DNA of 64,000 nucleotides, from the NCBI GenBank assembly GCA_037043015.1, contig CM073325.1, positions 17,153,001 to 17,217,000 on the forward strand. The letters are read 5' to 3'. Shown in pieces: positions 1 through 64,000 of this stretch. The notes beneath the pieces are model-generated. The model was not told the origin of the DNA. It was given only the letters and a program-made list of their open reading frames with translations, and ran no database searches. How positions within the stretch are numbered: position 1 is the first letter of the stretch; each line of letters starts with the position of its first letter. The stretch comes from Bryum argenteum. Taxonomy: Eukaryota > Streptophyta > Bryopsida > Bryales > Bryaceae. The position numbers were made by a program, and so were the translations under genes.

Positions 1-349
1 CTCAACTAGAACACATGTGAGATTTTCTTTATATTGGTGGTAAGAGGATTCAAAATCAATGTTACAAGATGCAACATTTTCCTATATTTCTTGTATTCTT
101 GATTGTGCAAAATGTTGTGCCATTGGATATTACAACTAGTTACATTTTTACTTGAAAGAATGATGCAAGGGAAAAAGAGCTTTCTAGCTATTTCGCTCTC
201 TTGTAATCTTCAAAGTGGTAGTAATAATATTTTCTTTGTAAGGCTAAGATCTAAGAATAATATCAGAACCTTGAAGCTTTGAATTTACTTAGAATCACTA
301 TCTTCAAACAATTGGGTGTCATAGTTTTGTTGTTATGTACATTTTGCAG
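1..349. other. Probable intron sequence, no exon seen
   Basis: AT-rich sequence ending in a good acceptor (TTTTGCAG at 342-349). I see no coding stretch in it; it is probably the intron before the first visible exon of the RNase H-like gene. Confidence 0.4.
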
Positions 350-3300
350 GGTCTCCAAAGTTTCCCTATTGGTTGTATTTTTGTGGAACATCAAGGCCAA
401 TGCCAGGCCATGTCCAAGGCCGAGCAGGAGTTGGCATAGTTCTTGTTAGTCCCTTGAAGGTATACAATGTTGGTCCACTCAAGTAGGAGGTACCTAATTT
501 ACATAACTTTTAATAATTCAATTGATTTCAATTTGGAGAGGTTATTGCATATAAAAGTGGAATAATAGATAACATTGAGAAGATTATCATTTATATTCAA
601 AGTCATAATATATTTCAATCCTAAATCACTAGGTTAGTAATCAAACCAAATAGTATGAAAATAGATTAAAAATTTGTATGAAATGGAGATGAAATCAAAA
701 GCGTGTCTCGTATTTTAAATATAAATAAAATTTAAGGCCTACTATACTTTATGGACACTTGTTAATTGAGGGTAAAGTCAATCTATATGGACAAACTCTT
801 TATAATTACACCCATGTTCATAATGTAAACAAAAAAAAAACCGTGTTTCTTCAAAAGTATTCAACCCTAGATTAAGGGTTGGTTTACACTACAGTGAAGA
901 AGGCCACCAGTTGACCAAGAATTTTAATTTCAACCAATGACATTTCAGTTGACCAAAAATTTCAATTTCAACCAATGACATTTCAGTTGACCAAGAATTT
1001 CAATTTCAACCAATCACAATCAATAGCGTCAATTTCAACCAATCACATTTGAGATTTCTACTTGATTTCTTAAACGATGGACTATTCCACCATAGTGTAC
1101 ATTGGCTTGAAGGTTGAAAATCATTTTAAGAAATATATCTACTTCACTTGTATTTAGAAGTCCAAAACTTGAAATTTTTCATACATGTACAATGCCCTAC
1201 AATTTGCTTACAAATTCCCCTTCAGAGGGATTTTCATGACAAGTTTGGCAAATCATTGTGAACTCAAAAATGATCGGATTTGAGAATCGTAAAGTGTGTT
1301 GTAATCACGTTAGAGTTTACTACAATATGGTAATAAGATATCAAATCCTTTTTGTAATTTCATTTAACACACTACATTTACTTTACACACCATCTACCAT
1401 TGACTACTCTTTCTTTTTGCTTAATTTGCAAATGTATATTTTAATTGGAAATATGAAATGAGCTTGTAAATTTGTTTTGGGGATACTTTAGCACATACTT
1501 GTGTGATATCAATGATATGCTTCTTGTTTGATTTTGGCTTGGAGGAATTTCTTGAGTCCTAAAATCTAGTAAACTTTAACCAAAATAGATAAAAACCTTT
1601 CAAACAACTACAAATGTCCCCTAACATCCCCCAAGACTTGAAGGATAGTTGGAAGCTACTTGAGTAATAACTCTTATGGCTAGCTTCAATTCTTGTAGTA
1701 TACTTGCACTATACAGCTCTCTCAGATCCGATCATTTTTGAGTTCACGATGAACTGTCAAGATTTTAATGAAAACCCCCTCTGAGGGGGAATTTGTAAGC
1801 AGAATGTATGGTACTGTACACTACAGTCCTTGACTTGCTAATAAATGACAAATACAAGAACAGATCTAAGGGGCAATCCACACGAGAGGAAAGGCAGTGA
1901 GTTGGATGAATAGCATTGGTTCAAATTAGCAAGGGATTGTCACATGAGAGGAAGTAGGGGGAGTGGCAAGGATGACATGGAACAATTTTGTAGCTTTGGA
2001 ATTGGCTTTGGATGTTGCTTTGGGATTCACATGACAATGACGTGGCACAATAAATGCACCACTCCACTACCTAGCACTAGTGCTTGAAAGTGGGTTGGAA
2101 GTCCACATTGTAAGGAGAAAATCAAGGAAAAGAATTTTTTTTTAAGGCAAAGTGCCATGTTGGAGGAAGTTGTGAAACTTTAAAGAACAGGAGAGGACAA
2201 GTTGCACTTTGGGCTAGTCGGCGCGCGGGCGCTCTGGACGCAGTACTCCCGACGAAGGGCAGAAGGACCCAGTATTGACGATGAGGTCCTTAGACGGACT
2301 TGCTTGGACTGCGCGGTGGATGGTACGATTTCGGGGGACTAAGGAGGAAGCCGGGGATACCGAGGGGAACCTGGAAGCGTGTTCTGAGGGGGAAAGGACT
2401 CCCGAGTAGTTTGCGAGTTTTCCAAGGGGACGGAACCTGGAAAGCCCAAGGCAAAACGTGACGGTGCGAAGCGGGGGGGAATTCTGGGACTTGAGTCGTA
2501 AACCCGGAGCGGGGTGGGATACCTATTCGGACTTTTCCAATTTCCCCTTGTCCGGTGGCCATCGGGATATTAGCATTACGAACGGACACTTCATTCACGC
2601 CGGCCCCTTAGAAAGGGACCGGAGTTTCTATCTATCTTGTGAAACTTCCTCTCCCTCCAGTGTGAATTGCCCCTAATTTTCTAGTTAGTGGCACACTGAT
2701 TGTGTATTTATAAGCTTGTGGGGGTGGAATCATCTCTCATATGAAATAAGATGTTTACGTGACAAACAGGAGGTGACAATCGCAAAAGGCAGTCACTGTT
2801 TGGGGCGGGGATGCTCAATACACGTAGCTGAATACACAGCTCTGGTGATGGGCATGGAAAGTGCATTGCAATGCGGTGTGCGTCACCTCACCATTATGTG
2901 CGACTCCCAGCATGTCTTCAACCAGGTCAGACACAAACCACAGCAGCTGAATTTCTTTCAATACCAAAAGGCTGATAGAAAGACGTGTACCCATCCAACA
3001 GGTAACAGGAAAGTGGAGTGTATGCCATTCGAGCATTCGAGATCTCAAACTTCGTGTAGAAGAATTACTGAACGAATTTGAAACCTGCGGAGCGCTCTAC
3101 ATTCCCCGCAAGTGCAATACAGAGGCCCAATGCCTCGCTGAGAAAGCTATTGTCAGCTCTTCAGACAACACCCATGTTGCAAGGTAAGCTTCATCAGCAT
3201 GTTCTGTTTTTGCAGATGAGGCAAAATTTCATCCCTTCTATGATGGAAGGATACTACTTGCATTTTGTCCAAGCAGTAAATTTCTGTCCAGACCGAGCAA

Positions 3301-4022
3301 AATTCTTCACCTTGGATTCATCTAGACTTCGTTTGAATGTGATAAAAGTTAATGGTAGTGTTGGAAGTGAACGAATAAGCCTGTAGAGGTCATGATAAAG
3401 AGGTTTTGAGTGCGATGTAATATTTCTTGATGCAAGGCGAATGGGCTTCATACCTGTTTCGTTCATGGCCCTCAAGAGACGATTGAAGCAGCACGCACTG
3501 CCCCGAGACGAGATGAAATGTTGCGTGCTCTCCACTCCCTTTGCGTCAACGTTTAGTACACCTGTAAGACAATAATACTTTTAAATCTTTTAACAAAATT
3601 ACTCATTAAGTAAGATCCTGAAACCTCCCAACTGAAGATTAAGCATTAATTCCTAACGCAGAAAGCGAGTGAGGAGTACGCACGGCTCTCTTCTGAAGCA
3701 AATCCTATGAGCCATGTCTCAGTTGGCACATCAGATCACCTGATTGATCAGGTCTCTGAATGTAAGTACCCAATTCGAGTCCGAGTGAACGCAAGCTTCA
3801 GATACTGTTTCGATAGAACATCCAGTTCAAGAAACTGACATTCTCTTGAAATGCAGGATCATTGAGAAAGACGGAGAAAGACGGTCGGAGAAAGAGACCG
3901 ACTTAGTGTTCAGGGCTGTTCCTCGATACAAGACGCTGTTGTGCAAGAGTTGGAAAAATGGATACTGTCGCTACGGGATGAAATGTAACCGTGCGCATGG
4001 CTTCAGTGAGCTTCGCATCTGA
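350..4022 (+). CDS. RNase H-like domain plus CCCH zinc-finger protein (5' end missing)
   Basis: Exons rebuilt by frame and GT/AG: 350-459, 2770-2925, 3002-3183, 3221-3354, 3403-3563, 3662-3761, 3826-4022 (stop). All phases agree. Exons 1-3 give an RNase H fold: a first strand around LYFCGTSRPMPG, then AEYTAL, then CDSQHVFNQV, then IPRKCNTEAQCLAEKAI. The last exon has a CCCH finger (C-x7-C-x5-C-x3-H, CKSWKNGYC...CNRAH) just before the C-terminus. Two of the four metal ligands expected in RNase H look replaced: the first Asp is Cys and the last Asp is Gln; Glu and the middle Asp remain. It is therefore probably a nucleic-acid-binding rather than cleaving domain (inference). Exon 350-459 begins in phase 1, so at least one upstream exon is missing. 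The exon 3221 acceptor is the weakest call, because a better-looking AG at 3214-3215 breaks the frame. Intron 1 is 2.3 kb and holds repeats. Confidence 0.75.
909..1050. repeat. 38-bp tandem repeat in intron 1
   Basis: A unit starting AGTTGACCAAGAATTT and ending in CAACCAATGACATTTC repeats at 909, 947 and 985 with a period of 38 bp, then decays into a partial copy up to about 1050. It lies inside the 2.3-kb first intron of the RNase H-like gene. Confidence 0.85.
1205..1801. repeat. Foldback element with ~80-bp inverted arms
   Basis: Arm 1205-1284 and arm 1722-1801 are imperfect inverted repeats. The outer ends read TGCTTACAAATTCCCC and GGGGAATTTGTAAGCA, and the inner ends are the nearly exact AACTCAAAAATGATCGGAT and its complement. 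The enclosed 440 bp is AT-rich without an ORF. The shape fits a non-autonomous foldback or MITE-like DNA transposon inserted in the intron. No target duplication is evident. Confidence 0.7.
2210..2660. other. GC-rich island inside intron 1
   Basis: An abrupt switch from AT-rich intron to G-rich sequence with CGCGCGGGCG, GGGGGG and many GGGAC/CCGGA words, then back to AT-rich. The style resembles the long LTRs of element B, but I found no shared long word and no terminal TG...CA with a duplication. It may be a decayed solo LTR or a captured GC-rich fragment. Confidence 0.35.
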
Positions 4023-4586
4023 GTATCACTCAGAAATCTTTGGACAGAATCACACAGCTATGCATGGGCATCACAACACAGGGATTGCATTGAATAGAGA
4101 GGCTCGAGTGACGAAGTCATCTTATTGAATTCATTCTAGACAAAATCACCAATCTTTCACGCACAAATTCCATGCATGAAAGTACAAATGCATTGTACTA
4201 GAAACTTTTGGCTTTGCACGCATCCATATACTTCTGAGCTGCGAAGCGGCCAACGTTTGAAGCTAAAATTGGAAAGAGTATCCTAAGAGGGTGTACATCA
4301 GGATGGCGACCTCACACTACGATTGACAATACTGATCGCTGACCATTTAAACCTGGCTTGCTCTGTAAAGCCAGTGTTACCGAAGGTAACACATGATTGA
4401 CTCTTGTTTCTCCAGATATCCACAATCTACACAACCATAACACAGTGATTCAGCACTCGTCTTTTCGAAAGATACAAGATTGAATAACAATATATATGAC
4501 ACGTAACAATAATTGCACCTCTAACAAGCAAAAATGTACTGCACGTTTCCAACACAGATAATATCATGCACATTGAGCTTTAACAA
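4023..4586. other. Convergent intergenic spacer
   Basis: Spacer between the 3' ends of the RNase H-like gene (plus) and the ATP synthase small subunit (minus). It must hold both 3' UTRs. I see no further gene or RNA in it. Confidence 0.5.
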
Positions 4587-5661
4587 TCAGAAATGTAATC
4601 CAAGGAGAAGGACGCAGATTCCATACCAATGGTGGCCATAAGGATCAACGAACTTCGACTTGTGAGCCTCCTTGGCTGCAAAATGAACAAAGCACGATTG
4701 ATGAAACTGTTACCAAGCAATGCAAGTCATTCAAAAGCACTACGAATCATCCAGAAACTCGTAAGTTGTTCTAAACGCATGACCAAACATTTACGAGCCG
4801 ATAATATTTAACCCAAGATCTCGGGGCTTAGTAACAGAAACTAACAAACGTAATCTAATTAGCATCTCTAGCACCAAAAGTAGATCGAAAATTGTAATGA
4901 AACTCCATCTTCAGATGTCAAAAGACATCGTCAACATAAAAACCTAAAAACTAGAAGATTGCAGATTCTAATGTCTGAACCGCATAATATACTCCAAAAC
5001 TGCAACTAAAACGTAGACAGAGTGTGGAACAAATCTAGCACCCGTAAGAAACAATCTACTCGCACGATAAACTCTTCACTTACGACGGTGACATCCCTCA
5101 CACACACATTATCGATGACGATTTACATTCTCCCGGGCTATACAAAAGTACTGCAAGAATCAGGAAACACTTCTACCTTCATCCAGAAACCATAAGAGCC
5201 CCTACCGATCACTGTCTCATCTTACAACCGATATACGCCGCTACAATGCACTAGTAGGAACACACGTCTACATCCAACTAGAAGGAAATCGTCAAGCGAG
5301 AAATCTAATGCATTAGAGTGCCGAATCAAGAACCGTTTCTGATCAAACGTAACGTGGACAATGCCAAGTCTTGTGAGTACTACAGCCAGGATAGGAGACT
5401 AGAAAGAAACAAATGCTAGTCTAACTCGGACAATAAGAAACTCTTAAAGCAAAAACTTTCGAGGGCAGCAAGTGGAACATTAGATTTTAGATATGACGAG
5501 GTTTGTGATATGGCGATAGTAAGGTACTGACGGTCAAGGCTCATGGAGAGCTTGGTGACGAGCGCCAGGGTGACGCCGAAGCCGAAAACGAAGGGCCAAT
5601 TGCGCTTGGCTTCGCTGAAGACCACCTGCGTGAGGGGCCGGCCTACAACGGGAGTCACCAT
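4587..5661 (-). CDS. Mitochondrial ATP synthase 6 kDa subunit (plant mtATP6-like)
   Basis: Two exons on the minus strand: 5661-5532 (start codon 5659-5661) and 4675-4587 (TGA at 4587-4589), giving a 72-residue protein. The core EAKRNWPFVFGFGVTLALVTK followed by a KEAHKSKFV block matches the small plant ATP synthase subunit annotated as ATP synthase small subunit 6, which has a KRNWPF stretch leading into one membrane helix. It is expected in the F1Fo complex of the inner mitochondrial membrane. The donor is GTCAGT (ACC|GTCAGT), not the consensus GTAAGT. The acceptor is TTTTGCAG|CC. Total exon length 219 nt is divisible by three. An upstream in-frame ATG at 5697 exists, but the start at 5661 fits the short family length better. 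The tail after FVDPYGHHW is unusual. Confidence 0.72.
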
Positions 5662-5810
5662 CTTGCTAGATTTGCTGCGGAATACTTGAAAGTGCAAACC
5701 CTAGGGAGAAGCGATGCAATACGAAGGAAGAATAGGAGCACCACCACTTCGGAGGAAGAGAATGCTTGGTTCCGGGATGGTGGGTTCCAGGATTGATGTC
5801 CGTCACTCAG

Positions 5811-5820
5811 GGTATATACC
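5811..5820 (-). promoter_or_regulatory. Possible TATA box of the ATP synthase subunit gene
   Basis: Palindromic GGTATATACC lies about 150 bp upstream of the start codon at 5661 on the minus strand, which would leave a 5' UTR of about 125 nt. Position and sequence suit a core promoter; nothing else supports it. Confidence 0.35.
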
Positions 5821-5882
5821 CTGGAACCCCGATTGATAACTGCCTTCGCGCAGGCTTTGGACATCCATTCGATGTCCGCCAT

Positions 5883-8190
5883 GGACCCTCAATAACCTTA
5901 TTACCGTTTTCAAGGATTAAGTTAATGTAGAGGCACTTAACTCCTAATTATCCTTGAAGACCACATAGTCGTTTGCTATTTCGGGTAGCCTAGGTTTTGA
6001 CTAAGATATTTATTGGGTGTTCCAAATACTACAAGGTGTGTGTGCAACAATTTACGAAGTCAACTTTGTCATTTTATAAAATTTAGTTTCCCAATTTTGC
6101 ACATCTACGGCAAATTTGATCTCCCTGTAGATTTTTTTTAGTTTTTGCCCAAGGAACATTGGGGACCTCTAATTTTTTGCACGCACATCTCAACTTACTT
6201 ACCTACATGGAAAAATATACAAGCAAAATTTTTGGGGTAACAGTCATCAATTTCCCTCGACAGCATTGAGAATACACATCCCGTGCAATGCCCAAAAAAA
6301 ACTTTTGCTACAACTTTGAAGGTTATAAGATCATAAATGATAAACATACAACAATCAATTTTTGGAACAATACCTAAAAGTTAAATTAGGTAAAAGATCT
6401 TACGATTAAAAGTTTAAAAGAAGTAAACAAAAAAAATTCATATTCCCAGGAGTACATAGAGGTTGATATCGCATTTTTGAGGTTTCAAGCTCCCACATAA
6501 AAACTGCAACCATGCGCATCCTATTGGGTGCTACCGTCCTAAAAGGACATATTTCTTAGCTTGAAGATGCAATTCCTCTGCACTAGAGTTCCTCTTGATA
6601 TTCAGCTCCATCTAAAATTAGGTCATTTTTTGTGATTTTTTGCGTTTTCCAATATTTTCCAAGGCCATAAATACTTTCAAATTCAATATTTGAGAGGCCC
6701 TGCATGATTCTTCTCCTACTTAAAACCTTCATCTAGTTAAATCGGTGTTCATTTACTTCCATTTTTTTGTAGATAACTATTGGCCACAGTTGCTTAGCTA
6801 CTTTGTTTTGGTATAAACTAGTACGTAATCTGAAGTAGTTTTTCCTTTCCTTAGTCACTTTCCACTTTGTAATTCACCTTCTTTGCTTTGTTTTACCTGT
6901 GCCACTTTCTAATTTCAATGAAGCCATATTATGTTATGAAGTCTAATTAAAAGCGTGACCTAATTTTGTGGCTTATCTCTTCCTACATGAAGTCTTAGAA
7001 AGTCCACTCTGCTCTAGGAAAGTAAGTCTTGTCTACACATGACTTTTGAAAAATCCCTTCTTACAGTGAAGATTGTTCATTATAAAAATACACAATATTT
7101 CTATGGTATGAAATAAATTCTGAATTTAGATTTTTAAAACTTCGAAGCAGAGGTGGATATGTCATTAGTATGTGTATGCAAAGTGATTAGGCATGTACTA
7201 GGCTTCTTCACTCAACAGTAGCATGTACTCACGGCAAACATTATAGGGTGCAAAGTAAGGCACCATAATAGAAACATCTATACGATTGCCTTTAAAATTC
7301 ATAGAAAATTGTAAAAAGAGTTGAATATTCTTGAATCCACTTCAACCATCTTTCCATTTACTTTCCCCATGCCCAAAATTGCTTAAACACTTGTCACTTC
7401 ACCACAAATTAGGAAATCTGAAATTTTGAAATTTTGAAGTTTTGAAGTTGATGCAATCAAATTGATTTTGGGCAAATTTTGAGAATATATATGTGCATAA
7501 TTATACCGCAACATGCCCTGATAGTGTTTTCAAGCATTGAGAGTGAATATCTTCTAAAGTATGAGAGGTTCTTGAGTATAAATAGTCTTGTTGGAAAGGT
7601 ATGAAATAACTCTACATATCCTCATCAAGGTCCAATTTCATACAATCTATACTTAGTGGTTGAGAGCTTCATTGAAGTCAAAATAACGGTGAACAAGCTT
7701 CACTCTGCTCTAGGGTCAGTTTGGGTCCTGCAGAAGTATTTCATGATTGAGTGATACACTTAAGTTGTTAATAAGCACTTTTTGATTTTAGAAAACGAAA
7801 AAAGAAAAAAATCAAATAAATTCTCAAAGTTCTCAACTGATAGCCTTGCTATGGTGAAAAATGAAAAGAAAAAAAAAAATCAAACGAAAAATAGTTTATA
7901 ACTGGACCCTTTGCACTCAAATTCATGCCTTATCTTCAAAACATCTTCCATATTGTTGATTTTTCTACCACTAGAACCACACTTTAGTACTTGGAAGCCA
8001 TCCCAAACAAAAGAGTTGAAATCAATGGTGGATGAAGGTGATATAGCTTCTCAAATATCATCCATTTTTTCATTTTTTCCATTGACAAAACATCATTGCA
8101 AATCCAATAGGAAAAATATCTAAATCAAAAAATTCCAATTAGAAAGTTGTTAAAACTCCCCTTAAGATGATGACCATGAAAAAAGAAATC
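5883..8190. other. AT-rich gene-free stretch
   Basis: About 2.3 kb of AT-rich sequence with A/T runs and only very short ORFs. I recognise no exon, tRNA or complete element. It probably holds old degraded transposon and intergenic sequence. Confidence 0.5.
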
Positions 8191-8194
8191 ACGA

Positions 8195-8335
8195 AAAACA
8201 ATTTTGATATCACATAATTGGCTTGCAATGGTTTTACATGTCTGTAATTTTTATCACACAAACTAGAATTGATTTGGGACTTAACCCAAGTAATTTCATT
8301 GAAAATAGACCTCATATGAAAAAATTATGGTTCTT
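8195..8335 (+). repeat. Dispersed repeat, copy 1
   Basis: The blocks CACATAATTGGCTTGCA, GACTTAACCCAAGTAATTTC and neighbouring words recur in the same order at 10,705-11,100, so this is one copy of a degenerate dispersed repeat. Family unknown. Confidence 0.6.
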
Positions 8336-8589
8336 CAAAGTTTTTGCCTTCCATCCAAATTGTAGTTCTTCTACATTCGGCGCGTTAAGGGGTTAAACCG
8401 TTAGAGTAATATCTAAAGTCAAGAAGTACCTTCAAAAGAAAGTCAAGACCAAAGTTTAGGTGTGTGTGGTAAGAGAGACAACAATTTCTCTTAAATAATC
8501 ATAAGAGTTCTTATAACTTTTTCTATCCATGGAATTCCCTAAAACTCCCTTGCGTCTACAATCTATGCGAGACTCAAAATGCATACAAA

Positions 8590-8880
8590 CTACCCACGCC
8601 TTATGCATAATTCAAAACCCAAGCAAGACCGGACCAAGTACGACCAGACCAAGCACATGACCCAAGCAAGACCGGACCAAGCACCTGACCCAAACAAGAC
8701 CGGACCAACTTCCCAACCCAAGCACCTAACCCAAACAAGACCGGACCAACTTCCCAACCCAAGCACCCGACCCAAGCACGACCAGACCAAGCACCCGACT
8801 GGACAGATAGACCAACCGATACCGACACCACGATTCGAACCACAAATTCGATGACAGACACCGACACTACTAACACCGAC
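8590..8880. repeat. Minisatellite of GACC/CAAGCACC units
   Basis: Imperfect repeats built from ACCCAAGCAAGACCGGACC and ACTTCCCAACCCAAGCACC modules, then a tail of CCGACAC/ACTAAC units. One 42-base block is repeated almost exactly (about 8691-8775). The repeat keeps several frames open on both strands, which makes spurious ORFs; I do not call it coding. Strong purine/pyrimidine strand bias. Confidence 0.8.
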
Positions 8881-11607
8881 ACGACTAACGGGACAACCAA
8901 CGCAGTCCGCAGCAGCGGGGCGTTACTTCCCGCGCATGCCTAACGACAACACTGATGCGTTACGAGATTAAATCAGTTATATATAGATAGTCAAGTTCAT
9001 CAATGAGGCTTCCAGATTCAGGAAGTTTTACTGCGTATAGAAAGCTTATAAGTCTCTCAACCGGTTCTACTCTGCTTGAATTCCCATTTAGGATGCATAA
9101 TATCATGTCCAGATGGGATCCAGATAACTATCAAATCTCGATCTGCCACTTGATATCCAGGTCACGCAAGAAAACTTTTGGACAATGCTAACTCAAAATG
9201 CTCGATCCGATAAGCTTACGAAAACTCAGGCGCTCAGGTAGCCGAACATTAAAACGACGCACCCACGAATAGTAATCGTCCCTATCGCCCGTGATGTGAT
9301 GCCTAGCTACTTCGTGTGATCAACTGCACGAACTACCACACGTGATCAACTACATGCACTCAACAACCATCTAAAAATGAAAAAATGTGCACTAACATCA
9401 AACGGTAGAGAATTAATATACATCTGCAAACCTCTACAATTGTGCATTGCTTAATGCTGGTGGCTCTCGTGATGACTTCGTCCCTCGTCTCGCAGCTCCG
9501 TACTTTGTTGGAATGCCCAGCATTCACGATGCAACATTGATCTGGTGGCTATGATAACTGCTTCGGTTGAACGTTGTCCACCTTTGATCATTCGTCTTCA
9601 GCAAGATATCCTCCATTCACAGCTACACATGCACTCCCCCTCCAAAATGTCCACTTCCTATTCTGCACCATTGCAATACTCCAGAGCCCATACGGTACAA
9701 GTGATACTCAAGAATGTAAGCAGTCATCCAACTGCAAGCAAATCGATTCACCAAACAAGGTAATTCACATTTCCGTGTGATCATGCCCGCCTTTCATCGC
9801 CATGGCTATCTCTCCACGCGCGCGGCCTGTACTTCCCGTGATGACTGCGCTCTCCTTGCTTTAAAAGACCAACGATTCTTGAGCATTCCAATGGCAGGTA
9901 GCATTAACAACAAGAAACCAACAACTCTTGGCATTCCATTTGGATTTGATTTAACCCCTAAATTTCCTTGTTGCAAAATGGTCTAAGTCACAAAATTTGA
10001 CCTTCCTCTAGATTAAGCTCAAAAAATCTCAATCTAAGCATTATTCGAAAGATTCAATCGTAAGATCTCAAAATTCACTTGACATTCTTTCTCGCATACC
10101 AAATTTGAACCGTTCATTCTTCCTCATTTGTGAGATTATAATGGTCAAAGTTGGTTGAGTTCCTCTCCTGCGGGAACCTCCAAAACCCGTTTCGGGTTCT
10201 AAGGAAAGTTAGGGGTTAAGCCAAAGTCTACACATTGGGTCTCTAGGACTATGCATTTTTTTTTTATTGATTAACCCCTAAGCGTCCCCGTGTTTTAAAA
10301 CTAGACCCAAAAAAATGCATGGTCTTTAAGGAGTTGTATCTCTTCTATCCATTGTTGGATTTTAACTTTGTATTTTAGTATAGAATCCAATTAAAGTCCA
10401 CTCCTTGCTGTAGAAATCTTAAGCCCTAAACGTCCTTGAGGTATTTTTGGCCAAAAACTCATTTTTGAAAACATTGACATAGATATAATAAAAAAATAAT
10501 CTATCCAGATCTCAACCATATGAACTTGTAATAGACTTGTTGTAGATCATGTGAACCAAAACTTGACTCATAACACTTTATAAATTGTGAGGTCATAATG
10601 TTTTAGTGTGCATAAAAAGGCTACAAAAAACTATCATTTTTGCTTTGTAGTTTTTTTTGTAGCGTTTTATGAAATAGATTTCATGTTGGTAGTAATTCAT
10701 AAAAATCAAGTTTTGATTTCACATAATTGGCTTACAGTGGTAAAACATGCCCCATGTTTGAGAACCCAAAAAACAAGAAGTTGTTTTTACTAATATGCAT
10801 GCCACAAATTCATACTCCCTCATCTCTGAGAAGATCCATGATTTGTCAAAAATTGTTGGATTTTGTTAATTGGTCTATATTATTTATTCATGGTTGGATA
10901 TGGTCTCGATGGTCTCATTGGTGTGGATCACTCATTAGAATCGAATCTTAGATGCTTCGTGAGACGAGTGTTTGAACCAAATCTTGGTTTCTTTTAGAGA
11001 TAAAGGCGTATAGTTTAGTATAGGTATGCAATTTGTACCACACAGACTAGACTTGAGTTGGGACTCAATCCAAGTGATTTCATCCAAAACAGTCTTCGAA
11101 TGACCCTTTAAAGTTGTTGCTTGTCATTCATTGTGTCAATTTCCAATACATGGCACATTTAAAGTTTAGGGTAGGATGCTTGAAAACTGCACAAGATCAA
11201 AATTTGCTTCCCAACTTTAAATTTTCATTCAATGCTGACACATATTTTAGAGTGTGCACATTTCAAAATGTGCACATTTAAAAAAAAGACATACGACCCT
11301 CACCTCCAAAATTTATAACTAACTATAAATAAATCCAAATCCAAAGTTCATGATTTCAATTGGTACATAAACGCTCATTTTCAAAAGTAATTTCAAAGCT
11401 CGCCAATCTGATATTCATGCAGTTTTTGAGCATGTCAATTTACACACGGGAAAATGCATGTAGCATCAACCACTTCCCGAAAGAAATGGCATATCATTGC
11501 GGCACCCGGCTCCCAAACACAACCATTCCAAGATGAAGATGTGACGATCCCTAACGACTGAAATCTTTCAGCCATTCCCATATCGCAACAATTACCAGCA
11601 ATTCGAG
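8881..11607. other. Gene-free stretch upstream of the dynein light chain gene
   Basis: Mixed sequence with only short ORFs (60-75 codons) and no recognisable domain. The part 10,000-11,400 is AT-rich and holds the second copy of the dispersed repeat. The promoter of the roadblock gene should lie just before 11,608, but I see no clear TATA box. Confidence 0.45.
10705..11100 (+). repeat. Dispersed repeat, copy 2 (interrupted)
   Basis: Same blocks as at 8195-8335, in the same order and orientation (CACATAATTGGCTTACA; later GGGACTCAATCCAAGTGATT), but separated by about 280 extra bases (roughly 10,750-11,030). Either this copy has an insertion or the first has a deletion. Confidence 0.55.
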
Positions 11608-12137
11608 ATGACTACAGTGGTGCAAGGAGATGTGGAGAAAGCATATCAACGCATTCTTGCCCTAGAGGTGCCTGATGTTCGCACTTCTGTAAACAATGCA
11701 ACAACTCAACTGTTTAATTTACACTAAAAGAACGTTGGGTTATATCCATGCAGGACATCATAGGAGTGCTCCTCATTGATCGAGATGGCAACATCCTACG
11801 CAACACGATGCCAGAGGTGAGTCACTCAACAGAGATTGATTACTGCCAAGAATGATGCAATTGTTGTGCTAATGATCGTAACTGACAGGAGCATGCGAAG
11901 AAATATATACAAGAAATTCCAGCGTTAGCAATTATGACCCGCAGTGCAGTTCGAGAGATCGACGCCAAAGACGACCTGACGATGATGCGCATCAAAAGCA
12001 GAAAGCATGAAATGATGATCATTGTCGAGGAGAAGTTCACTCTCATGGCTCTTCAGGAGTATCCTGGTTTCTGGGTTGAACCTCCCCCTCCTCCTCCTAC
12101 TCCTCCCGGGGACTCAGACGATGACTATGACGAGTAG
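11608..12137 (+). CDS. DYNLRB: Dynein light chain, roadblock/LC7 type
   Basis: Three exons: 11608-11688, 11754-11816, 11889-12137 (stop TAG), all phase 0, giving 130 residues. The roadblock fold is clear: GVLLIDRDGNILRNTMPE, then a helix ending MTRSAVREIDAKDDL, then MMRIKSRKHEMMIIVEEKF and a last short helix. Known members are about 96-110 residues and join the intermediate chains of cytoplasmic and axonemal dynein. Here the core is followed by an unusual tail: a run of prolines (VEPPPPPPTPP) and an acidic end (DSDDDYDE). Seed plants without flagella have lost dynein motors, so an axonemal role in sperm flagella is likely (inference). It is convergent with DNMT2, with about 250 bp between the two stop codons. 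Confidence 0.9.
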
Positions 12138-12149
12138 CTTTCATACTTT

Positions 12150-12330
12150 GCAACAAGTAATATTCAATTTGAGCAGCAAATTTGCTAAAATCAATCAATT
12201 GACAGAACTTAGCAAGAATGTCGTGCACAGTAACACGCAACACCACATTCAAACTTTGCAGCAAGTAAGCGACAAAATTGATATAATCAACCAAATGAGA
12301 GAACTCGGCAAAGAATGTTGTGATTGACAT
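12150..12330. repeat. Imperfect ~106-bp duplication between two gene ends
   Basis: The stretch starting TTTGCAACAAGTAA (about 12,150) and the one starting TTTGCAGCAAGTAA (about 12,256) align over roughly 70 bp, through AAAATCAATCAATTGACAGAACT versus the diverged second copy and GCAAGAATGT versus GCAAAGAATGT. It lies in the shared 3' region of the roadblock and DNMT2 genes, so it may be transcribed in both 3' UTRs. Confidence 0.6.
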
Positions 12331-12389
12331 GGAATAATATGTACTTCAGATTCTCTGAAAATCCACCATTTGGGATATGCTTGCACCTT

Positions 12390-15348
12390 CTATAGCTTTA
12401 GGGTTTCCGAGGCTAACTTAGAATGTTGGCTGATGGGCTCGGAGAAGAGGTATCGCAGGAGTACACCCACTACTGCAACACTTAGACTGTTCCCGAGCAA
12501 TGCGTATCTGGTCCAAAGCAGACACACGGTTAACCATTCATGAAATGAGGTTACAGGGAGAAACTTGATGCAAAGGTTGGGTATAAAAGCTACCTCTGTC
12601 TCAAGCTCACTTGACTTGGAAATGTGAAAGCTGGAGGGAACGAATGCAAGTTAGCTATCTGCGAAACAGTCAGAAAATTTGACAGCTTTCAGTCATCTCC
12701 AGCTTTAGCCCAAAGACGAAAGGATCATATAAGAAACTAACAAGGTTCATGGTTAGGCACGAATAAGAAAGAACTCACCTCTCTTGGACTGAAGTAGCGC
12801 AGTCCAAGATCATGAAGCGAAACCCCTTCTGGCAAGTCCTGTGTAATAAGCGCCCTCCGAAACTTTATCCCATCATGCCAGACATTCTGCAATAACGCAT
12901 TCTTATTATCAATACTATCCTCAATTTCTCTTTTAAGCAATGCAAGATAAGCAGAAGGCTCTACACGGCATCGATTCATCTCAGCCCTAGAAGACTATGA
13001 TATTCTCGATTCATTGGATATATGGTTCAAACGGGGCTATATTTCAAGATTACCAGAATCAGTGCATGTGTAAATCGAGGAGAAAAATCAAACATTAAGA
13101 AACACATTTGTAAAATTTGACTGCCTTAAATCATACCTTCGTTGCCAGTAAAGAGCCGGTGCCCTTCGCGTACGAGCCATAGCTTTTGGTAAAACAGCAA
13201 CACCTCCTGGAGTCCTCGGTGACAATATCTGGTGCACATTAGCAAATCTTCAAAACGATCAGTATATAGAGCTATGAGGATCAAAGCGATGGAGACATCA
13301 ACTTCAACATTCTTCTACATTAACGGGATGGTGAACTAGCCACACAACATCATGAAATTGTATCGAGGAGATTGCGGAAGTATACCGAAACAATCACCCC
13401 ATCGCTCCAAAATGCTTGACGGCAGCTTGTAAAGCTCCCACTTATCGCCCTCAGCTTCAGTCCTTGAGATAGAGGTTTCACCCTCGACTAATTCCTGAGC
13501 GTCGCTAACTAATTCTTTTAGCATAGGCGGTGTACCAAGCTCATCCGAAGTGCACGGTTCCTCCTCCATGAATTCACTAATAGGTCTGCAGAAAACACCT
13601 GAATCTACAACAGGCTCGTTCATCTTCACCAATGGCTGCCTTCGAAGTGGCTCTTCATGAATGTCTTCACTGGCTATTATGCTGTTGTTCTCCTCAGAAT
13701 GTAAGTTGACAAATTCTGCAAGCGGTCCCAGCTCACAAAGCAGTTTACTGTTGTATGCAGGTTGGAAGAAAATCCTAGGCTCTTTCTTCGCCTGCAACGT
13801 TGGTTACCTCTCATCAGATTCGAAACTATGTAAAGATACAGATAAGTTGATCGTACTATGAAATCAACTTACCAGGCAGAAATAACGTGGACGAGAGTAT
13901 GGAATACCCAATTGCTGAGGGCTCATTATAAATTCTTGTGTCGTAAAGCCCATGTCCTTAAAATGACTCATAAGGTGGCCATGAGTAATTGAGTTCTGCT
14001 CACGAACACATATATCTCAAATCAATACCGTTCAAACCACATACACTTCATCAAACATGTACGCAGTTATCAGTATATCATTCTGCATCGACTGCCCTGG
14101 TTATAATGTATACACTGTATGATCTGCACTGTAAGGTCGATCGATGCTAACCTCGAATCCAACCACATTTTCAACCAATATGTAGGTTGGAGGAAATTTC
14201 ATTTGAGGAAGCAATTCAAGCATCTGCAGGAACGAATACGCGCGAGCATCTCCAGCATCCTTCCGGAGGCCTGCAACCTTCACAAGTCCCGATGAGAATG
14301 TTCAGATACGTGGACTGAATGGCTCGAAGAATCACCCCGTCTCATGCATCCTGAGCTCTTAACCTCATCCAAGATTTCTTCAAACGATACCCATAGCGAT
14401 TTCAAACATAATCTGGTAGAGCAGAAGAAGCATGCAACAATACGAGGGTATCTTTTACCTTGCCGAGTATAGGGTTGACAGGGTGGGGACATTATCCATG
14501 TATCTGCTTCGTAAGCATCCAACTGACGTGCAGTCAGCCGCTGGATATTTCTCTGCATGAACATGTTTACATGATTTGTTTAGAAGTTTATGGCCATACT
14601 ATCTTACGTAATACTCCAGGCATCACTCCATTATCATATCCAACTTCAAGAAATAACGTGCTATTAGAATATGCAGGATTTGCAGCCTAGATTACAGCCA
14701 TGTATTTACACTATCTTCGTAACAAAAACGGTAAAAAGTTTGAAAGAGAGAAGTATTGGAGTTTCTCGTGATTTCATGTTTTATGACATTTCGTGTTACC
14801 ATAACTAAAAGATGTAATGACAATTGCACAATCGCCATGCTACTTTTTGTACCGCAAGAGCTTTCAGCAATAAACATTCAGCGAACCCGGGATGAACATG
14901 TTTCTTCTTCTGTAGAAAGATTCCAGATTGAGCTAGAATACTAACCTGACTCGGGCGATGCCCGAAGTTGTGTTCGTATACATCGTTGGCCACCTCGTTG
15001 ATATCAAAAGCTTCCAAAACCACAGCCTCCACTCCTGATTCTTGCAAGGAATATCTCTACACAACCATAGCAAGCGAACCTTAAACCCTAAACCCTGATT
15101 ATAATTTGTGATCATAGTCATAAAAGAATTATGACCATCTGACACAGTAAAAACAATTGCGGTTCCAAGAGAGGATTTGAGGGGAGTTTATCAGTGGTAG
15201 AGGTACTGATGATGTTGAGTAACGAATTGTGCGCGAAGAATTGGAAATCAAGGGCGGTTATTAAGGTGCCACTTACCAGTCCTCCAATGCCACTGTAGAA
15301 TTCGAGAACGCGTTTGGGATTGTCAGCGACTGCCATCGCAACCGCCAT
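12390..15348 (-). CDS. DNMT2: tRNA (cytosine-5) methyltransferase DNMT2/TRDMT1
   Basis: Ten exons with agreeing phases: 15348-15277, 15056-14946, 14552-14459, 14270-14152, 13995-13873, 13791-13386, 13228-13137, 12886-12779, 12658-12594, 12507-12390; 435 residues. Motif I is [11 protein letters not shown]; motif IV is [12 protein letters not shown] with the catalytic Cys; motif VI is [10 protein letters not shown]. The DNMT2-specific CFT motif appears as [15 protein letters not shown]. The C-terminal blocks [16 protein letters not shown] and [13 protein letters not shown] correspond to motifs VIII-X. The enzyme methylates C38 of tRNA-Asp and some other tRNAs; DNA is not its main substrate. Exon 6 is a long (135 residues), acidic, poorly conserved loop between the catalytic and target-recognition parts. 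The exon 8 start is the least certain boundary. Intron 1 has two telomere-like repeats (TAAACCCTAAACCC near 15,083). Confidence 0.93.
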
Positions 15349-15830
15349 CGCCGAAAGACAAAATCACTGCAAACACATTCCGAATCAAGAGACCACCTGC
15401 AGGGAGTGTGATAGTACAGAACCCCCCTGCAGCTTTATAATATCACATCCCTATATACGATGCGGGAGGATATCAGCCAACGATATCAAAAAACTTTCAG
15501 GATACCAGGCTTGAGATATCTGCGGACCGGGTAAGGATATCTCTAATCGGTACATTGGTGGATGCTCCACACCATTGCACAACACTGCTTTTAGATGCAG
15601 ACTTCGATAGATAGATAGATAGATAGATAAGAACTCCAATCTCCAATAAGAGATTGGCGTGAATACAGCGTCTGTTCGTTATGTCTTTACCTTAATGGCC
15701 ACAGGACAAAGAGGTAACAGAGCAAAACTACTCACCCCTTTCGGGAATAGACACTAACTCAACACATACCTGTAACTGGACTAAACTACTCATAACTACA
15801 GTTGGACTGAACTAGAGTTACCAAGATAAA
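15349..15830. other. Spacer upstream of DNMT2 with a GATA microsatellite
   Basis: Contains the DNMT2 promoter region (no clear TATA seen) and a short perfect tetranucleotide repeat, (GATA)n, at about 15,606-15,629. No further gene seen. Confidence 0.5.
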
Positions 15831-16130
15831 ACTATGGATGGTGCGGGGTGTTTGGTGAAGCCATGGGTGTGTTAAGTGAGATTTTGGTGGGTTCGTGGTC
15901 ACTAAGCCATGCAATCCTAGAGTGGTTGAGGTGTGGGACGTTTTGTAATCGTGCTGGTCCGAGTACGAACCCGGACGGGCTCGTTTGAGCAGTTCGCATG
16001 GCTTGGGGCTGGCTGTGAGTATATGACAAGAAAATAAATCAACCACCCGGTCCTTACCCGAGAAGCTGAGAACGAAGCATTGCGCTACTAACAACATTGG
16101 TTTGCACCACTACCCCCCCCCTTTTGTTTA

Positions 16131-17590
16131 TCATGGTGGTTCGAAATTGGTAGGGAGGGTTTGGTGGTTTTCTAGTTTTCGTTTATGTAGGAGGATTAAT
16201 GCGGCGTGTCTTATGGCTATTGTGTTAATTGATTCAAATGTATTTTTGATTTGTTTTTTGGTGAGTTTGAATGTGGTTTCTAATGAGGTCATGGAGGGTG
16301 TGTGAGTTGTGCCTCTGGCGCCTGAGGTTGTGACTATGAGAGGGTTGACATTCCAGCCACGGGCAACTATTGAGTCTAGTAGTGGTTGGTATTTGTTGAT
16401 TTTATTTGTGATGGTTTCTTGCGGGAATCTATCATTACAATATGTGAATTCAACGTATTGGATGACAATGTTGTCATTGGGATGTTGTGGGGGTGTGCCT
16501 TGGTGTGAGAGACCTATTACGCATAATAAGTCAGGTCTAAATGGTGCATTGCAGTGACATCTACGTATGTCGCAAGTGCAAGGGAGGAGCCAACTTGGTA
16601 CTGTGTTATCAGGGGGTGCGTTAAGGTGGTTTCTAGCATTTATGAGTGTGTAACATCTAGATTTGGTATTTGACAGGATGAGTTGTTTGATGGTTTTAAT
16701 TGCCTGATTGTGCCATGTAACTCTAAGTGCGTGTATGTTTGGTTGGGGGCATTTGAGTAGGACGTGTAGCCACGTGTCTACGTCTGTGGAGTTGCAGATA
16801 GGGCATGTCTTTAATGGGAACCTTATATGTCCAAAGAATAGTTGTTTTCGTGCGCGTCCCATATATTGTCCTGTTCGGAATTTTAGTATGCTAGTTATTT
16901 GAGAGTCTGTAATTGTTGGGTTTTTCCAAAAGGAATTTGAAGATTTTGCATGTATATGCGGATTGGAGGTCCATTTATTTATATTGGGAAAGTCTTCTGC
17001 AAGTTTTTTAAGGTAGTTTTCACGGTCGTATTTGTCAAGGTATGTGTGGAGGTTTCTGACAGGACCTTTATCGGGTCTATGGTGTGGTCCCGGCCATATA
17101 TCTTTTTGGTAATAGAAAGGGGTGATTTGTGCGAATTCGTGGTGTTTACGGGCAAATTTATAGTTTTTCTCGTTTCCGTCTTTTGCGAGTTTGTCGGCTT
17201 TTTCATTTCCAAAGATATTGACATGGGCTTGTACTTTATGAAATGTGGTAGGTTGTATTCGTGTTTGTAGCATGTTGGTTATAGCAATGAGGGTGTTTTG
17301 GTCTGGGTGATTGTTTTGTAGAGTAGAGTGTGTTAACTGTGTTTGTAACACGTATAAGCAGTTTATGCAATCTGTAAAGATGTATGCGGGTTCGTCTATG
17401 TATTTTGTTGTGAGTATTTTGAGTGTTTTATATATGGCCATAAGCTCTGCTCTGAAGATTGTTTGAAGGCCAGGTAGTCGTTTCGAGATTTGGATATCTG
17501 GTTTGGTGGGGTTATAAATGCCATATCCGGCGGTTTCAGGTAGAACACGGCCAGATGCTATTTCTTGGGGGGGTTTAAAAGAGCCATCTG
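16131..17590 (-). CDS. LINE RNase H and C-terminal knuckle domain
   Basis: Open from about 17,590 (YTDGSFKPP) to 16,131. RNase H removes the RNA strand during target-primed reverse transcription. The D-E-D-D set is present, with an HVNIFGNEKAD block. About 190 residues later there is a CX2C...HX4C knuckle typical of LINE ORF2 ends, then a Cys/His-rich CTCDIRRCHC patch. Upstream the frame is broken by a single indel near a run of seven C (plus-strand G) at about 17,567-17,573. An RNase H is present in only some LINE clades (I group, some plant L1 lines). Confidence 0.8.
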
Positions 17591-18885
17591 TATAGTAGCT
17601 ATATTGGGGGGGAATTTGATGGGGAGATGTGTAACAAATTGTGGAAGTGGGGGTGTGGTTGAGAGATTGAGTGTATAAATGGGGGGGTATAGTAATTTTG
17701 TCCAGTTTTTGTTTTTATTAACCGTGGTGTTGGCGGGGGTAGAGGGGACTTCTTGGAGTTGAAAGTGTGTAATGGATAAGTTTCTAAGTGTGGTTGTGAG
17801 GTTTTGAATGTCTATTGAGGTGGTGAGATTATGTTGTTTGTGATGGATGCAAAGGATTTGGATTGTGTTTGGTTCGGTGCGTGGTTTTTGGTGATTGGTG
17901 GAAATGGTGGGCTCTTCGTATGTTATTGTGTCTGCCGCAAAGTGTGCTAGAACATGCGTATCCGGGAATTGAGTTGAGTAAGGTGTTGGGTTGTGGAACC
18001 ATTGCTTGTCTGGCATGACAACAATGGTTGTGGCATTGTGATTCTGTTGCGCGGCTAATCGAGCCTAGTGTATGGTTTGTTGAGCGGTTTCATCGTTATG
18101 AGGGTGGGCATATCCTATGCCTTGCCATTTGTATTGGAAGGCAAGTCCACTAGAGCCAAATATTTTGTCACGGGGGAATATGGAGTAGTATTTTGTAATT
18201 TGAAGTGGACATGTTATCGGGGAGGAGAAGTATGTGTGTGTAATTTGGAAGGATGTGATAAGTGTGTCAATTATGGCAGTGGGAAGCGTGTGGTGGTGTA
18301 TGGTTTTGGGATTGCGTTTGGAGATAGTCTGATTGTAGCATTTATATAGCAGAATAATTTCAGTTTCAAACGATTGCGTGGGAGGGGGGGTTAAACCGTG
18401 GTTGGTGTTGAGGCATGAGTGGTATTGTTTCCATAGCCATGTGAGTCTAGATGTGGGGATGGTGAGGAGGAAATGGCCGGTATTATCATATAAATGTGTT
18501 GTTGCATGTAGGACTTGTATGGTGTGGGAGTTTGTGAGGATGTCCTTGTCAGGATTGCAGTTTTGGAGATGTATTTGTATAAGAGGTAGGTTTGTTGGAG
18601 GGGGGATGAAGCGGGTGTCTTTTACTTGTGGCAGTGTGAAGTAAGTGTTGATGCTCTGTTTATAGAGTGTGTGCTTTTGTTGTGTGTAATAATCAGATAA
18701 GAGGTTAAGATTATGTCTTATGACGGCCGGATAGTTTGGTGGAAAGAGTTCTTTTGGAGATAGCCAGGTGTGGAATGGAGGATGGTTGTATATTTCCCAA
18801 TGACATGTGTATTCATTAGAGGAGTGGGTGATTTTGTATTTGTCATTTTTGGTGACTAGTTTGTGTGCAGATATGTGGTGTATGG

Positions 18886-18890
18886 GAAAG
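18886..18890. repeat. Target-site duplication of element A, left copy
   Basis: GAAAG directly before the TGTTACC start of the left LTR. The same five bases follow the right LTR at 49,539-49,543. Confidence 0.95.
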
Positions 18891-19653
18891 TGTTACCACT
18901 GACGTCACAGGGTAACTTCGGAGACCATGGCAGGAACCACAGCAGCAACTGGACCACCACGGCATACTCAACGGAGGAGATAGCGGCCGAACTAGGAGAT
19001 CAAGGCAACCGAGGCAGAAGACAAGTGCTGACCACGGCAGCCAAGATAAGGGCGCCGCCAGATTTGTAGGAGTGCCGTAGTATTTAAAGTAGTAGAAAAT
19101 AGGGGAGAGGACTCTCTGTAGTCACCGTAGAATCGAGCACTCGGTAGAGACATCACCCTCCATTGTATTACACTTCATTTGATGAATACAAAGGCCACCG
19201 AGCCTACACTCTCTCCCATTTCTGTGTCTCCCTCCTTCGGCACTTCACTTGTCCGCATAGCTGTGATTGCGTGGATGCCATGAGTGCCTAAACTCTTTCC
19301 TCCTTTTCTCGAACTCCTACAAACTGTCACCGTGTGCACAGAGACTCCGCGGTATCTGGATGTTCAGTTAGGTCTCCTGCGCTCGATACTCGAACCCCGG
19401 AGGCCTCACACTACCCGGGTCCCATATCCCCGGTACCTCACCTGTTCCGGTTAGACACCGCTGGTAACCAGAAATCTCCCACGGTAACCGGTTCACCTTC
19501 TTACCGCCTCCAGGGAAACTAAGTGTGATGTCACCTTTTTAGAACTTCCCCCCAGAAAGTCAACTCCGTGGCATTATGCTTACTAAGATAGCCCGACTAG
19601 CCAGCCATCCACGCCCTCGTAAAGCATCCCATCCTCGGTAACCCAGGATAACA
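18891..19653 (+). repeat. Element A 5' LTR
   Basis: 763 bp, TG...CA. It begins with GTTACC, then TGACGTCA, then GGTAAC. A TATTTAAAG core-promoter candidate lies at about 19,079. It is 25 bp shorter near its end than the 3' LTR, which has an extra block before CTTGTAAAGCATCCC. Confidence 0.93.
18900..18907. promoter_or_regulatory. TGACGTCA palindrome in the element A LTR
   Basis: Perfect bZIP/CRE-type palindrome ten bases from the LTR edge, enclosed by the inverted words GTTACC (18,892) and GGTAAC (18,911). The same copy is at 48,760-48,767. TGA-class bZIP factors bind such cores in plants; a role in LTR activity is inference. Confidence 0.5.
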
Positions 19654-19676
19654 TTTTGGCGACCATGTTGGGGATG
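19654..19676 (+). other. Element A primer binding site
   Basis: TTTTGGCGACCATGTTGGGG directly after the LTR. The TGGCG...GTTG...GGGA pattern resembles the primer site of plant Athila/Tat elements. I cannot assign the tRNA with certainty. Confidence 0.55.
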
Positions 19677-19727
19677 GAATGTTGAGTCATCCCAAAAAAC
19701 AAGTGAAATCATAAACAGACAAGAAAC

Positions 19728-21087
19728 ATGCCTCCACGAAAAGCAACAGAGAAGAATGCAGAACCTGAAGAGGTTACACCCCAAGATGACCAAGATACCA
19801 TGAGAGAATTGCTCCAATGGATGAAACAGCAAATGACCGATTTGGAAGCAAAAAATGATGCCACCAATGCCAAGATTGAATTACTAAATTCTCACTATCT
19901 CCAGGGAATAGGTACGTCTACAACTATTCCAAATCCACCCCTAGTCACCATGGTGGGACCATCAGGACTCCCGTCCAACGATCCCACAATGGCCGCTTCC
20001 ATGGCATCCAGAGAACGAGACAGACTCATCAAGTTACCGAAAATACCTTACCCAGTTTTCGATGACTCCGGTGACCCAGATTGACACGTGCGCAGGTTCA
20101 AAGTGATAGCACGATCCAACGGCGTCACCAGCACGGAAGATTTGCAGAATATCTTCGGAACCACGCTCCAAGGCAACCACATCAATTGGTATATTGATTT
20201 TGAGGCCGAACACCTGTTACCAACATGGGAAGAAATGGAACGTAGTTTTCTGCAGAAATTCAGGAAACTAAAAACAAGCTCCGAAATCCTCCGAGCTTTA
20301 GCAAACATTTAGCAGGAGAGAAACGAACTCGTTGACAAATTCTACGATAGATTCAAACAATTGGCAGACTCGAGGTCAACGACCCGAGGAAGACTACCTA
20401 TGCGAATGGTTCAAGAAAGGATTATTACCTTGGATACAGCAAGGCATCATCATCCGCGGAGTGAAAACACTACAAGACATACTAGCTGCTGCCAATGATA
20501 TCAGCAGAGAGTTCACCGCTATTGATAAAACTCAAACACCGTTGTTAACACTTCCAACAACTCGAGTAACCACTCGCTCAACACTCACACCATGCGTCAC
20601 GTGTGGAAAACTTCACGCAGGGCGTTGCTGGTTCTCCAATACGACACCAAAAGCAGATGATGTCAGGTCTACACGGACCAAAGCCGCTGCCATATATCCA
20701 CAGGAAATCGATGTGGATGCTCTCCAACCTGGCCGAAATGACGGCTGTTGGGAATGTGGATCCCCTCATCACCGACGGGGACAATGCCCGGTTTTAAAAC
20801 AACGCTGGGCCAACACTCGCACTGCCTCAGACACCAAGGCACACCACAGCAACACCGATCCGAGCTCCAGCAATAGGAGAGGAGGAGTCACTCTTACCGA
20901 AGTCCATGGTACCAACATCGCTACCATAAGCACCGCGGCAGTAACAACCAGGTCAAAGGCCACTGTGGATAACCATGTCGTCGAACACCGCAAACCATTT
21001 GCGGAACAGCATTGGAAGAGACTACACAATCTACGAACAGAAATACAAGCCGACCTGGAATCCGCGGTAGTCCCAGACCTGCAGTAG
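19728..21087 (+). pseudogene. Element A gag, broken
   Basis: Starts MPPRKATEK. A capsid-like region (WYIDFEAEHLLPTWEEMERSF) is followed by two short zinc knuckles, CVTCGKLHAGRC and CWECGSPHHRRGQC. In-frame stops at about 20,082 (TGA) and 20,310 (TAG), and a frame change near 20,330-20,390. The ORF ends with TAG at 21,085, where a Gln codon would fit. Gag packages the element RNA into virus-like particles. Confidence 0.8.
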
Positions 21088-21201
21088 TTATTAGAAAAGA
21101 CTGACGTAAAAATCACGTTAGCAGATCTGCTAAAAATTAGCCCGGAACTCCAAACTTATATACAGAACATTCACAAAACCGCAACCACGGCCACGGCAAC
21201 C

Positions 21202-23918
21202 GTGGAAATCAATGCAACAGCCATCGACACCGAGACAACAGTGATACACGTCCAATTGGGACAGCATCAATTAAGAAATGTGCTGGTCGATGGAGGTTCC
21301 GGGGTTAACGTAATCAGCGATCACCTCAGACAACAGCTAGGACTACCACGACCAACAACAACACAGTTTGTCCTACGAATGGCAAATGATGCCCCGGTGA
21401 CACCATTGGGAATCCTGGCCACCGTGGCTATCACTACTCACGGCATCTGGACACCGGCGACTTTTGTTGTCATTGATATGCCAAATAGCAGCAATTTCCC
21501 TATGATATTAGGGCGACCATGGTTACGTGACATGAATGCGGTTCATGACTGGGCCAGAAATCAAATAAGGATCCAAAGATATGGGAAAACCATGATAATC
21601 CCCGTGGACAGTTGCATTACCAGAGAAAAAATCAAACAAATACGTCATCAGGCTGGTACGGCATGGGGTAAAGGACTGACACATGAACAAGAGGCCCTGG
21701 TGTTCCACGCCGACCCCGATCTAATCCCGCTAGCAGAGATTCACTTGGCCAGCGTGGTCTCACAGGAGGATACATTTGATATTCCCTCAAGGTTTACCAC
21801 CGAAGTCGCCAAAGGAGTCGTCATTGACAACACTCCGGCATCCAAAGCATTAAGTCAGCAAGTGATAACTGGCTGGACACATGGGTCCAAAGAACAAGTA
21901 CAGCTTGTCAACCTTGGTACCGAACAGGAGCCAAAAAATGTCAAAATAAACGCCGACGCTCCCAATGACATCAAAAGAGCAGCCATAGCACTATTCAAAG
22001 AATACCATGATATATTCGCATGGACGCATGAGGATTTAAAAGGGATACCAAGGACGATAGCTGAACACACAATAGACCTGGTACCAAACGCTCATCCAGT
22101 CCAACAGCGCAGATACCGAATGAATCCTAACTATGCTATCAAGGTCAAGGCAGAATTGGATAAGCTGCTTAATGCCAAGTTTATTTCCCCGGTAGACTCG
22201 GCACCATGGTTGTCTCCAATGGTAATCATCCCTAAGAAAAACGGCGCGTTACGAATCTGTGTTGACTTTCGCAAACTCAACGCAGCGACTAAAAAAGATC
22301 ACTATCCTCTACCTTACATGGAAGAAATCATCGATGAAGTGGCAGGACACGAAATGTAGTCATTCCTAGACTGTTTTTCAGGGTATTATCAAGTAGCAAT
22401 GGCAGAGCAAGATAAAAACAAGACCGCGTTTTCCACGGAGTGGGGGCCATATCAATTCGAAAGAATGCCATTCGGGGCCAAGAATGCACCTATGACATTC
22501 CAACGTGTCATGAAATTGATTTTTTGTCCTTATCTAAAGAAATTCTTCCGGATTTACCTAGACGACGACACAGTTTACGGACGAATGCAAGACCATGTTG
22601 ACCAGTTGAGACAGATATTTCAGGCCTGCAGGGAAAACGGGGTAAGCCTCAATGCCGACAAATGTATGTTCCTATTTTTTGCCGGAGTCATCTTGGGATA
22701 TATTGTCTGCAAGTATGGCAAACTCCCAGATCCTTCTAAAATCCAGGACATCCTAGATATGACCCCACCCAGAGATCAAAAAGGCGTCCAAAGACTACTT
22801 GGCATTTCATAGTTCAATCGAATGTACATCGAGAAATTAGCTCACCTAACGGCACCAATAGCTGCCTTGAATCATCCAGGTTATTCCTATCCACGAGATT
22901 GGACTCCGGCAGCACAGGTAGCCTTAGACAAAATTAAACAAGCGTACTCGGAGGCACCAATTCTTCTAGCACCCAACTGGGCCAAGCCATTTCACGTGCA
23001 CACAGACGCCTCCAAAATCGCCGTGGGCGTGATGCTAGCACAAAACATCAATGGTAAACACGACCAACCGGTGGCATACGCTAGCAGGTTGCTAAACCAA
23101 GCAGAGCGCAATTATTCCACCACGGAAAGAGAAGCGCTGGCCATGGTGTATGCAGTAAAGAAATTCCGACATTACCTGATAGGAAATAAATTCCGATTTA
23201 TGGTAGACCACCACAGTTTATCCTATCTAGTAAACCAGCCGTTAATCACCGGAAGAGTTGCACGGTGGATCATGATCCTCATGGAATATGACTTCGAGGT
23301 AGTTTTTGTACCCGGAAAACGACACATTGTAGCGGATTATCTCTCCAGGGACACCAATGCTACCGAAGAAGGCATAGATGACTCCTTTAACGAGCCATAT
23401 ATCCAAGCTGCCTCACTGCAACCCAATGTCATCGGCACCACAGAAGTTCAAAAAGATTGGAGACATGACATCATGGAATACTTAGGACAGGGAAGTATTC
23501 CGGAAGGGTTGACTGGCTCCCAAAAAATCAGCTTTGTGAGGACCACATTTCCATACACTATGATAGACAACAGCTTGTACCGAAAAGGCACCGATTTAGA
23601 GATACGACTCTGTGTGCCCAACAAGGATCAGCAACAAATCATTACCACACTCCATGCTGGCCCCGCAGGCGGACATCAAGGACCGGAGACCACAGTCCAA
23701 AAAATATTAGCAGCCAAATATTGGTGGCCCACGGTGCACAAAAATGTCAACACCTATGTTAAAAACTGTCACGTGTGCCAAACCGCGACCACCAATTTCC
23801 AGCATCAAGGACGAGTGCCACTAAAATCAATCCCACCACTGGGATCATTTCAAAGATGGGGACTCGACTTTGTAGGACCAATCAAACCGGCAACGAAGCA
23901 GGGATACAAATACATCTT
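21202..23918 (+). pseudogene. Element A pol, first part: protease, RT, RNase H, integrase N-terminus
   Basis: One frame throughout, with in-frame TAG codons at about 22,357 and 22,810. Protease has VLVDGGSGVNVIS (DGGS instead of DTGS). RT has SPMVIIPKKNGALRICVDF, then IYLDDDTVYG with the YLDD catalytic pair. RNase H has VHTDASKIAVGV. The integrase zinc module has H-x-H spacing (LHAGPAGGHQG) then CHVCQTA. It is cut by element B after GYKYI at 23,918 and resumes at 31,978. Confidence 0.88.
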
Positions 23919-25212
23919 TGTCGCGCACCTCTCCTTGAGGAGTGCCCGCAACACCAAGGGCCCAAGGGGGACACCGGAGTGACGCCCGGGCCTTGGGGTG
24001 CCAAGGTGAAGGGAACCTAAGTGGGCCTAGTGTGGGAGAGGACCCCGGGCGTTGGAGACGCCTCTCACCCACGGAGACTAGGAGCCACGAGGGAATGGAC
24101 ATGAGATTATAGAAGCTCATGTTGCCACGATTCCGGGATGCTAAGGAGCACCTCATTTGGAGGTGTGAGCTAAAAGTTATGGGAGTTGGAAGATTGTGGG
24201 ACTAAAGGGAGTGCTGTCCAGGGACAGTGCTGGACTGGGAAGCTGGCCCGGGACTCCCGAATCTTCAGAGGGGCATAACTCCCTCAGTACTTGTCGGAAT
24301 GAGGCAAGTAAGGTGTCTATCGGCATCTACTTGACGAGTAGATGTCGATAGAGTGGTCGCTCGTCGCGTTTGGATGCGGGACAAGGTAGATACGAGCCCT
24401 GGAAGGTTCGGGAAGTCTCCCGGGGCCTTCCAGCGGCTAAGGCATTGGGAGATTGGGTGGTCTTCCAAACCTTAGAGGTGTGAGGGTCCAGCCCTTCACC
24501 TAGGACCAGGGGGCTGCCGAATCCCACAGAGTATACTATGGGGAGGGCTGGTCTCCTCCCCACTCCCATGGTGCCTTGGTGGTGACCAAGGTGGGAGTCC
24601 CAGTGGTGTGGCTAGTGTTGGGGCCTCACCATGGGGACTCCCAAGCCAAGGTGAGTCCCAATGGGTGGAGCTAGTGTTGGAGCTCCACCATGGGGACTCA
24701 AAGTGCAAAATGAGGCACGGTGGGTGGAGCTAGTGTTGGGGCTTCACCACGGTGGCTCATAAGGACAAGGTGAGTCCCGGTGGGGAGCTAGTGTGTTGGG
24801 CTTCACCACGGGGACTCATATAGGCAAAATGAGGACCATGAGTGCTACCGATGTGGGGTGGTGTCTCACCGCCGGCGTTGTGATTACTTGGTGGCCTTGG
24901 GGTCACCATGGTGGTCATGGGCGGTGGTAAGGAGACACCACCAAGTGCGGTTAGGCCGCGTGGTATGGGAGTGCCACCAAGTTGGGCCTTGGACATAAGT
25001 GGAAGTCCGCACCTAACCATTGGCTACCTACGAAGGGGTTGAGTCCCGGTTGCATGAGTAAGAGGGATTGATAACCAAGCGGTGAGCTTGGTGGTTGGTA
25101 TGGAGAGCTAACTTTGTGCATGTGGGGGATGTGCAGAGTTAGCGCTCGTGACACTTGCTAGAGTTGGGAAGAAGTTGGTGTAAGCTAAGGTGAACTAGCA
25201 AGGGTTGCGACA
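23919..25212 (+). repeat. Element B 5' LTR
   Basis: 1294 bp. Its central part (about 24,590-24,830) is an array of imperfect ~60-bp units of the type GGTGAGTCCC...TGGGTGGAGCTAGTGTTGG...CACCATGGGGACTC. It contains the palindrome ATCTACTTGACGAGTAGAT (24,324-24,342). Confidence 0.93.
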
Positions 25213-25230
25213 CTTGGTATCAGAGCAGGC
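25213..25230 (+). other. Element B primer binding site (initiator tRNA-Met)
   Basis: CTTGGTATCAGAGCAGGC directly after the LTR; TGGTATCAGAGC is the standard plant initiator tRNA-Met primer site of chromoviruses and many Copia elements. Confidence 0.9.
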
Positions 25231-25264
25231 TTTTAGTACCCAAGTGCAAAGTTGTGAGGGAGCA

Positions 25265-26578
25265 ATGGGCAAGAAGAAGACCATTGAGGGTGATGAGCCT
25301 GGAGCTTCTAAGCGGCCACGCACGAGGGGGAACAAAGACCCCGATCCTACAAGTGAGGCTCATTCTCATGACTCCAATGAGCAAGCTGTTACTAGTGAGG
25401 GCAATGAGCAAATGGAATTGTCACTTCAAGAGGAGCCCTTGGGTGAAGAGGAGCGCTCTAGGTCGAGACGCCTAGAGTCTTCCCAAGGGGTGGAAAGACA
25501 AGATCCTCAATTGGCTTTCCAAATGAGAATGCTTGAGTTCATGGACTCCGTGAATCAAGAGCTCAAGCGTGGGAAGGAAGAAAGGGATCGCCAAGAGAGG
25601 TTGATTGAACACCTCATGATGCAAGGGTCCCGACCTTCATCTTCCACCAAAAAGTTGGCTAAGGTAAACATGCCAAGCACCTTCTCGGGACTTGGTAAGG
25701 CAAGGAAGGTGAAGGAATTCCTTCTTGAGATGGATAACTACTATGATGTCCAAAAGCCGGATGAGGAGGACAAGGTTTCCATTGCGGTGACATTTCTCAA
25801 GGATCATGCTCTTCAATGGTGGACAAGCAAAAAGGAGCAAGAGCCGGAGTTGGTGGCAAACTTGACTTGGGGTGGCTTCAAAGACTTGTTGAGTGAACGC
25901 TTCACACCGTAGTATCGGGAGTTGAGGGAAGGCATGAACTTGGTGCAAATGAGGCACACCGGGTCTCTCAAGGCCTATGTGCGTGACTTCAATGCCCAAA
26001 TGAATGCCACACCCAAGATGGATGAGTTCTCTAAGAAGTGCATCTTTTTGGGTGGGCTTCAAAAGTGGGTGGTGGATGCCTTGTTCAAGTTCCCAAAACT
26101 TCCTGAGGATGTGGCGGGCATCATCAAGATTGTTGAAAGGATTGAGGCTGATGGACCCGAGAGGAAGTCAAGTGGCCCCTCTCAACAAAGTGGATCAAAT
26201 AGGAATGCGGCTCGAGGCAAAGAGCGCAAGAAGTTTGGCTTTGGCAACAAACACAAGGGACAAGTGGATGGTGGAGCCTCTAACAAAAAGGAACACCAAG
26301 GGGGAAAGCCATCAAAAGGGGGAGACAAAGGTGATGACACCAAGGCCAAGAGGTGCCATGGTTGTGGCAAGATTGGCCACTTCATTGCGGAGTGCCCCGA
26401 CAAGAAGGTGAGTACCATTGCAAGTTTTGCTTGTGTTGAAGACCGCATACTAGAAGGAGGTTTTGTGGCCAAGGCAAGTAGCCTCAAGCCAAGGCCGGGC
26501 CTCTTGTTTCTTGAGGCCCAAGTGAAGGACAAAGATGTCTCATGTTTGGTTGATACAGGGCAACGCACTCCTTCATGA
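25265..26578 (+). pseudogene. Element B gag, with an in-frame stop
   Basis: Starts MGKKKTIEG. A basic N-terminus is followed by a capsid region (VKEFLLEMDNYYDVQKP...HALQWWTSKK) and a CCHC knuckle, CHGCGKIGHFIAEC, near 26,356. TAG at 25,910-25,912 after RFTP replaces a codon that is often Gln in this context. The downstream frame runs into the protease DTG and then breaks where a run of four G seems to have lost one base (26,560). Confidence 0.88.
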
Positions 26579-29500
26579 GTCCCAAACTAGCAAGGGAGTT
26601 GGGCTTGCCACCGCAAAAAGGCAAGCAAGCCCATCAATGTGCGTTTTGCAAAGGGCGAACCGCACAAGACGGAGGAAGTGGCGTTGCAAGTGACCTTGAA
26701 GTGTGGGACATTGGAGTTTGTTGAGAATTTCACATTATGTGAGATGGATGAGGTAGACCTCATCTTAGGGGATACCTTCTTTGAGGCGCACACAAATGAT
26801 GTGAGGCGCAAGCCCAAGACGGTTAGTGGTGCGCCGTGATGGCAAGGAGTTAGTGTTGAAGTTAACTCGTGGCCCTTCAATAGCGGGGGGCAAATTAAAC
26901 TTGGTCTCTTTAGACCAAATGTTGGAACATCAATTTGTGGTGATGGCTCGTGAAGAGCAACTTGGGCATGAGGGGAAGGGGGTGCAACAACCACTTCCCA
27001 AAGAAATTCAAGAGGTGTTGGCCAAGTACAAGGATGTGCTTACCAATGAGTTACCCAAAGAGCTACCCCAAGAAGAGAAGTGGATCACAAGATCGAGGTG
27101 CTACCTGGAGCTGAGCCACCTTCTAAGGCACCTTATCGGTTAAACCAAAAAGAGTTGATGGAGCTAAAGAAGCAACTAAACGACTTGTTGGAAAGGGGTT
27201 ATGTGAGACCAAGCAAGTCACCATATGGTGCACCGGTCCTCTTTGTGGACAAGAAGGATGGCAAGCTTAGGATGTGCATTGATTATAGGGCCTTGAATAA
27301 GGTGACCATCAAGAACAACTACCCTTTGCCTCGAATTGATGATCTCTTTGATAGATTGGCGGGAGCTAAGTACTTTAGTCGCATAGACTTGAAGTCGGGT
27401 TACTACCAAATCCGCATTGCGGATGCGGATGTAGAAAAGACCGCGTGCCGCACAAGGTATGGGTCTTATGAGTTCCTTGTGATGCCCTTTGGGTTGTGCA
27501 ATGCACCCTCAACATTCACAACCCTTATGAACACCATCTTTCGAGAGGAAATGGATGACTTTGTGATTGTCTACATCGATGACATCTTGGTGTTTTCCAA
27601 GACGGCCGAGGAACATGCAAGGCACCTTGAGGCAGTACTCATGAAGCTTAGAGACAACAAGCTTTATGCTAATGGGGAAAAGAGTGAGTTTGCACAACTT
27701 GAGATGGAGTTCTTGGGCCATGTGGTTACCGGAGATGGAATCAAGCCGGACATGAAGAAGGTGAAGGCAATTCAAGAGTGGAAGCGCCTTTCACAAAAAA
27801 GGACTTAGGTCATTCCTTGGCCTAGCAAACTACTATCGCCGCTTCATACGCAACTTCTCTAAGATTGCCAAGCCTTTGTCCGACTTGTTGAAAAAGGGGT
27901 GAACCAAGTATGGGATGAATTTTGCTACCAAGCCTTTGAGGAACTCAAGAACAAGTTGTCATCTCCACCAAAGGTTGAAGTTCCCCGAGTTTGATAAGCC
28001 CTTTGAGGTCCACACGATGCAAGTGACTTTGCCATTGGAGGCGTCTTGATGCAAGATGGTAGGCCAATTGCCTATGAGAGCAAGAAGTTGGATGGGTGTC
28101 AAAGGAGATGGCCAACTCACGAGAAGGAGCTCTTTGCGGTGGTGCATTGTTTGAAGACATGGCAACATTACTTGGGGTTGCACAAGACTAAGGTCTACAC
28201 CGATAATGTGTCTTTGAAGTATTTTGAGACACAAGCACAAATGAGTGCCAAACAATTGAGGTGGCATGATGCTTTGGCGCTCATGAATGTGGACTTGATC
28301 CACAAACCGGGCCGTGACAATGTGGTGCCGGATGCGCTAAGTAGAAAGGAAGAGTTTCATGCCATGAGCACCACCCAAGTCTTGCGGCTCATGTATAAGG
28401 GTGAAGGCAATTGGGAACGGCGGATAAGAGAGGGGTACATGAAGGACCCCGAGGCACAACAAATGCTTGGTATCTTAGGAAGGGCAAGAAGCTCAAGGAG
28501 ATCAAGTTGGTGAATGGATTGCTCAAGTATAAGCAAAGTAGGGTGTATGCTCCTCAAGGCAAGCTTAGATTGTTGGTTTTGAAGGAGGAACATGATAGTC
28601 CCATAGCCGGCCATAGGGAGAAAAGGCTACCATTGCAACGGTGTCAAGGAGGTACTATTGGCCGGGGATGAAAGATGACATAACCCACTTTGTGAAGACT
28701 TGTGTGAAGTGCCAACTTAACCGGCTTCATATCAAAAGCAAGCGGGCTTGTTGCAACCATTGCCAATTCCGCCGGGTCCTTGGCATAGTGTGTCTATGGA
28801 CTTCATCACAAGCCTTCCCGAGTCGCAAGGGTATGATGCCATCTTAGTGATGGTGGATCGGTTTAGCAAGTTGGCTCATATGGTGCCAACTAGAGGAACT
28901 CGAAATCGCGCTTGAGACCGCCAAGATCTTTCTCGATGCATGGTGGAAGCATCACGGGTTGCCAAGAAGAGTGATTGTGTCGATCGAGACCCAAAGTTCA
29001 CAAGTGCATTTTGGAGACACTTCTTTAGGAAGGTGGGAACCAAGTTGACATTTAGCACGCGCCTTCATCCCCAAACAGACGGGCAAACCGAAAGGGTGAA
29101 TGGGGTCTTGAACCAATACTTGAGGAACTTTGTGAGTGCGGACCAACGTGATTGGGTAGACTATGTGGGGTTGGCGGAGTTCGATTACAATGCGGCCACA
29201 CACTCGGCGACTAAAGAGTCACCTTTCAAAGTGGCCTATGGAGTGGAGCCACTCCAACCTCGCCGACTTAGCTCTCGAGGGGGCACATTCAACACCGAGT
29301 TCAACCAAGATGGTGAAGACTTGGCCAAGAAGCGGGAACATATGTTGGAAAAAACCAAGTTGTTGTTGGAGAAGGCAAGAAGGCGCTATGAGAAGCAAGT
29401 CAATGCCGGAAGACGTGAAGTGGAGTATGAGGTGGGACAAAAGGTGTTGTTGAATGTGAAGAACTTCACCATGCCCGAAGGCCTCACTCCAAAGTTCATG

Positions 29501-29884
29501 TCCAAGTTTGCGGGTCCGTTTCCCATTGTGGAACGGGTGTTCAAAGATGTGTATAAGTTGGAGCTACCACCCGAGATCAAAGTGCATCCAACATTCCATG
29601 TTTCATTGTTAAAGCCATTCAAGGAGGATACCTTGTGGCCGGATCGCAAGCAAGTGATTCGCCACCACCGTGAGTTGGTTGGACAACATTTGGAATATGA
29701 GGTAGAGGCCATCCTCAAGAGTAGGAACCTCAAAAACAAGAGCAAGGAATACCTTGTGAAGTGGCGAGGATACCACGAGAAAGAAGCAACGTGGGTGGCG
29801 GCAAAGGACATGGTGAATGCTAAGGAGGTGGTGGAGAACTTTGAGAAGAATAGGAGCTCCAACAAGAAGCAACGTAGGCATTGA
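26540..29884 (+). pseudogene. Element B pol, frameshifted, with C-terminal chromodomain
   Basis: Protease ligand DTG near 26,555. RT at 27,080-27,808 with [21 protein letters not shown] and VYIDDILVF (YIDD). RNase H at about 28,010-28,340. Integrase zinc module with CVKCQLNR at about 28,700, then the DDE core (VDRDPKFTS; HPQTDGQTERVN at about 29,070). The chromodomain EYEVEAILKSR...YLVKWRGYHEKEATW lies at about 29,695-29,820. At least five single-base frameshifts, several in short homopolymers. The chromodomain targets integration to marked chromatin. Confidence 0.9.
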
Positions 29885-30680
29885 TGAGGACATCAACCTC
29901 CATAGTGGGGAGGATGACTTGTAGCTTCGCGTACATCCACAACACTTGTACTTGTTCTTTGGATTTGGCAATAAAGTTTGGCTTTGGTGTGTGCAAAGAG
30001 AAAGAGTATGAGATGGAGTCCTAGTCTTGTACTTGTGCTAAGTTGGTGGAAGAGGGGGAATAGAGATGTGAAACCGAGTTGGGAAGGCCGAGTAATGGGG
30101 ACCAAGGCTAGGAGAAAGAGTGGATAAAACCATGAAGTCCCTTGGCCTTGGGCTTGTCCGGGCGGGGACAAGGTAATGGCGCGTGCTCATAAAAGCGCCA
30201 CTCCCACAAACTAGTGCAAGCTAGTGCATGGGAGTCATGAACCCATGCCTTGAAAGAGATAGTGGGATCCGAGTTGGGCGGAACTTGGCATTACCCCCGT
30301 GCGATCGAGTCGTGGTGTAAAAGCCATCTTGGGTTTGCAACCAAGACAACTTGGTGGAAGCATTGAGGTCCAGCCTAGTAGTCAAGGAAGAAGTGTTAGG
30401 CTAGTGGAGCCTAACTTGGAGAGCCAAGGTAAGGGCAATCCAAGAGGGTCTCAAAGTAGGTGGGTCTAGAGTAGTTTAGTTGCCTTGGAAGAAGTCCAGG
30501 GTTCTAAACGGACCACCTAGTGACGACACCTTTGAGACTTTGCCAAAGTTTGAGAGTGCATTGTGGGGTCGCGCCTGGTGAAACACAATGCTGCACCAAT
30601 GGGGATGGCAACCCAAGAGTTGGTGTGACCGACTACAAGTATAGTCGATGAGGGCATCGACTCCATTAGGTGGGGGTGAG
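29885..30680 (+). other. Element B 3' untranslated region and polypurine tract
   Basis: About 800 bp without ORF between the chromodomain stop and the 3' LTR. It ends in the purine-rich AGGTGGGGGTGAG immediately before TGTCGCG at 30,681, which is the likely plus-strand primer. A second purine block, GTGGGGAGGATGA, follows the stop codon. Confidence 0.7.
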
Positions 30681-31972
30681 TGTCGCGCACCTCTCCTTGA
30701 GGAGTGCCCGCAACACCAAGGGCCCAAGGGGGACACCGGAGTGACGCCCGGGCCTTGGGGTGCCAAGGTGAAGGGAACCTAAGTGGGCCTAGTGTGGGAG
30801 AGGACCCCGGGCGTTGGAGACGCCTCACCCCCACGGAGACTAGGAGCCACGAGGGAATGGACATGAGATTATAGAAGCTCATGTTGCCACGATTCCGGAT
30901 GCTAAGGAGCACCTCATTTGGAGGTGTGAGCTAAAAGTTATGGGAGTTGGAAGATTGTGGGACTAAAGGAGTGCTGTCCAGGGACAGTGCTGGACTGGGA
31001 AGCTGGCCCGGGACTCCCGAATCTTCAGAGGGGCATAACTCCCTCAGTACTTGTCGGAATGAGGCAAGTAAGGTGTCTATCGGCATCTACTTGACGAGTA
31101 GATGTCGATAGAGTGGTCGCTCGTCGCGTTTGGATGCGGGACAAGGTAGATACGAGCCCTGGAAGGTTCGGGAAGTCTCCCGGGGCCTTCCAGCGGCTAA
31201 GGCATTGGGAGATTGGGTGGTCTTCCAAACCTTAGAGGTGTGAGGGTCCAGCCCTTCACCTAGGACCAGGGGCTGCCGAATCCCACAGAGTATACTATGG
31301 GGAGGGCTGGTCTCCTCCCCACTCCCATGGTGCCTTGGTGGTGACCAAGGTGGGAGTCCCGAGTGGTGTGGCTAGTGTTGGGGCCTCACCATGGGGACTC
31401 CCAAGCCAAGGTGAGTCCCAATGGGTGGAGCTAGTGTTGGAGCTCCACCATGGGGACTCAAAGTGCAAAATGAGGCACGGTGGGTGGAGCTAGTGTTGGG
31501 GCTTCACCACGGTGGCTCATAAGGACAAGGTGAGTCCCGGTGGGGGAGCTAGTGTTGGGGCTTCACCACGGGGACTCATATAGGCAAAATGAGGACCATG
31601 AGTGCTACCGATGTGGGGTGGTGTCTCACCGCCGGCGTTGTGATTACTTGGTGGCCTTGGGGTCACCATGGTGGTCATGGGCGGTGGTAAGGAGACACCA
31701 CCAAGTGCGGTTAGGCCGCGTGGTATGGGAGTGCCACCAAGTTGGGCCTTGGACATAAGTGGAAGTCCGCACCTAACCATTGGCTACCTACGAAGGGGTT
31801 GAGTCCCGGTTGCATGAGTAAGAGGGATTGATAACCAAGCGGTGAGCTTGGTGGTTGGTATGGAGAGCTAACTTTGTGCATGTGGGGGATGTGCAGAGTT
31901 AGCGCTCGTGACACTTGCTAGAGTTGGGAAGAAGTTGGTGTAAGCTAAGGTGAACTAGCAAGGGTTGCGACA
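30681..31972 (+). repeat. Element B 3' LTR
   Basis: 1292 bp. Nearly identical to the 5' LTR; the differences I see are mostly single-base changes in length of G, C or A runs (for example AAAGGGAG versus AAAGGAG, CAGGGGGC versus CAGGGGC). TSD ATCTT follows. Confidence 0.93.
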
Positions 31973-31977
31973 ATCTT

Positions 31978-32012
31978 GGTTGCCACAGATTACACCACCA
32001 AATGGGTAGAGG
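31978..32012 (+). pseudogene. Element A integrase, 35-bp fragment between B and C
   Basis: Encodes VATDYTTKWVE, the start of the integrase core with its first catalytic Asp. It fits exactly between the fragments left of B and right of C. Confidence 0.85.
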
Positions 32013-32208
32013 TGTCAGAACGGAGACTACTAACAGAGAAGCATGAATAACACAATACTATAACATAATGTAATTGACGAAATGACCAGTGAAGGCAGAC
32101 GTGCCTTCACTGGCCTTTTATACAGGAAGATATGGCAGTTAATGCCAACTGCTAATAACTACCGCTGGGTCCTACGCATGGTTGGCGGCCCACGGCCCAG
32201 TCCTAACA
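32013..32208 (-). repeat. Element C 3' LTR
   Basis: 196 bp, identical to the copy at 38,829-39,024. The end of the pol frame (stop at 32,172-32,174) lies inside it. The polypurine tract follows on its right (CCCCCCCTTCTAGG in plus-strand view, 32,212-32,226). Confidence 0.93.
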
Positions 32209-35200
32209 TTACCCCCCCTTCTAGGTATAGCTGGTGGTTGGGGAGCATCTGGATGTAGTCTGTGAAAAGCCTGAACCATGAGTGGGGCGTTGTGTAAATG
32301 ACCTGCGGGCTCCCAGGAGTCTTGCTCAGGGCCATAACCCTTCCACGACACCAAATACTGCAGCCGCCGTCCACGTCCAACAATTCGCGAGTCTAGTACT
32401 TGACGGACCTCCCATTCCATATCCCCAGCTGGGGTGATTACCGGAGGCGGTGGTCGTTGCTGCCGGCCTGGAATTGTATCGGGGCGGTAGGGTTCTAAAA
32501 CAGCAACGTGAAATACATTGTGAATGCGCAGGGTGTGTGGTAACTGGAGACGGTAAACTAGATCAGAGAGTTTGGCGATGATCGTAAATGGCCCGAGGAA
32601 CTTAGGACCTAGTTTCTTGGACGGAGACGTTGTCGCTACATGCTCACTGCGGAGGAGCACCTTGTCACCTACATAGTACCGGGGTGAGTCCTGTACGTGA
32701 CGATCATAGTGGCGCTTGGCCTGTTCTCCGGCAATCTGGATCATTGTCTTGATCTCCTCATGGACTTGATGTAACAGCCGAACTCTGTCTTCTGCAGCCG
32801 GTACAATCGAAGTCGTAGGCTTGCTGAAGGACATTGTCGGGTGATAGCCATATGTTGCGTAAAAGGGAGAGAAACCTGTTGCAGAGTGGACGGAATTGTT
32901 GTAGGCAAACTCAGCTACCGGAAGAAGATCAGCCCAATCATCTTGGCGCTTAGTTGTGAACATACGGAGAATCTGCTCCAAGTATTGGTTCACCCGTTCC
33001 GTCTGTCCATCTGATTGAGGATGAAAAGCTGTTGTTGGGGCGGCCTGGATACGTAGAAGCTCATGAAGTCGCCGCATGAACTTGGAGACAAAAACTGCAC
33101 CGCGATCAGAGATTAAGTCGGTAGGAGTACCATGATGTTTCCAGACATGTTGTAGATACAGCTTGGCGGTACCAGCAGCGTCTATAGTTTCCGTGGTGGG
33201 AATGAAGTGAGCCAACTTCGTATTCTTGTCGACCACCACCATTATTGCGTCGTAGTTGTCGCTGAGAGGAAGCTTGACGATGAAGTCAACTGATACTCGT
33301 TTCCATGGCGCTTCCGCTGCCGGGATGGGCTGGAGAAGGCCGTAACGGGGATGTCGGGTGGGCTTGGACCTCTGACAGAGGTCGCAACCGTCGACATATC
33401 GGTGTACATATCTGGTCAAAGACGGCCAGTAGAACGTACGTGCTACTAGGTCCACCGTCTTTGCACGTCCTAAATGCCCAGCAGCGGGTGCGTCGTGGCG
33501 TGAACGGAGGATCTGTCGTTTCAACTCTTCGTTGTCTGGGACCATAACTGCCGCTCGGAAAAGTAACAGTCCGTCGCTGAAGGTATAATCTTGAAATTGG
33601 CGACGTAATTGTGCTGGGGCTTCGCCAGAGCGTGTTGTCAGAAATCCAAGGATTGGTCCAAGTGTGGGGTCCACCGGGGTAACTTCCTTGATCCGCTGAA
33701 AGATCCGGTCATCGCTCCATAATGGACTAACTGTCTCCAACATTGCTAACCGTAGCAAAGGTCTTGTATTGTTGTCCGTAGCAAGAGTGTCAAATCTCCG
33801 GGAAAGCATATCCGCACGTCCGTTGAGAGCTCCAGGACGATGTTCTATGACAAAGTTGTATGCTGAGAGAAGTTCCGACCACCGAGCCTGTCGGCGGTTC
33901 AAGACCTTGGTAGTCATGAACTGTTCCAAGTTCTTATGATCAGAGATTACCCGAATCTGATGAGGCGAGCCCTCGAGATATACGCGCCAGTCTTGAAAAG
34001 CCAAGACAATACTCAAAAGTTCTTTGTCATAAATGTCGTAATTCTCCTCAGCTGCAGACATCTTTGAACTGCGATACGCACATGGATGTAGGAGCCCATC
34101 AAGGCCGTACTGAGAGAGAACGCCACCGGTAGCCGTATCGGAAGCGTCCGTCTCCAGGATGAAAGGTTTGTCAAATTGTAGATGGAGTAATACCGGTGCT
34201 TCCGTAAAACGGCGACGAAGCTCCCTGAAAGCCGCCTCCGTTTCCGGGGTCCATGCGAACGGCTGGCCCTTCCTCGTAAGTCGGGTAAGAGGAACTGCGA
34301 TCTGTGAATAGCCACCAATAAACCTCCGATAGAAGTTGGCAAATCCCAAGAATGCCTGGACTTCACGAAGGGTCTTCGGTGTGGGCCAGTCCTTGAGAAC
34401 AGCTACCTTGTCCTGGCACATCTCGAGTCCTCGGCTCGAAACCACAAGCCCCAGAAACTCCACTGACTCTTTGTGAAATTCGCACTTTGATAGTTTGGCG
34501 TACAGTCCGTGCTGCTGGAGGCGCCCCAATACCTCCCGAACCACCGGTCGATGTTCTTTCAAAGTCTTGGAGAAGATGAGTATGTCGTCGAGGTAGATCA
34601 CTACTGAGATGTCGAGTAGGTCCCCAAATATCGTTTGCATGTGAGCCTGAAACTGGGCTGGGGCATTGGTAAGCCCAAATGGCATCACCAAATACTCGTA
34701 GAGGCCATATCGGGTTTTGAAGGCCGTCTTATACTCATGTCCCGCGGCCATCCGAACCCGATGGTATGCCTGACGAACATCGAGCTTAGTAAACACCTTG
34801 GCCCCTACGAGGCAATCTGTTAATTCCGGGATCAAAGGCAGCGGGTACCTATTTTTTATGGTCACATTGTTAAAATTCCGATAATCAATACAGACGCGGA
34901 GGGTTCTGTCCTTCTTCTTTGCAAATATGATTGGCGCAGAAACAGGGGACTGGGATCGTCGAATCCAACCCTTGCCAAGGTGGTCGTCGAGGTACTTGCG
35001 CAACTCTTCTAATTCCGCAGGAGACATGGGCCTCAACCCCATGTTGCGGGGCTCGTGTCCCTCCTTAAACTCTATCTTCATGTCAGAAGGTCCGTGCTGA
35101 GGAAGTGCGTTGGAGGCCTCCTCACTGAATGCCCCTTCTAGGTCAACGTAGTCCAAGGGAAGTGCCACCGCAGGTTGTGCTTGGACTGAAGAGAGCTCGG

Positions 35201-35800
35201 AGATCTCCAATGAGTATAAGTCAACTCCCTTGGTTGCTTGCCGAAATTTCGGTGGAGACGACAAGGTCGGCCGGATAGCAAGGACCTCGGATGGCAAAGA
35301 GGTCGGTAAACAGTGTTCTCCGCAGAAAGAGGAAGTAAATCGAACCACTCCGGTAGACCATCGGATGTCGGGGTCATGTCGCCATAGCCAAGGGGTGCCA
35401 AGTACACAGTCGTAGCGTCCGGTGTTGGTGATATCAGCCGTGAGGGTCTCAGCGTGGTCCCCAATCACCAGCTGAAAAGTTGCCTCGTGGGTCACTAAGT
35501 CTGTGTTGATAACGCGCCCGTCGATTACCCGAACCTCGCGGGGGGTGGACTTTACGGTAATCGTGGCGTGGCTAGCCTCAGCGAAAGTAGGATTTATGAA
35601 CACACCAGTGGCTCCAGAGTCCACCAATAACGTGGCTGGTCGTCCGTTGGCTTTTCCTGCTAGCTTTAAGTGTGTCCCGGGGTCGGTGGTCGCACGTAGA
35701 AAAAGTGGCTCCTCCTTCGGACTTGGCGTGTCAATCAGTGCCTGTTTGTATGTTGTGGTCTTTGCAGTTTGGCAAGGGCTCGGGTACTGAGCCGAAGGTA
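32172..35800 (-). CDS. Element C pol polyprotein (PR-RT-RNaseH-IN-chromodomain)
   Basis: 1151 residues from the first Met at 35,627, and open further upstream to the end of gag in the -1 frame, so expression by -1 frameshift is likely. Protease LLVDSGATGVF. RT has APIIFAKKKDRTLRVCIDYRN and [11 protein letters not shown] (YLDD). RNase H has LETDASDTATGG. The integrase zinc module is HDAPAAGH...CDLCQRS; the DDE core has VDFIVKLP, ISDRGAVF and FHPQSDGQTERVN. The chromodomain WEVRQVLDSRIV...YLVSWKGYGPEQDSWEP is near the end. The last residues are read through the polypurine tract into the LTR. Confidence 0.93.
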
Positions 35801-36886
35801 TCAGTCCCGGGCTTCCCCTTTTCCCGAAACACCGGCATCCCCTTCTCCAGTGGCAGAAAATGAAAGAGGTTTTGAAGGATTAGTTGGACACCGGGAACGT
35901 GTATGGCCTTGTTGTCCGCACCCCCAACAACGGCCTTGACGTTGAAACTCCTGTCGCTCCGCTGCCGTCTTTGCCATGGCCGTCGACTTCCTAGGAACCG
36001 GTGCAAGGGCATCGAGCTCCATTGGGACCGGGCCTGGTGCGGGGGAAGAGGTGAGGAACCGCCGCCCAGGGTGGGAGGCTGGAATAGTCGGGGTCACCGA
36101 TAGCCGCCCACCCTTAGGCCGCATGGCCCATAGCCGCTCATCAATCCGGGAGGCCCTCGCCATCCATCCCTGGAGAGTCGTGGGTAGTTCCTCTGAAGTT
36201 GCTATCGTATAGTGAACTTCGGTCTTCAAGCCTTGGCGAAAATGGGTAATGAGTGCTTCTTCGCACCATCCCACCTGAACTGCCAACTCATTGAACGCTG
36301 CTATGTAAGGGGCCACCCCTGCAGTTTGGCGGAGCGCCATGAGCCGGTCTTGGGCATGTCCCTTGCGATCAACCTCGCCAAAGACTGAAATGACCCCCGC
36401 TCGAAACTCCTCGTAAGAGGCCAGGAGTGGGTGACTCGTCTTCTCGTCGAGGGCCTGTAACAGAGGCATCGCCCATCCTTCCGCCGTCCCAGTCATATAA
36501 GATAGTGCGCATGTGATCTTTTGTCTGTCCGTGCCGTACCCCTGAGGATCGTTGTCAAACTGCAACCGAAGTTGTGCTAACCAACGATAAACGTCGCCGC
36601 CCTTCCTTCCAGCGAACTCTTTGGGGCGGGCAATCTTCGTTGCCCCCCTACTTGTTGGTCCTTCCTGGGAAGGTGCCGATGGAGGTGGGGTTGGCGGCCC
36701 TTGAATTCCAGTACTGCGGCTCATACATTCTTGGACGATGTGTGGAATTGCAGCATGTAACCCTTGGACCTGTTGCTGGACGGTATGCAGGGCTTCCAAT
36801 TGTTGCTGAATAAACACAGTTAGTTCCGCCATTCCATTCGCTGGTGGCGTCGGGGGAGGGACAGTTGGTGTGTCATTAATCTCCAT
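35801..36886 (-). CDS. Element C gag
   Basis: 361 residues, starting MEINDTPTVPPP. Short coiled region (VFIQQQLEALHTVQQQVQGL), then a capsid domain (KEFAGRKGGDVYRWLAQLRL...YGTDRQKITCALSYMTG), then one CCHC knuckle, CWGCGQQGHTRSRC, near the C-terminus. Intact. Capsid/nucleocapsid of the virus-like particle; pol follows in the -1 frame. Confidence 0.92.
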   Translation of the reverse strand: MEINDTPTVPPPTPPANGMAELTVFIQQQLEALHTVQQQVQGLHAAIPHIVQECMSRSTGIQGPPTPPPSAPSQEGPTSRGATKIARPKEFAGRKGGDVYRWLAQLRLQFDNDPQGYGTDRQKITCALSYMTGTAEGWAMPLLQALDEKTSHPLLASYEEFRAGVISVFGEVDRKGHAQDRLMALRQTAGVAPYIAAFNELAVQVGWCEEALITHFRQGLKTEVHYTIATSEELPTTLQGWMARASRIDERLWAMRPKGGRLSVTPTIPASHPGRRFLTSSPAPGPVPMELDALAPVPRKSTAMAKTAAERQEFQRQGRCWGCGQQGHTRSRCPTNPSKPLSFSATGEGDAGVSGKGEARD

Positions 36887-37466
36887 AGTGTAGCTTTTGT
36901 GTCGTGAAACTTATGAACGAGTCCCTTTATCTCCTGCCTTGCAACATCCTCATATGACTAAGTATAAGAAGCATCTGCGGTGTGGGCAATTCCGTCAAAT
37001 TATGCGCCTGTGGAAATGGTTGTGTCGCAGAGCCAGAAACTGTAACTGGCTGAATCCAAGGGCGGGGACCGACGGCCGCGGGGTTGACCACTCCCAAACT
37101 CATAGGTCCGGCTATAGGCAGAGGTGCCGGAGCTGCCACAGAGCCGCCGGAGGGAGCCGCCGAGCTGCCGGTAACTACCGCCGAACTGGCCGCCGAACTG
37201 CCGGTAACTCCCACCTGAACTGCCAAAGCCGCCGAATTGACGGACAGTAACGCCGCCCAGCAACCGCCGAGCAGACGCCGAGGGACCGGAAAGCGCTGTC
37301 AAAAGCGCGTGATCTCGTAGGCGACGTTGAAGCACCTGTGTTTCTGCTGAAACCGCTAATCCGGAATCCGTGATCTCGCCGCTTCACCCGGAATCCATAA
37401 CCGCTTTATGACCTCACAGTGGTGTGTGTGTCGCAGCCCCACTGTCGCGCGGCGTAAGTTTCCGCT
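36887..37466 (-). other. Element C leader, part next to gag
   Basis: 580 bp between the second small ORF and gag. GC-rich, with imperfect repeats of GCCGCCGAACTGCCGGTAAC (about 37,155-37,215). Other frames are open in part but show no domain. Confidence 0.5.
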
Positions 37467-37823
37467 TCAGTGCGTGGTGCTTAGTTTGGGTCGAATCTCA
37501 GCAACGAGTAGTTGCATCGTCCCAATGAAATGATCGAGCGGGGAAAACTCCAGTTCATAGTCTGTCCCAAACTTATCACTGAAATTGAAATCCACGACTC
37601 TCTCCTCTTCCATCCTCAGCAACTCTTCTCGTAGCATTTCCAATTCGGCCAAAGTTTGGCTTCCTTCTATCATTGCCTGGGCTATGTTACAGTAGTGATT
37701 GTCGCACCAATACTTAGTAAGCTCTCCCGTCGCCTCTCTCACTTGTGCTCTCAGGAGCGCTGTCCTGAATGCTTTCTTCAGTTCGGTCAGGGTGAAGCGC
37801 CGGCCTGGCATCTCATCCGCCAA
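37467..37823 (-). CDS. Element C accessory ORF b
   Basis: 118 residues, starting MADEMPGRRFTLTELKKAF. Predicted largely helical, with a charged helix AELEMLREELLRMEEERV. It aligns along its length with ORF a just upstream: shared MPGRR start, (L/F)R(A/T)AL(V/L)R, an EEL block, and a late hydrophobic segment (PLDHFIGTM versus SVFLDDTIRR). Its start overlaps the end of ORF a by 37 nt in another frame, which would suit translational coupling. Function unknown; not similar to gag, env or any family I know. Confidence 0.6.
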   Translation of the reverse strand: MADEMPGRRFTLTELKKAFRTALLRAQVREATGELTKYWCDNHYCNIAQAMIEGSQTLAELEMLREELLRMEEERVVDFNFSDKFGTDYELEFSPLDHFIGTMQLLVAEIRPKLSTTH

Positions 37824-38149
37824 GTGCTAACACGTCGTATGGTGTCGTCCAGGAAAACCGAGACGGGTGAGTTGTGGAGTTCACGTACCCACCGTAACGA
37901 ATGGTGGTCAGTTCCCGCCTCCCTCTCCTCGTGGTGGCGCCACAATTCCTCCAGGATCATGTCAGCATCGGCAACATCCTGGCAGTCTCGTGTTATTGCT
38001 GCTGCGAGATGAAGGTCCTCCGAATCGTAACGGCGAAGCCTGCCCTCCACTTCGGCAATGGTGGACCGAACCAGGGCTGCTCGAAGGTTCAGCCGGCGGT
38101 GGTAGCGAGAGAGTCGTCTGCCGGGCATGCGTTTCAACCGCACATTCAC
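37787..38149 (-). CDS. Element C accessory ORF a
   Basis: 120 residues, starting MNVRLKRMPGRRLSRYHRRL. Basic N-terminus, then acidic/helical EEREAG-type regions (DADMILEELWRHHEER). It is the first sizeable ORF after the primer site and a diverged tandem paralogue of ORF b. The pair sits where Tat/Ogre elements may carry an extra ORF, but the sequence is not recognised. Keeping two diverged open copies suggests selection. Confidence 0.6.
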   Translation of the reverse strand: MNVRLKRMPGRRLSRYHRRLNLRAALVRSTIAEVEGRLRRYDSEDLHLAAAITRDCQDVADADMILEELWRHHEEREAGTDHHSLRWVRELHNSPVSVFLDDTIRRVSTWRMRCQAGASP

Positions 38150-38477
38150 AGTTCACGCCCGGGGATCGAAGATGATCTTCATGCGCCAATATTCATGCGT
38201 CAACATGGAGGATGGACCACCAGTTCATCGGCAGTGTAACGCGGCGAACTGTGGTAACCAGACTCCGTCACCGCAGCAGCCACGGCAAGGTCACTGATCC
38301 GTTGTGATGAGTAACGGTTGCAGGCAGATCATGAATATCAGTAGCTTGGACCACGGAGTGCTGCCGTAGAATCAACCGTTCATGTGAACGACTTGTCTCC
38401 CTGTATCAATGCAGAGGTTGTGGATCGGATGTCTCCCATAGTTGATGACATCCAGAATTGTGCGCTCATCCTTCACC

Positions 38478-38650
38478 GAGGTTGAAATCAGCCGTTCCAT
38501 GTGCATCTCGAGGTTGAAATCAGCCGTTCCATGTGCATCTCGTTCTTCCTGCACCATGATCTCGTTCTTCCTGCACAGTCTATCGGCCACTCCATGTGCA
38601 TGTCGTTCTTCCTACCGTATGATCTCGTTCTTCCGGCACCATGCCTGCCT
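38478..38650. repeat. Short tandem repeats in the element C leader
   Basis: GGTTGAAATCAGCCGTTCCATGTGCATCTCG-type 31-bp unit occurs twice in tandem (38,480 and 38,511), followed by several copies of a shorter unit, ATCTCGTTCTTCCTGCAC, in variants. Non-coding leader next to the primer site; could be part of an RNA packaging structure (inference). Confidence 0.65.
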
Positions 38651-38817
38651 ACATGATGACTAGTTCACCTTCCCAGGTACTTGTTGATCACTTCCAGTGC
38701 ATCTGGAGCAGGTGTGTCACTGCTTCGACTTGCATCTACAATCGCTGCAGCATCTTGACTGGTGCAGAGATCTTGTGTTGTTGCTCACCTACCTCGGCCG
38801 CTAAAAACGTAACGATG

Positions 38818-38828
38818 ACTGGTCATTA
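38818..38828 (-). other. Element C self-primer binding site
   Basis: Plus-strand ACTGGTCATT at 38,818-38,827 touches the 5' LTR with one base between. It is the inverted copy of AATGACCAGT at 38,897-38,906 inside that LTR, where the mRNA is predicted to start. No tRNA-like TGG primer site is present. This is the Tf1/sushi arrangement, in which the mRNA 5' end folds back as primer. Confidence 0.7.
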
Positions 38829-39024
38829 TGTCAGAACGGAGACTACTAACAGAGAAGCATGAATAACACAATACTATAACATAATGTAATTGACGAAATG
38901 ACCAGTGAAGGCAGACGTGCCTTCACTGGCCTTTTATACAGGAAGATATGGCAGTTAATGCCAACTGCTAATAACTACCGCTGGGTCCTACGCATGGTTG
39001 GCGGCCCACGGCCCAGTCCTAACA
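38829..39024 (-). repeat. Element C 5' LTR with core promoter
   Basis: 196 bp. In the sense (minus) direction: TATAAAAG (38,938-38,931), then a perfect 12-bp-stem palindrome (38,902-38,929), with the predicted transcription start at 38,906, 32 nt after the first T of the TATA box. The first ten bases ACTGGTCATT are complementary to the primer site. Confidence 0.9.
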
Positions 39025-39029
39025 AGAGG

Positions 39030-39463
39030 CGAAGCCTTTACGCAACAATACTGCCATGGTCACCGCTACTTTCCTCTACGAGAACGTAATTACTCGTTTT
39101 GGGTGCCCTTTGGAAATCGTTTCGGATCAAGGCACGCATTTCGTCAATGCAGTCATCGAAGATCTCATGGACAACCATCTCATCAAACACAGACCAAAGA
39201 TTTTTATTATCCCCAAGGAAATGGACAAGCAGAATCTACCAACAAAACTATTATAACCATGTTGCGCAAATTCGTGATAGCTAACCAAGTCGACTGGGAT
39301 GACTGTTTGCCTGCAGCTTTGTCGGCCTACAGAGTAGCTACAAAAGCAGCCACCCATTTTAGCCCATTCGAACTCGTGTACGGAACACAGCCGTTGTTAC
39401 CGACAGAATATATTGTGCCAACCTTTAAATCCATGCAGCCACGTGATTACCAACCTCACCGTA
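39030..39463 (+). pseudogene. Element A integrase fragment between C and D
   Basis: Integrase core continues: TRFGCPLEIVSDQGTHFVNAVIEDL (second catalytic Asp), then PQGNGQAESTNKTI with the catalytic Glu in the other frame, then AYRVATKAATHFSPFELVYG. One frameshift near 39,220. Cut by element D after the fifth base of CCGTA at 39,463. Confidence 0.87.
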
Positions 39464-39950
39464 TGTCAGGGACACGGAAACAGATGATAAGAATATGTGG
39501 AAACTAACAAGAACTGACAGGAGCTTGAATTAACAAGAAGAGTATACGAACAACAACAAGAGAGATGAGCTAGAGCTCCAAGAGATGCGTTGTCGAGACT
39601 GAGGTTGCCCTCAGCCTCGACTCCTATATATACTAGCTAAGAAGAAGGTTCTCCAGAACCTTCCTCAACCTAGGACCTTCTAGGATCTTCCAAGAACTTC
39701 CAAGACCTTCCAGAAGCTTCCAGGGCCTTCCGGAAACTTCAAGGACCTTCCAAAAACTTCCAGAGACTTCCAGGAACTTCCAGAAGTTTCCGGAAGCTTC
39801 TAGAACCTTCTAGAATCTTCCTAAGTTGTCTACCTAGTACGTGGCCGTGACACAGGGAATCTTCAAGGAATCTTCAAGGAATCTTTTAGAGAATCTTCAG
39901 AAAATATTTTAGAAGAACCTTCTAGAAACTTCTTGTGTATGTCCGTGACA
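39464..39950 (-). repeat. Element D 3' LTR
   Basis: 487 bp. In the sense direction it runs from 39,950: GAATCTTC-type units (39,850-39,940), a dense TTC/GAA array (39,645-39,830), TATATATA (39,632-39,625), predicted start 39,600, then R/U5. The polypurine tract lies just right of it (plus-strand CACCTCCCCTTCT, 39,952-39,964). Confidence 0.92.
39778..39820. promoter_or_regulatory. Nine-unit perfect heat-shock-element array
   Basis: TTC at 39,778, 39,788, 39,798, 39,808 and 39,818 alternate with GAA at 39,783, 39,793, 39,803 and 39,813, each exactly 5 bp apart. That is nine contiguous nGAAn units in alternating orientation, about 145-195 bp before the LTR TATA box. Three units suffice for a heat-shock-factor trimer. 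More units without perfect phase continue on both sides (for example TTCCAGAAGCTTC and TTCCGGAAACTTC near 39,710-39,740). Confidence 0.85.
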
Positions 39951-40000
39951 TCACCTCCCCTTCTAGCTTCGAGGTCTCCGAGAAGCAACGTTGTTGTTAG

Positions 40001-40356
40001 TCAATACCAACGCAGGAAAATGAAAATCTGCCGCATGACATCTGCAATAAACTCCAATTGTTGTTCACGAGGCAAGTGGTTCATCGGTCCTTGAAGCCAA
40101 CGATAGTGGCCGACGCCTTCCACTTCTGACCAAGCGTGAACTTCTGTGTCTTCGTTATGGAATTGTTCTGCAAACACACCTTCTGGCAGACTATTGAAAG
40201 CGGGCTCGACCTCAAATACAATCACCAAATATTGATTGCTCGGAATCCTCCTCCGTCGGCGTCGTGGCGTAGGCGGTTCTTCATCTCTGGTCGCCTTCGA
40301 GAGTTGGTTGGTTGAGATGGCATAACCGGTATGCTATCTATCTCTTGACTATCCAT
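40001..40356 (-). pseudogene. Element D small 3' ORF, one frameshift
   Basis: Starts MDSQEIDSIPVMPSQPTN at 40,356, shifts frame near 40,290, then runs through an Arg-rich stretch (PRRRRRRIPSNQY) to a 75-residue tail (VIVFEVEPAFNSLPEGVF...FLRWY) ending at 40,001. It lies between the chromodomain and the polypurine tract, where some elements carry an extra ORF. I do not recognise the protein. It may also be a decayed end of pol. Confidence 0.45.
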
Positions 40357-40519
40357 GACTAAAAACCAAACTATGACTATAGAGAAATTCTATCTAGAAC
40401 AAAATATGTAAATCAAATGTGAATCAAGGTTGTGTTCACTCTCCCCTTTATTCTCCCGAGTGGGCAAGCGTCGGAGAAAGTTATCGTCGGAAAGGCTTAG
40501 GTTTATGAGGATATCGTTG

Positions 40520-43500
40520 ATGAAATTCCCATCACTTTTCCGGCGCATTTACAAGATTTTCGGCATGTTCCCACGTTCTTTCATTGATGTCGTATCCGCT
40601 CCAATGCACAAAATACTCCAAGTTTCGCCTTACACGCCGTGAATCCGATCCTTATCCACCTCATATTCCTCGTGGTTCTCAATTTCGATACTAGGTGGCG
40701 GCCCTCGCACTCTTCCCGAAAAGTCGACTCTCGATAAGGTTCCAATAAAGACACGTGGAAGACCTGGATGTACCTTCATAGTAGCTGTAACTCCAACCGA
40801 TACGCCACCTGGATTGATTTGTTTCGGATGGCAAATGGTCCCAATCTTGATAGTCCAACTTATCACACGGCCGCTTGGTCTTGATATTCCGTCGAAGCGA
40901 CCATACTTTATCTCCGATCTTGAAAGTAGGTGCCTCATTCCGAAATTTATCTGCGGACGCCTTGACGACTCTTGGGCGGTTTTCAATTGAAGTCTCAGCG
41001 TTGCTTGAAATTCCGATAGTCGCTTCGCAAAATCTTCTTTCTTTGGGTTGTTTTTGGCCACCAATTCCATAAATCAAGCTTCGGTGGTATCCGTAGTTGG
41101 CAAAGAATGGTGTTTGTTGGGTCGACGCATTTAATAGTATTGTTGTAGGCGAACTCGGCAAGCGGTAGATACTGATCCAATCGTCTTGGCGATAGTTGAT
41201 GGTGCAACGTAGATCTTTGCTCCAATACTTGATTCACCCGTTCCGTCCGGTCCGTCCGTCGGTTTGAGGATGAAATGCCAAGAAAGCTTGATATCCACCT
41301 TCAATATCTCAAATAGAGATTTCGAACTTGAGACGAACTGGGTTCCGCGATCCGACACAATATCATCTCGGCAAGCCGTGATAACGATATACATTATCAA
41401 GAAAGAGTCTTGTCAGATCTTCGCTCGACGATTTCTTCTTGCAAGAACATATAATGCGCCATCTTCACAAATGATCTACCACAACAAAGATGCTCTCAAA
41501 CGAGTTTGAAGGCGGCAGTCCGTAATGAAATCCATGGAAATCAAGACCATGGTCGATGCGGGATAGGCAATGGCCGCAAAAAAGTCCATAGGGGCGATGC
41601 CGAGGGTTCTTCGACCTTGAACAAATATCACAAGAGAGAACAAACTCCTTCACATCCTTCCACATTTGGGGCCACCGAAGTCTCATGAAATAAGCTCCAA
41701 TGTCTTGTTGTATCCAAAATGTCCTGCGCACTGGAAAGTCATGGCGTGATTGGAGAACTCAAGTCGTGTGTTCGTCCTTTAGGAATATACGATCGCTCTT
41801 CAAAGTACAAAAGATCTCCCTCCACCTTGAACTTGTCATTATCAGCACGCTTCTTGATCTCGAGAGCTACAGAATCTTCAATTGTCGCAGTACGTATCTG
41901 GTTAAGGAAGTCCGTATCAATTGGCATGACAGTAGCGCAAATTCTAAAATGCTCCGGTTTCAAAGATGTGGTGCATTGTTGATCAAACGTCGCTTCTCCA
42001 AATTTTTAGCGCGCGATACGATCTCCTCGATAAGGCATCGGATAGTCCTTGTTGCTTCCCGCCGATAGGTAATAACAAAGTCAAATCGTGACAACGACAT
42101 ATTCAACCGAGCTTGACGTCGATTCAAGACTCGAGCCGACATAAAGTACTCCAAATTCTTGTGATCCGTGTATACGGTCACTGGATGTGCAGCGCCTTCG
42201 AGAAAGTGTCGCCACTCTTGGAAGGAATCTACTATGGCAAGAAGTTCCTTATCGTGGATTTCATAATTGATTTCATTGAAAAAACTTTCGAGAATAGAAC
42301 GCCACTGGATGAAGCTTCCCGTCCACGTCCATCTCTCAAAAAGTACGGCTCCCAAAGAAAATCGTAACCATCGGTCTCCAAATAGAAGGCCTTTGTAAAG
42401 TCAGGATGTACCAAGATTGGAGCTGTGATAAATGCCATCTTGAGGTCTTGGAATGCCTTTTCTGCTTGAGGTCCCCATTCGAGCTTGTTCTTACAAGTCA
42501 ACCGAGTGAGTGGAGCAACGACTCGAGAATAATTCTTGATGAAGATTCGATAGAAGTTAGCAAATCCAAGAAAACATTGTACGTCTCTAACCGTCTTCGG
42601 AACCTCCCATGATACAATTGCTTCCACCTTCTTAGGGTCCATCTTCAAACCGTCTGTAGTTGCAATGAACCCTAAAAACTCCATCTCGGTTTGGTGGAAT
42701 AGGCACTTCTCCAACTTGGCGTAGAGTCCTCGTTCTCGTAGTTTCTCGAGGACCAAACGAACGTGCTTCTCGTGCTCTTCTTCGTTTTTGGAAAATATCA
42801 GGATGTCATCCAGATAGATGACAACAAAGTCGTCAAGGTGCTCCCGAAAGATGTCATTCATCATGTGTTGGAAAACAGCCGGAGCATTGGTAAGGCCAAA
42901 AGGCATGACATTATATTCAAAATGGCCATACCTTATGCGGAACGCTCTTCCCACTCGTCTCCTTCCTTGATCCGTACGAGGTTGGTAAGCTCCCCTCGGA
43001 TCAATTTTTGTAAAGATCTTTGCACGCCCGAGCGGCTCCAAGAGACCAGAAATCAAGGGTAACGGATAACGATTTTTCTTAGTTACCTTGTTGAGGCCTC
43101 GATAGTCCACGCACATTCGTAAGGAGCCATCCTTCTTCTTTACAAACAAGATCGGTGCCTCAGCTGGCGACTTTGAATGACGAATGAAGTTCTTCGCTAG
43201 ATTCTCGTCAATGTACTTTCGCAGCTCCGCTAACTCCGTTTGAGAGAGATTGTAGATTGGGCCAAAAGGCGGTTGTGCTCCTTCTTGCAGGTCTATGGCG
43301 CAGTCGTATGGCCGATGCTCCGGTAGTATGTCCGCGTTCTTCTTCTGAAACACGTCCTCAAAATCCTTATATTGCTCTGGTATGCTTGCCGTCGAACTCT
43401 TCTCCGTGCTAGTTGGGGCTGCATAGATGACAAAGTCTTCTTCTTTGGATGATCGTCTTTAACGCCCTTGCTCCAATAAACAATGGTTTCCCTATCTTGG

Positions 43501-43948
43501 GATGTCTACTAGGTTGGCTCTTGGAATGTTCTTTGGAAAAAGTCATTTTCCGCAACTTCCAATCTATGGTAGGGTTATGTTGTTCTAACCAAGAGAGACC
43601 TAGGATGACAGGGTTTGACGGGGTTCTAATGACATTAAAAACGACGTAACTACTATGGTCCTTAAACGCCTCTCTATAGGTATTCATCATGGGTGACACC
43701 GCCAGGACAATAAAGGTCGTCCATCTATCACCTCTACATAAACAAAGTTTGGACTTACATACTAGACGAATCTTGTGGCGCTTAGCAAATTCTTCATCTA
43801 AAAAACAAGTAGATGCTCCCGAATCTAATAGAGCTAAAGTTTTGTGTTTTTGAGGACCAAGAGACAAGGAATTGTAAAACAACGGGCGGGTTGGACGAGA
43901 GAAAGAGGAACTGATTGTTGTTGTGGCATTGAATCGTCCCGGCCGCAT
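40520..43948 (-). pseudogene. Element D pol, frameshifted, with chromodomain
   Basis: Protease LALLDSGASTCF at about 43,850. RT at 43,353-42,232: [21 protein letters not shown] and [11 protein letters not shown] (YLDD). RNase H follows in the next frame ([19 protein letters not shown]). Integrase: zinc module CDICSRSK near 41,630, then the DDE core in fragments to about 41,000. The chromodomain (EEYEVDKDRI, then in another frame YFVHWSGYDINERTWE) is at about 40,690-40,550. The frame changes at least five times. Confidence 0.87.
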
Positions 43949-43986
43949 GGTTCCCTCTCAGAATGCGGCATCGTCGTTTTCCGGGA

Positions 43987-44955
43987 TCACCGCACTCCTA
44001 GTCTTAACAATGCGCCGGTTCTGCTTCTTGGGGCAATTTCCAACCTTGTGGCCTTCTTCTCGCAGTACAAACAGAGTCCTTCTTCCATACGCCGTTTCTT
44101 CTCTTCTGGAGTAAGAGCTTTGACACGTGCCGCGTCGATTTGCATGGCTTCTGCCTCCGAATGAGAACTCAAATTGTTTGCCGACATACTCGTGGTGTAG
44201 CGAATCGTTTGGTATTTTGGGCGCTGGTCTTGACGACGCTGGAATAAACGGTTGTCGCACTTTATAGCTTGGCTAATGGCTTCGTTGAGCGTTTGCGGAT
44301 CAGGAAGAGATAAAAGTAGGTCCTTCACATCATCCCTCAAACCCCAATAAAACTGACTCACCAATGCTTCTTCGCCCCAGTTGATGTCACTAGCCAGTGG
44401 TTTAGAATCCGATGCGTAGACTGATGCAGAGCGCATTCCTTGTCGTAGTGATCGGATCTTTGTTGTAGCCCATCGGACCTTGTCATGTTCGCCAAATGCT
44501 TCTGCAAATGCCTCCAAGAACGTCTCAAAGTTGCTCAGAATTGGCGATCGTTTCTCGAACAAGGGGGTAAACCACGACAAAGTTTGCCCTGTAAGCAGAG
44601 TTCCAACAAGTCCAACACGCGCCTCCTCCGTCGGATATCGTTCAGGCTGTAAAACTGTTATCAACTTGATTTGGTTGACAAAACCTCGAAACTTGGAACG
44701 CGTTCCGTCGAACTTGTCAGGAAGACTAACTCTAGGCTCCTTCCGTTGTTGAATCATTGGGTTTTGTTGAACCAAAGGTGTAGTCGCCTCCTCCGGTGTA
44801 GTTGCTTGAGACTGGTGAATCCTGGATGATGTTATCCCGGATGCTCCGTCATTGTGAAGTCTTGCCATGGCTCCTTCTATCTTTGCTTGTCTATGTAATA
44901 ATGCAGCAAGAGCACTCATGATGGCGTCCAATTTGGATTCCAAATTTTCAGCCAT
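43987..44955 (-). pseudogene. Element D gag, frameshifted at its end
   Basis: The start at 44,955 (MAENLESKLDAIMSALAALL) follows a short leader after the primer site; an earlier in-frame Met at 45,009 is less likely. The capsid region LPDKFDGTRSKFRGFVNQIKL resembles gag of chromoviruses of fungal/moss type. The zinc knuckle is split by a one-base shift: CLYC in one frame, then EEGHKVGNCPKK in the next. Confidence 0.85.
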
Positions 44956-45128
44956 ACTAACGTCTTGATCTTTGACTAAATCTACGAAAGAAAAGAAAAA
45001 ATTTGACAAGAGAACAATATTGGTTTAGAGGAGGGTAATCCGCAACCTCTAAAACACTAGCACACCTTCGAGAAGAGGGTAATCCACTCTCTAACAAGAA
45101 GGGACTAACTCGATATTTGTGAGAAGGT

Positions 45129-45139
45129 AGTCTCGACAA
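45129..45139 (-). other. Element D self-primer binding site
   Basis: Plus-strand AGTCTCGACAA, two bases from the LTR edge. It is the inverted copy of TTGTCGAGACT at 45,266-45,276 in the 5' LTR, where the mRNA is predicted to start. Eleven bases match, the same length as in Tf1. No tRNA primer site is seen. Confidence 0.72.
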
Positions 45140-45141
45140 AC

Positions 45142-45623
45142 CGTCGGGGGCAAAAAACAGATGATAAGAATATGTGAAACTAACAAGAACCGACGGGAGC
45201 TTGAATTAACAAGAAGAGTATACGAACAACAACAAGAGAGATGAGCTAGAGCTCCAAGAGATGCGTTGTCGAGACTGAGGTTGCCCTCAGCCTCGACTCC
45301 TATATATACTAGCTAAGAAGAAGGTTCTCCAGAACCTTCCTCAACCTAGGACCTTCTAGGATCTTCCAAGAACTTCCAAGACCTTCCAGAAGCTTCCAGG
45401 GCCTTCCGGAAACTTCAAGGACCTTCCAAAACTTCCAGAGACTTCCAGAACTTCCCGAGAGTTTCCGAAGCTTCTAAACCTTCTAGAATCTTCCTAAGTT
45501 GTCTACCTAGTACGTGGCCGTGACACAGGGAATCTTCAAGGAATCTTCAAGGAATCTTTTAGAGAATCTTCAGAAAATATTTTAGAAGAACCTTCTAGAA
45601 ACTTCTTGTGTATGTCCGTGACA
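45142..45623 (-). repeat. Element D 5' LTR with core promoter
   Basis: 482 bp. Sense order: heat-shock-like units, TATATATA (45,308-45,301), palindrome 45,271-45,294 (10-bp stem, one mismatch, TTGC loop), predicted start 45,276. Its dense heat-shock array has several one-base deletions compared with the other LTR, so the phase is broken; about three perfect units remain (TTCTAGAATCTTC). Confidence 0.9.
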
Positions 45624-45628
45624 CCGTA

Positions 45629-46518
45629 TCCTCGCAGCCCGCATGGACGATTTACACAGGCTTGAAGAATTCCGTGGAGAAGCAAAACTGAATATCCTAC
45701 GAAGACAAGCGCTAAGTGCGAAATGTTTCCAAGGCACTAAACCCCCTCGGGTATTTTAAAAAGGTGATCAAGTGCTATGGTGCCCAAGAGACCCAAAAAT
45801 CAGGAAAGCCAAATTCGGGACAATTTGGCATGGACCCTACATGGTGCAGTTAGTTTTACCAAATAACACAGTACTTTTGGTAAATAACGACAACTACGAC
45901 ACCCAGGCCACCATCGTTAACGCGGCAAAATTAAAGAAATACCATTCCAATACTACAAACCACCACCCAACTATAAGTTTGGGACAATTACAAAACTTAC
46001 TGTCCACGGAAGCACAGGAACAAACACCAACGCAAGACATCAAAAGCTTCACAGAGTCCACTGAAAACATGGATATCACAGATGGCAAGGATAGCGGGGA
46101 GGCAAATACCCCAATATTATATGTGAGTTACATACAAGTGGCCTATAATAACGACCAAAACCATCAGTGCCGTCATGCACGAATAGACACCGCGAACATC
46201 AGCGAAAATGAGGCAGACCCCCTCAGGTCACATACACAGGCCATCATGGATATCAAAGGAGCTACCACAGCCGCCGAAACGGCTCTTGACCGATGGCCAC
46301 TGACAGCACTTACTCCCACTCCGCCGACATTAACTCCCACCACCGCGGAAGCCACAGACTACTTAAAATTGCCGCCCTGCCCTCACTGCTCTCTCTCTCC
46401 TACACTACCGCGCTGCCTCACTGCTCACTCTCTCCCTGTGCGCCGCCATTGCTTGTTCCCTCGGCCCTTTGCTGCGATTCTCTTGCGTGACCTCTCAGTC
46501 ACACAATCCACGGTTTCC
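45629..46518 (+). pseudogene. Element A pol C-terminus and leader-like stretch
   Basis: Continues the integrase C-terminus (ARMDDLHRLEEFRGEAK... then VLWCPRDPKIRKAKFGTIWHGPYMV). TAA at about 45,757 interrupts it. Pol-like sequence ends near 46,000 (AAKLKKYHSN). The frame stays open to the accessory ORF. The part 46,350-46,518 looks like a plant promoter/leader: TTAAAATT, then a CT-rich patch (CACTGCTCTCTCTCTCC), then a good start context. Confidence 0.6.
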
Positions 46519-48708
46519 ATGGCAGCTCGCAATCTCACTCCACAGAAGCCGAAGCCGGAGGCTCCCTTTTTCATGCCGAAGCAACTCCTTGACTGGCGCA
46601 GCAGAATCGATGGAGTTTGGACACAAAACACAGGGTTGCATCGTTTTTGGGAAGATATGAAAACCTGGAGGCTCAACATCAATCACTGCAAGCAATTCGT
46701 TGAGACCATGGCGCCTCAGAGCTGCGGAGGCAGCTACCCCACCGGTACCGTAGATGGCGTGCAGGTGCAATTTTCCGCGGCTTACCTGTATCACCAGTAT
46801 GGGTGGGACGGCACGGGACTCACACAATGGACAGAGAATTGCGGCTTCCCAAGACCGGACATCGCACAGAGGTTGCCAGGGTTAGAGCAGAAGAACAAGG
46901 CAGGCTACGATACTTACACAGTCGGCGCAATGCTGAAGGAGCCATGGTTCGCTCGCATCCGCGGTATCATCAGCCAAATCTATTGCAGGTGCAACTGCAA
47001 CAGCATTTTACCCGCACAATTGGAGTTGTTGTTTCTGGCCGACGCAGGAGCAAAAGTGAACTGGGGAATGCTGTTCGAGGACCACCTGCGTGTTGAATTG
47101 CAAAATCACCAGCGGTACAAGGATTACTCAAGTCCCATTGGGCCCTTTCCCTCCACTTACATCCAGCGATACCTACGGTACCACAAGGAGCACAACAGAT
47201 TACCTCCCATGTCAAGCTTCGTGGAAATCCAGCGTCGGAAATTACCATCGCCAGCAAAGCCGATCAAGGACGCCGCGGCACCAAGCGCCAGCAAAAGGCC
47301 ACGCACGGAGTACGAGGACGTCGTCGGTGACACCCAGCAGACACTGGCGGAGCAGCTCGACCGACAGGCTGCGGCCATGGCCGCCTGTGTGGAACAGGTG
47401 GTGCAGCATTTACAGTCTACAGAGGGACAACAGCGGCACCTAAGGGAGGAAAATGACCGATACAGCAGGACCACGCATGATCTGCACACACAGCTGCGCC
47501 AAAAGGGCGATGAGTTAGGTCAGGCAATGCAGAAGGTGGAGGATGCAAACCGTGCGGCCCAGACTCTTCAGAGTCAACTAGCCGCAAAACAAATCGACCT
47601 ACAGGAAATAACTTCACAACTTAACGGGGTCGCCAAGGAGAGGGACAACGCAAGGGAACAGTTGATGTCATTGACAACACAAAATGACGAACTTCGGCAG
47701 CAATGCCGAAATCTGATAGACACCAATCCCTCAAATCCCGAGGCGCAGAGTTTGGAGGAGCGACGTCAATCTTTAGCCACCGAAGCAGAAAACTTTGAAG
47801 CTAACAAACAGGCTTGGGTCCATGATGCCGCAACTGTCTTGGGCGAGATACTTTTCAAAGCCATTCGCGAAAATCCTCTACAGACAGATGACATCGCGGT
47901 CGACATGGTGGCAGCTTGTATTGAGGAAACGCTCACAAAATTACAATTGAATGCCGATTACGATGTAGAGTGGCAAGAATCCAGCCACGAGGACGCCAGT
48001 TTCCCTACGGACGCCGCGGTTACCGAAGAAGAACAGCCAACAGCACAGGTACCAACCTCACGCCGTTCTCCTGAGTACATGCCCAGAGAAGTCACCACCG
48101 AGGATAGCAAGGAGACGCAGAATCCTTATGAGAGTATAGACGAACCATTGCAAGACAGGGTGCATATCCCCGAGCACCTCACCGACACAGAGCAGACGCC
48201 CCAGCCATCCCCCACGACAGCCGATGAACAGGAGCAAACGCCAAATCGCCCGCCTTCACTGTCCACAACGTCCACAGCACAGCCTTCCTCACCGGTAATC
48301 CCTAAAATTCCATTTGCCTCTCATAGACAGGCTTTAATACAGTTATCAGACGATAACACTTGGCATGTGGAACCTGCGGATGACAGCGATGCCGATGAGG
48401 AATACCAAGATGCACACGATGAAGTACAGAAGTACTTCAACAATCACCCCGAGCTAGCACAGCGCTTCGCGGACCACACAGCTAGCGATGTCCAATGCCC
48501 GGGTTGTAACAAATTGCTGGGAAAGACGGTCCATGACGTCCACGAGCACGCCAATACCATCCGGAACCGACGCTTACTGCACAGGGGCATCGCCGCGGCC
48601 ATCCGTTCGATGTATAACGATCAGCCCCCGCCCCGTCGACAACAACAGCTGCCACGGGAACAGAGTCGTCCCGACAGGCGCCCGGCCGATCGACGTGCCA
48701 AACACTAA
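46519..48708 (+). CDS. Element A accessory ORF: coiled-coil protein of unknown function
   Basis: 729 residues from MAARNLTPQKPK (ATG in the context TTCCATGG); also open in frame upstream into pol. Residues about 1-240 look globular (LDWRSRIDGVWTQNTGLHRF; IYCRCNCNSILPAQLELLFL). About 260-440 is a coiled coil (heptads around LREENDRYSRTTHDLHTQL and LQSQLAAKQIDLQEITSQL). Then comes a long acidic Pro/Thr/Ser-rich region, and a C-terminal CX2C...HX3H zinc-finger candidate (CPGCNKLLGKTVHDVHEH) with a basic tail. No stop in 2.2 kb although gag and pol of the same copy are broken. Athila/Tat elements can carry a third ORF here, but I do not recognise this one. Confidence 0.7.
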   Translation: MAARNLTPQKPKPEAPFFMPKQLLDWRSRIDGVWTQNTGLHRFWEDMKTWRLNINHCKQFVETMAPQSCGGSYPTGTVDGVQVQFSAAYLYHQYGWDGTGLTQWTENCGFPRPDIAQRLPGLEQKNKAGYDTYTVGAMLKEPWFARIRGIISQIYCRCNCNSILPAQLELLFLADAGAKVNWGMLFEDHLRVELQNHQRYKDYSSPIGPFPSTYIQRYLRYHKEHNRLPPMSSFVEIQRRKLPSPAKPIKDAAAPSASKRPRTEYEDVVGDTQQTLAEQLDRQAAAMAACVEQVVQHLQSTEGQQRHLREENDRYSRTTHDLHTQLRQKGDELGQAMQKVEDANRAAQTLQSQLAAKQIDLQEITSQLNGVAKERDNAREQLMSLTTQNDELRQQCRNLIDTNPSNPEAQSLEERRQSLATEAENFEANKQAWVHDAATVLGEILFKAIRENPLQTDDIAVDMVAACIEETLTKLQLNADYDVEWQESSHEDASFPTDAAVTEEEQPTAQVPTSRRSPEYMPREVTTEDSKETQNPYESIDEPLQDRVHIPEHLTDTEQTPQPSPTTADEQEQTPNRPPSLSTTSTAQPSSPVIPKIPFASHRQALIQLSDDNTWHVEPADDSDADEEYQDAHDEVQKYFNNHPELAQRFADHTASDVQCPGCNKLLGKTVHDVHEHANTIRNRRLLHRGIAAAIRSMYNDQPPPRRQQQLPREQSRPDRRPADRRAKH

Positions 48709-48733
48709 AGCAATCCGCGGACGGATTGCGCTC

Positions 48734-48750
48734 TGACAGGGAGGGCAAAA
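48734..48750 (+). other. Element A polypurine tract
   Basis: GACAGGGAGGGCAAAA directly before the 3' LTR; expected plus-strand primer. Confidence 0.8.
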
Positions 48751-49538
48751 TGTTACCACTGACGTCACAGGGTAACTTCGGAGACCATGGCAGAAACCAC
48801 AGCAGCAACTGGACCACCACGGCATACTCAACGGAGGAGATAGCGGCCGAACTAGGAGATCAAGGCAACCGAGGCAGAAGACAAGTGCTGACCACGGCAA
48901 CCAAGATAAGGGCGCCGCCAGATTTGTAGGAGTGCCGTAGTATTTAAAGTAGTAGAAAATAGGGGAGAGGACTCTCTGTAGTCACCGTAGAATCGAGCAC
49001 TCGGTAGAGACATCACCCTCCATTGTATTACACTTCATTTGATGAATACAAAGGCCACCGAGCCTACACTCTCTCCCATTTCTGTGTCTCCCTCCTTCGG
49101 CACTTCACTTGTCCGCATAGCTGTGATTGCGTGGATGCCATGAGTGCCTAAACTCTTTCCTCCTTTTCTCGAACTCCTACAAACTGTCACCGTGTGCACA
49201 GAGACTCCGCGGTATCTGGATGTTCAGTTAGGTCTCCTGCGCTCGATACTCGAACCCCGGAGGCCTTACACTACCCGGGTCCCATATTCCCGGTACCTCA
49301 CCTGTTCCGGTTAGACACCGCTGGTAACCAGAAATCTCCCACGGTAACCGGTTCACCTTCTTACCGCCTCCAGGGAAACTAAGTGTGATGTCACCTTTTT
49401 AGAACTTCCCCCCAGAAAGTCAACTCCGTGGCATTATGCTTACTAAGATAGCCCGACTAGCCAGCCATCCACGTTCTTCTCCTAACCAACCCTCGATGAA
49501 CTTGTAAAGCATCCCATCCTCGGTAACCCAGGATAACA
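48751..49538 (+). repeat. Element A 3' LTR
   Basis: 788 bp, same ends as the 5' LTR. The TSD GAAAG follows at 49,539-49,543, after which the LINE continues. Confidence 0.93.
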
Positions 49539-49543
49539 GAAAG

Positions 49544-51340
49544 TTAATTGGATCATTGATGATTTTTTTGGTCGGGGATATTGTTGGTAGTAGTAGTGGG
49601 TGAGTTGGTTGCGTAGGAGGTAGAGGGGTAGGGGGGAATATTTTGTGATTATTTGTGGTATATTTGTTGTATAAAAGATGGGATGGTGGGTGTACGTGGC
49701 ATGGATGTGAACATGCCAACGTACAAATGCTCTGGTAGAAGAGTTGTTGTGCCAAATTTAGGGCGCTTCTCTGTAATCTTGTGGGATTTTTATAGTATAT
49801 TCTAAAGTCAATGGATGACATTAAAGTAGTTCCATTTGGAAGTGTGAGATGTTTTATTTTGTAGATGTTATGGCGTAGCAGTTTTTGCAGTAGCTTGAGT
49901 GACAGTTTGGGATCGAGGTGTGGTAGGAGGCTTGAAGCTTGAGCGATCCATTGTGTTTCTAATTCAGTGGCTTCAAGGTGGAAGTTGTCTAGTGTGCTTT
50001 TTAGGTGGATGCCGCCCTCTTCTTTGAGTAAGAAAAGTGTTATGGTGATTGGGGAGTGTATACAGTCGTGGTATTTTATTCGGGGAATTTCTTTGGATCC
50101 ACCAAATTTGGCTAAAATGTGTTGGGTAAGGCCCTGATAAATTGGGCCTAGTTTGCCTTTATCATTGAGTGCATTTGTTAATTGGTCTCCAATGCATCTT
50201 AGGTAAGCATTTGTAAGGGAAAATGCTTCAAGACCAAAGTCTACATGTGGTAATTGTGCTATAACGTTTGCTGTACTTTTGGGTAGACCACATATTGTTT
50301 TTTGAATGCTAGATATTTTCTTATCTAGTTTTCTGATCATTGGTAGTAAGTAGGGTACAACGTAGAAGCTATATGCAATGCCTGCACGGATTACTGTATC
50401 CACCATGTTGATTTTTTGTTTCATTGTGGCAGGACAATTAATAAGTTTTTGGCATTGTTCAGTAAGTTTTTTGGTGGATAGGTGTGTTTGGAGTTTCCAT
50501 TTTAGTGTTGGTACCACTTGGATGCGAAGGTATGGGTAGGCTTCGTTTTGATGTAGTGTTGGTAATGGTTAATTTTTGTAGTTGATGTTTTGTGTTTGGA
50601 GGAGGGTTTTAAAGGCAGTGGGTGTGAGTTTGGATTTGTTGGGGCAGCCTGTAACTGCACATTTTTGTGTGCCTACTTCGATTCTTGTCTAGTCCCTGAA
50701 TTGTTTGATTTTGTTAATTTGTGTTTGAAGCGCTTGAAAGGTAGCAGTGAGAGCAGCTAGATCATCAGCATATGCAATAGAATTAATCGTTGTGTTTGAT
50801 GTTCCAAATTGGTAACCATAGTTTCCTCGTTGCAGCCATCTGAGAAGGGGTTCTAGGAATATGATAAAGAGATATGGACTTAATGTGTCACCTTGGATGG
50901 TGCCACGTTGGATTGGTATTGGTTTGGTTTGTCCAAAGTGTTCCCCAATGTATATTGTGGTGGAGTGTGAGTAGATATTTCCAATTAGTGCAACAACATC
51001 TTCTGAGTAGCCCAAGTCATTCATTATTGCTAGTAGTCTAGCGTGGTCTAAAGATCCAAAGGCATTTTTGAAGTCGATGTACATGATGTAAATGTCTTGG
51101 TTTGTGATTCTAGCATCTTCAAGTGCAGCTGTGATGAGTTGGATTTGTCTAGAGGTGCTTCTTTCAGCTCGGAAGCCTTCTTGGCTGTCATGAAGGATTT
51201 GGTGATGTTCGCCGTATGCTGATAGGATGAATGTAAGGGTACTAGTAAAGAGTTTGTATATTGTGTTGGCTAAGGCAATGGGTCTATGGTTGGGGAGACG
51301 TGAGGGGTTGCCTTTTTTGTAGAGGAGTATAGTAAGGCTA
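49544..51340 (-). pseudogene. LINE reverse transcriptase
   Basis: RT palm: YIDFKNAFGSLDHARLL, then RGTIQGDTLSPYLF, then the catalytic SIAYADDLAAL (YADD codons at 50,761-50,772). The fingers (LTILLYKKGNPSRLPNHRPIAL; QEGFRAERSTSRQ) are in the frame just upstream, after one frameshift near 51,345. The thumb and following region (about 50,517-49,544) are in a third frame; a shift lies near 50,560-50,690. Confidence 0.87.
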
Positions 51341-51344
51341 GTTT

Positions 51345-52785
51345 TCAGGATGCAGGTATTTGTTTTTGCTTATAGCAGTGAGAGAAGAAGAGGTATAGGA
51401 GGGTGTGGAATAAGTCAGGCATATTTTTGAGAATGGAGTTAGGGATTTTGTCGGGGCCGGGGGCTTTGTTTTTTGAAAGGTTTTTGAGACAGATGTCAAA
51501 AGTTTCACGATTGTAGTATGTATGCAGTGGGATTTCTGGGGTGCCTCTTTTTTCAAGGATAAATCCATCTAATTCATGCCATGGATATTGGCGAACTGCA
51601 CATGTGCGGTTTTGAGGGTGTTCTGATTTATAGTAGCATGTTGGAATGGTTGGGCGATTAGTGATGGACTGTTGTAAGAAGATTTCTTGGGCTATGTCTT
51701 CTGGGCTAGTGAGGATTTCATTGTTGTGAGTGGTGATGCAGTCAAGTGGTGGGGTTTCTAGGTTTTTGAAGACACGGTTGTTTATTTTCTTGGGGCTAGT
51801 GTTATAGAGTTGTCTATATTTTGTTATGGCCTTTTTGACGGATTGGCGAGTGTATTTTGTGGTGATGGTACGTGCCTTTTTGTTCGCAATTTTAGCTAAG
51901 TTTGCTAGTGTGTTTAACCAATCTTTTTTTGTAGCATCTGTGTCTGGAGGCGGGGGTATGTTTACATGTGTGTGTTGTTGTGTTTCTTGTATTATTGGGT
52001 GTGTTCTACATGTGTCGTTGTTGTTGGCTATGTAGATTGTTTTGCGAATTAGGTGGTATGTAGAAATGTGTTTTTTCCAATCTTTTTGGGATTTTCTTGG
52101 TAGAAATCCACCTTGGTGAGTAGTTTGTGGGGTGAGAGTGGGGATAGGAGGAGCGGTACATGTATTGAGCAATGTTTCTGTGATGTTGTTGATGAGGAGG
52201 TCTAATTGTGTGCAAGCGATGGACCATTCTGTAGAAGTGAGTTGCTCTTGTTTTAAAGTAGTTGTAAGGTTGCTGATGGAGAGTGTGTTTTGTTCAAAGA
52301 ATGTAGTGTTGAATGAGTCTAAGTTGGCTTGTGGGATGGGGTTGAGAACGCGAGGGGGTTTTGTAGCTGGTATTGGTGGAGGGCGGGCTATTAGTGTTTG
52401 TTGTGGTATGTGAAGGTTTACTGGTGAGTGGTTTGAGTTAAGGTTTTGTATGTGGTTGGTAGTGGAGGTGAAGAGATGGGGATTTGTCGTATTTATGTAG
52501 TAACCGTCAATAAGGTTTGAATGTATAGTTATATCCACCTTGTCTGGAGAATGGGCTATTCGTGGGGATATAATTTAGATTGAGATTATCTGTGAAAGTG
52601 CGCCATTGAATGTCTTCTTCTTGCGGTGGTGTCGTGGTGTCTTTGTTTTTCCTGCCAATTAGTGCGATGTCTCTGTAAAAATCACCACAAAGAATATGAG
52701 TGTGATTTGGGTGTGTTTGTATTTGGGTAGTAATTGTTTGTTGAATGTAGGGGATTAATCCGATGTCTTCGGGATGAGATGGCAT
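51345..52785 (-). pseudogene. LINE endonuclease C-terminus and linker to RT
   Basis: Endonuclease blocks HILCGDFYRDIAL (GDFN-like) and NSNHSPVNLHIP (SDHxPV-like), then a Thr/Asn-rich linker and the N-terminal RT motif NKAPGPDKIPNSIL. One frame change near 52,520 separates the two. The His of the SDH motif is kept, while the Asp reads Asn. Confidence 0.8.
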
Positions 52786-52933
52786 GTAGAGATGGATGAT
52801 AAGCCATGGTGTTAGTGGTTTGTTTACAATATGTATGATTTGAAGATATGGTGAAATGTTTGCTGGTGTTGGGATCTTGGTAACATTTCCTGGGGAGGCA
52901 TAACTAAGGTGTATTAATGTAAGAAGACCCCCT

Positions 52934-55327
52934 CTAGTGGGTGACTGTGTATCGGAATCGTTGTTGTATACAACGAGTGAAGGCGTGTGTATTATTAAAA
53001 ATGAGCTTGTATTGTGGTAGTAGTCGTTGTATGTGTTTGGTAGATTTGTTTGCAGTGAGTTTGGTTTCTTGTATGGTAATAATTGCGGGAAGATTTTTGG
53101 TGAGTTGGTGTATGTTGGGAAGTGCAGTGTTGAGTGAAGCAGCGTTCCAAGTAGTCATAAGTGTGCTTTGGTGGGTTGTAGTTTGGGTTTGGGGTTGAAT
53201 GGGCAGAGTGATCGGAAGTAGTGGTGGGTGTGAGTATTCAGGAATTGGACATTTGCATCTTAAAGCTTCGATGAGTAGTTCGTTTGGTAGATATGGAAAT
53301 TCAATCATAAGTGTTTGTAGGGTTACATTGTTGTTTGAGTTTGTAATGTATTTATATAGTTCATTGTGTATCTTGTTGGAAGGCGTAATGATGTGTTGAT
53401 GTGTTTCCAAGAATTTGGTGTAAGGGTGTGGGGTACTTAAGTGTCGGGGGGGGAGGTTTGGTAATCGGGAAAGTTTGTTAAGTAGTGATGTAGTCCAATC
53501 AGGAGAAGGGTTTGAGAGTATGTGTTGTTCGCATAGCGTTAGTAGAGGGCCAATGGTGGTAATTAGTGCGAATAGGAGGTTCGGCGGTGGAAATTGGGGG
53601 TGGTTGTGTATGTACCGCGTTAAACATGGATATTTGTTGATAGTTGTTTCGTGGTCTGGGTGTGTAATCTGGATTATTGGGGAGAATATTTTTGCAAGGT
53701 GTTTGTATTCTGGATATAGCATGATTGTGATGGGAATAAAGTATGTTTTGTTGAGCCTTCTATGCTTGGCGGGATGTGAGTGTAGGACGTTTGGCATAGG
53801 TCCTGGGTTTGATTCGATGTCACCGCAAAGTAGGAGGAACATAAAGTTTGGGATAAATTTGCCTTTGAGAGTTTTGAGTTTTGGTTTATGGAGGTGTAAG
53901 TGGGTGTATGTTTGGAGGTAGAGAATATTATTTGAATTAAGATTGGGCATCGGCGGCTCTTTGTAATGGTTGTGGGGAAATTGTGTAAATTGGGCTTGTG
54001 TTGTTTGATGGGAATGGTGTGTTTTGGGTATGTTGTAGCCAAGTGTAGAGATTGCTATGAATAAAGTGCCTATTCGTGTGATAATCGTAATGACAATTGC
54101 TATGAATAAAGTGTGTCTTCTTGGTGTGATTATCTTAATGGCATTTTCCATGGATAAAGTATTTGTTTGTGTTATGATTATCTCAATGTTATTTGCAATA
54201 AATAAAGTGTCTCTTCGTGTGGTAATTATATCAATGGCATTTGGAGAGAAAATCAAATGCATAGAATTTATGTGGAATGATTGTGTTGTTAATTCTAAAT
54301 TTTTTTGAGGAAGGAAGTTTAATGTTTGGGATGTTTCGAGGTCTTTTTGTATGGTATGAAGGGTTTTGTAGTTGGGCTTTGTGTTTAGGTGGTTTAATGC
54401 GTGTAAGAGTTTAGATGGGGATGTTGACAATGTATATGGTGGTGTTGGGTAGGTTTCACTATTTGCACTTTCCGGAGGGCGTGTTGAATAGACACTACGT
54501 GAAGCTCGTACAATGTAACTTTCAAACATGTGCCTTGAAGTGAAAGAGTGTGTCGTGTGTATTAGTAGGGCGCATGGAGAAGGAATGTGTGTCAGTGAAG
54601 ATTTATGGGAAAATTTAGAGAGTAAAGAAGATTGCTTGTATGGTGTTAGGTTGGACAAAGCACTTCCTTTGTTCTTGTAGCACCAAGGGTTGCTGGTAAC
54701 GTTAATATAAATGTGAATGGTTAAGTTTAATATAGTAGGTCGAGTGAACACTCTATTCATGTAAACTATGTGTATGCTGCTCTTATTAGATATTGGAATT
54801 GAAGTATGGGGGTTAGTTGTAGAAAAATAAGTATTAATTTGTATAAGGTGAGGAAATAGACTAGTGATATTAAAGAAAATATAAAAGCATGAGTGCAAGC
54901 AGGAGGATTGTAAATATTTGCAAGATATAGGTGATAAAGAAAGTGTATAGATAGGAAGACAGAATAAAAGTAAAGGTAAGAATAACAGTTCAAAACATAA
55001 AAATACAATTAATACAGAAATTAGGAATAATAAAAAGGGGAATGGAAATAAAAAGATCAATAGAAAAAATAGAAATAATATCGATAAATATGAAAATAAA
55101 AATAGAGAGAAAAATAAAAACAAAAAAGGGGGGAAAAAGGGGTGAAGGGTGTGTATGAGTTTAAGGCTAGCTATTATGGTATATAGTGTCGGAAGTAATT
55201 CAATGTGAGTATTCCATGGTAATAGGGCTGATTGGAAAATATCTAGCTTGATGTGATGTTTAGTGATTGATGGAAAGAGGAGCAGGTGACCGTGTGAAGG
55301 AGGGTCTCGGGAGGAGGGGCAACTCAC
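52934..55327 (-). CDS. LINE ORF2 N-terminal part with 2A-like motif
   Basis: 797 codons. Residues about 60-125 are an almost unbroken Phe/Leu/Ser/Ile hydrophobic run from a pyrimidine-rich sense strand. Residues 503-510 are DIESNPGP, preceded by FLLLCG: the 2A consensus DxExNPG|P, with codons at 53,798-53,821. 2A motifs make the ribosome skip one peptide bond. Here that would free about 509 N-terminal residues from the endonuclease-RT. The endonuclease starts near residue 713 (TTWNAASLN...ITIQETKL) and the frame breaks at 52,934. Confidence 0.72.
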   Translation of the reverse strand: MSCPSSRDPPSHGHLLLFPSITKHHIKLDIFQSALLPWNTHIELLPTLYTIIASLKLIHTLHPFFPPFLFLFFSLFLFSYLSILFLFFLLIFLFPFPFLLFLISVLIVFLCFELLFLPLLLFCLPIYTLSLSPISCKYLQSSCLHSCFYIFFNITSLFPHLIQINTYFSTTNPHTSIPISNKSSIHIVYMNRVFTRPTILNLTIHIYINVTSNPWCYKNKGSALSNLTPYKQSSLLSKFSHKSSLTHIPSPCALLIHTTHSFTSRHMFESYIVRASRSVYSTRPPESANSETYPTPPYTLSTSPSKLLHALNHLNTKPNYKTLHTIQKDLETSQTLNFLPQKNLELTTQSFHINSMHLIFSPNAIDIITTRRDTLFIANNIEIIITQTNTLSMENAIKIITPRRHTLFIAIVITIITRIGTLFIAISTLGYNIPKTHHSHQTTQAQFTQFPHNHYKEPPMPNLNSNNILYLQTYTHLHLHKPKLKTLKGKFIPNFMFLLLCGDIESNPGPMPNVLHSHPAKHRRLNKTYFIPITIMLYPEYKHLAKIFSPIIQITHPDHETTINKYPCLTRYIHNHPQFPPPNLLFALITTIGPLLTLCEQHILSNPSPDWTTSLLNKLSRLPNLPPRHLSTPHPYTKFLETHQHIITPSNKIHNELYKYITNSNNNVTLQTLMIEFPYLPNELLIEALRCKCPIPEYSHPPLLPITLPIQPQTQTTTHQSTLMTTWNAASLNTALPNIHQLTKNLPAIITIQETKLTANKSTKHIQRLLPQYKLIFNNTHAFTRCIQQRFRYTVTH

Positions 55328-56114
55328 TTGATTTTGTTCGGCATTGCATGGCGATGGCTCGATTGGGAGCGTGTAGGTAGCAAGCTCGGGTTGGATTTTA
55401 TGACATTGAGCAGATGCGAAGGGCGGCAGTGTAGAGCTTGAGAGAATGGCGTGGTTGGAGTGCAGGGGCGGCGGAGACTAAAGGGCGGATTGTGGGAGGA
55501 TGTCGCAATTGGAGAGAAGAGTGTGTGACTGTGATTGTAAATACTTTTGATTGCTTTGCAAGGTACAATGCTTATCTCCCTTTAGGAGAGGACTAAGGCG
55601 AAGCGACAATGCAAATAGCTGATTGCGTGCGAGTTTAGGAGCGGGGGGTTCTGGAATTTCCGCCGTGTGCAAATTATAGGCGTGTAGAGTGTCGTATATT
55701 GTGGTAGAGGCTGGGAGTTGGGGAGTGTCAGGCGTAAACAATGAGGTGTGATTATTTCGAATGGGAGCAGTGAGCAGCTTAGGGTATCAAGGAGGCGTGC
55801 CGGAGCTGGTATTTGGTGAAAGTAAGGAGCAGGAAATGCTGACAGCAGAGAGACAAGTTGGGGCGGTACGAAGAGGGTGTGAGTAGGAGAAGAGCCAAGA
55901 GCAACAAATTGAGTGTGTTGGGGAGAAGAAGATATTTGTGGGTGAGAGAGGAAGCCGTGTAAATTTGCACGGGACGCGAGAGCAAGGGTATTGATGAGGG
56001 AAACTTGCGCACTTCATAATAAAAAGATCACATTGCTGTGACAATACAGTGGTGAGGAAAAAAGCCTCGCATATGATAAAAACAAAAACGATTGCTAAAA
56101 ATGCGTATGGCGTA
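55328..56114 (-). other. LINE inter-ORF spacer
   Basis: About 790 bp between ORF1 and ORF2 with only short ORFs. No domain seen. Same A/C-rich sense strand as the rest of the LINE. Confidence 0.5.
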
Positions 56115-57917
56115 CTACACATCAAAAGTTAGGTTGTCTGGAAGTGGAGGGTTGGGAGGAGGACCCTCGGCAGGTCCATTTGTCAGGGCCGAGAAGATGC
56201 CACTCATCTGCAGGCTGTACTCTCGGGAGGCCGAGGTAAGTAACTGCAGTTGTTGAGCAAGATGATTATGATGATGCTGTTGCTGTGACACAACATGCTC
56301 AATTCGCTCAGAGGTGTGGTTAGTGATGGTAGAGCCTATGGTAGAGATGTGGACTGTGAGGCAGTTTTCTACGGCTTGAAGAGAATCCTCAAGCTGGGTT
56401 AGAGTCGGAGGAGCAGGAGTCTCATTTTTAAACGCTGTAAGAGCATCGGCAATGATTGCCCTTGTAGGGCGCTTATCGGGAGTTTTAGTGTTAGAAATAG
56501 GGTTAGAGCCTTCCATGCTGCGGGAGTGAGGGGAAAAATCTATAAGCTTGCCTAAAGAGGAGATACCTTTGACATGGCACCACCTCGTGTAGACTGCTCC
56601 ATTGAGGCATCTGATTGTTGCCACGCCGTCATGGCGCCCATGAATATCTCCTTCCGCTTGGTTATAAGCGATGGTGATCACATTCTTTGGGCTGAGGATA
56701 TTCATGAGGGCAGCAGTGACTTCAATCTGGGAAACATCAATGGGCAAGCCGCGAACGAGAATAGACGTAGTTAGAGCCTCTGGGGCATTGGGGTTAGTCT
56801 TGGAGGACTGAGAACTGACGAGTAAGCGTTGGTTGTCAAATTGGAGAGGTGTTTCCAACAAGTAATGTTTAGATTTAGCAGAGGCTACTGTAACTTCTGC
56901 GAATTCTAACTCTTTGGAACGCTTTGTGACCCCTACGAATTCCAAGTTAGTGCCTGCAAGGTAGCTCACACGGGTCAATTCCCCTAGTAGTTCACGAGAG
57001 GTGTATCGAGAAAGTACTGGGCTCTTCAAGTCTAGTTTACGGTTAGCTGCTGTGGAAGGAAAGTCATATCCTTTCTCAACCTTGCCTATGACATGGGTTG
57101 AGTCTTGGAGTTGGAGGGCAAATATTCTCCTACCGGTTAGTAATGCGATTCCATGTATACTCGGATTTAGAAGGTCAACTTTCATAAAACCTAACCAGGT
57201 ACGTGTCACGGGATGAACCAAAGCTGAGATTGGTTCACGATGACGATTGGAAAGAGGAATATTCATAGAATTGAAACGTGCCAAAGCCACGGTTTGTACC
57301 TCACCTTTTCTCATCTCATTATATCCGTGATCAAATCGGATAACGATCTGAAAGGAATGAGAGAGTCCGGTGGTGGAGTCCGTGTCGGTCCCGAAGGGAA
57401 TCTGTGTCAAGTGGAGGAACTGGCCCGGTAGTCTGTCTGGGCGCACCATGGGGTAGAGGTGCTGAGAGACGTGAGGAAATGCGTGTCTGCAAGAGTAGTA
57501 TTCGGCAAGTTCAGAATCCGGCATCCCAGTGGTGACGACTGTCGAGGCTGCGCCATAGGTCGTGATTTCGAGGAGGCCACATTGCCGATTCAAGTACTCG
57601 TGAACTGAGAATGAAAGCCACAAGAGGTGATAGTAATCAGAGAAAGATGGTATGTGTACCGGGGTGATGGTGGCAGTCTGACCGAGCGTGGGATTGATCT
57701 TCGGTTGTTGCATAGGGGTAGAGTGCTGGGAAGCCACCGGTGTTGAGTGGTGCTGTGGTGGTGCATTGGGATGGTGCTGTTGTGGCACCGCAGGAGGTTG
57801 TAGCTGTGGTGCAACGAGACGCTGCGGACTCGGTGGGTGCATGGTATCCAATGGCGGGGCACGCAGATCTTGTAGCGGCGCTGCAAATGGGATCGGCGGT
57901 GCGGTCTCTGGTATCAT
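56115..57917 (-). CDS. LINE ORF1 protein with RRM-like domain
   Basis: 600 residues without interruption. The N-terminus is Pro/Gln/His-rich (about 1-80). The middle region is not recognised. At about residues 385-455 an RRM-like domain begins with TTSILVRGLPIDVSQIEV (RNP2-like ILVRGLP) and continues through the weaker GVATIRCLNGAVYTRW. The C-terminus has a helical, Gln/His-rich segment. ORF1 proteins of plant LINEs bind RNA through such RRMs and form the RNP. The start could also be an earlier Met in another frame, but MIPETAPP fits the reading frame best. Confidence 0.8.
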   Translation of the reverse strand: MIPETAPPIPFAAPLQDLRAPPLDTMHPPSPQRLVAPQLQPPAVPQQHHPNAPPQHHSTPVASQHSTPMQQPKINPTLGQTATITPVHIPSFSDYYHLLWLSFSVHEYLNRQCGLLEITTYGAASTVVTTGMPDSELAEYYSCRHAFPHVSQHLYPMVRPDRLPGQFLHLTQIPFGTDTDSTTGLSHSFQIVIRFDHGYNEMRKGEVQTVALARFNSMNIPLSNRHREPISALVHPVTRTWLGFMKVDLLNPSIHGIALLTGRRIFALQLQDSTHVIGKVEKGYDFPSTAANRKLDLKSPVLSRYTSRELLGELTRVSYLAGTNLEFVGVTKRSKELEFAEVTVASAKSKHYLLETPLQFDNQRLLVSSQSSKTNPNAPEALTTSILVRGLPIDVSQIEVTAALMNILSPKNVITIAYNQAEGDIHGRHDGVATIRCLNGAVYTRWCHVKGISSLGKLIDFSPHSRSMEGSNPISNTKTPDKRPTRAIIADALTAFKNETPAPPTLTQLEDSLQAVENCLTVHISTIGSTITNHTSERIEHVVSQQQHHHNHLAQQLQLLTSASREYSLQMSGIFSALTNGPAEGPPPNPPLPDNLTFDV

Positions 57918-58889
57918 GTCCTCCGAGAGCGTTGGAGGGTGGAAGCACGCTAGGGTGGCTCAGTTTCGGACAGCGTATTGTACCATTTTTGTGGTAAAAG
58001 TCAACTGAATTTTTGGAGGCAAATTTCTGAGGTACTGTGAGTATAAGGGGATTAGTTTATATGTTTAAATTGTATTGGGAAGTGGGCTTCTTGGCAGAGC
58101 TTTTAGTGTGCGGATTAGGGAGGGCGGGGGGTCAGGTGAGCTGGAATTAATATGGAGGCTGGCCTTCATTGCTTCTGACAGCTCGACCGGTGATCACCAA
58201 TTGCCGCACCTTCCCCTACCGGTGATCACCGGTCGTCTTCTTCTCGCACCTGGCGCTGGCGGCTGGGTATTTGTTGGAATACTCATTGTGCTGTGTGTGC
58301 TCATGAAGTTGTGACGCGTTGTGGAGGGAGGGTTTTGCGCGCAAGTGTTTCATAGTTTTGTGCGTTGCGATGGTAGTTGTGATTGCTTTTACGAGGTTAG
58401 GGTTGCGATTTCTTTGAAGACTGTAGCGAAGAAAGAGAGCTTGTAGTGCTGATCAGTGTAGAAGAACTTGTGCGTAGTAGCGCTGGGGTTGTTGTGTTCG
58501 GGGCAGTTTAGAACGCGTCGTTGTAGTGAGCACTGATCAAGGTTTACGTACACAATGCAGCTGTAGGTGAGGTATGCAGGTCAGTTGAGCAAATGGGAGA
58601 GCTCTCCCCGCTTCCAGCAAGTCTGATTGTTGGGGTTTGCTACTGTGTATCCACGAGGAAAGAGTACACCGACTGCCGTAGATAGTTAGGGTTTGAAGTT
58701 TGAAAATTCTGAATGCCGCTGATACTGAGGAGCAGCTTGAGGCGTGGGGCGTGGCGGGAGAACGGCGAAGTGCGCGGAGCAACTGTCGAGGCGAGCGCGA
58801 AGCAACTGTCGAGGCGAGCGCGGACCAACTCTCGAGGCGAGCAGATTGAGGTACATATATTTGAGATTTTGAGGTACTTTTGTATCTTG

Positions 58890-59048
58890 TTGCTTTGCAC
58901 TTTGCATTTTGTTGGACTACCTTGCTGTGAAAGTTTTGTGAGTCCTGATTGCTTGTTTAGGGAGGTACTTGCTTTGCACTTTGCATTTTGTTGGACTACC
59001 TTGCTGTGAAAGTTTTGTGAGTCCTGATTGCTTGTTTAGGGAGGTACT
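58890..59048. repeat. 79-bp tandem duplication
   Basis: Two essentially perfect copies of a 79-bp unit beginning TTGCTTTGCACTTTGCATTT, at 58,890 and 58,969, each ending GTTTAGGGAGGTAC. Recent duplication in the presumed promoter region of the next gene. Confidence 0.9.
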
Positions 59049-59127
59049 GTAGGACAGACCTAGGATTAGATAGTAGACACGAGTGAATCTTGAGAAATAT
59101 TCACAATGATTTGTCGTACGATTTGCG

Positions 59128-59208
59128 GTTGATTTCACTTTGAGTACGGGGATTTCACTTTTGCGGTCGATTTCACTTTGAGTACGGGGATTTCACTTTG
59201 AGTACGGG
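59128..59208. repeat. ~20-bp tandem repeat
   Basis: GATTTCACTTTGAGTACGGG occurs three times and in a partial form (GATTTCACTTTTGCGG) once, about 260 bp before the start codon at 59,468. Confidence 0.85.
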
Positions 59209-59467
59209 ACCGAAGGCCAGCCGCTTCAATTGACATCTTTCTCGGCATGAGTGAGTAGACTGCTTTAATGGCTATTAACTATAGCAAATTGGCTACAAGG
59301 CTGCATGCTTTGAGGGCCAATTTCCACATTGCTTGCTTTTGCTTTCGTATGCTGTAGTTAGCCTCAGACTCAAGTGAGCTTTATGTTTGATGCTGTTTTG
59401 TTCTTGCTTATCTCTCTCTCGTACATACTAAATGCATGGTTGTTAGTAGAGTTTAGGGTTTACCACC

Positions 59468-62400
59468 ATGGGCCGAGGAAAACAGGGTGGAGACAAGTCT
59501 CCTGCAGATCGCGAGGTGGAGGCCGGGAGGGTGAAGGAAGACGAAGGTGGATCGGACTCAGATGAGGAGCTCGACCTATATGATATTGACGGTGCCTTGG
59601 CGAAGCTGAAGGAGCCACCGGTCGCGCTGCACTACGAGGATTTTGTTCAAGATTTCAAACTTGAAGGCACTGGCCGGAACCCACACCGGTTCAAAAATCG
59701 TGAAGTACCGGAGGAGCTCGTGGGCAGTTTGCTTGGGAGGCGGTGCGGTAAGGATGGCAGATCCGGGTACAAATGGCAGGACTGCACCAACAAGGAAGTA
59801 TTGGCGAGGGTGAAGTATGTGCACCCAATCGTTTACCAGCACGATAAAGACCAGATGCCGAGTTTTCTCAAGATAAAATTTGCACAAGGTATCGCTTTGG
59901 AGCATGCTGAGGGCTTGGGGACAGTGAACTGGGCTGCATATGGTCAAGAAACGAACCATACGCAGCGTGGGAGGTGGGACGCGCAGAGAGCAAAGTTGCT
60001 TCATTGCAAACAGAAAGGTGTCGAATTGACACGCGACGGCTTCAAGAAAGTGAAGCTTGAAAAGGGCGGTGCAACAGGGTTTCGGTTTGCTGGATCGTCA
60101 AGGCGGGTAAGAAAACTTAGCACCTCTTTCTCACTAATTTGTTTGATGGTTACTTTAGTCTTTGCATTGACTAACTGTGTTGTGTGGTTATCTTGCAGCA
60201 CGAGTCTGAGGTATGCGCATCGAGGATCCCATCACGGATGGAGGAGGACATGGACTCATGTACAGGAGAGAGGGTGTCGCACCTCAACGCCAGGATAAAG
60301 GTGCTCGCAAAAGAGATCAGCGACGCAAGGGCTTTATTGGCACCAACCCAATCAAGGCGTGACCTCTCTGCCCAAGAGACGAGGAGCGTGGAGTTACTCG
60401 TGAATTCACTCGAGGGACAGCTGGAGGCGGTAACAGCGATTTTAGGAGTGGGCATGGACGATGTTGACATGCTCGAGGCGAAGCGGAGTATTTTGGAGAT
60501 AATGAAGGGTGATCATGAAGCAAAGTTGAGGGACGCCAAGCGTGGCGGCGAGAACTTGATGGAGGAGCTTCAGTCCTTGGAGTCCACCATCACCCTCAAG
60601 CAAAGGCAGCTCCAAGCATTGAACGAGGAATTGTCGAGGTTGCAGAGTGGCAGCCGACCATCGGGAATTCAGCCCTGGCCCATGTCATATGCAAAACCGA
60701 CAGGGTCGAAGTTAGACAAGAGTTACATTTTGATTACGCATTGCTCATTGTGTGCAAACGAATTTCCTGATTTTGATGTTATTGTCGCTAGTTGTCAGCA
60801 CTTATACCACCCATGGTGCTCAGTGGTAGTATTTAGCAAAGGGAACAAATGCGTTGAACCGAAATGCGAGGGGGAAGCCAAGCGAGAGTGGCGGATGAGT
60901 TTTGGCTGGGGTTCTGTACCTGAGGAGATGGGTCAGTTATCTTGTGTACAAGAGGTACCGGCGCGTATAGAGGAAGTGCCATTAGAGCCGAAGGGCAAGA
61001 CACCATTACTCGCAGGTACGATTTTTACTGTTTGAATGTATCAGTTCTATAGTTTATGTAAAAGACTGGAACTCATGTGGTACTTTGGTACTCGGTGTTG
61101 TGTGAAACTTTGAACACTTACTGTATTGTTCACATTTAGTACTTGTCGACGCAATGGCTTATAGTGTCTGTACTTGAATGTATCAGTTGTATAGTTTAGG
61201 TAAAAGAATGGAACTCCTGTGGTACTTTGGTACTTGGTGTTGTGTATAACTTCGGACACTTATTGTATTGGTAACATTTAGTACTTGTCGATGCAATGCT
61301 TGTAGTGTCTGTACTTGAATATGTACCTAGAAGTATTCAAATTAGTAAGTGTAAAACGAGTTTGTAAACATTAGAAACACATTAACCAATAGTAGTACTT
61401 CTGCTACCACTGTAGAGTAAAAAGAGGAGTAATATTTAGTACATGGATATAATACAAGTACAAAGTTGCATAGGTTAACCATATCTCAGTACTTAGTGTG
61501 TGTGAATGTCTGCGCATGGAGCTTTAGGTGTAGGATATGTAGTATATTTGGCTGCTTGTGTACAAATATAATACTAATGTCGCGACCCTAATTACTCCAA
61601 CTCTTCTTTTTCTTAGTGAGCCTTACTTAGTAGCGGAATCCCGGCTCATTTAGTTGGTAGCAACCGGCCACGACTTTGCTAACACTTGCATGTGCCCCAC
61701 ACACACAATGTTAGCACCATTCTAAGTCAAGGTGTCCAACCCACCTTGACTCCATAACTTATTATCCGGTACTCATTACCCGGAACTCCCACCAACACAT
61801 GGGTATGCCAACCCGGAATTCCCACCAACACATGGGCGTGCCACTTGGTGGCACGGGGCGGCCTTCCACAAATGTCCAAGCTCCCAAGGGTGCTACTAAT
61901 CACCCCCGGAGCTAACCGCCCTTATCCATTGTCCAACTTCCTACTAGTCCCCTTCCACTCTTGTTTCTCACCCCATTCGGGACTTTGCCGGAAATCCTCC
62001 CGGAATCCGGCACTAGTTTTCCCGGGAACTAGTTTGGAGCGGGACTCTTTCCAACCCAATGTTGCGGGATGCTTAAGAGCATCCCACAATGCCCAAGATG
62101 TAGAAGTGAGGCTTCCTTTCCATGCCTCACCTTCTTGAGCCATTCCCGGTCACTCCCGGGAACCGGCACTACTTATCACGGGGACTAACTTGGAGAGGGA
62201 CACTTCCCAACCCCATGTTTAGAGATGCTCCAAAGCACTCTCCATTTTCCACAAGGTGCGGGAGTGAGGCCCCATCCCAAGCCTCACCCCTTAGAGCCAC
62301 CCCGGCTCCTCAAGGCACCACGTACAAGTGAGGAGGGAGACCACCCCTCCTCATAGTACTCTCTGGAGTCTTCGGTAGCCCCCCCCCCTCTTGTGTTGAG

Positions 62401-64000
62401 GGGCCTTCCGTGACACACTTTTGTTTTGGAAGACCACCCGTTTTTGCCTTAGCCTCAAAAACGGGCCGTATCTTCTTCTCGGGCTAACTTGTAGCTCAGT
62501 TATCCAAATAGGACGTGCGAGCCCATTTTCGACATCTACTCTTTGAGTAGATGTCGATAGACTCCTCACTTGTCCCAATCGGAGCTTCCATATGGGAGCT
62601 ATGCTCTGAACATTCGGGAGTCCCGGGAGGCAGCAGTCCCGGAGTCCCGAAGTCCCGATGCTTTGGAGAGCCATATCTCCCAAAGCATTGCGTTGCTCCT
62701 CACGAGCCTTAGCATTTTGGAAAGCTCTTGTCCAGAGCTTTCCAAAGACATGCAACATGCCGCCATCCAAGAAGGGCGACATTTTGAGTCCCGAAAGGCA
62801 ACACTCCCGAGTCCCGGAGTGTCCCGGAACGCGCTCCAACTTTGGAGAGTCATATCTCATGACTCACAACTCCAAATCGCGCGTTCTTTGGACCCATGGG
62901 TGCGTGCTTGAACAAAGTTTCCAACCATGTAAGACACGCCACCAAGTTCGTCCCGAGCACGACGCCATTGCGTGCTGTTTGCTCGGGACTCCCCTTGGTC
63001 ACTTCACCTTGTCTCTTGCCAAGCCCGGGGCGTCACTCCCGGGGTCCTCTCGGCTCACCACGGTGTTCGGGCATCCTTTGGAAAAGGATGTGACAACTAA
63101 TCTGCTTTTTGTATATGCTTTATGTCGTGTTGTACTCTTATTCCAAAGCAGGGGTACGTAGGAGTGCTTTTATATTACCGATTTTATACATTAGATACTT
63201 AGCTTTCTGTGCGGTACTTAAGTTTCAATTCTTTCAACTAATTTGGTGGCTTAAACAGGTCATGTGCAGGGTTCGAAGCTTGTCACCGGCGAACCGTATA
63301 GACCAGCATCCAAAAAAGTGGGTACTTCATCGTTGACTCGACCACCTATCGAGGGTAAAGGCTCTTCTACAGTCAGCATGACAGCCATGAAGAAACCACT
63401 GGGTCCATCCGACACTAAGGCGAGTAAGGTGGGGATTCCATCACCTCTGAAGGATGTCATAGCTGGGAGGTCAAGGCCGGAACAAGCACTTCCAGTGCAT
63501 AAAGTGTCTGCTGTTGAAGGAGGAATGCGGCCAATCCAACAACCATCTCAGACTACAACGAATGAGATTCAATCAATCGACGAGGGCAACAAAGAAGATG
63601 ACATTGATGGACGCCAGGAGGAGTCGGATGTGATCAACCACAAACTCCCAGTGTTAGAAGTTGTAGAAGCCGAAGATGCACATGGGCGTACGTTGCCGGG
63701 GGCGAGTACAATGAATGACGAGACGTTGCCCGAGTTGAGTGAGGACAACCAAGCGCAAGAAGCATCACCGAAGATGCAATCAGCATGCCCAGTCGAGGCA
63801 TTACTCCATGCCCAGTCTTCTCCCGTTGTCTCTAATTCTATGGAGGATGCTAATATGACTCCGGCAGGTGAAGCTCAAGAGTTTTCTGTTGTGGTGCGTG
63901 CTGGAGCTCGAGGTCGGCAAAGGGGACCGACGGAGGATGACGACGCTAAGGAGAATTCTCCACCAAAGTCAGTGGAGGGCCGAAAAACGCGGAGCTCACT
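59468..64000 (+). CDS. Unrecognised coiled-coil protein with RING-like zinc module (3' end outside the window)
   Basis: Exons 59,468-60,106, 60,199-61,015 and 63,259 to the window end, with agreeing phases (GTAAGA donor and TTGCAG acceptor; GTACGA donor and AAACAG acceptor). Start MGRGKQGG in the context CACCATGGG. Residues 1-213: basic/acidic N-terminus (GGSDSDEELDLYD), then a domain I do not know (PVALHYEDFVQDFKLEGTG; FLKIKFAQGIALEHAEG). Exon 2: coiled coil (RVSHLNARIKVLAKEI...), then a Cys/His module, HCSLCANEF...ASCQHLYHPWC...KCVEPKCEG, like an atypical RING. Exon 3 is open for 742 bases and is disordered (Pro/Ser/Glu-rich). I cannot assign a function; E3 ligase activity would be a guess. 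Confidence 0.7.
61578..63095 (-). repeat. Solo LTR related to element B, in intron 2
   Basis: 1518 bp, TGTCGCGACCC...GATGTGACA, flanked by ACTAA at 61,573-61,577 and 63,096-63,100. In reverse orientation it shares with the LTR of B the ends (GTCGCGACA/GTTGCGACA), a GTGACGCCCCGGG / GTGACGCCCGGG block and the GAGTAGATGTCGATAGA block. No internal sequence remains, so it arose by LTR recombination. It lies inside intron 2 of the coiled-coil/RING-like gene, antisense to it. Confidence 0.88.

Follow-up and report, generated by a model that had tools for sequence, protein, structure and literature searches.

The stretch of Bryum argenteum DNA analysed here, 64,000 nt long and called the window below, contains the LTR elements A, C and D (Table 1). 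The genome has 90 matches to the chlorophyll a/b-binding family, which mark its owner as a photosynthetic eukaryote. To judge from the open reading frames and the flanks, all three elements seem to sit inside a single gypsy element of the + strand, having interrupted its integrase region (20332-48708); pieces of this host element lie between the insertions at 31973-32012 and 39025-39463. For the piece 39464-39025, 39 other places were matched among 40 scored.

Table 1. Features of elements A, C and D, in positions of the window
Feature	Position	Strand	Remarks
Element A	23919..31972	+	control; site TGGTATCAGAGC after LTR; TSD ATCTT
5' LTR of C	38829..39024	-	196 bp; identical to 32013-32208; TG...CA ends
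3' LTR of C	32013..32208	-	196 bp; identical to 38829-39024; TG...CA ends
TATA box TATAAAAG of C	38931..38938	-	first T at 38938
Presumed RNA 5' end and self-primer ACTGGTCATT of C	38897..38906	-	exact inverse of primer site; covaries across relatives
Putative primer-binding site AATGACCAGT of C	38818..38827	-	one base (T) past 5' LTR
U3/R hairpin of C	38900..38931	-	left arm between TATA box and presumed start; right arm enters primer
gag ORF of C	35801..36886	-	361 aa; Retrotrans_gag, Ty3_capsid
pol ORF of C	32172..35627	-	1151 aa; protease, RT, RNase H, integrase, SH3_Tf2-1, chromodomain
Element D	39464..45623	-	related to C; TSD TACGG
D LTRs	5' 45623-45142; 3' 39950-39464	-	
Presumed self-primer AGTCTCGACAA of D	45266..45276	-	32 nt after TATATATA (first T 45308)
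Putative primer-binding site TTGTCGAGACT of D	45129..45139	-	exact inverse of 45276-45266; two bases past LTR

The sequence TGGTATCAGAGC behind the LTR of A is one that we take to be a primer site of the tRNA-Met type, and A serves as the control. No inverse of at least 7 nt to its own LTR is present there at offsets 0-12, a length of match that 118 of 300 shuffled LTRs hold by chance.

Element C is flanked on both sides by a 5-bp target site duplication, CCTCT. The domains of its pol run protease, RVT_1, RNase H, Integrase_H2C2, SH3_Tf2-1 and Chromo, the Ty3/gypsy order with the chromodomain after the integrase; the rve integrase core scores under its cut-off. Of the best 120 of its 7,828 protein relatives a minority come with an organism name (fungi, a catfish, Closterium, a protist); the four closest, which are among the other rows, have 68-87% identity. 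Domains and listed relatives together fit the Tf1/sushi-like Tcn1 clade, a placing by content and similarity rather than by a tree against the other plant chromovirus clades; a moss or other land plant as host would suit this clade. A by-eye reading of the chromodomain against Y24/W45/Y48 of PMC3350952 gives W1072, W1095 and Y1098 as its aromatic cage. The chromodomain of A (28940-29884, +) has Y, W and Y at the three cage positions. Such a cage is no marker of self-priming, because A, with a site of the tRNA-Met type, has it too.

An inverted pair at the primer site of element C

An earlier note on this DNA had remarked that ten bases beside the 5' LTR of C reappear, exactly inverted, within that LTR. 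Both copies, read from the sequence, bear this out over the full length (38827-38818 against 38906-38897), and counting from the first T in TATAAAAG to the start of the inner copy does give 32 nt. The note had also reported that C has no tRNA-type site, and a search for TGG in the 30 nt after the LTR found none.

Could ten bases match by chance? Among 100,000 first-order random LTRs, 85 match any of four offsets with an exact inverse of 10 nt, and in 5 such an inverse lies 25-36 nt from the position of the TATA box; a chance match as the origin of the pair is rejected by this simulation.

The reading that we favour, at a probability of roughly 0.88, is that C is a Tcn1-like chromovirus which, in the manner of Tf1, provides the primer for its reverse transcription itself. 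Transcription would start at or beside A38906, about 32 nt past the TATA box. The RNA would fold so that its first ten bases pair with the primer site just beyond the 5' LTR. RNase H would then cleave after base ten, and the released 10-mer would serve to prime minus-strand DNA through U5 and R. The observations from which the model is drawn are the exact inverted pair, its distance from the TATA box, the covariation seen in relatives and the occurrence of the same layout, in other letters, in the neighbouring element D.

Joint change in the relatives of C

With the LTR and leader of C as query, 22 other places in the genome were found. A pattern composed of the LTR end and the primer site, any letter being allowed at the variable base, occurs exactly at 16 places, C included; the sets examined were the exact and the one-mismatch places. 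At 15 of the 16 the LTR holds an exact 10-nt inverse 70-89 nt upstream, and at the other (L033) there is one mismatch. The 14 one-mismatch places with loci comprise five with an exact inverse, two with one mismatch (L052, L053) and seven with 2-3 mismatches; among the five, L054 and L062 are the opposite strand beside L055 and L061. The seven were set aside, six as background and L051 as the opposite strand of an LTR that lacks the site.

Leader-bearing copies, C included, number 24, and the inverse is exact in all ten positions in 20 of them and has one mismatch in four (L032, L033, L052, L053). Independent variation of LTR and primer site in other copies was what the earlier note had named as speaking against self-priming; what is seen is mostly joint change. 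Base 6 of the primer takes three states, T (2 copies), C (14) and A (8), and the partner base in the primer site matches it in 22 of the 24, the exceptions being L052 and L053, where the mismatch falls at the covarying position itself. Such joint change is to be expected under self-priming, because the site of a new copy could be copied from the primer.

A tree of the LTRs with the motif masked (21 rows, weak in its deep forks, and drawn up without L052, L053 and L110, which are too divergent) has at least two changes at position 6 on each side. The three divergent copies form a lineage, called ACTCG here, with the primer ACTCGACATT and a site of CGAGT type, position 4 having changed on both sides; L110 is exact, and L052 and L053 have one mismatch each. 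By this reckoning the independent co-changes are few, about three: two or more at position 6 and a single one at position 4.

Plant promoters normally start transcription some 30 nt past the TATA box. Of the 22 copies checked, 21 have a TATA or TACA box at a distance of 30-32 nt ahead of the motif; in L052 neither was found. This spacing bears on the possibility that self-priming is real but the primer internal, with transcription starting upstream and the RNA beginning with the hairpin described below. The right arm of that hairpin does enter the primer directly, and the start site is placed from the TATA box only, both of which suit such an arrangement. Against it, the end of the match coincides with the start to be expected from the TATA box, with the near-constant spacing just given, and the hairpin, were it part of the 5' RNA of C, would pair the first seven bases of the primer at about -26 kcal/mol, as against -13 kcal/mol for the primer duplex. 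An internal primer thus appears very doubtful, and a primer at the 5' end of the RNA is the preferred arrangement.

Some copies have peculiarities of their own. L032 has an ACTGG primer and yet a site of the CGAGT type, the state of the ACTCG lineage, which may be decay or the trace of an exchange between lineages. L021 and L023 keep the family LTR and primer site with a different sequence directly behind, and are perhaps non-autonomous or interrupted elements. Ten further places (L067, L070, L072, L074, L075, L078, L086, L089, L096, L097) lack the site behind the LTR and were classed as 3' or solo LTRs. A near-match of the LTR motif (CCCTCACTCGCCATT, at L094), considered as a further family, has no TATA box and a best site with 3 mismatches, and was rejected as background, as was L111. 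As to relatives outside this genome, a scan of viral_contigs with C pol gave no match, and in one with alignment A1 there were 17 stretches that fitted a pattern, none of them confirmed.

The same layout in element D

Element D shares 52% identity with C in RT and 26% in gag. It too has an exact inverted pair, of 11 nt and in letters unlike those of C, and the spacing from the TATA box is 32 nt, as in C; its site begins TTGTCG, which is no TGG-type start. For the 3' LTR of D, 40 places scored out of 470 candidates are 98-100% identical, and D is, judging by these copies, a member of a large young family. Of 12 copies fetched, three of them picked as known 5' copies, four have a leader and eight are 3' or solo LTRs; in all four with a leader the 11-nt site is exact and begins after a spacer of two bases behind the LTR. 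The D primer and the primer of the ACTCG lineage have CTCGACA in common, so C and D may share an origin rather than being independent.

Might C be primed instead by an ordinary tRNA or a half-molecule of one pairing with AATGNCCAGT, the LTR match being incidental? Half-tRNA primers are known in some plant copia lineages (PMC6317226). However, besides the lack of a TGG within 30 nt after the C LTR, the site follows three states of the LTR in 22 copies out of 24, a pattern that pairing with a tRNA would not bring about, and the different site of D also matches the LTR of D itself. We regard tRNA priming of C as extremely unlikely, and the self-primed reading is kept in what follows.

Predicted folds and a hairpin at U3/R

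When the RNA of 25 copies (the 24 and D) was folded from the presumed start, the full helix of primer and site was predicted in 19 and a partial one in five; L060, whose site is preceded by GT, stands outside this count. For C the 137-nt fold of the 5' end is no better than that of shuffled sequences (z -0.11; 79 of 200 shuffles equally good), and the case for self-priming rests on the match, the covariation and the position rather than on overall fold stability. On the minus strand, base pairs are possible between GUC after the C primer (38892-38894) and GAC at the end of the LTR (38830-38832), with a small internal loop between; the same letters are found again in many relatives of C, and L055 and L061 break the pairing.

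The inner copy of C belongs at the same time to another structure, a hairpin of 14 bp that extends back to the TATA box, with a predicted energy of -26.3 kcal/mol and z of -8.1. It is the strongest 37-nt window in the C LTR, and its counterpart likewise in the D LTR. Among 21 LTR copies chosen by hand as representatives and folded, it is significant (z <= -2.8) in 18, namely C, D and 16 of the 19 others, and not so in L048, L060 and L052. The arms contain GGCA/TGCC in C and GTGAGGG/CCCTCAC in L053; copies with A at base 6, L032 and L055 among them, have GGAG/CTCC, and D has different letters again; in these examples the letters vary between families and the pairing is retained.

A hairpin of this strength, overlapping the motif in 18 of 21 folded copies, raises the possibility that the motif is kept as a palindromic promoter or DNA hairpin and that its match to the primer site is a by-product. 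Position 6 argues otherwise: in L032, L055 and L061 the letter in the U3 arm stays constant while the LTR motif and the primer site change together. That account seems highly improbable. In such A-state copies the hairpin pair at primer base 6 is gone and the pair between primer and site is retained, so the constraints on the hairpin and on the primer site are separate ones.

What, then, might the hairpin do in a self-primed element? The primer letters would stand at both ends of the RNA, and the left arm, which belongs to U3, would lie ahead of the 3' copy only. Should transcription begin at the motif, the left arm would be missing from the 5' end of the RNA, and only the 3' copy could fold shut. 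The hairpin might, as a tentative suggestion from this model, be a lock that deals with the problem of having two Rs, the 3' copy of the primer being folded shut, and so kept off the primer site, and the 5' copy free to prime. The predicted energies are about -26 kcal/mol for the hairpin and -13 to -16 kcal/mol for the primer on its site. Among the titles and beginnings of abstracts searched, none describes a U3/R hairpin for self-primed elements, and one beside the primer is possibly new to the literature.

Relation to known self-primed elements

In C the feature of the Tf1/sushi type, a primer site complementary to the LTR at the presumed 5' end of the RNA, is present; that of tRNA-primed chromoviruses, a TGG-type site, is absent from the 30 nt past the C LTR and from the start of the D site, and present in A as TGGTATCAGAGC. 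In Tf1, as is presumed for C and D, the first bases of the RNA are complementary to the primer site; RNase H cleaves the Tf1 RNA between its bases 11 and 12 (PMC7175516), and D shares the length of 11 nt with it. Tj1 similarly has the complement of its 5' LTR at the primer site (PMC4600332). Unlike in Tf1 and Tj1, the match is of 10 nt with a spacer of one base in C and of 11 nt with a spacer of two in D, and C and D are known from their sequence alone. The fungal GalEa copia elements also have no tRNA site, and a Conserved Hairpin Site near the priming region, but that hairpin follows immediately on the 5' LTR and lacks a complement in the LTR (PMC5445492), whereas the hairpin of C and D is inside the LTR at U3/R.

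As to plants, the earlier note had considered self-priming in a plant genome to be without a well-described precedent. The self-priming itself is supported by the comparisons above; its novelty was only partly right. Self-priming has been predicted in plants for the greater part of the Tcn1 chromoviruses of moss and club-moss, which like C have a chromodomain integrase and no tRNA site, and also for a copia lineage, TAR (Houba, Osr-1), which resembles C in this respect and differs from it in not being a chromovirus (Neumann et al. 2019, PMC6317226). The SM-Tcn1 element of Selaginella, on the other hand, was described as having neither a tRNA site nor a self-priming site (Novikova et al. 2010, PMC2864245). 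The available part of PMC6317226 contains no experimental proof of self-priming in a plant, and self-priming published for plants rests, as far as that part goes, on prediction at the level of clades. What C and D add to the Tcn1 prediction given there is natural covariation, a near-constant distance from the TATA box and the U3/R hairpin.

C is a real Tcn1-like chromovirus and probably self-primed, the comparative evidence for this now going beyond the single match noticed at first. Several families of a single genome show joint change of LTR and primer site, which amounts to compensatory evidence provided by nature, and within the window itself two neighbours, C and D, have different primer letters. 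The hairpin is the part of C most worth following: the lock, if true, would explain how a self-primed element chooses the correct copy of R, and could be tested by small changes to one arm.
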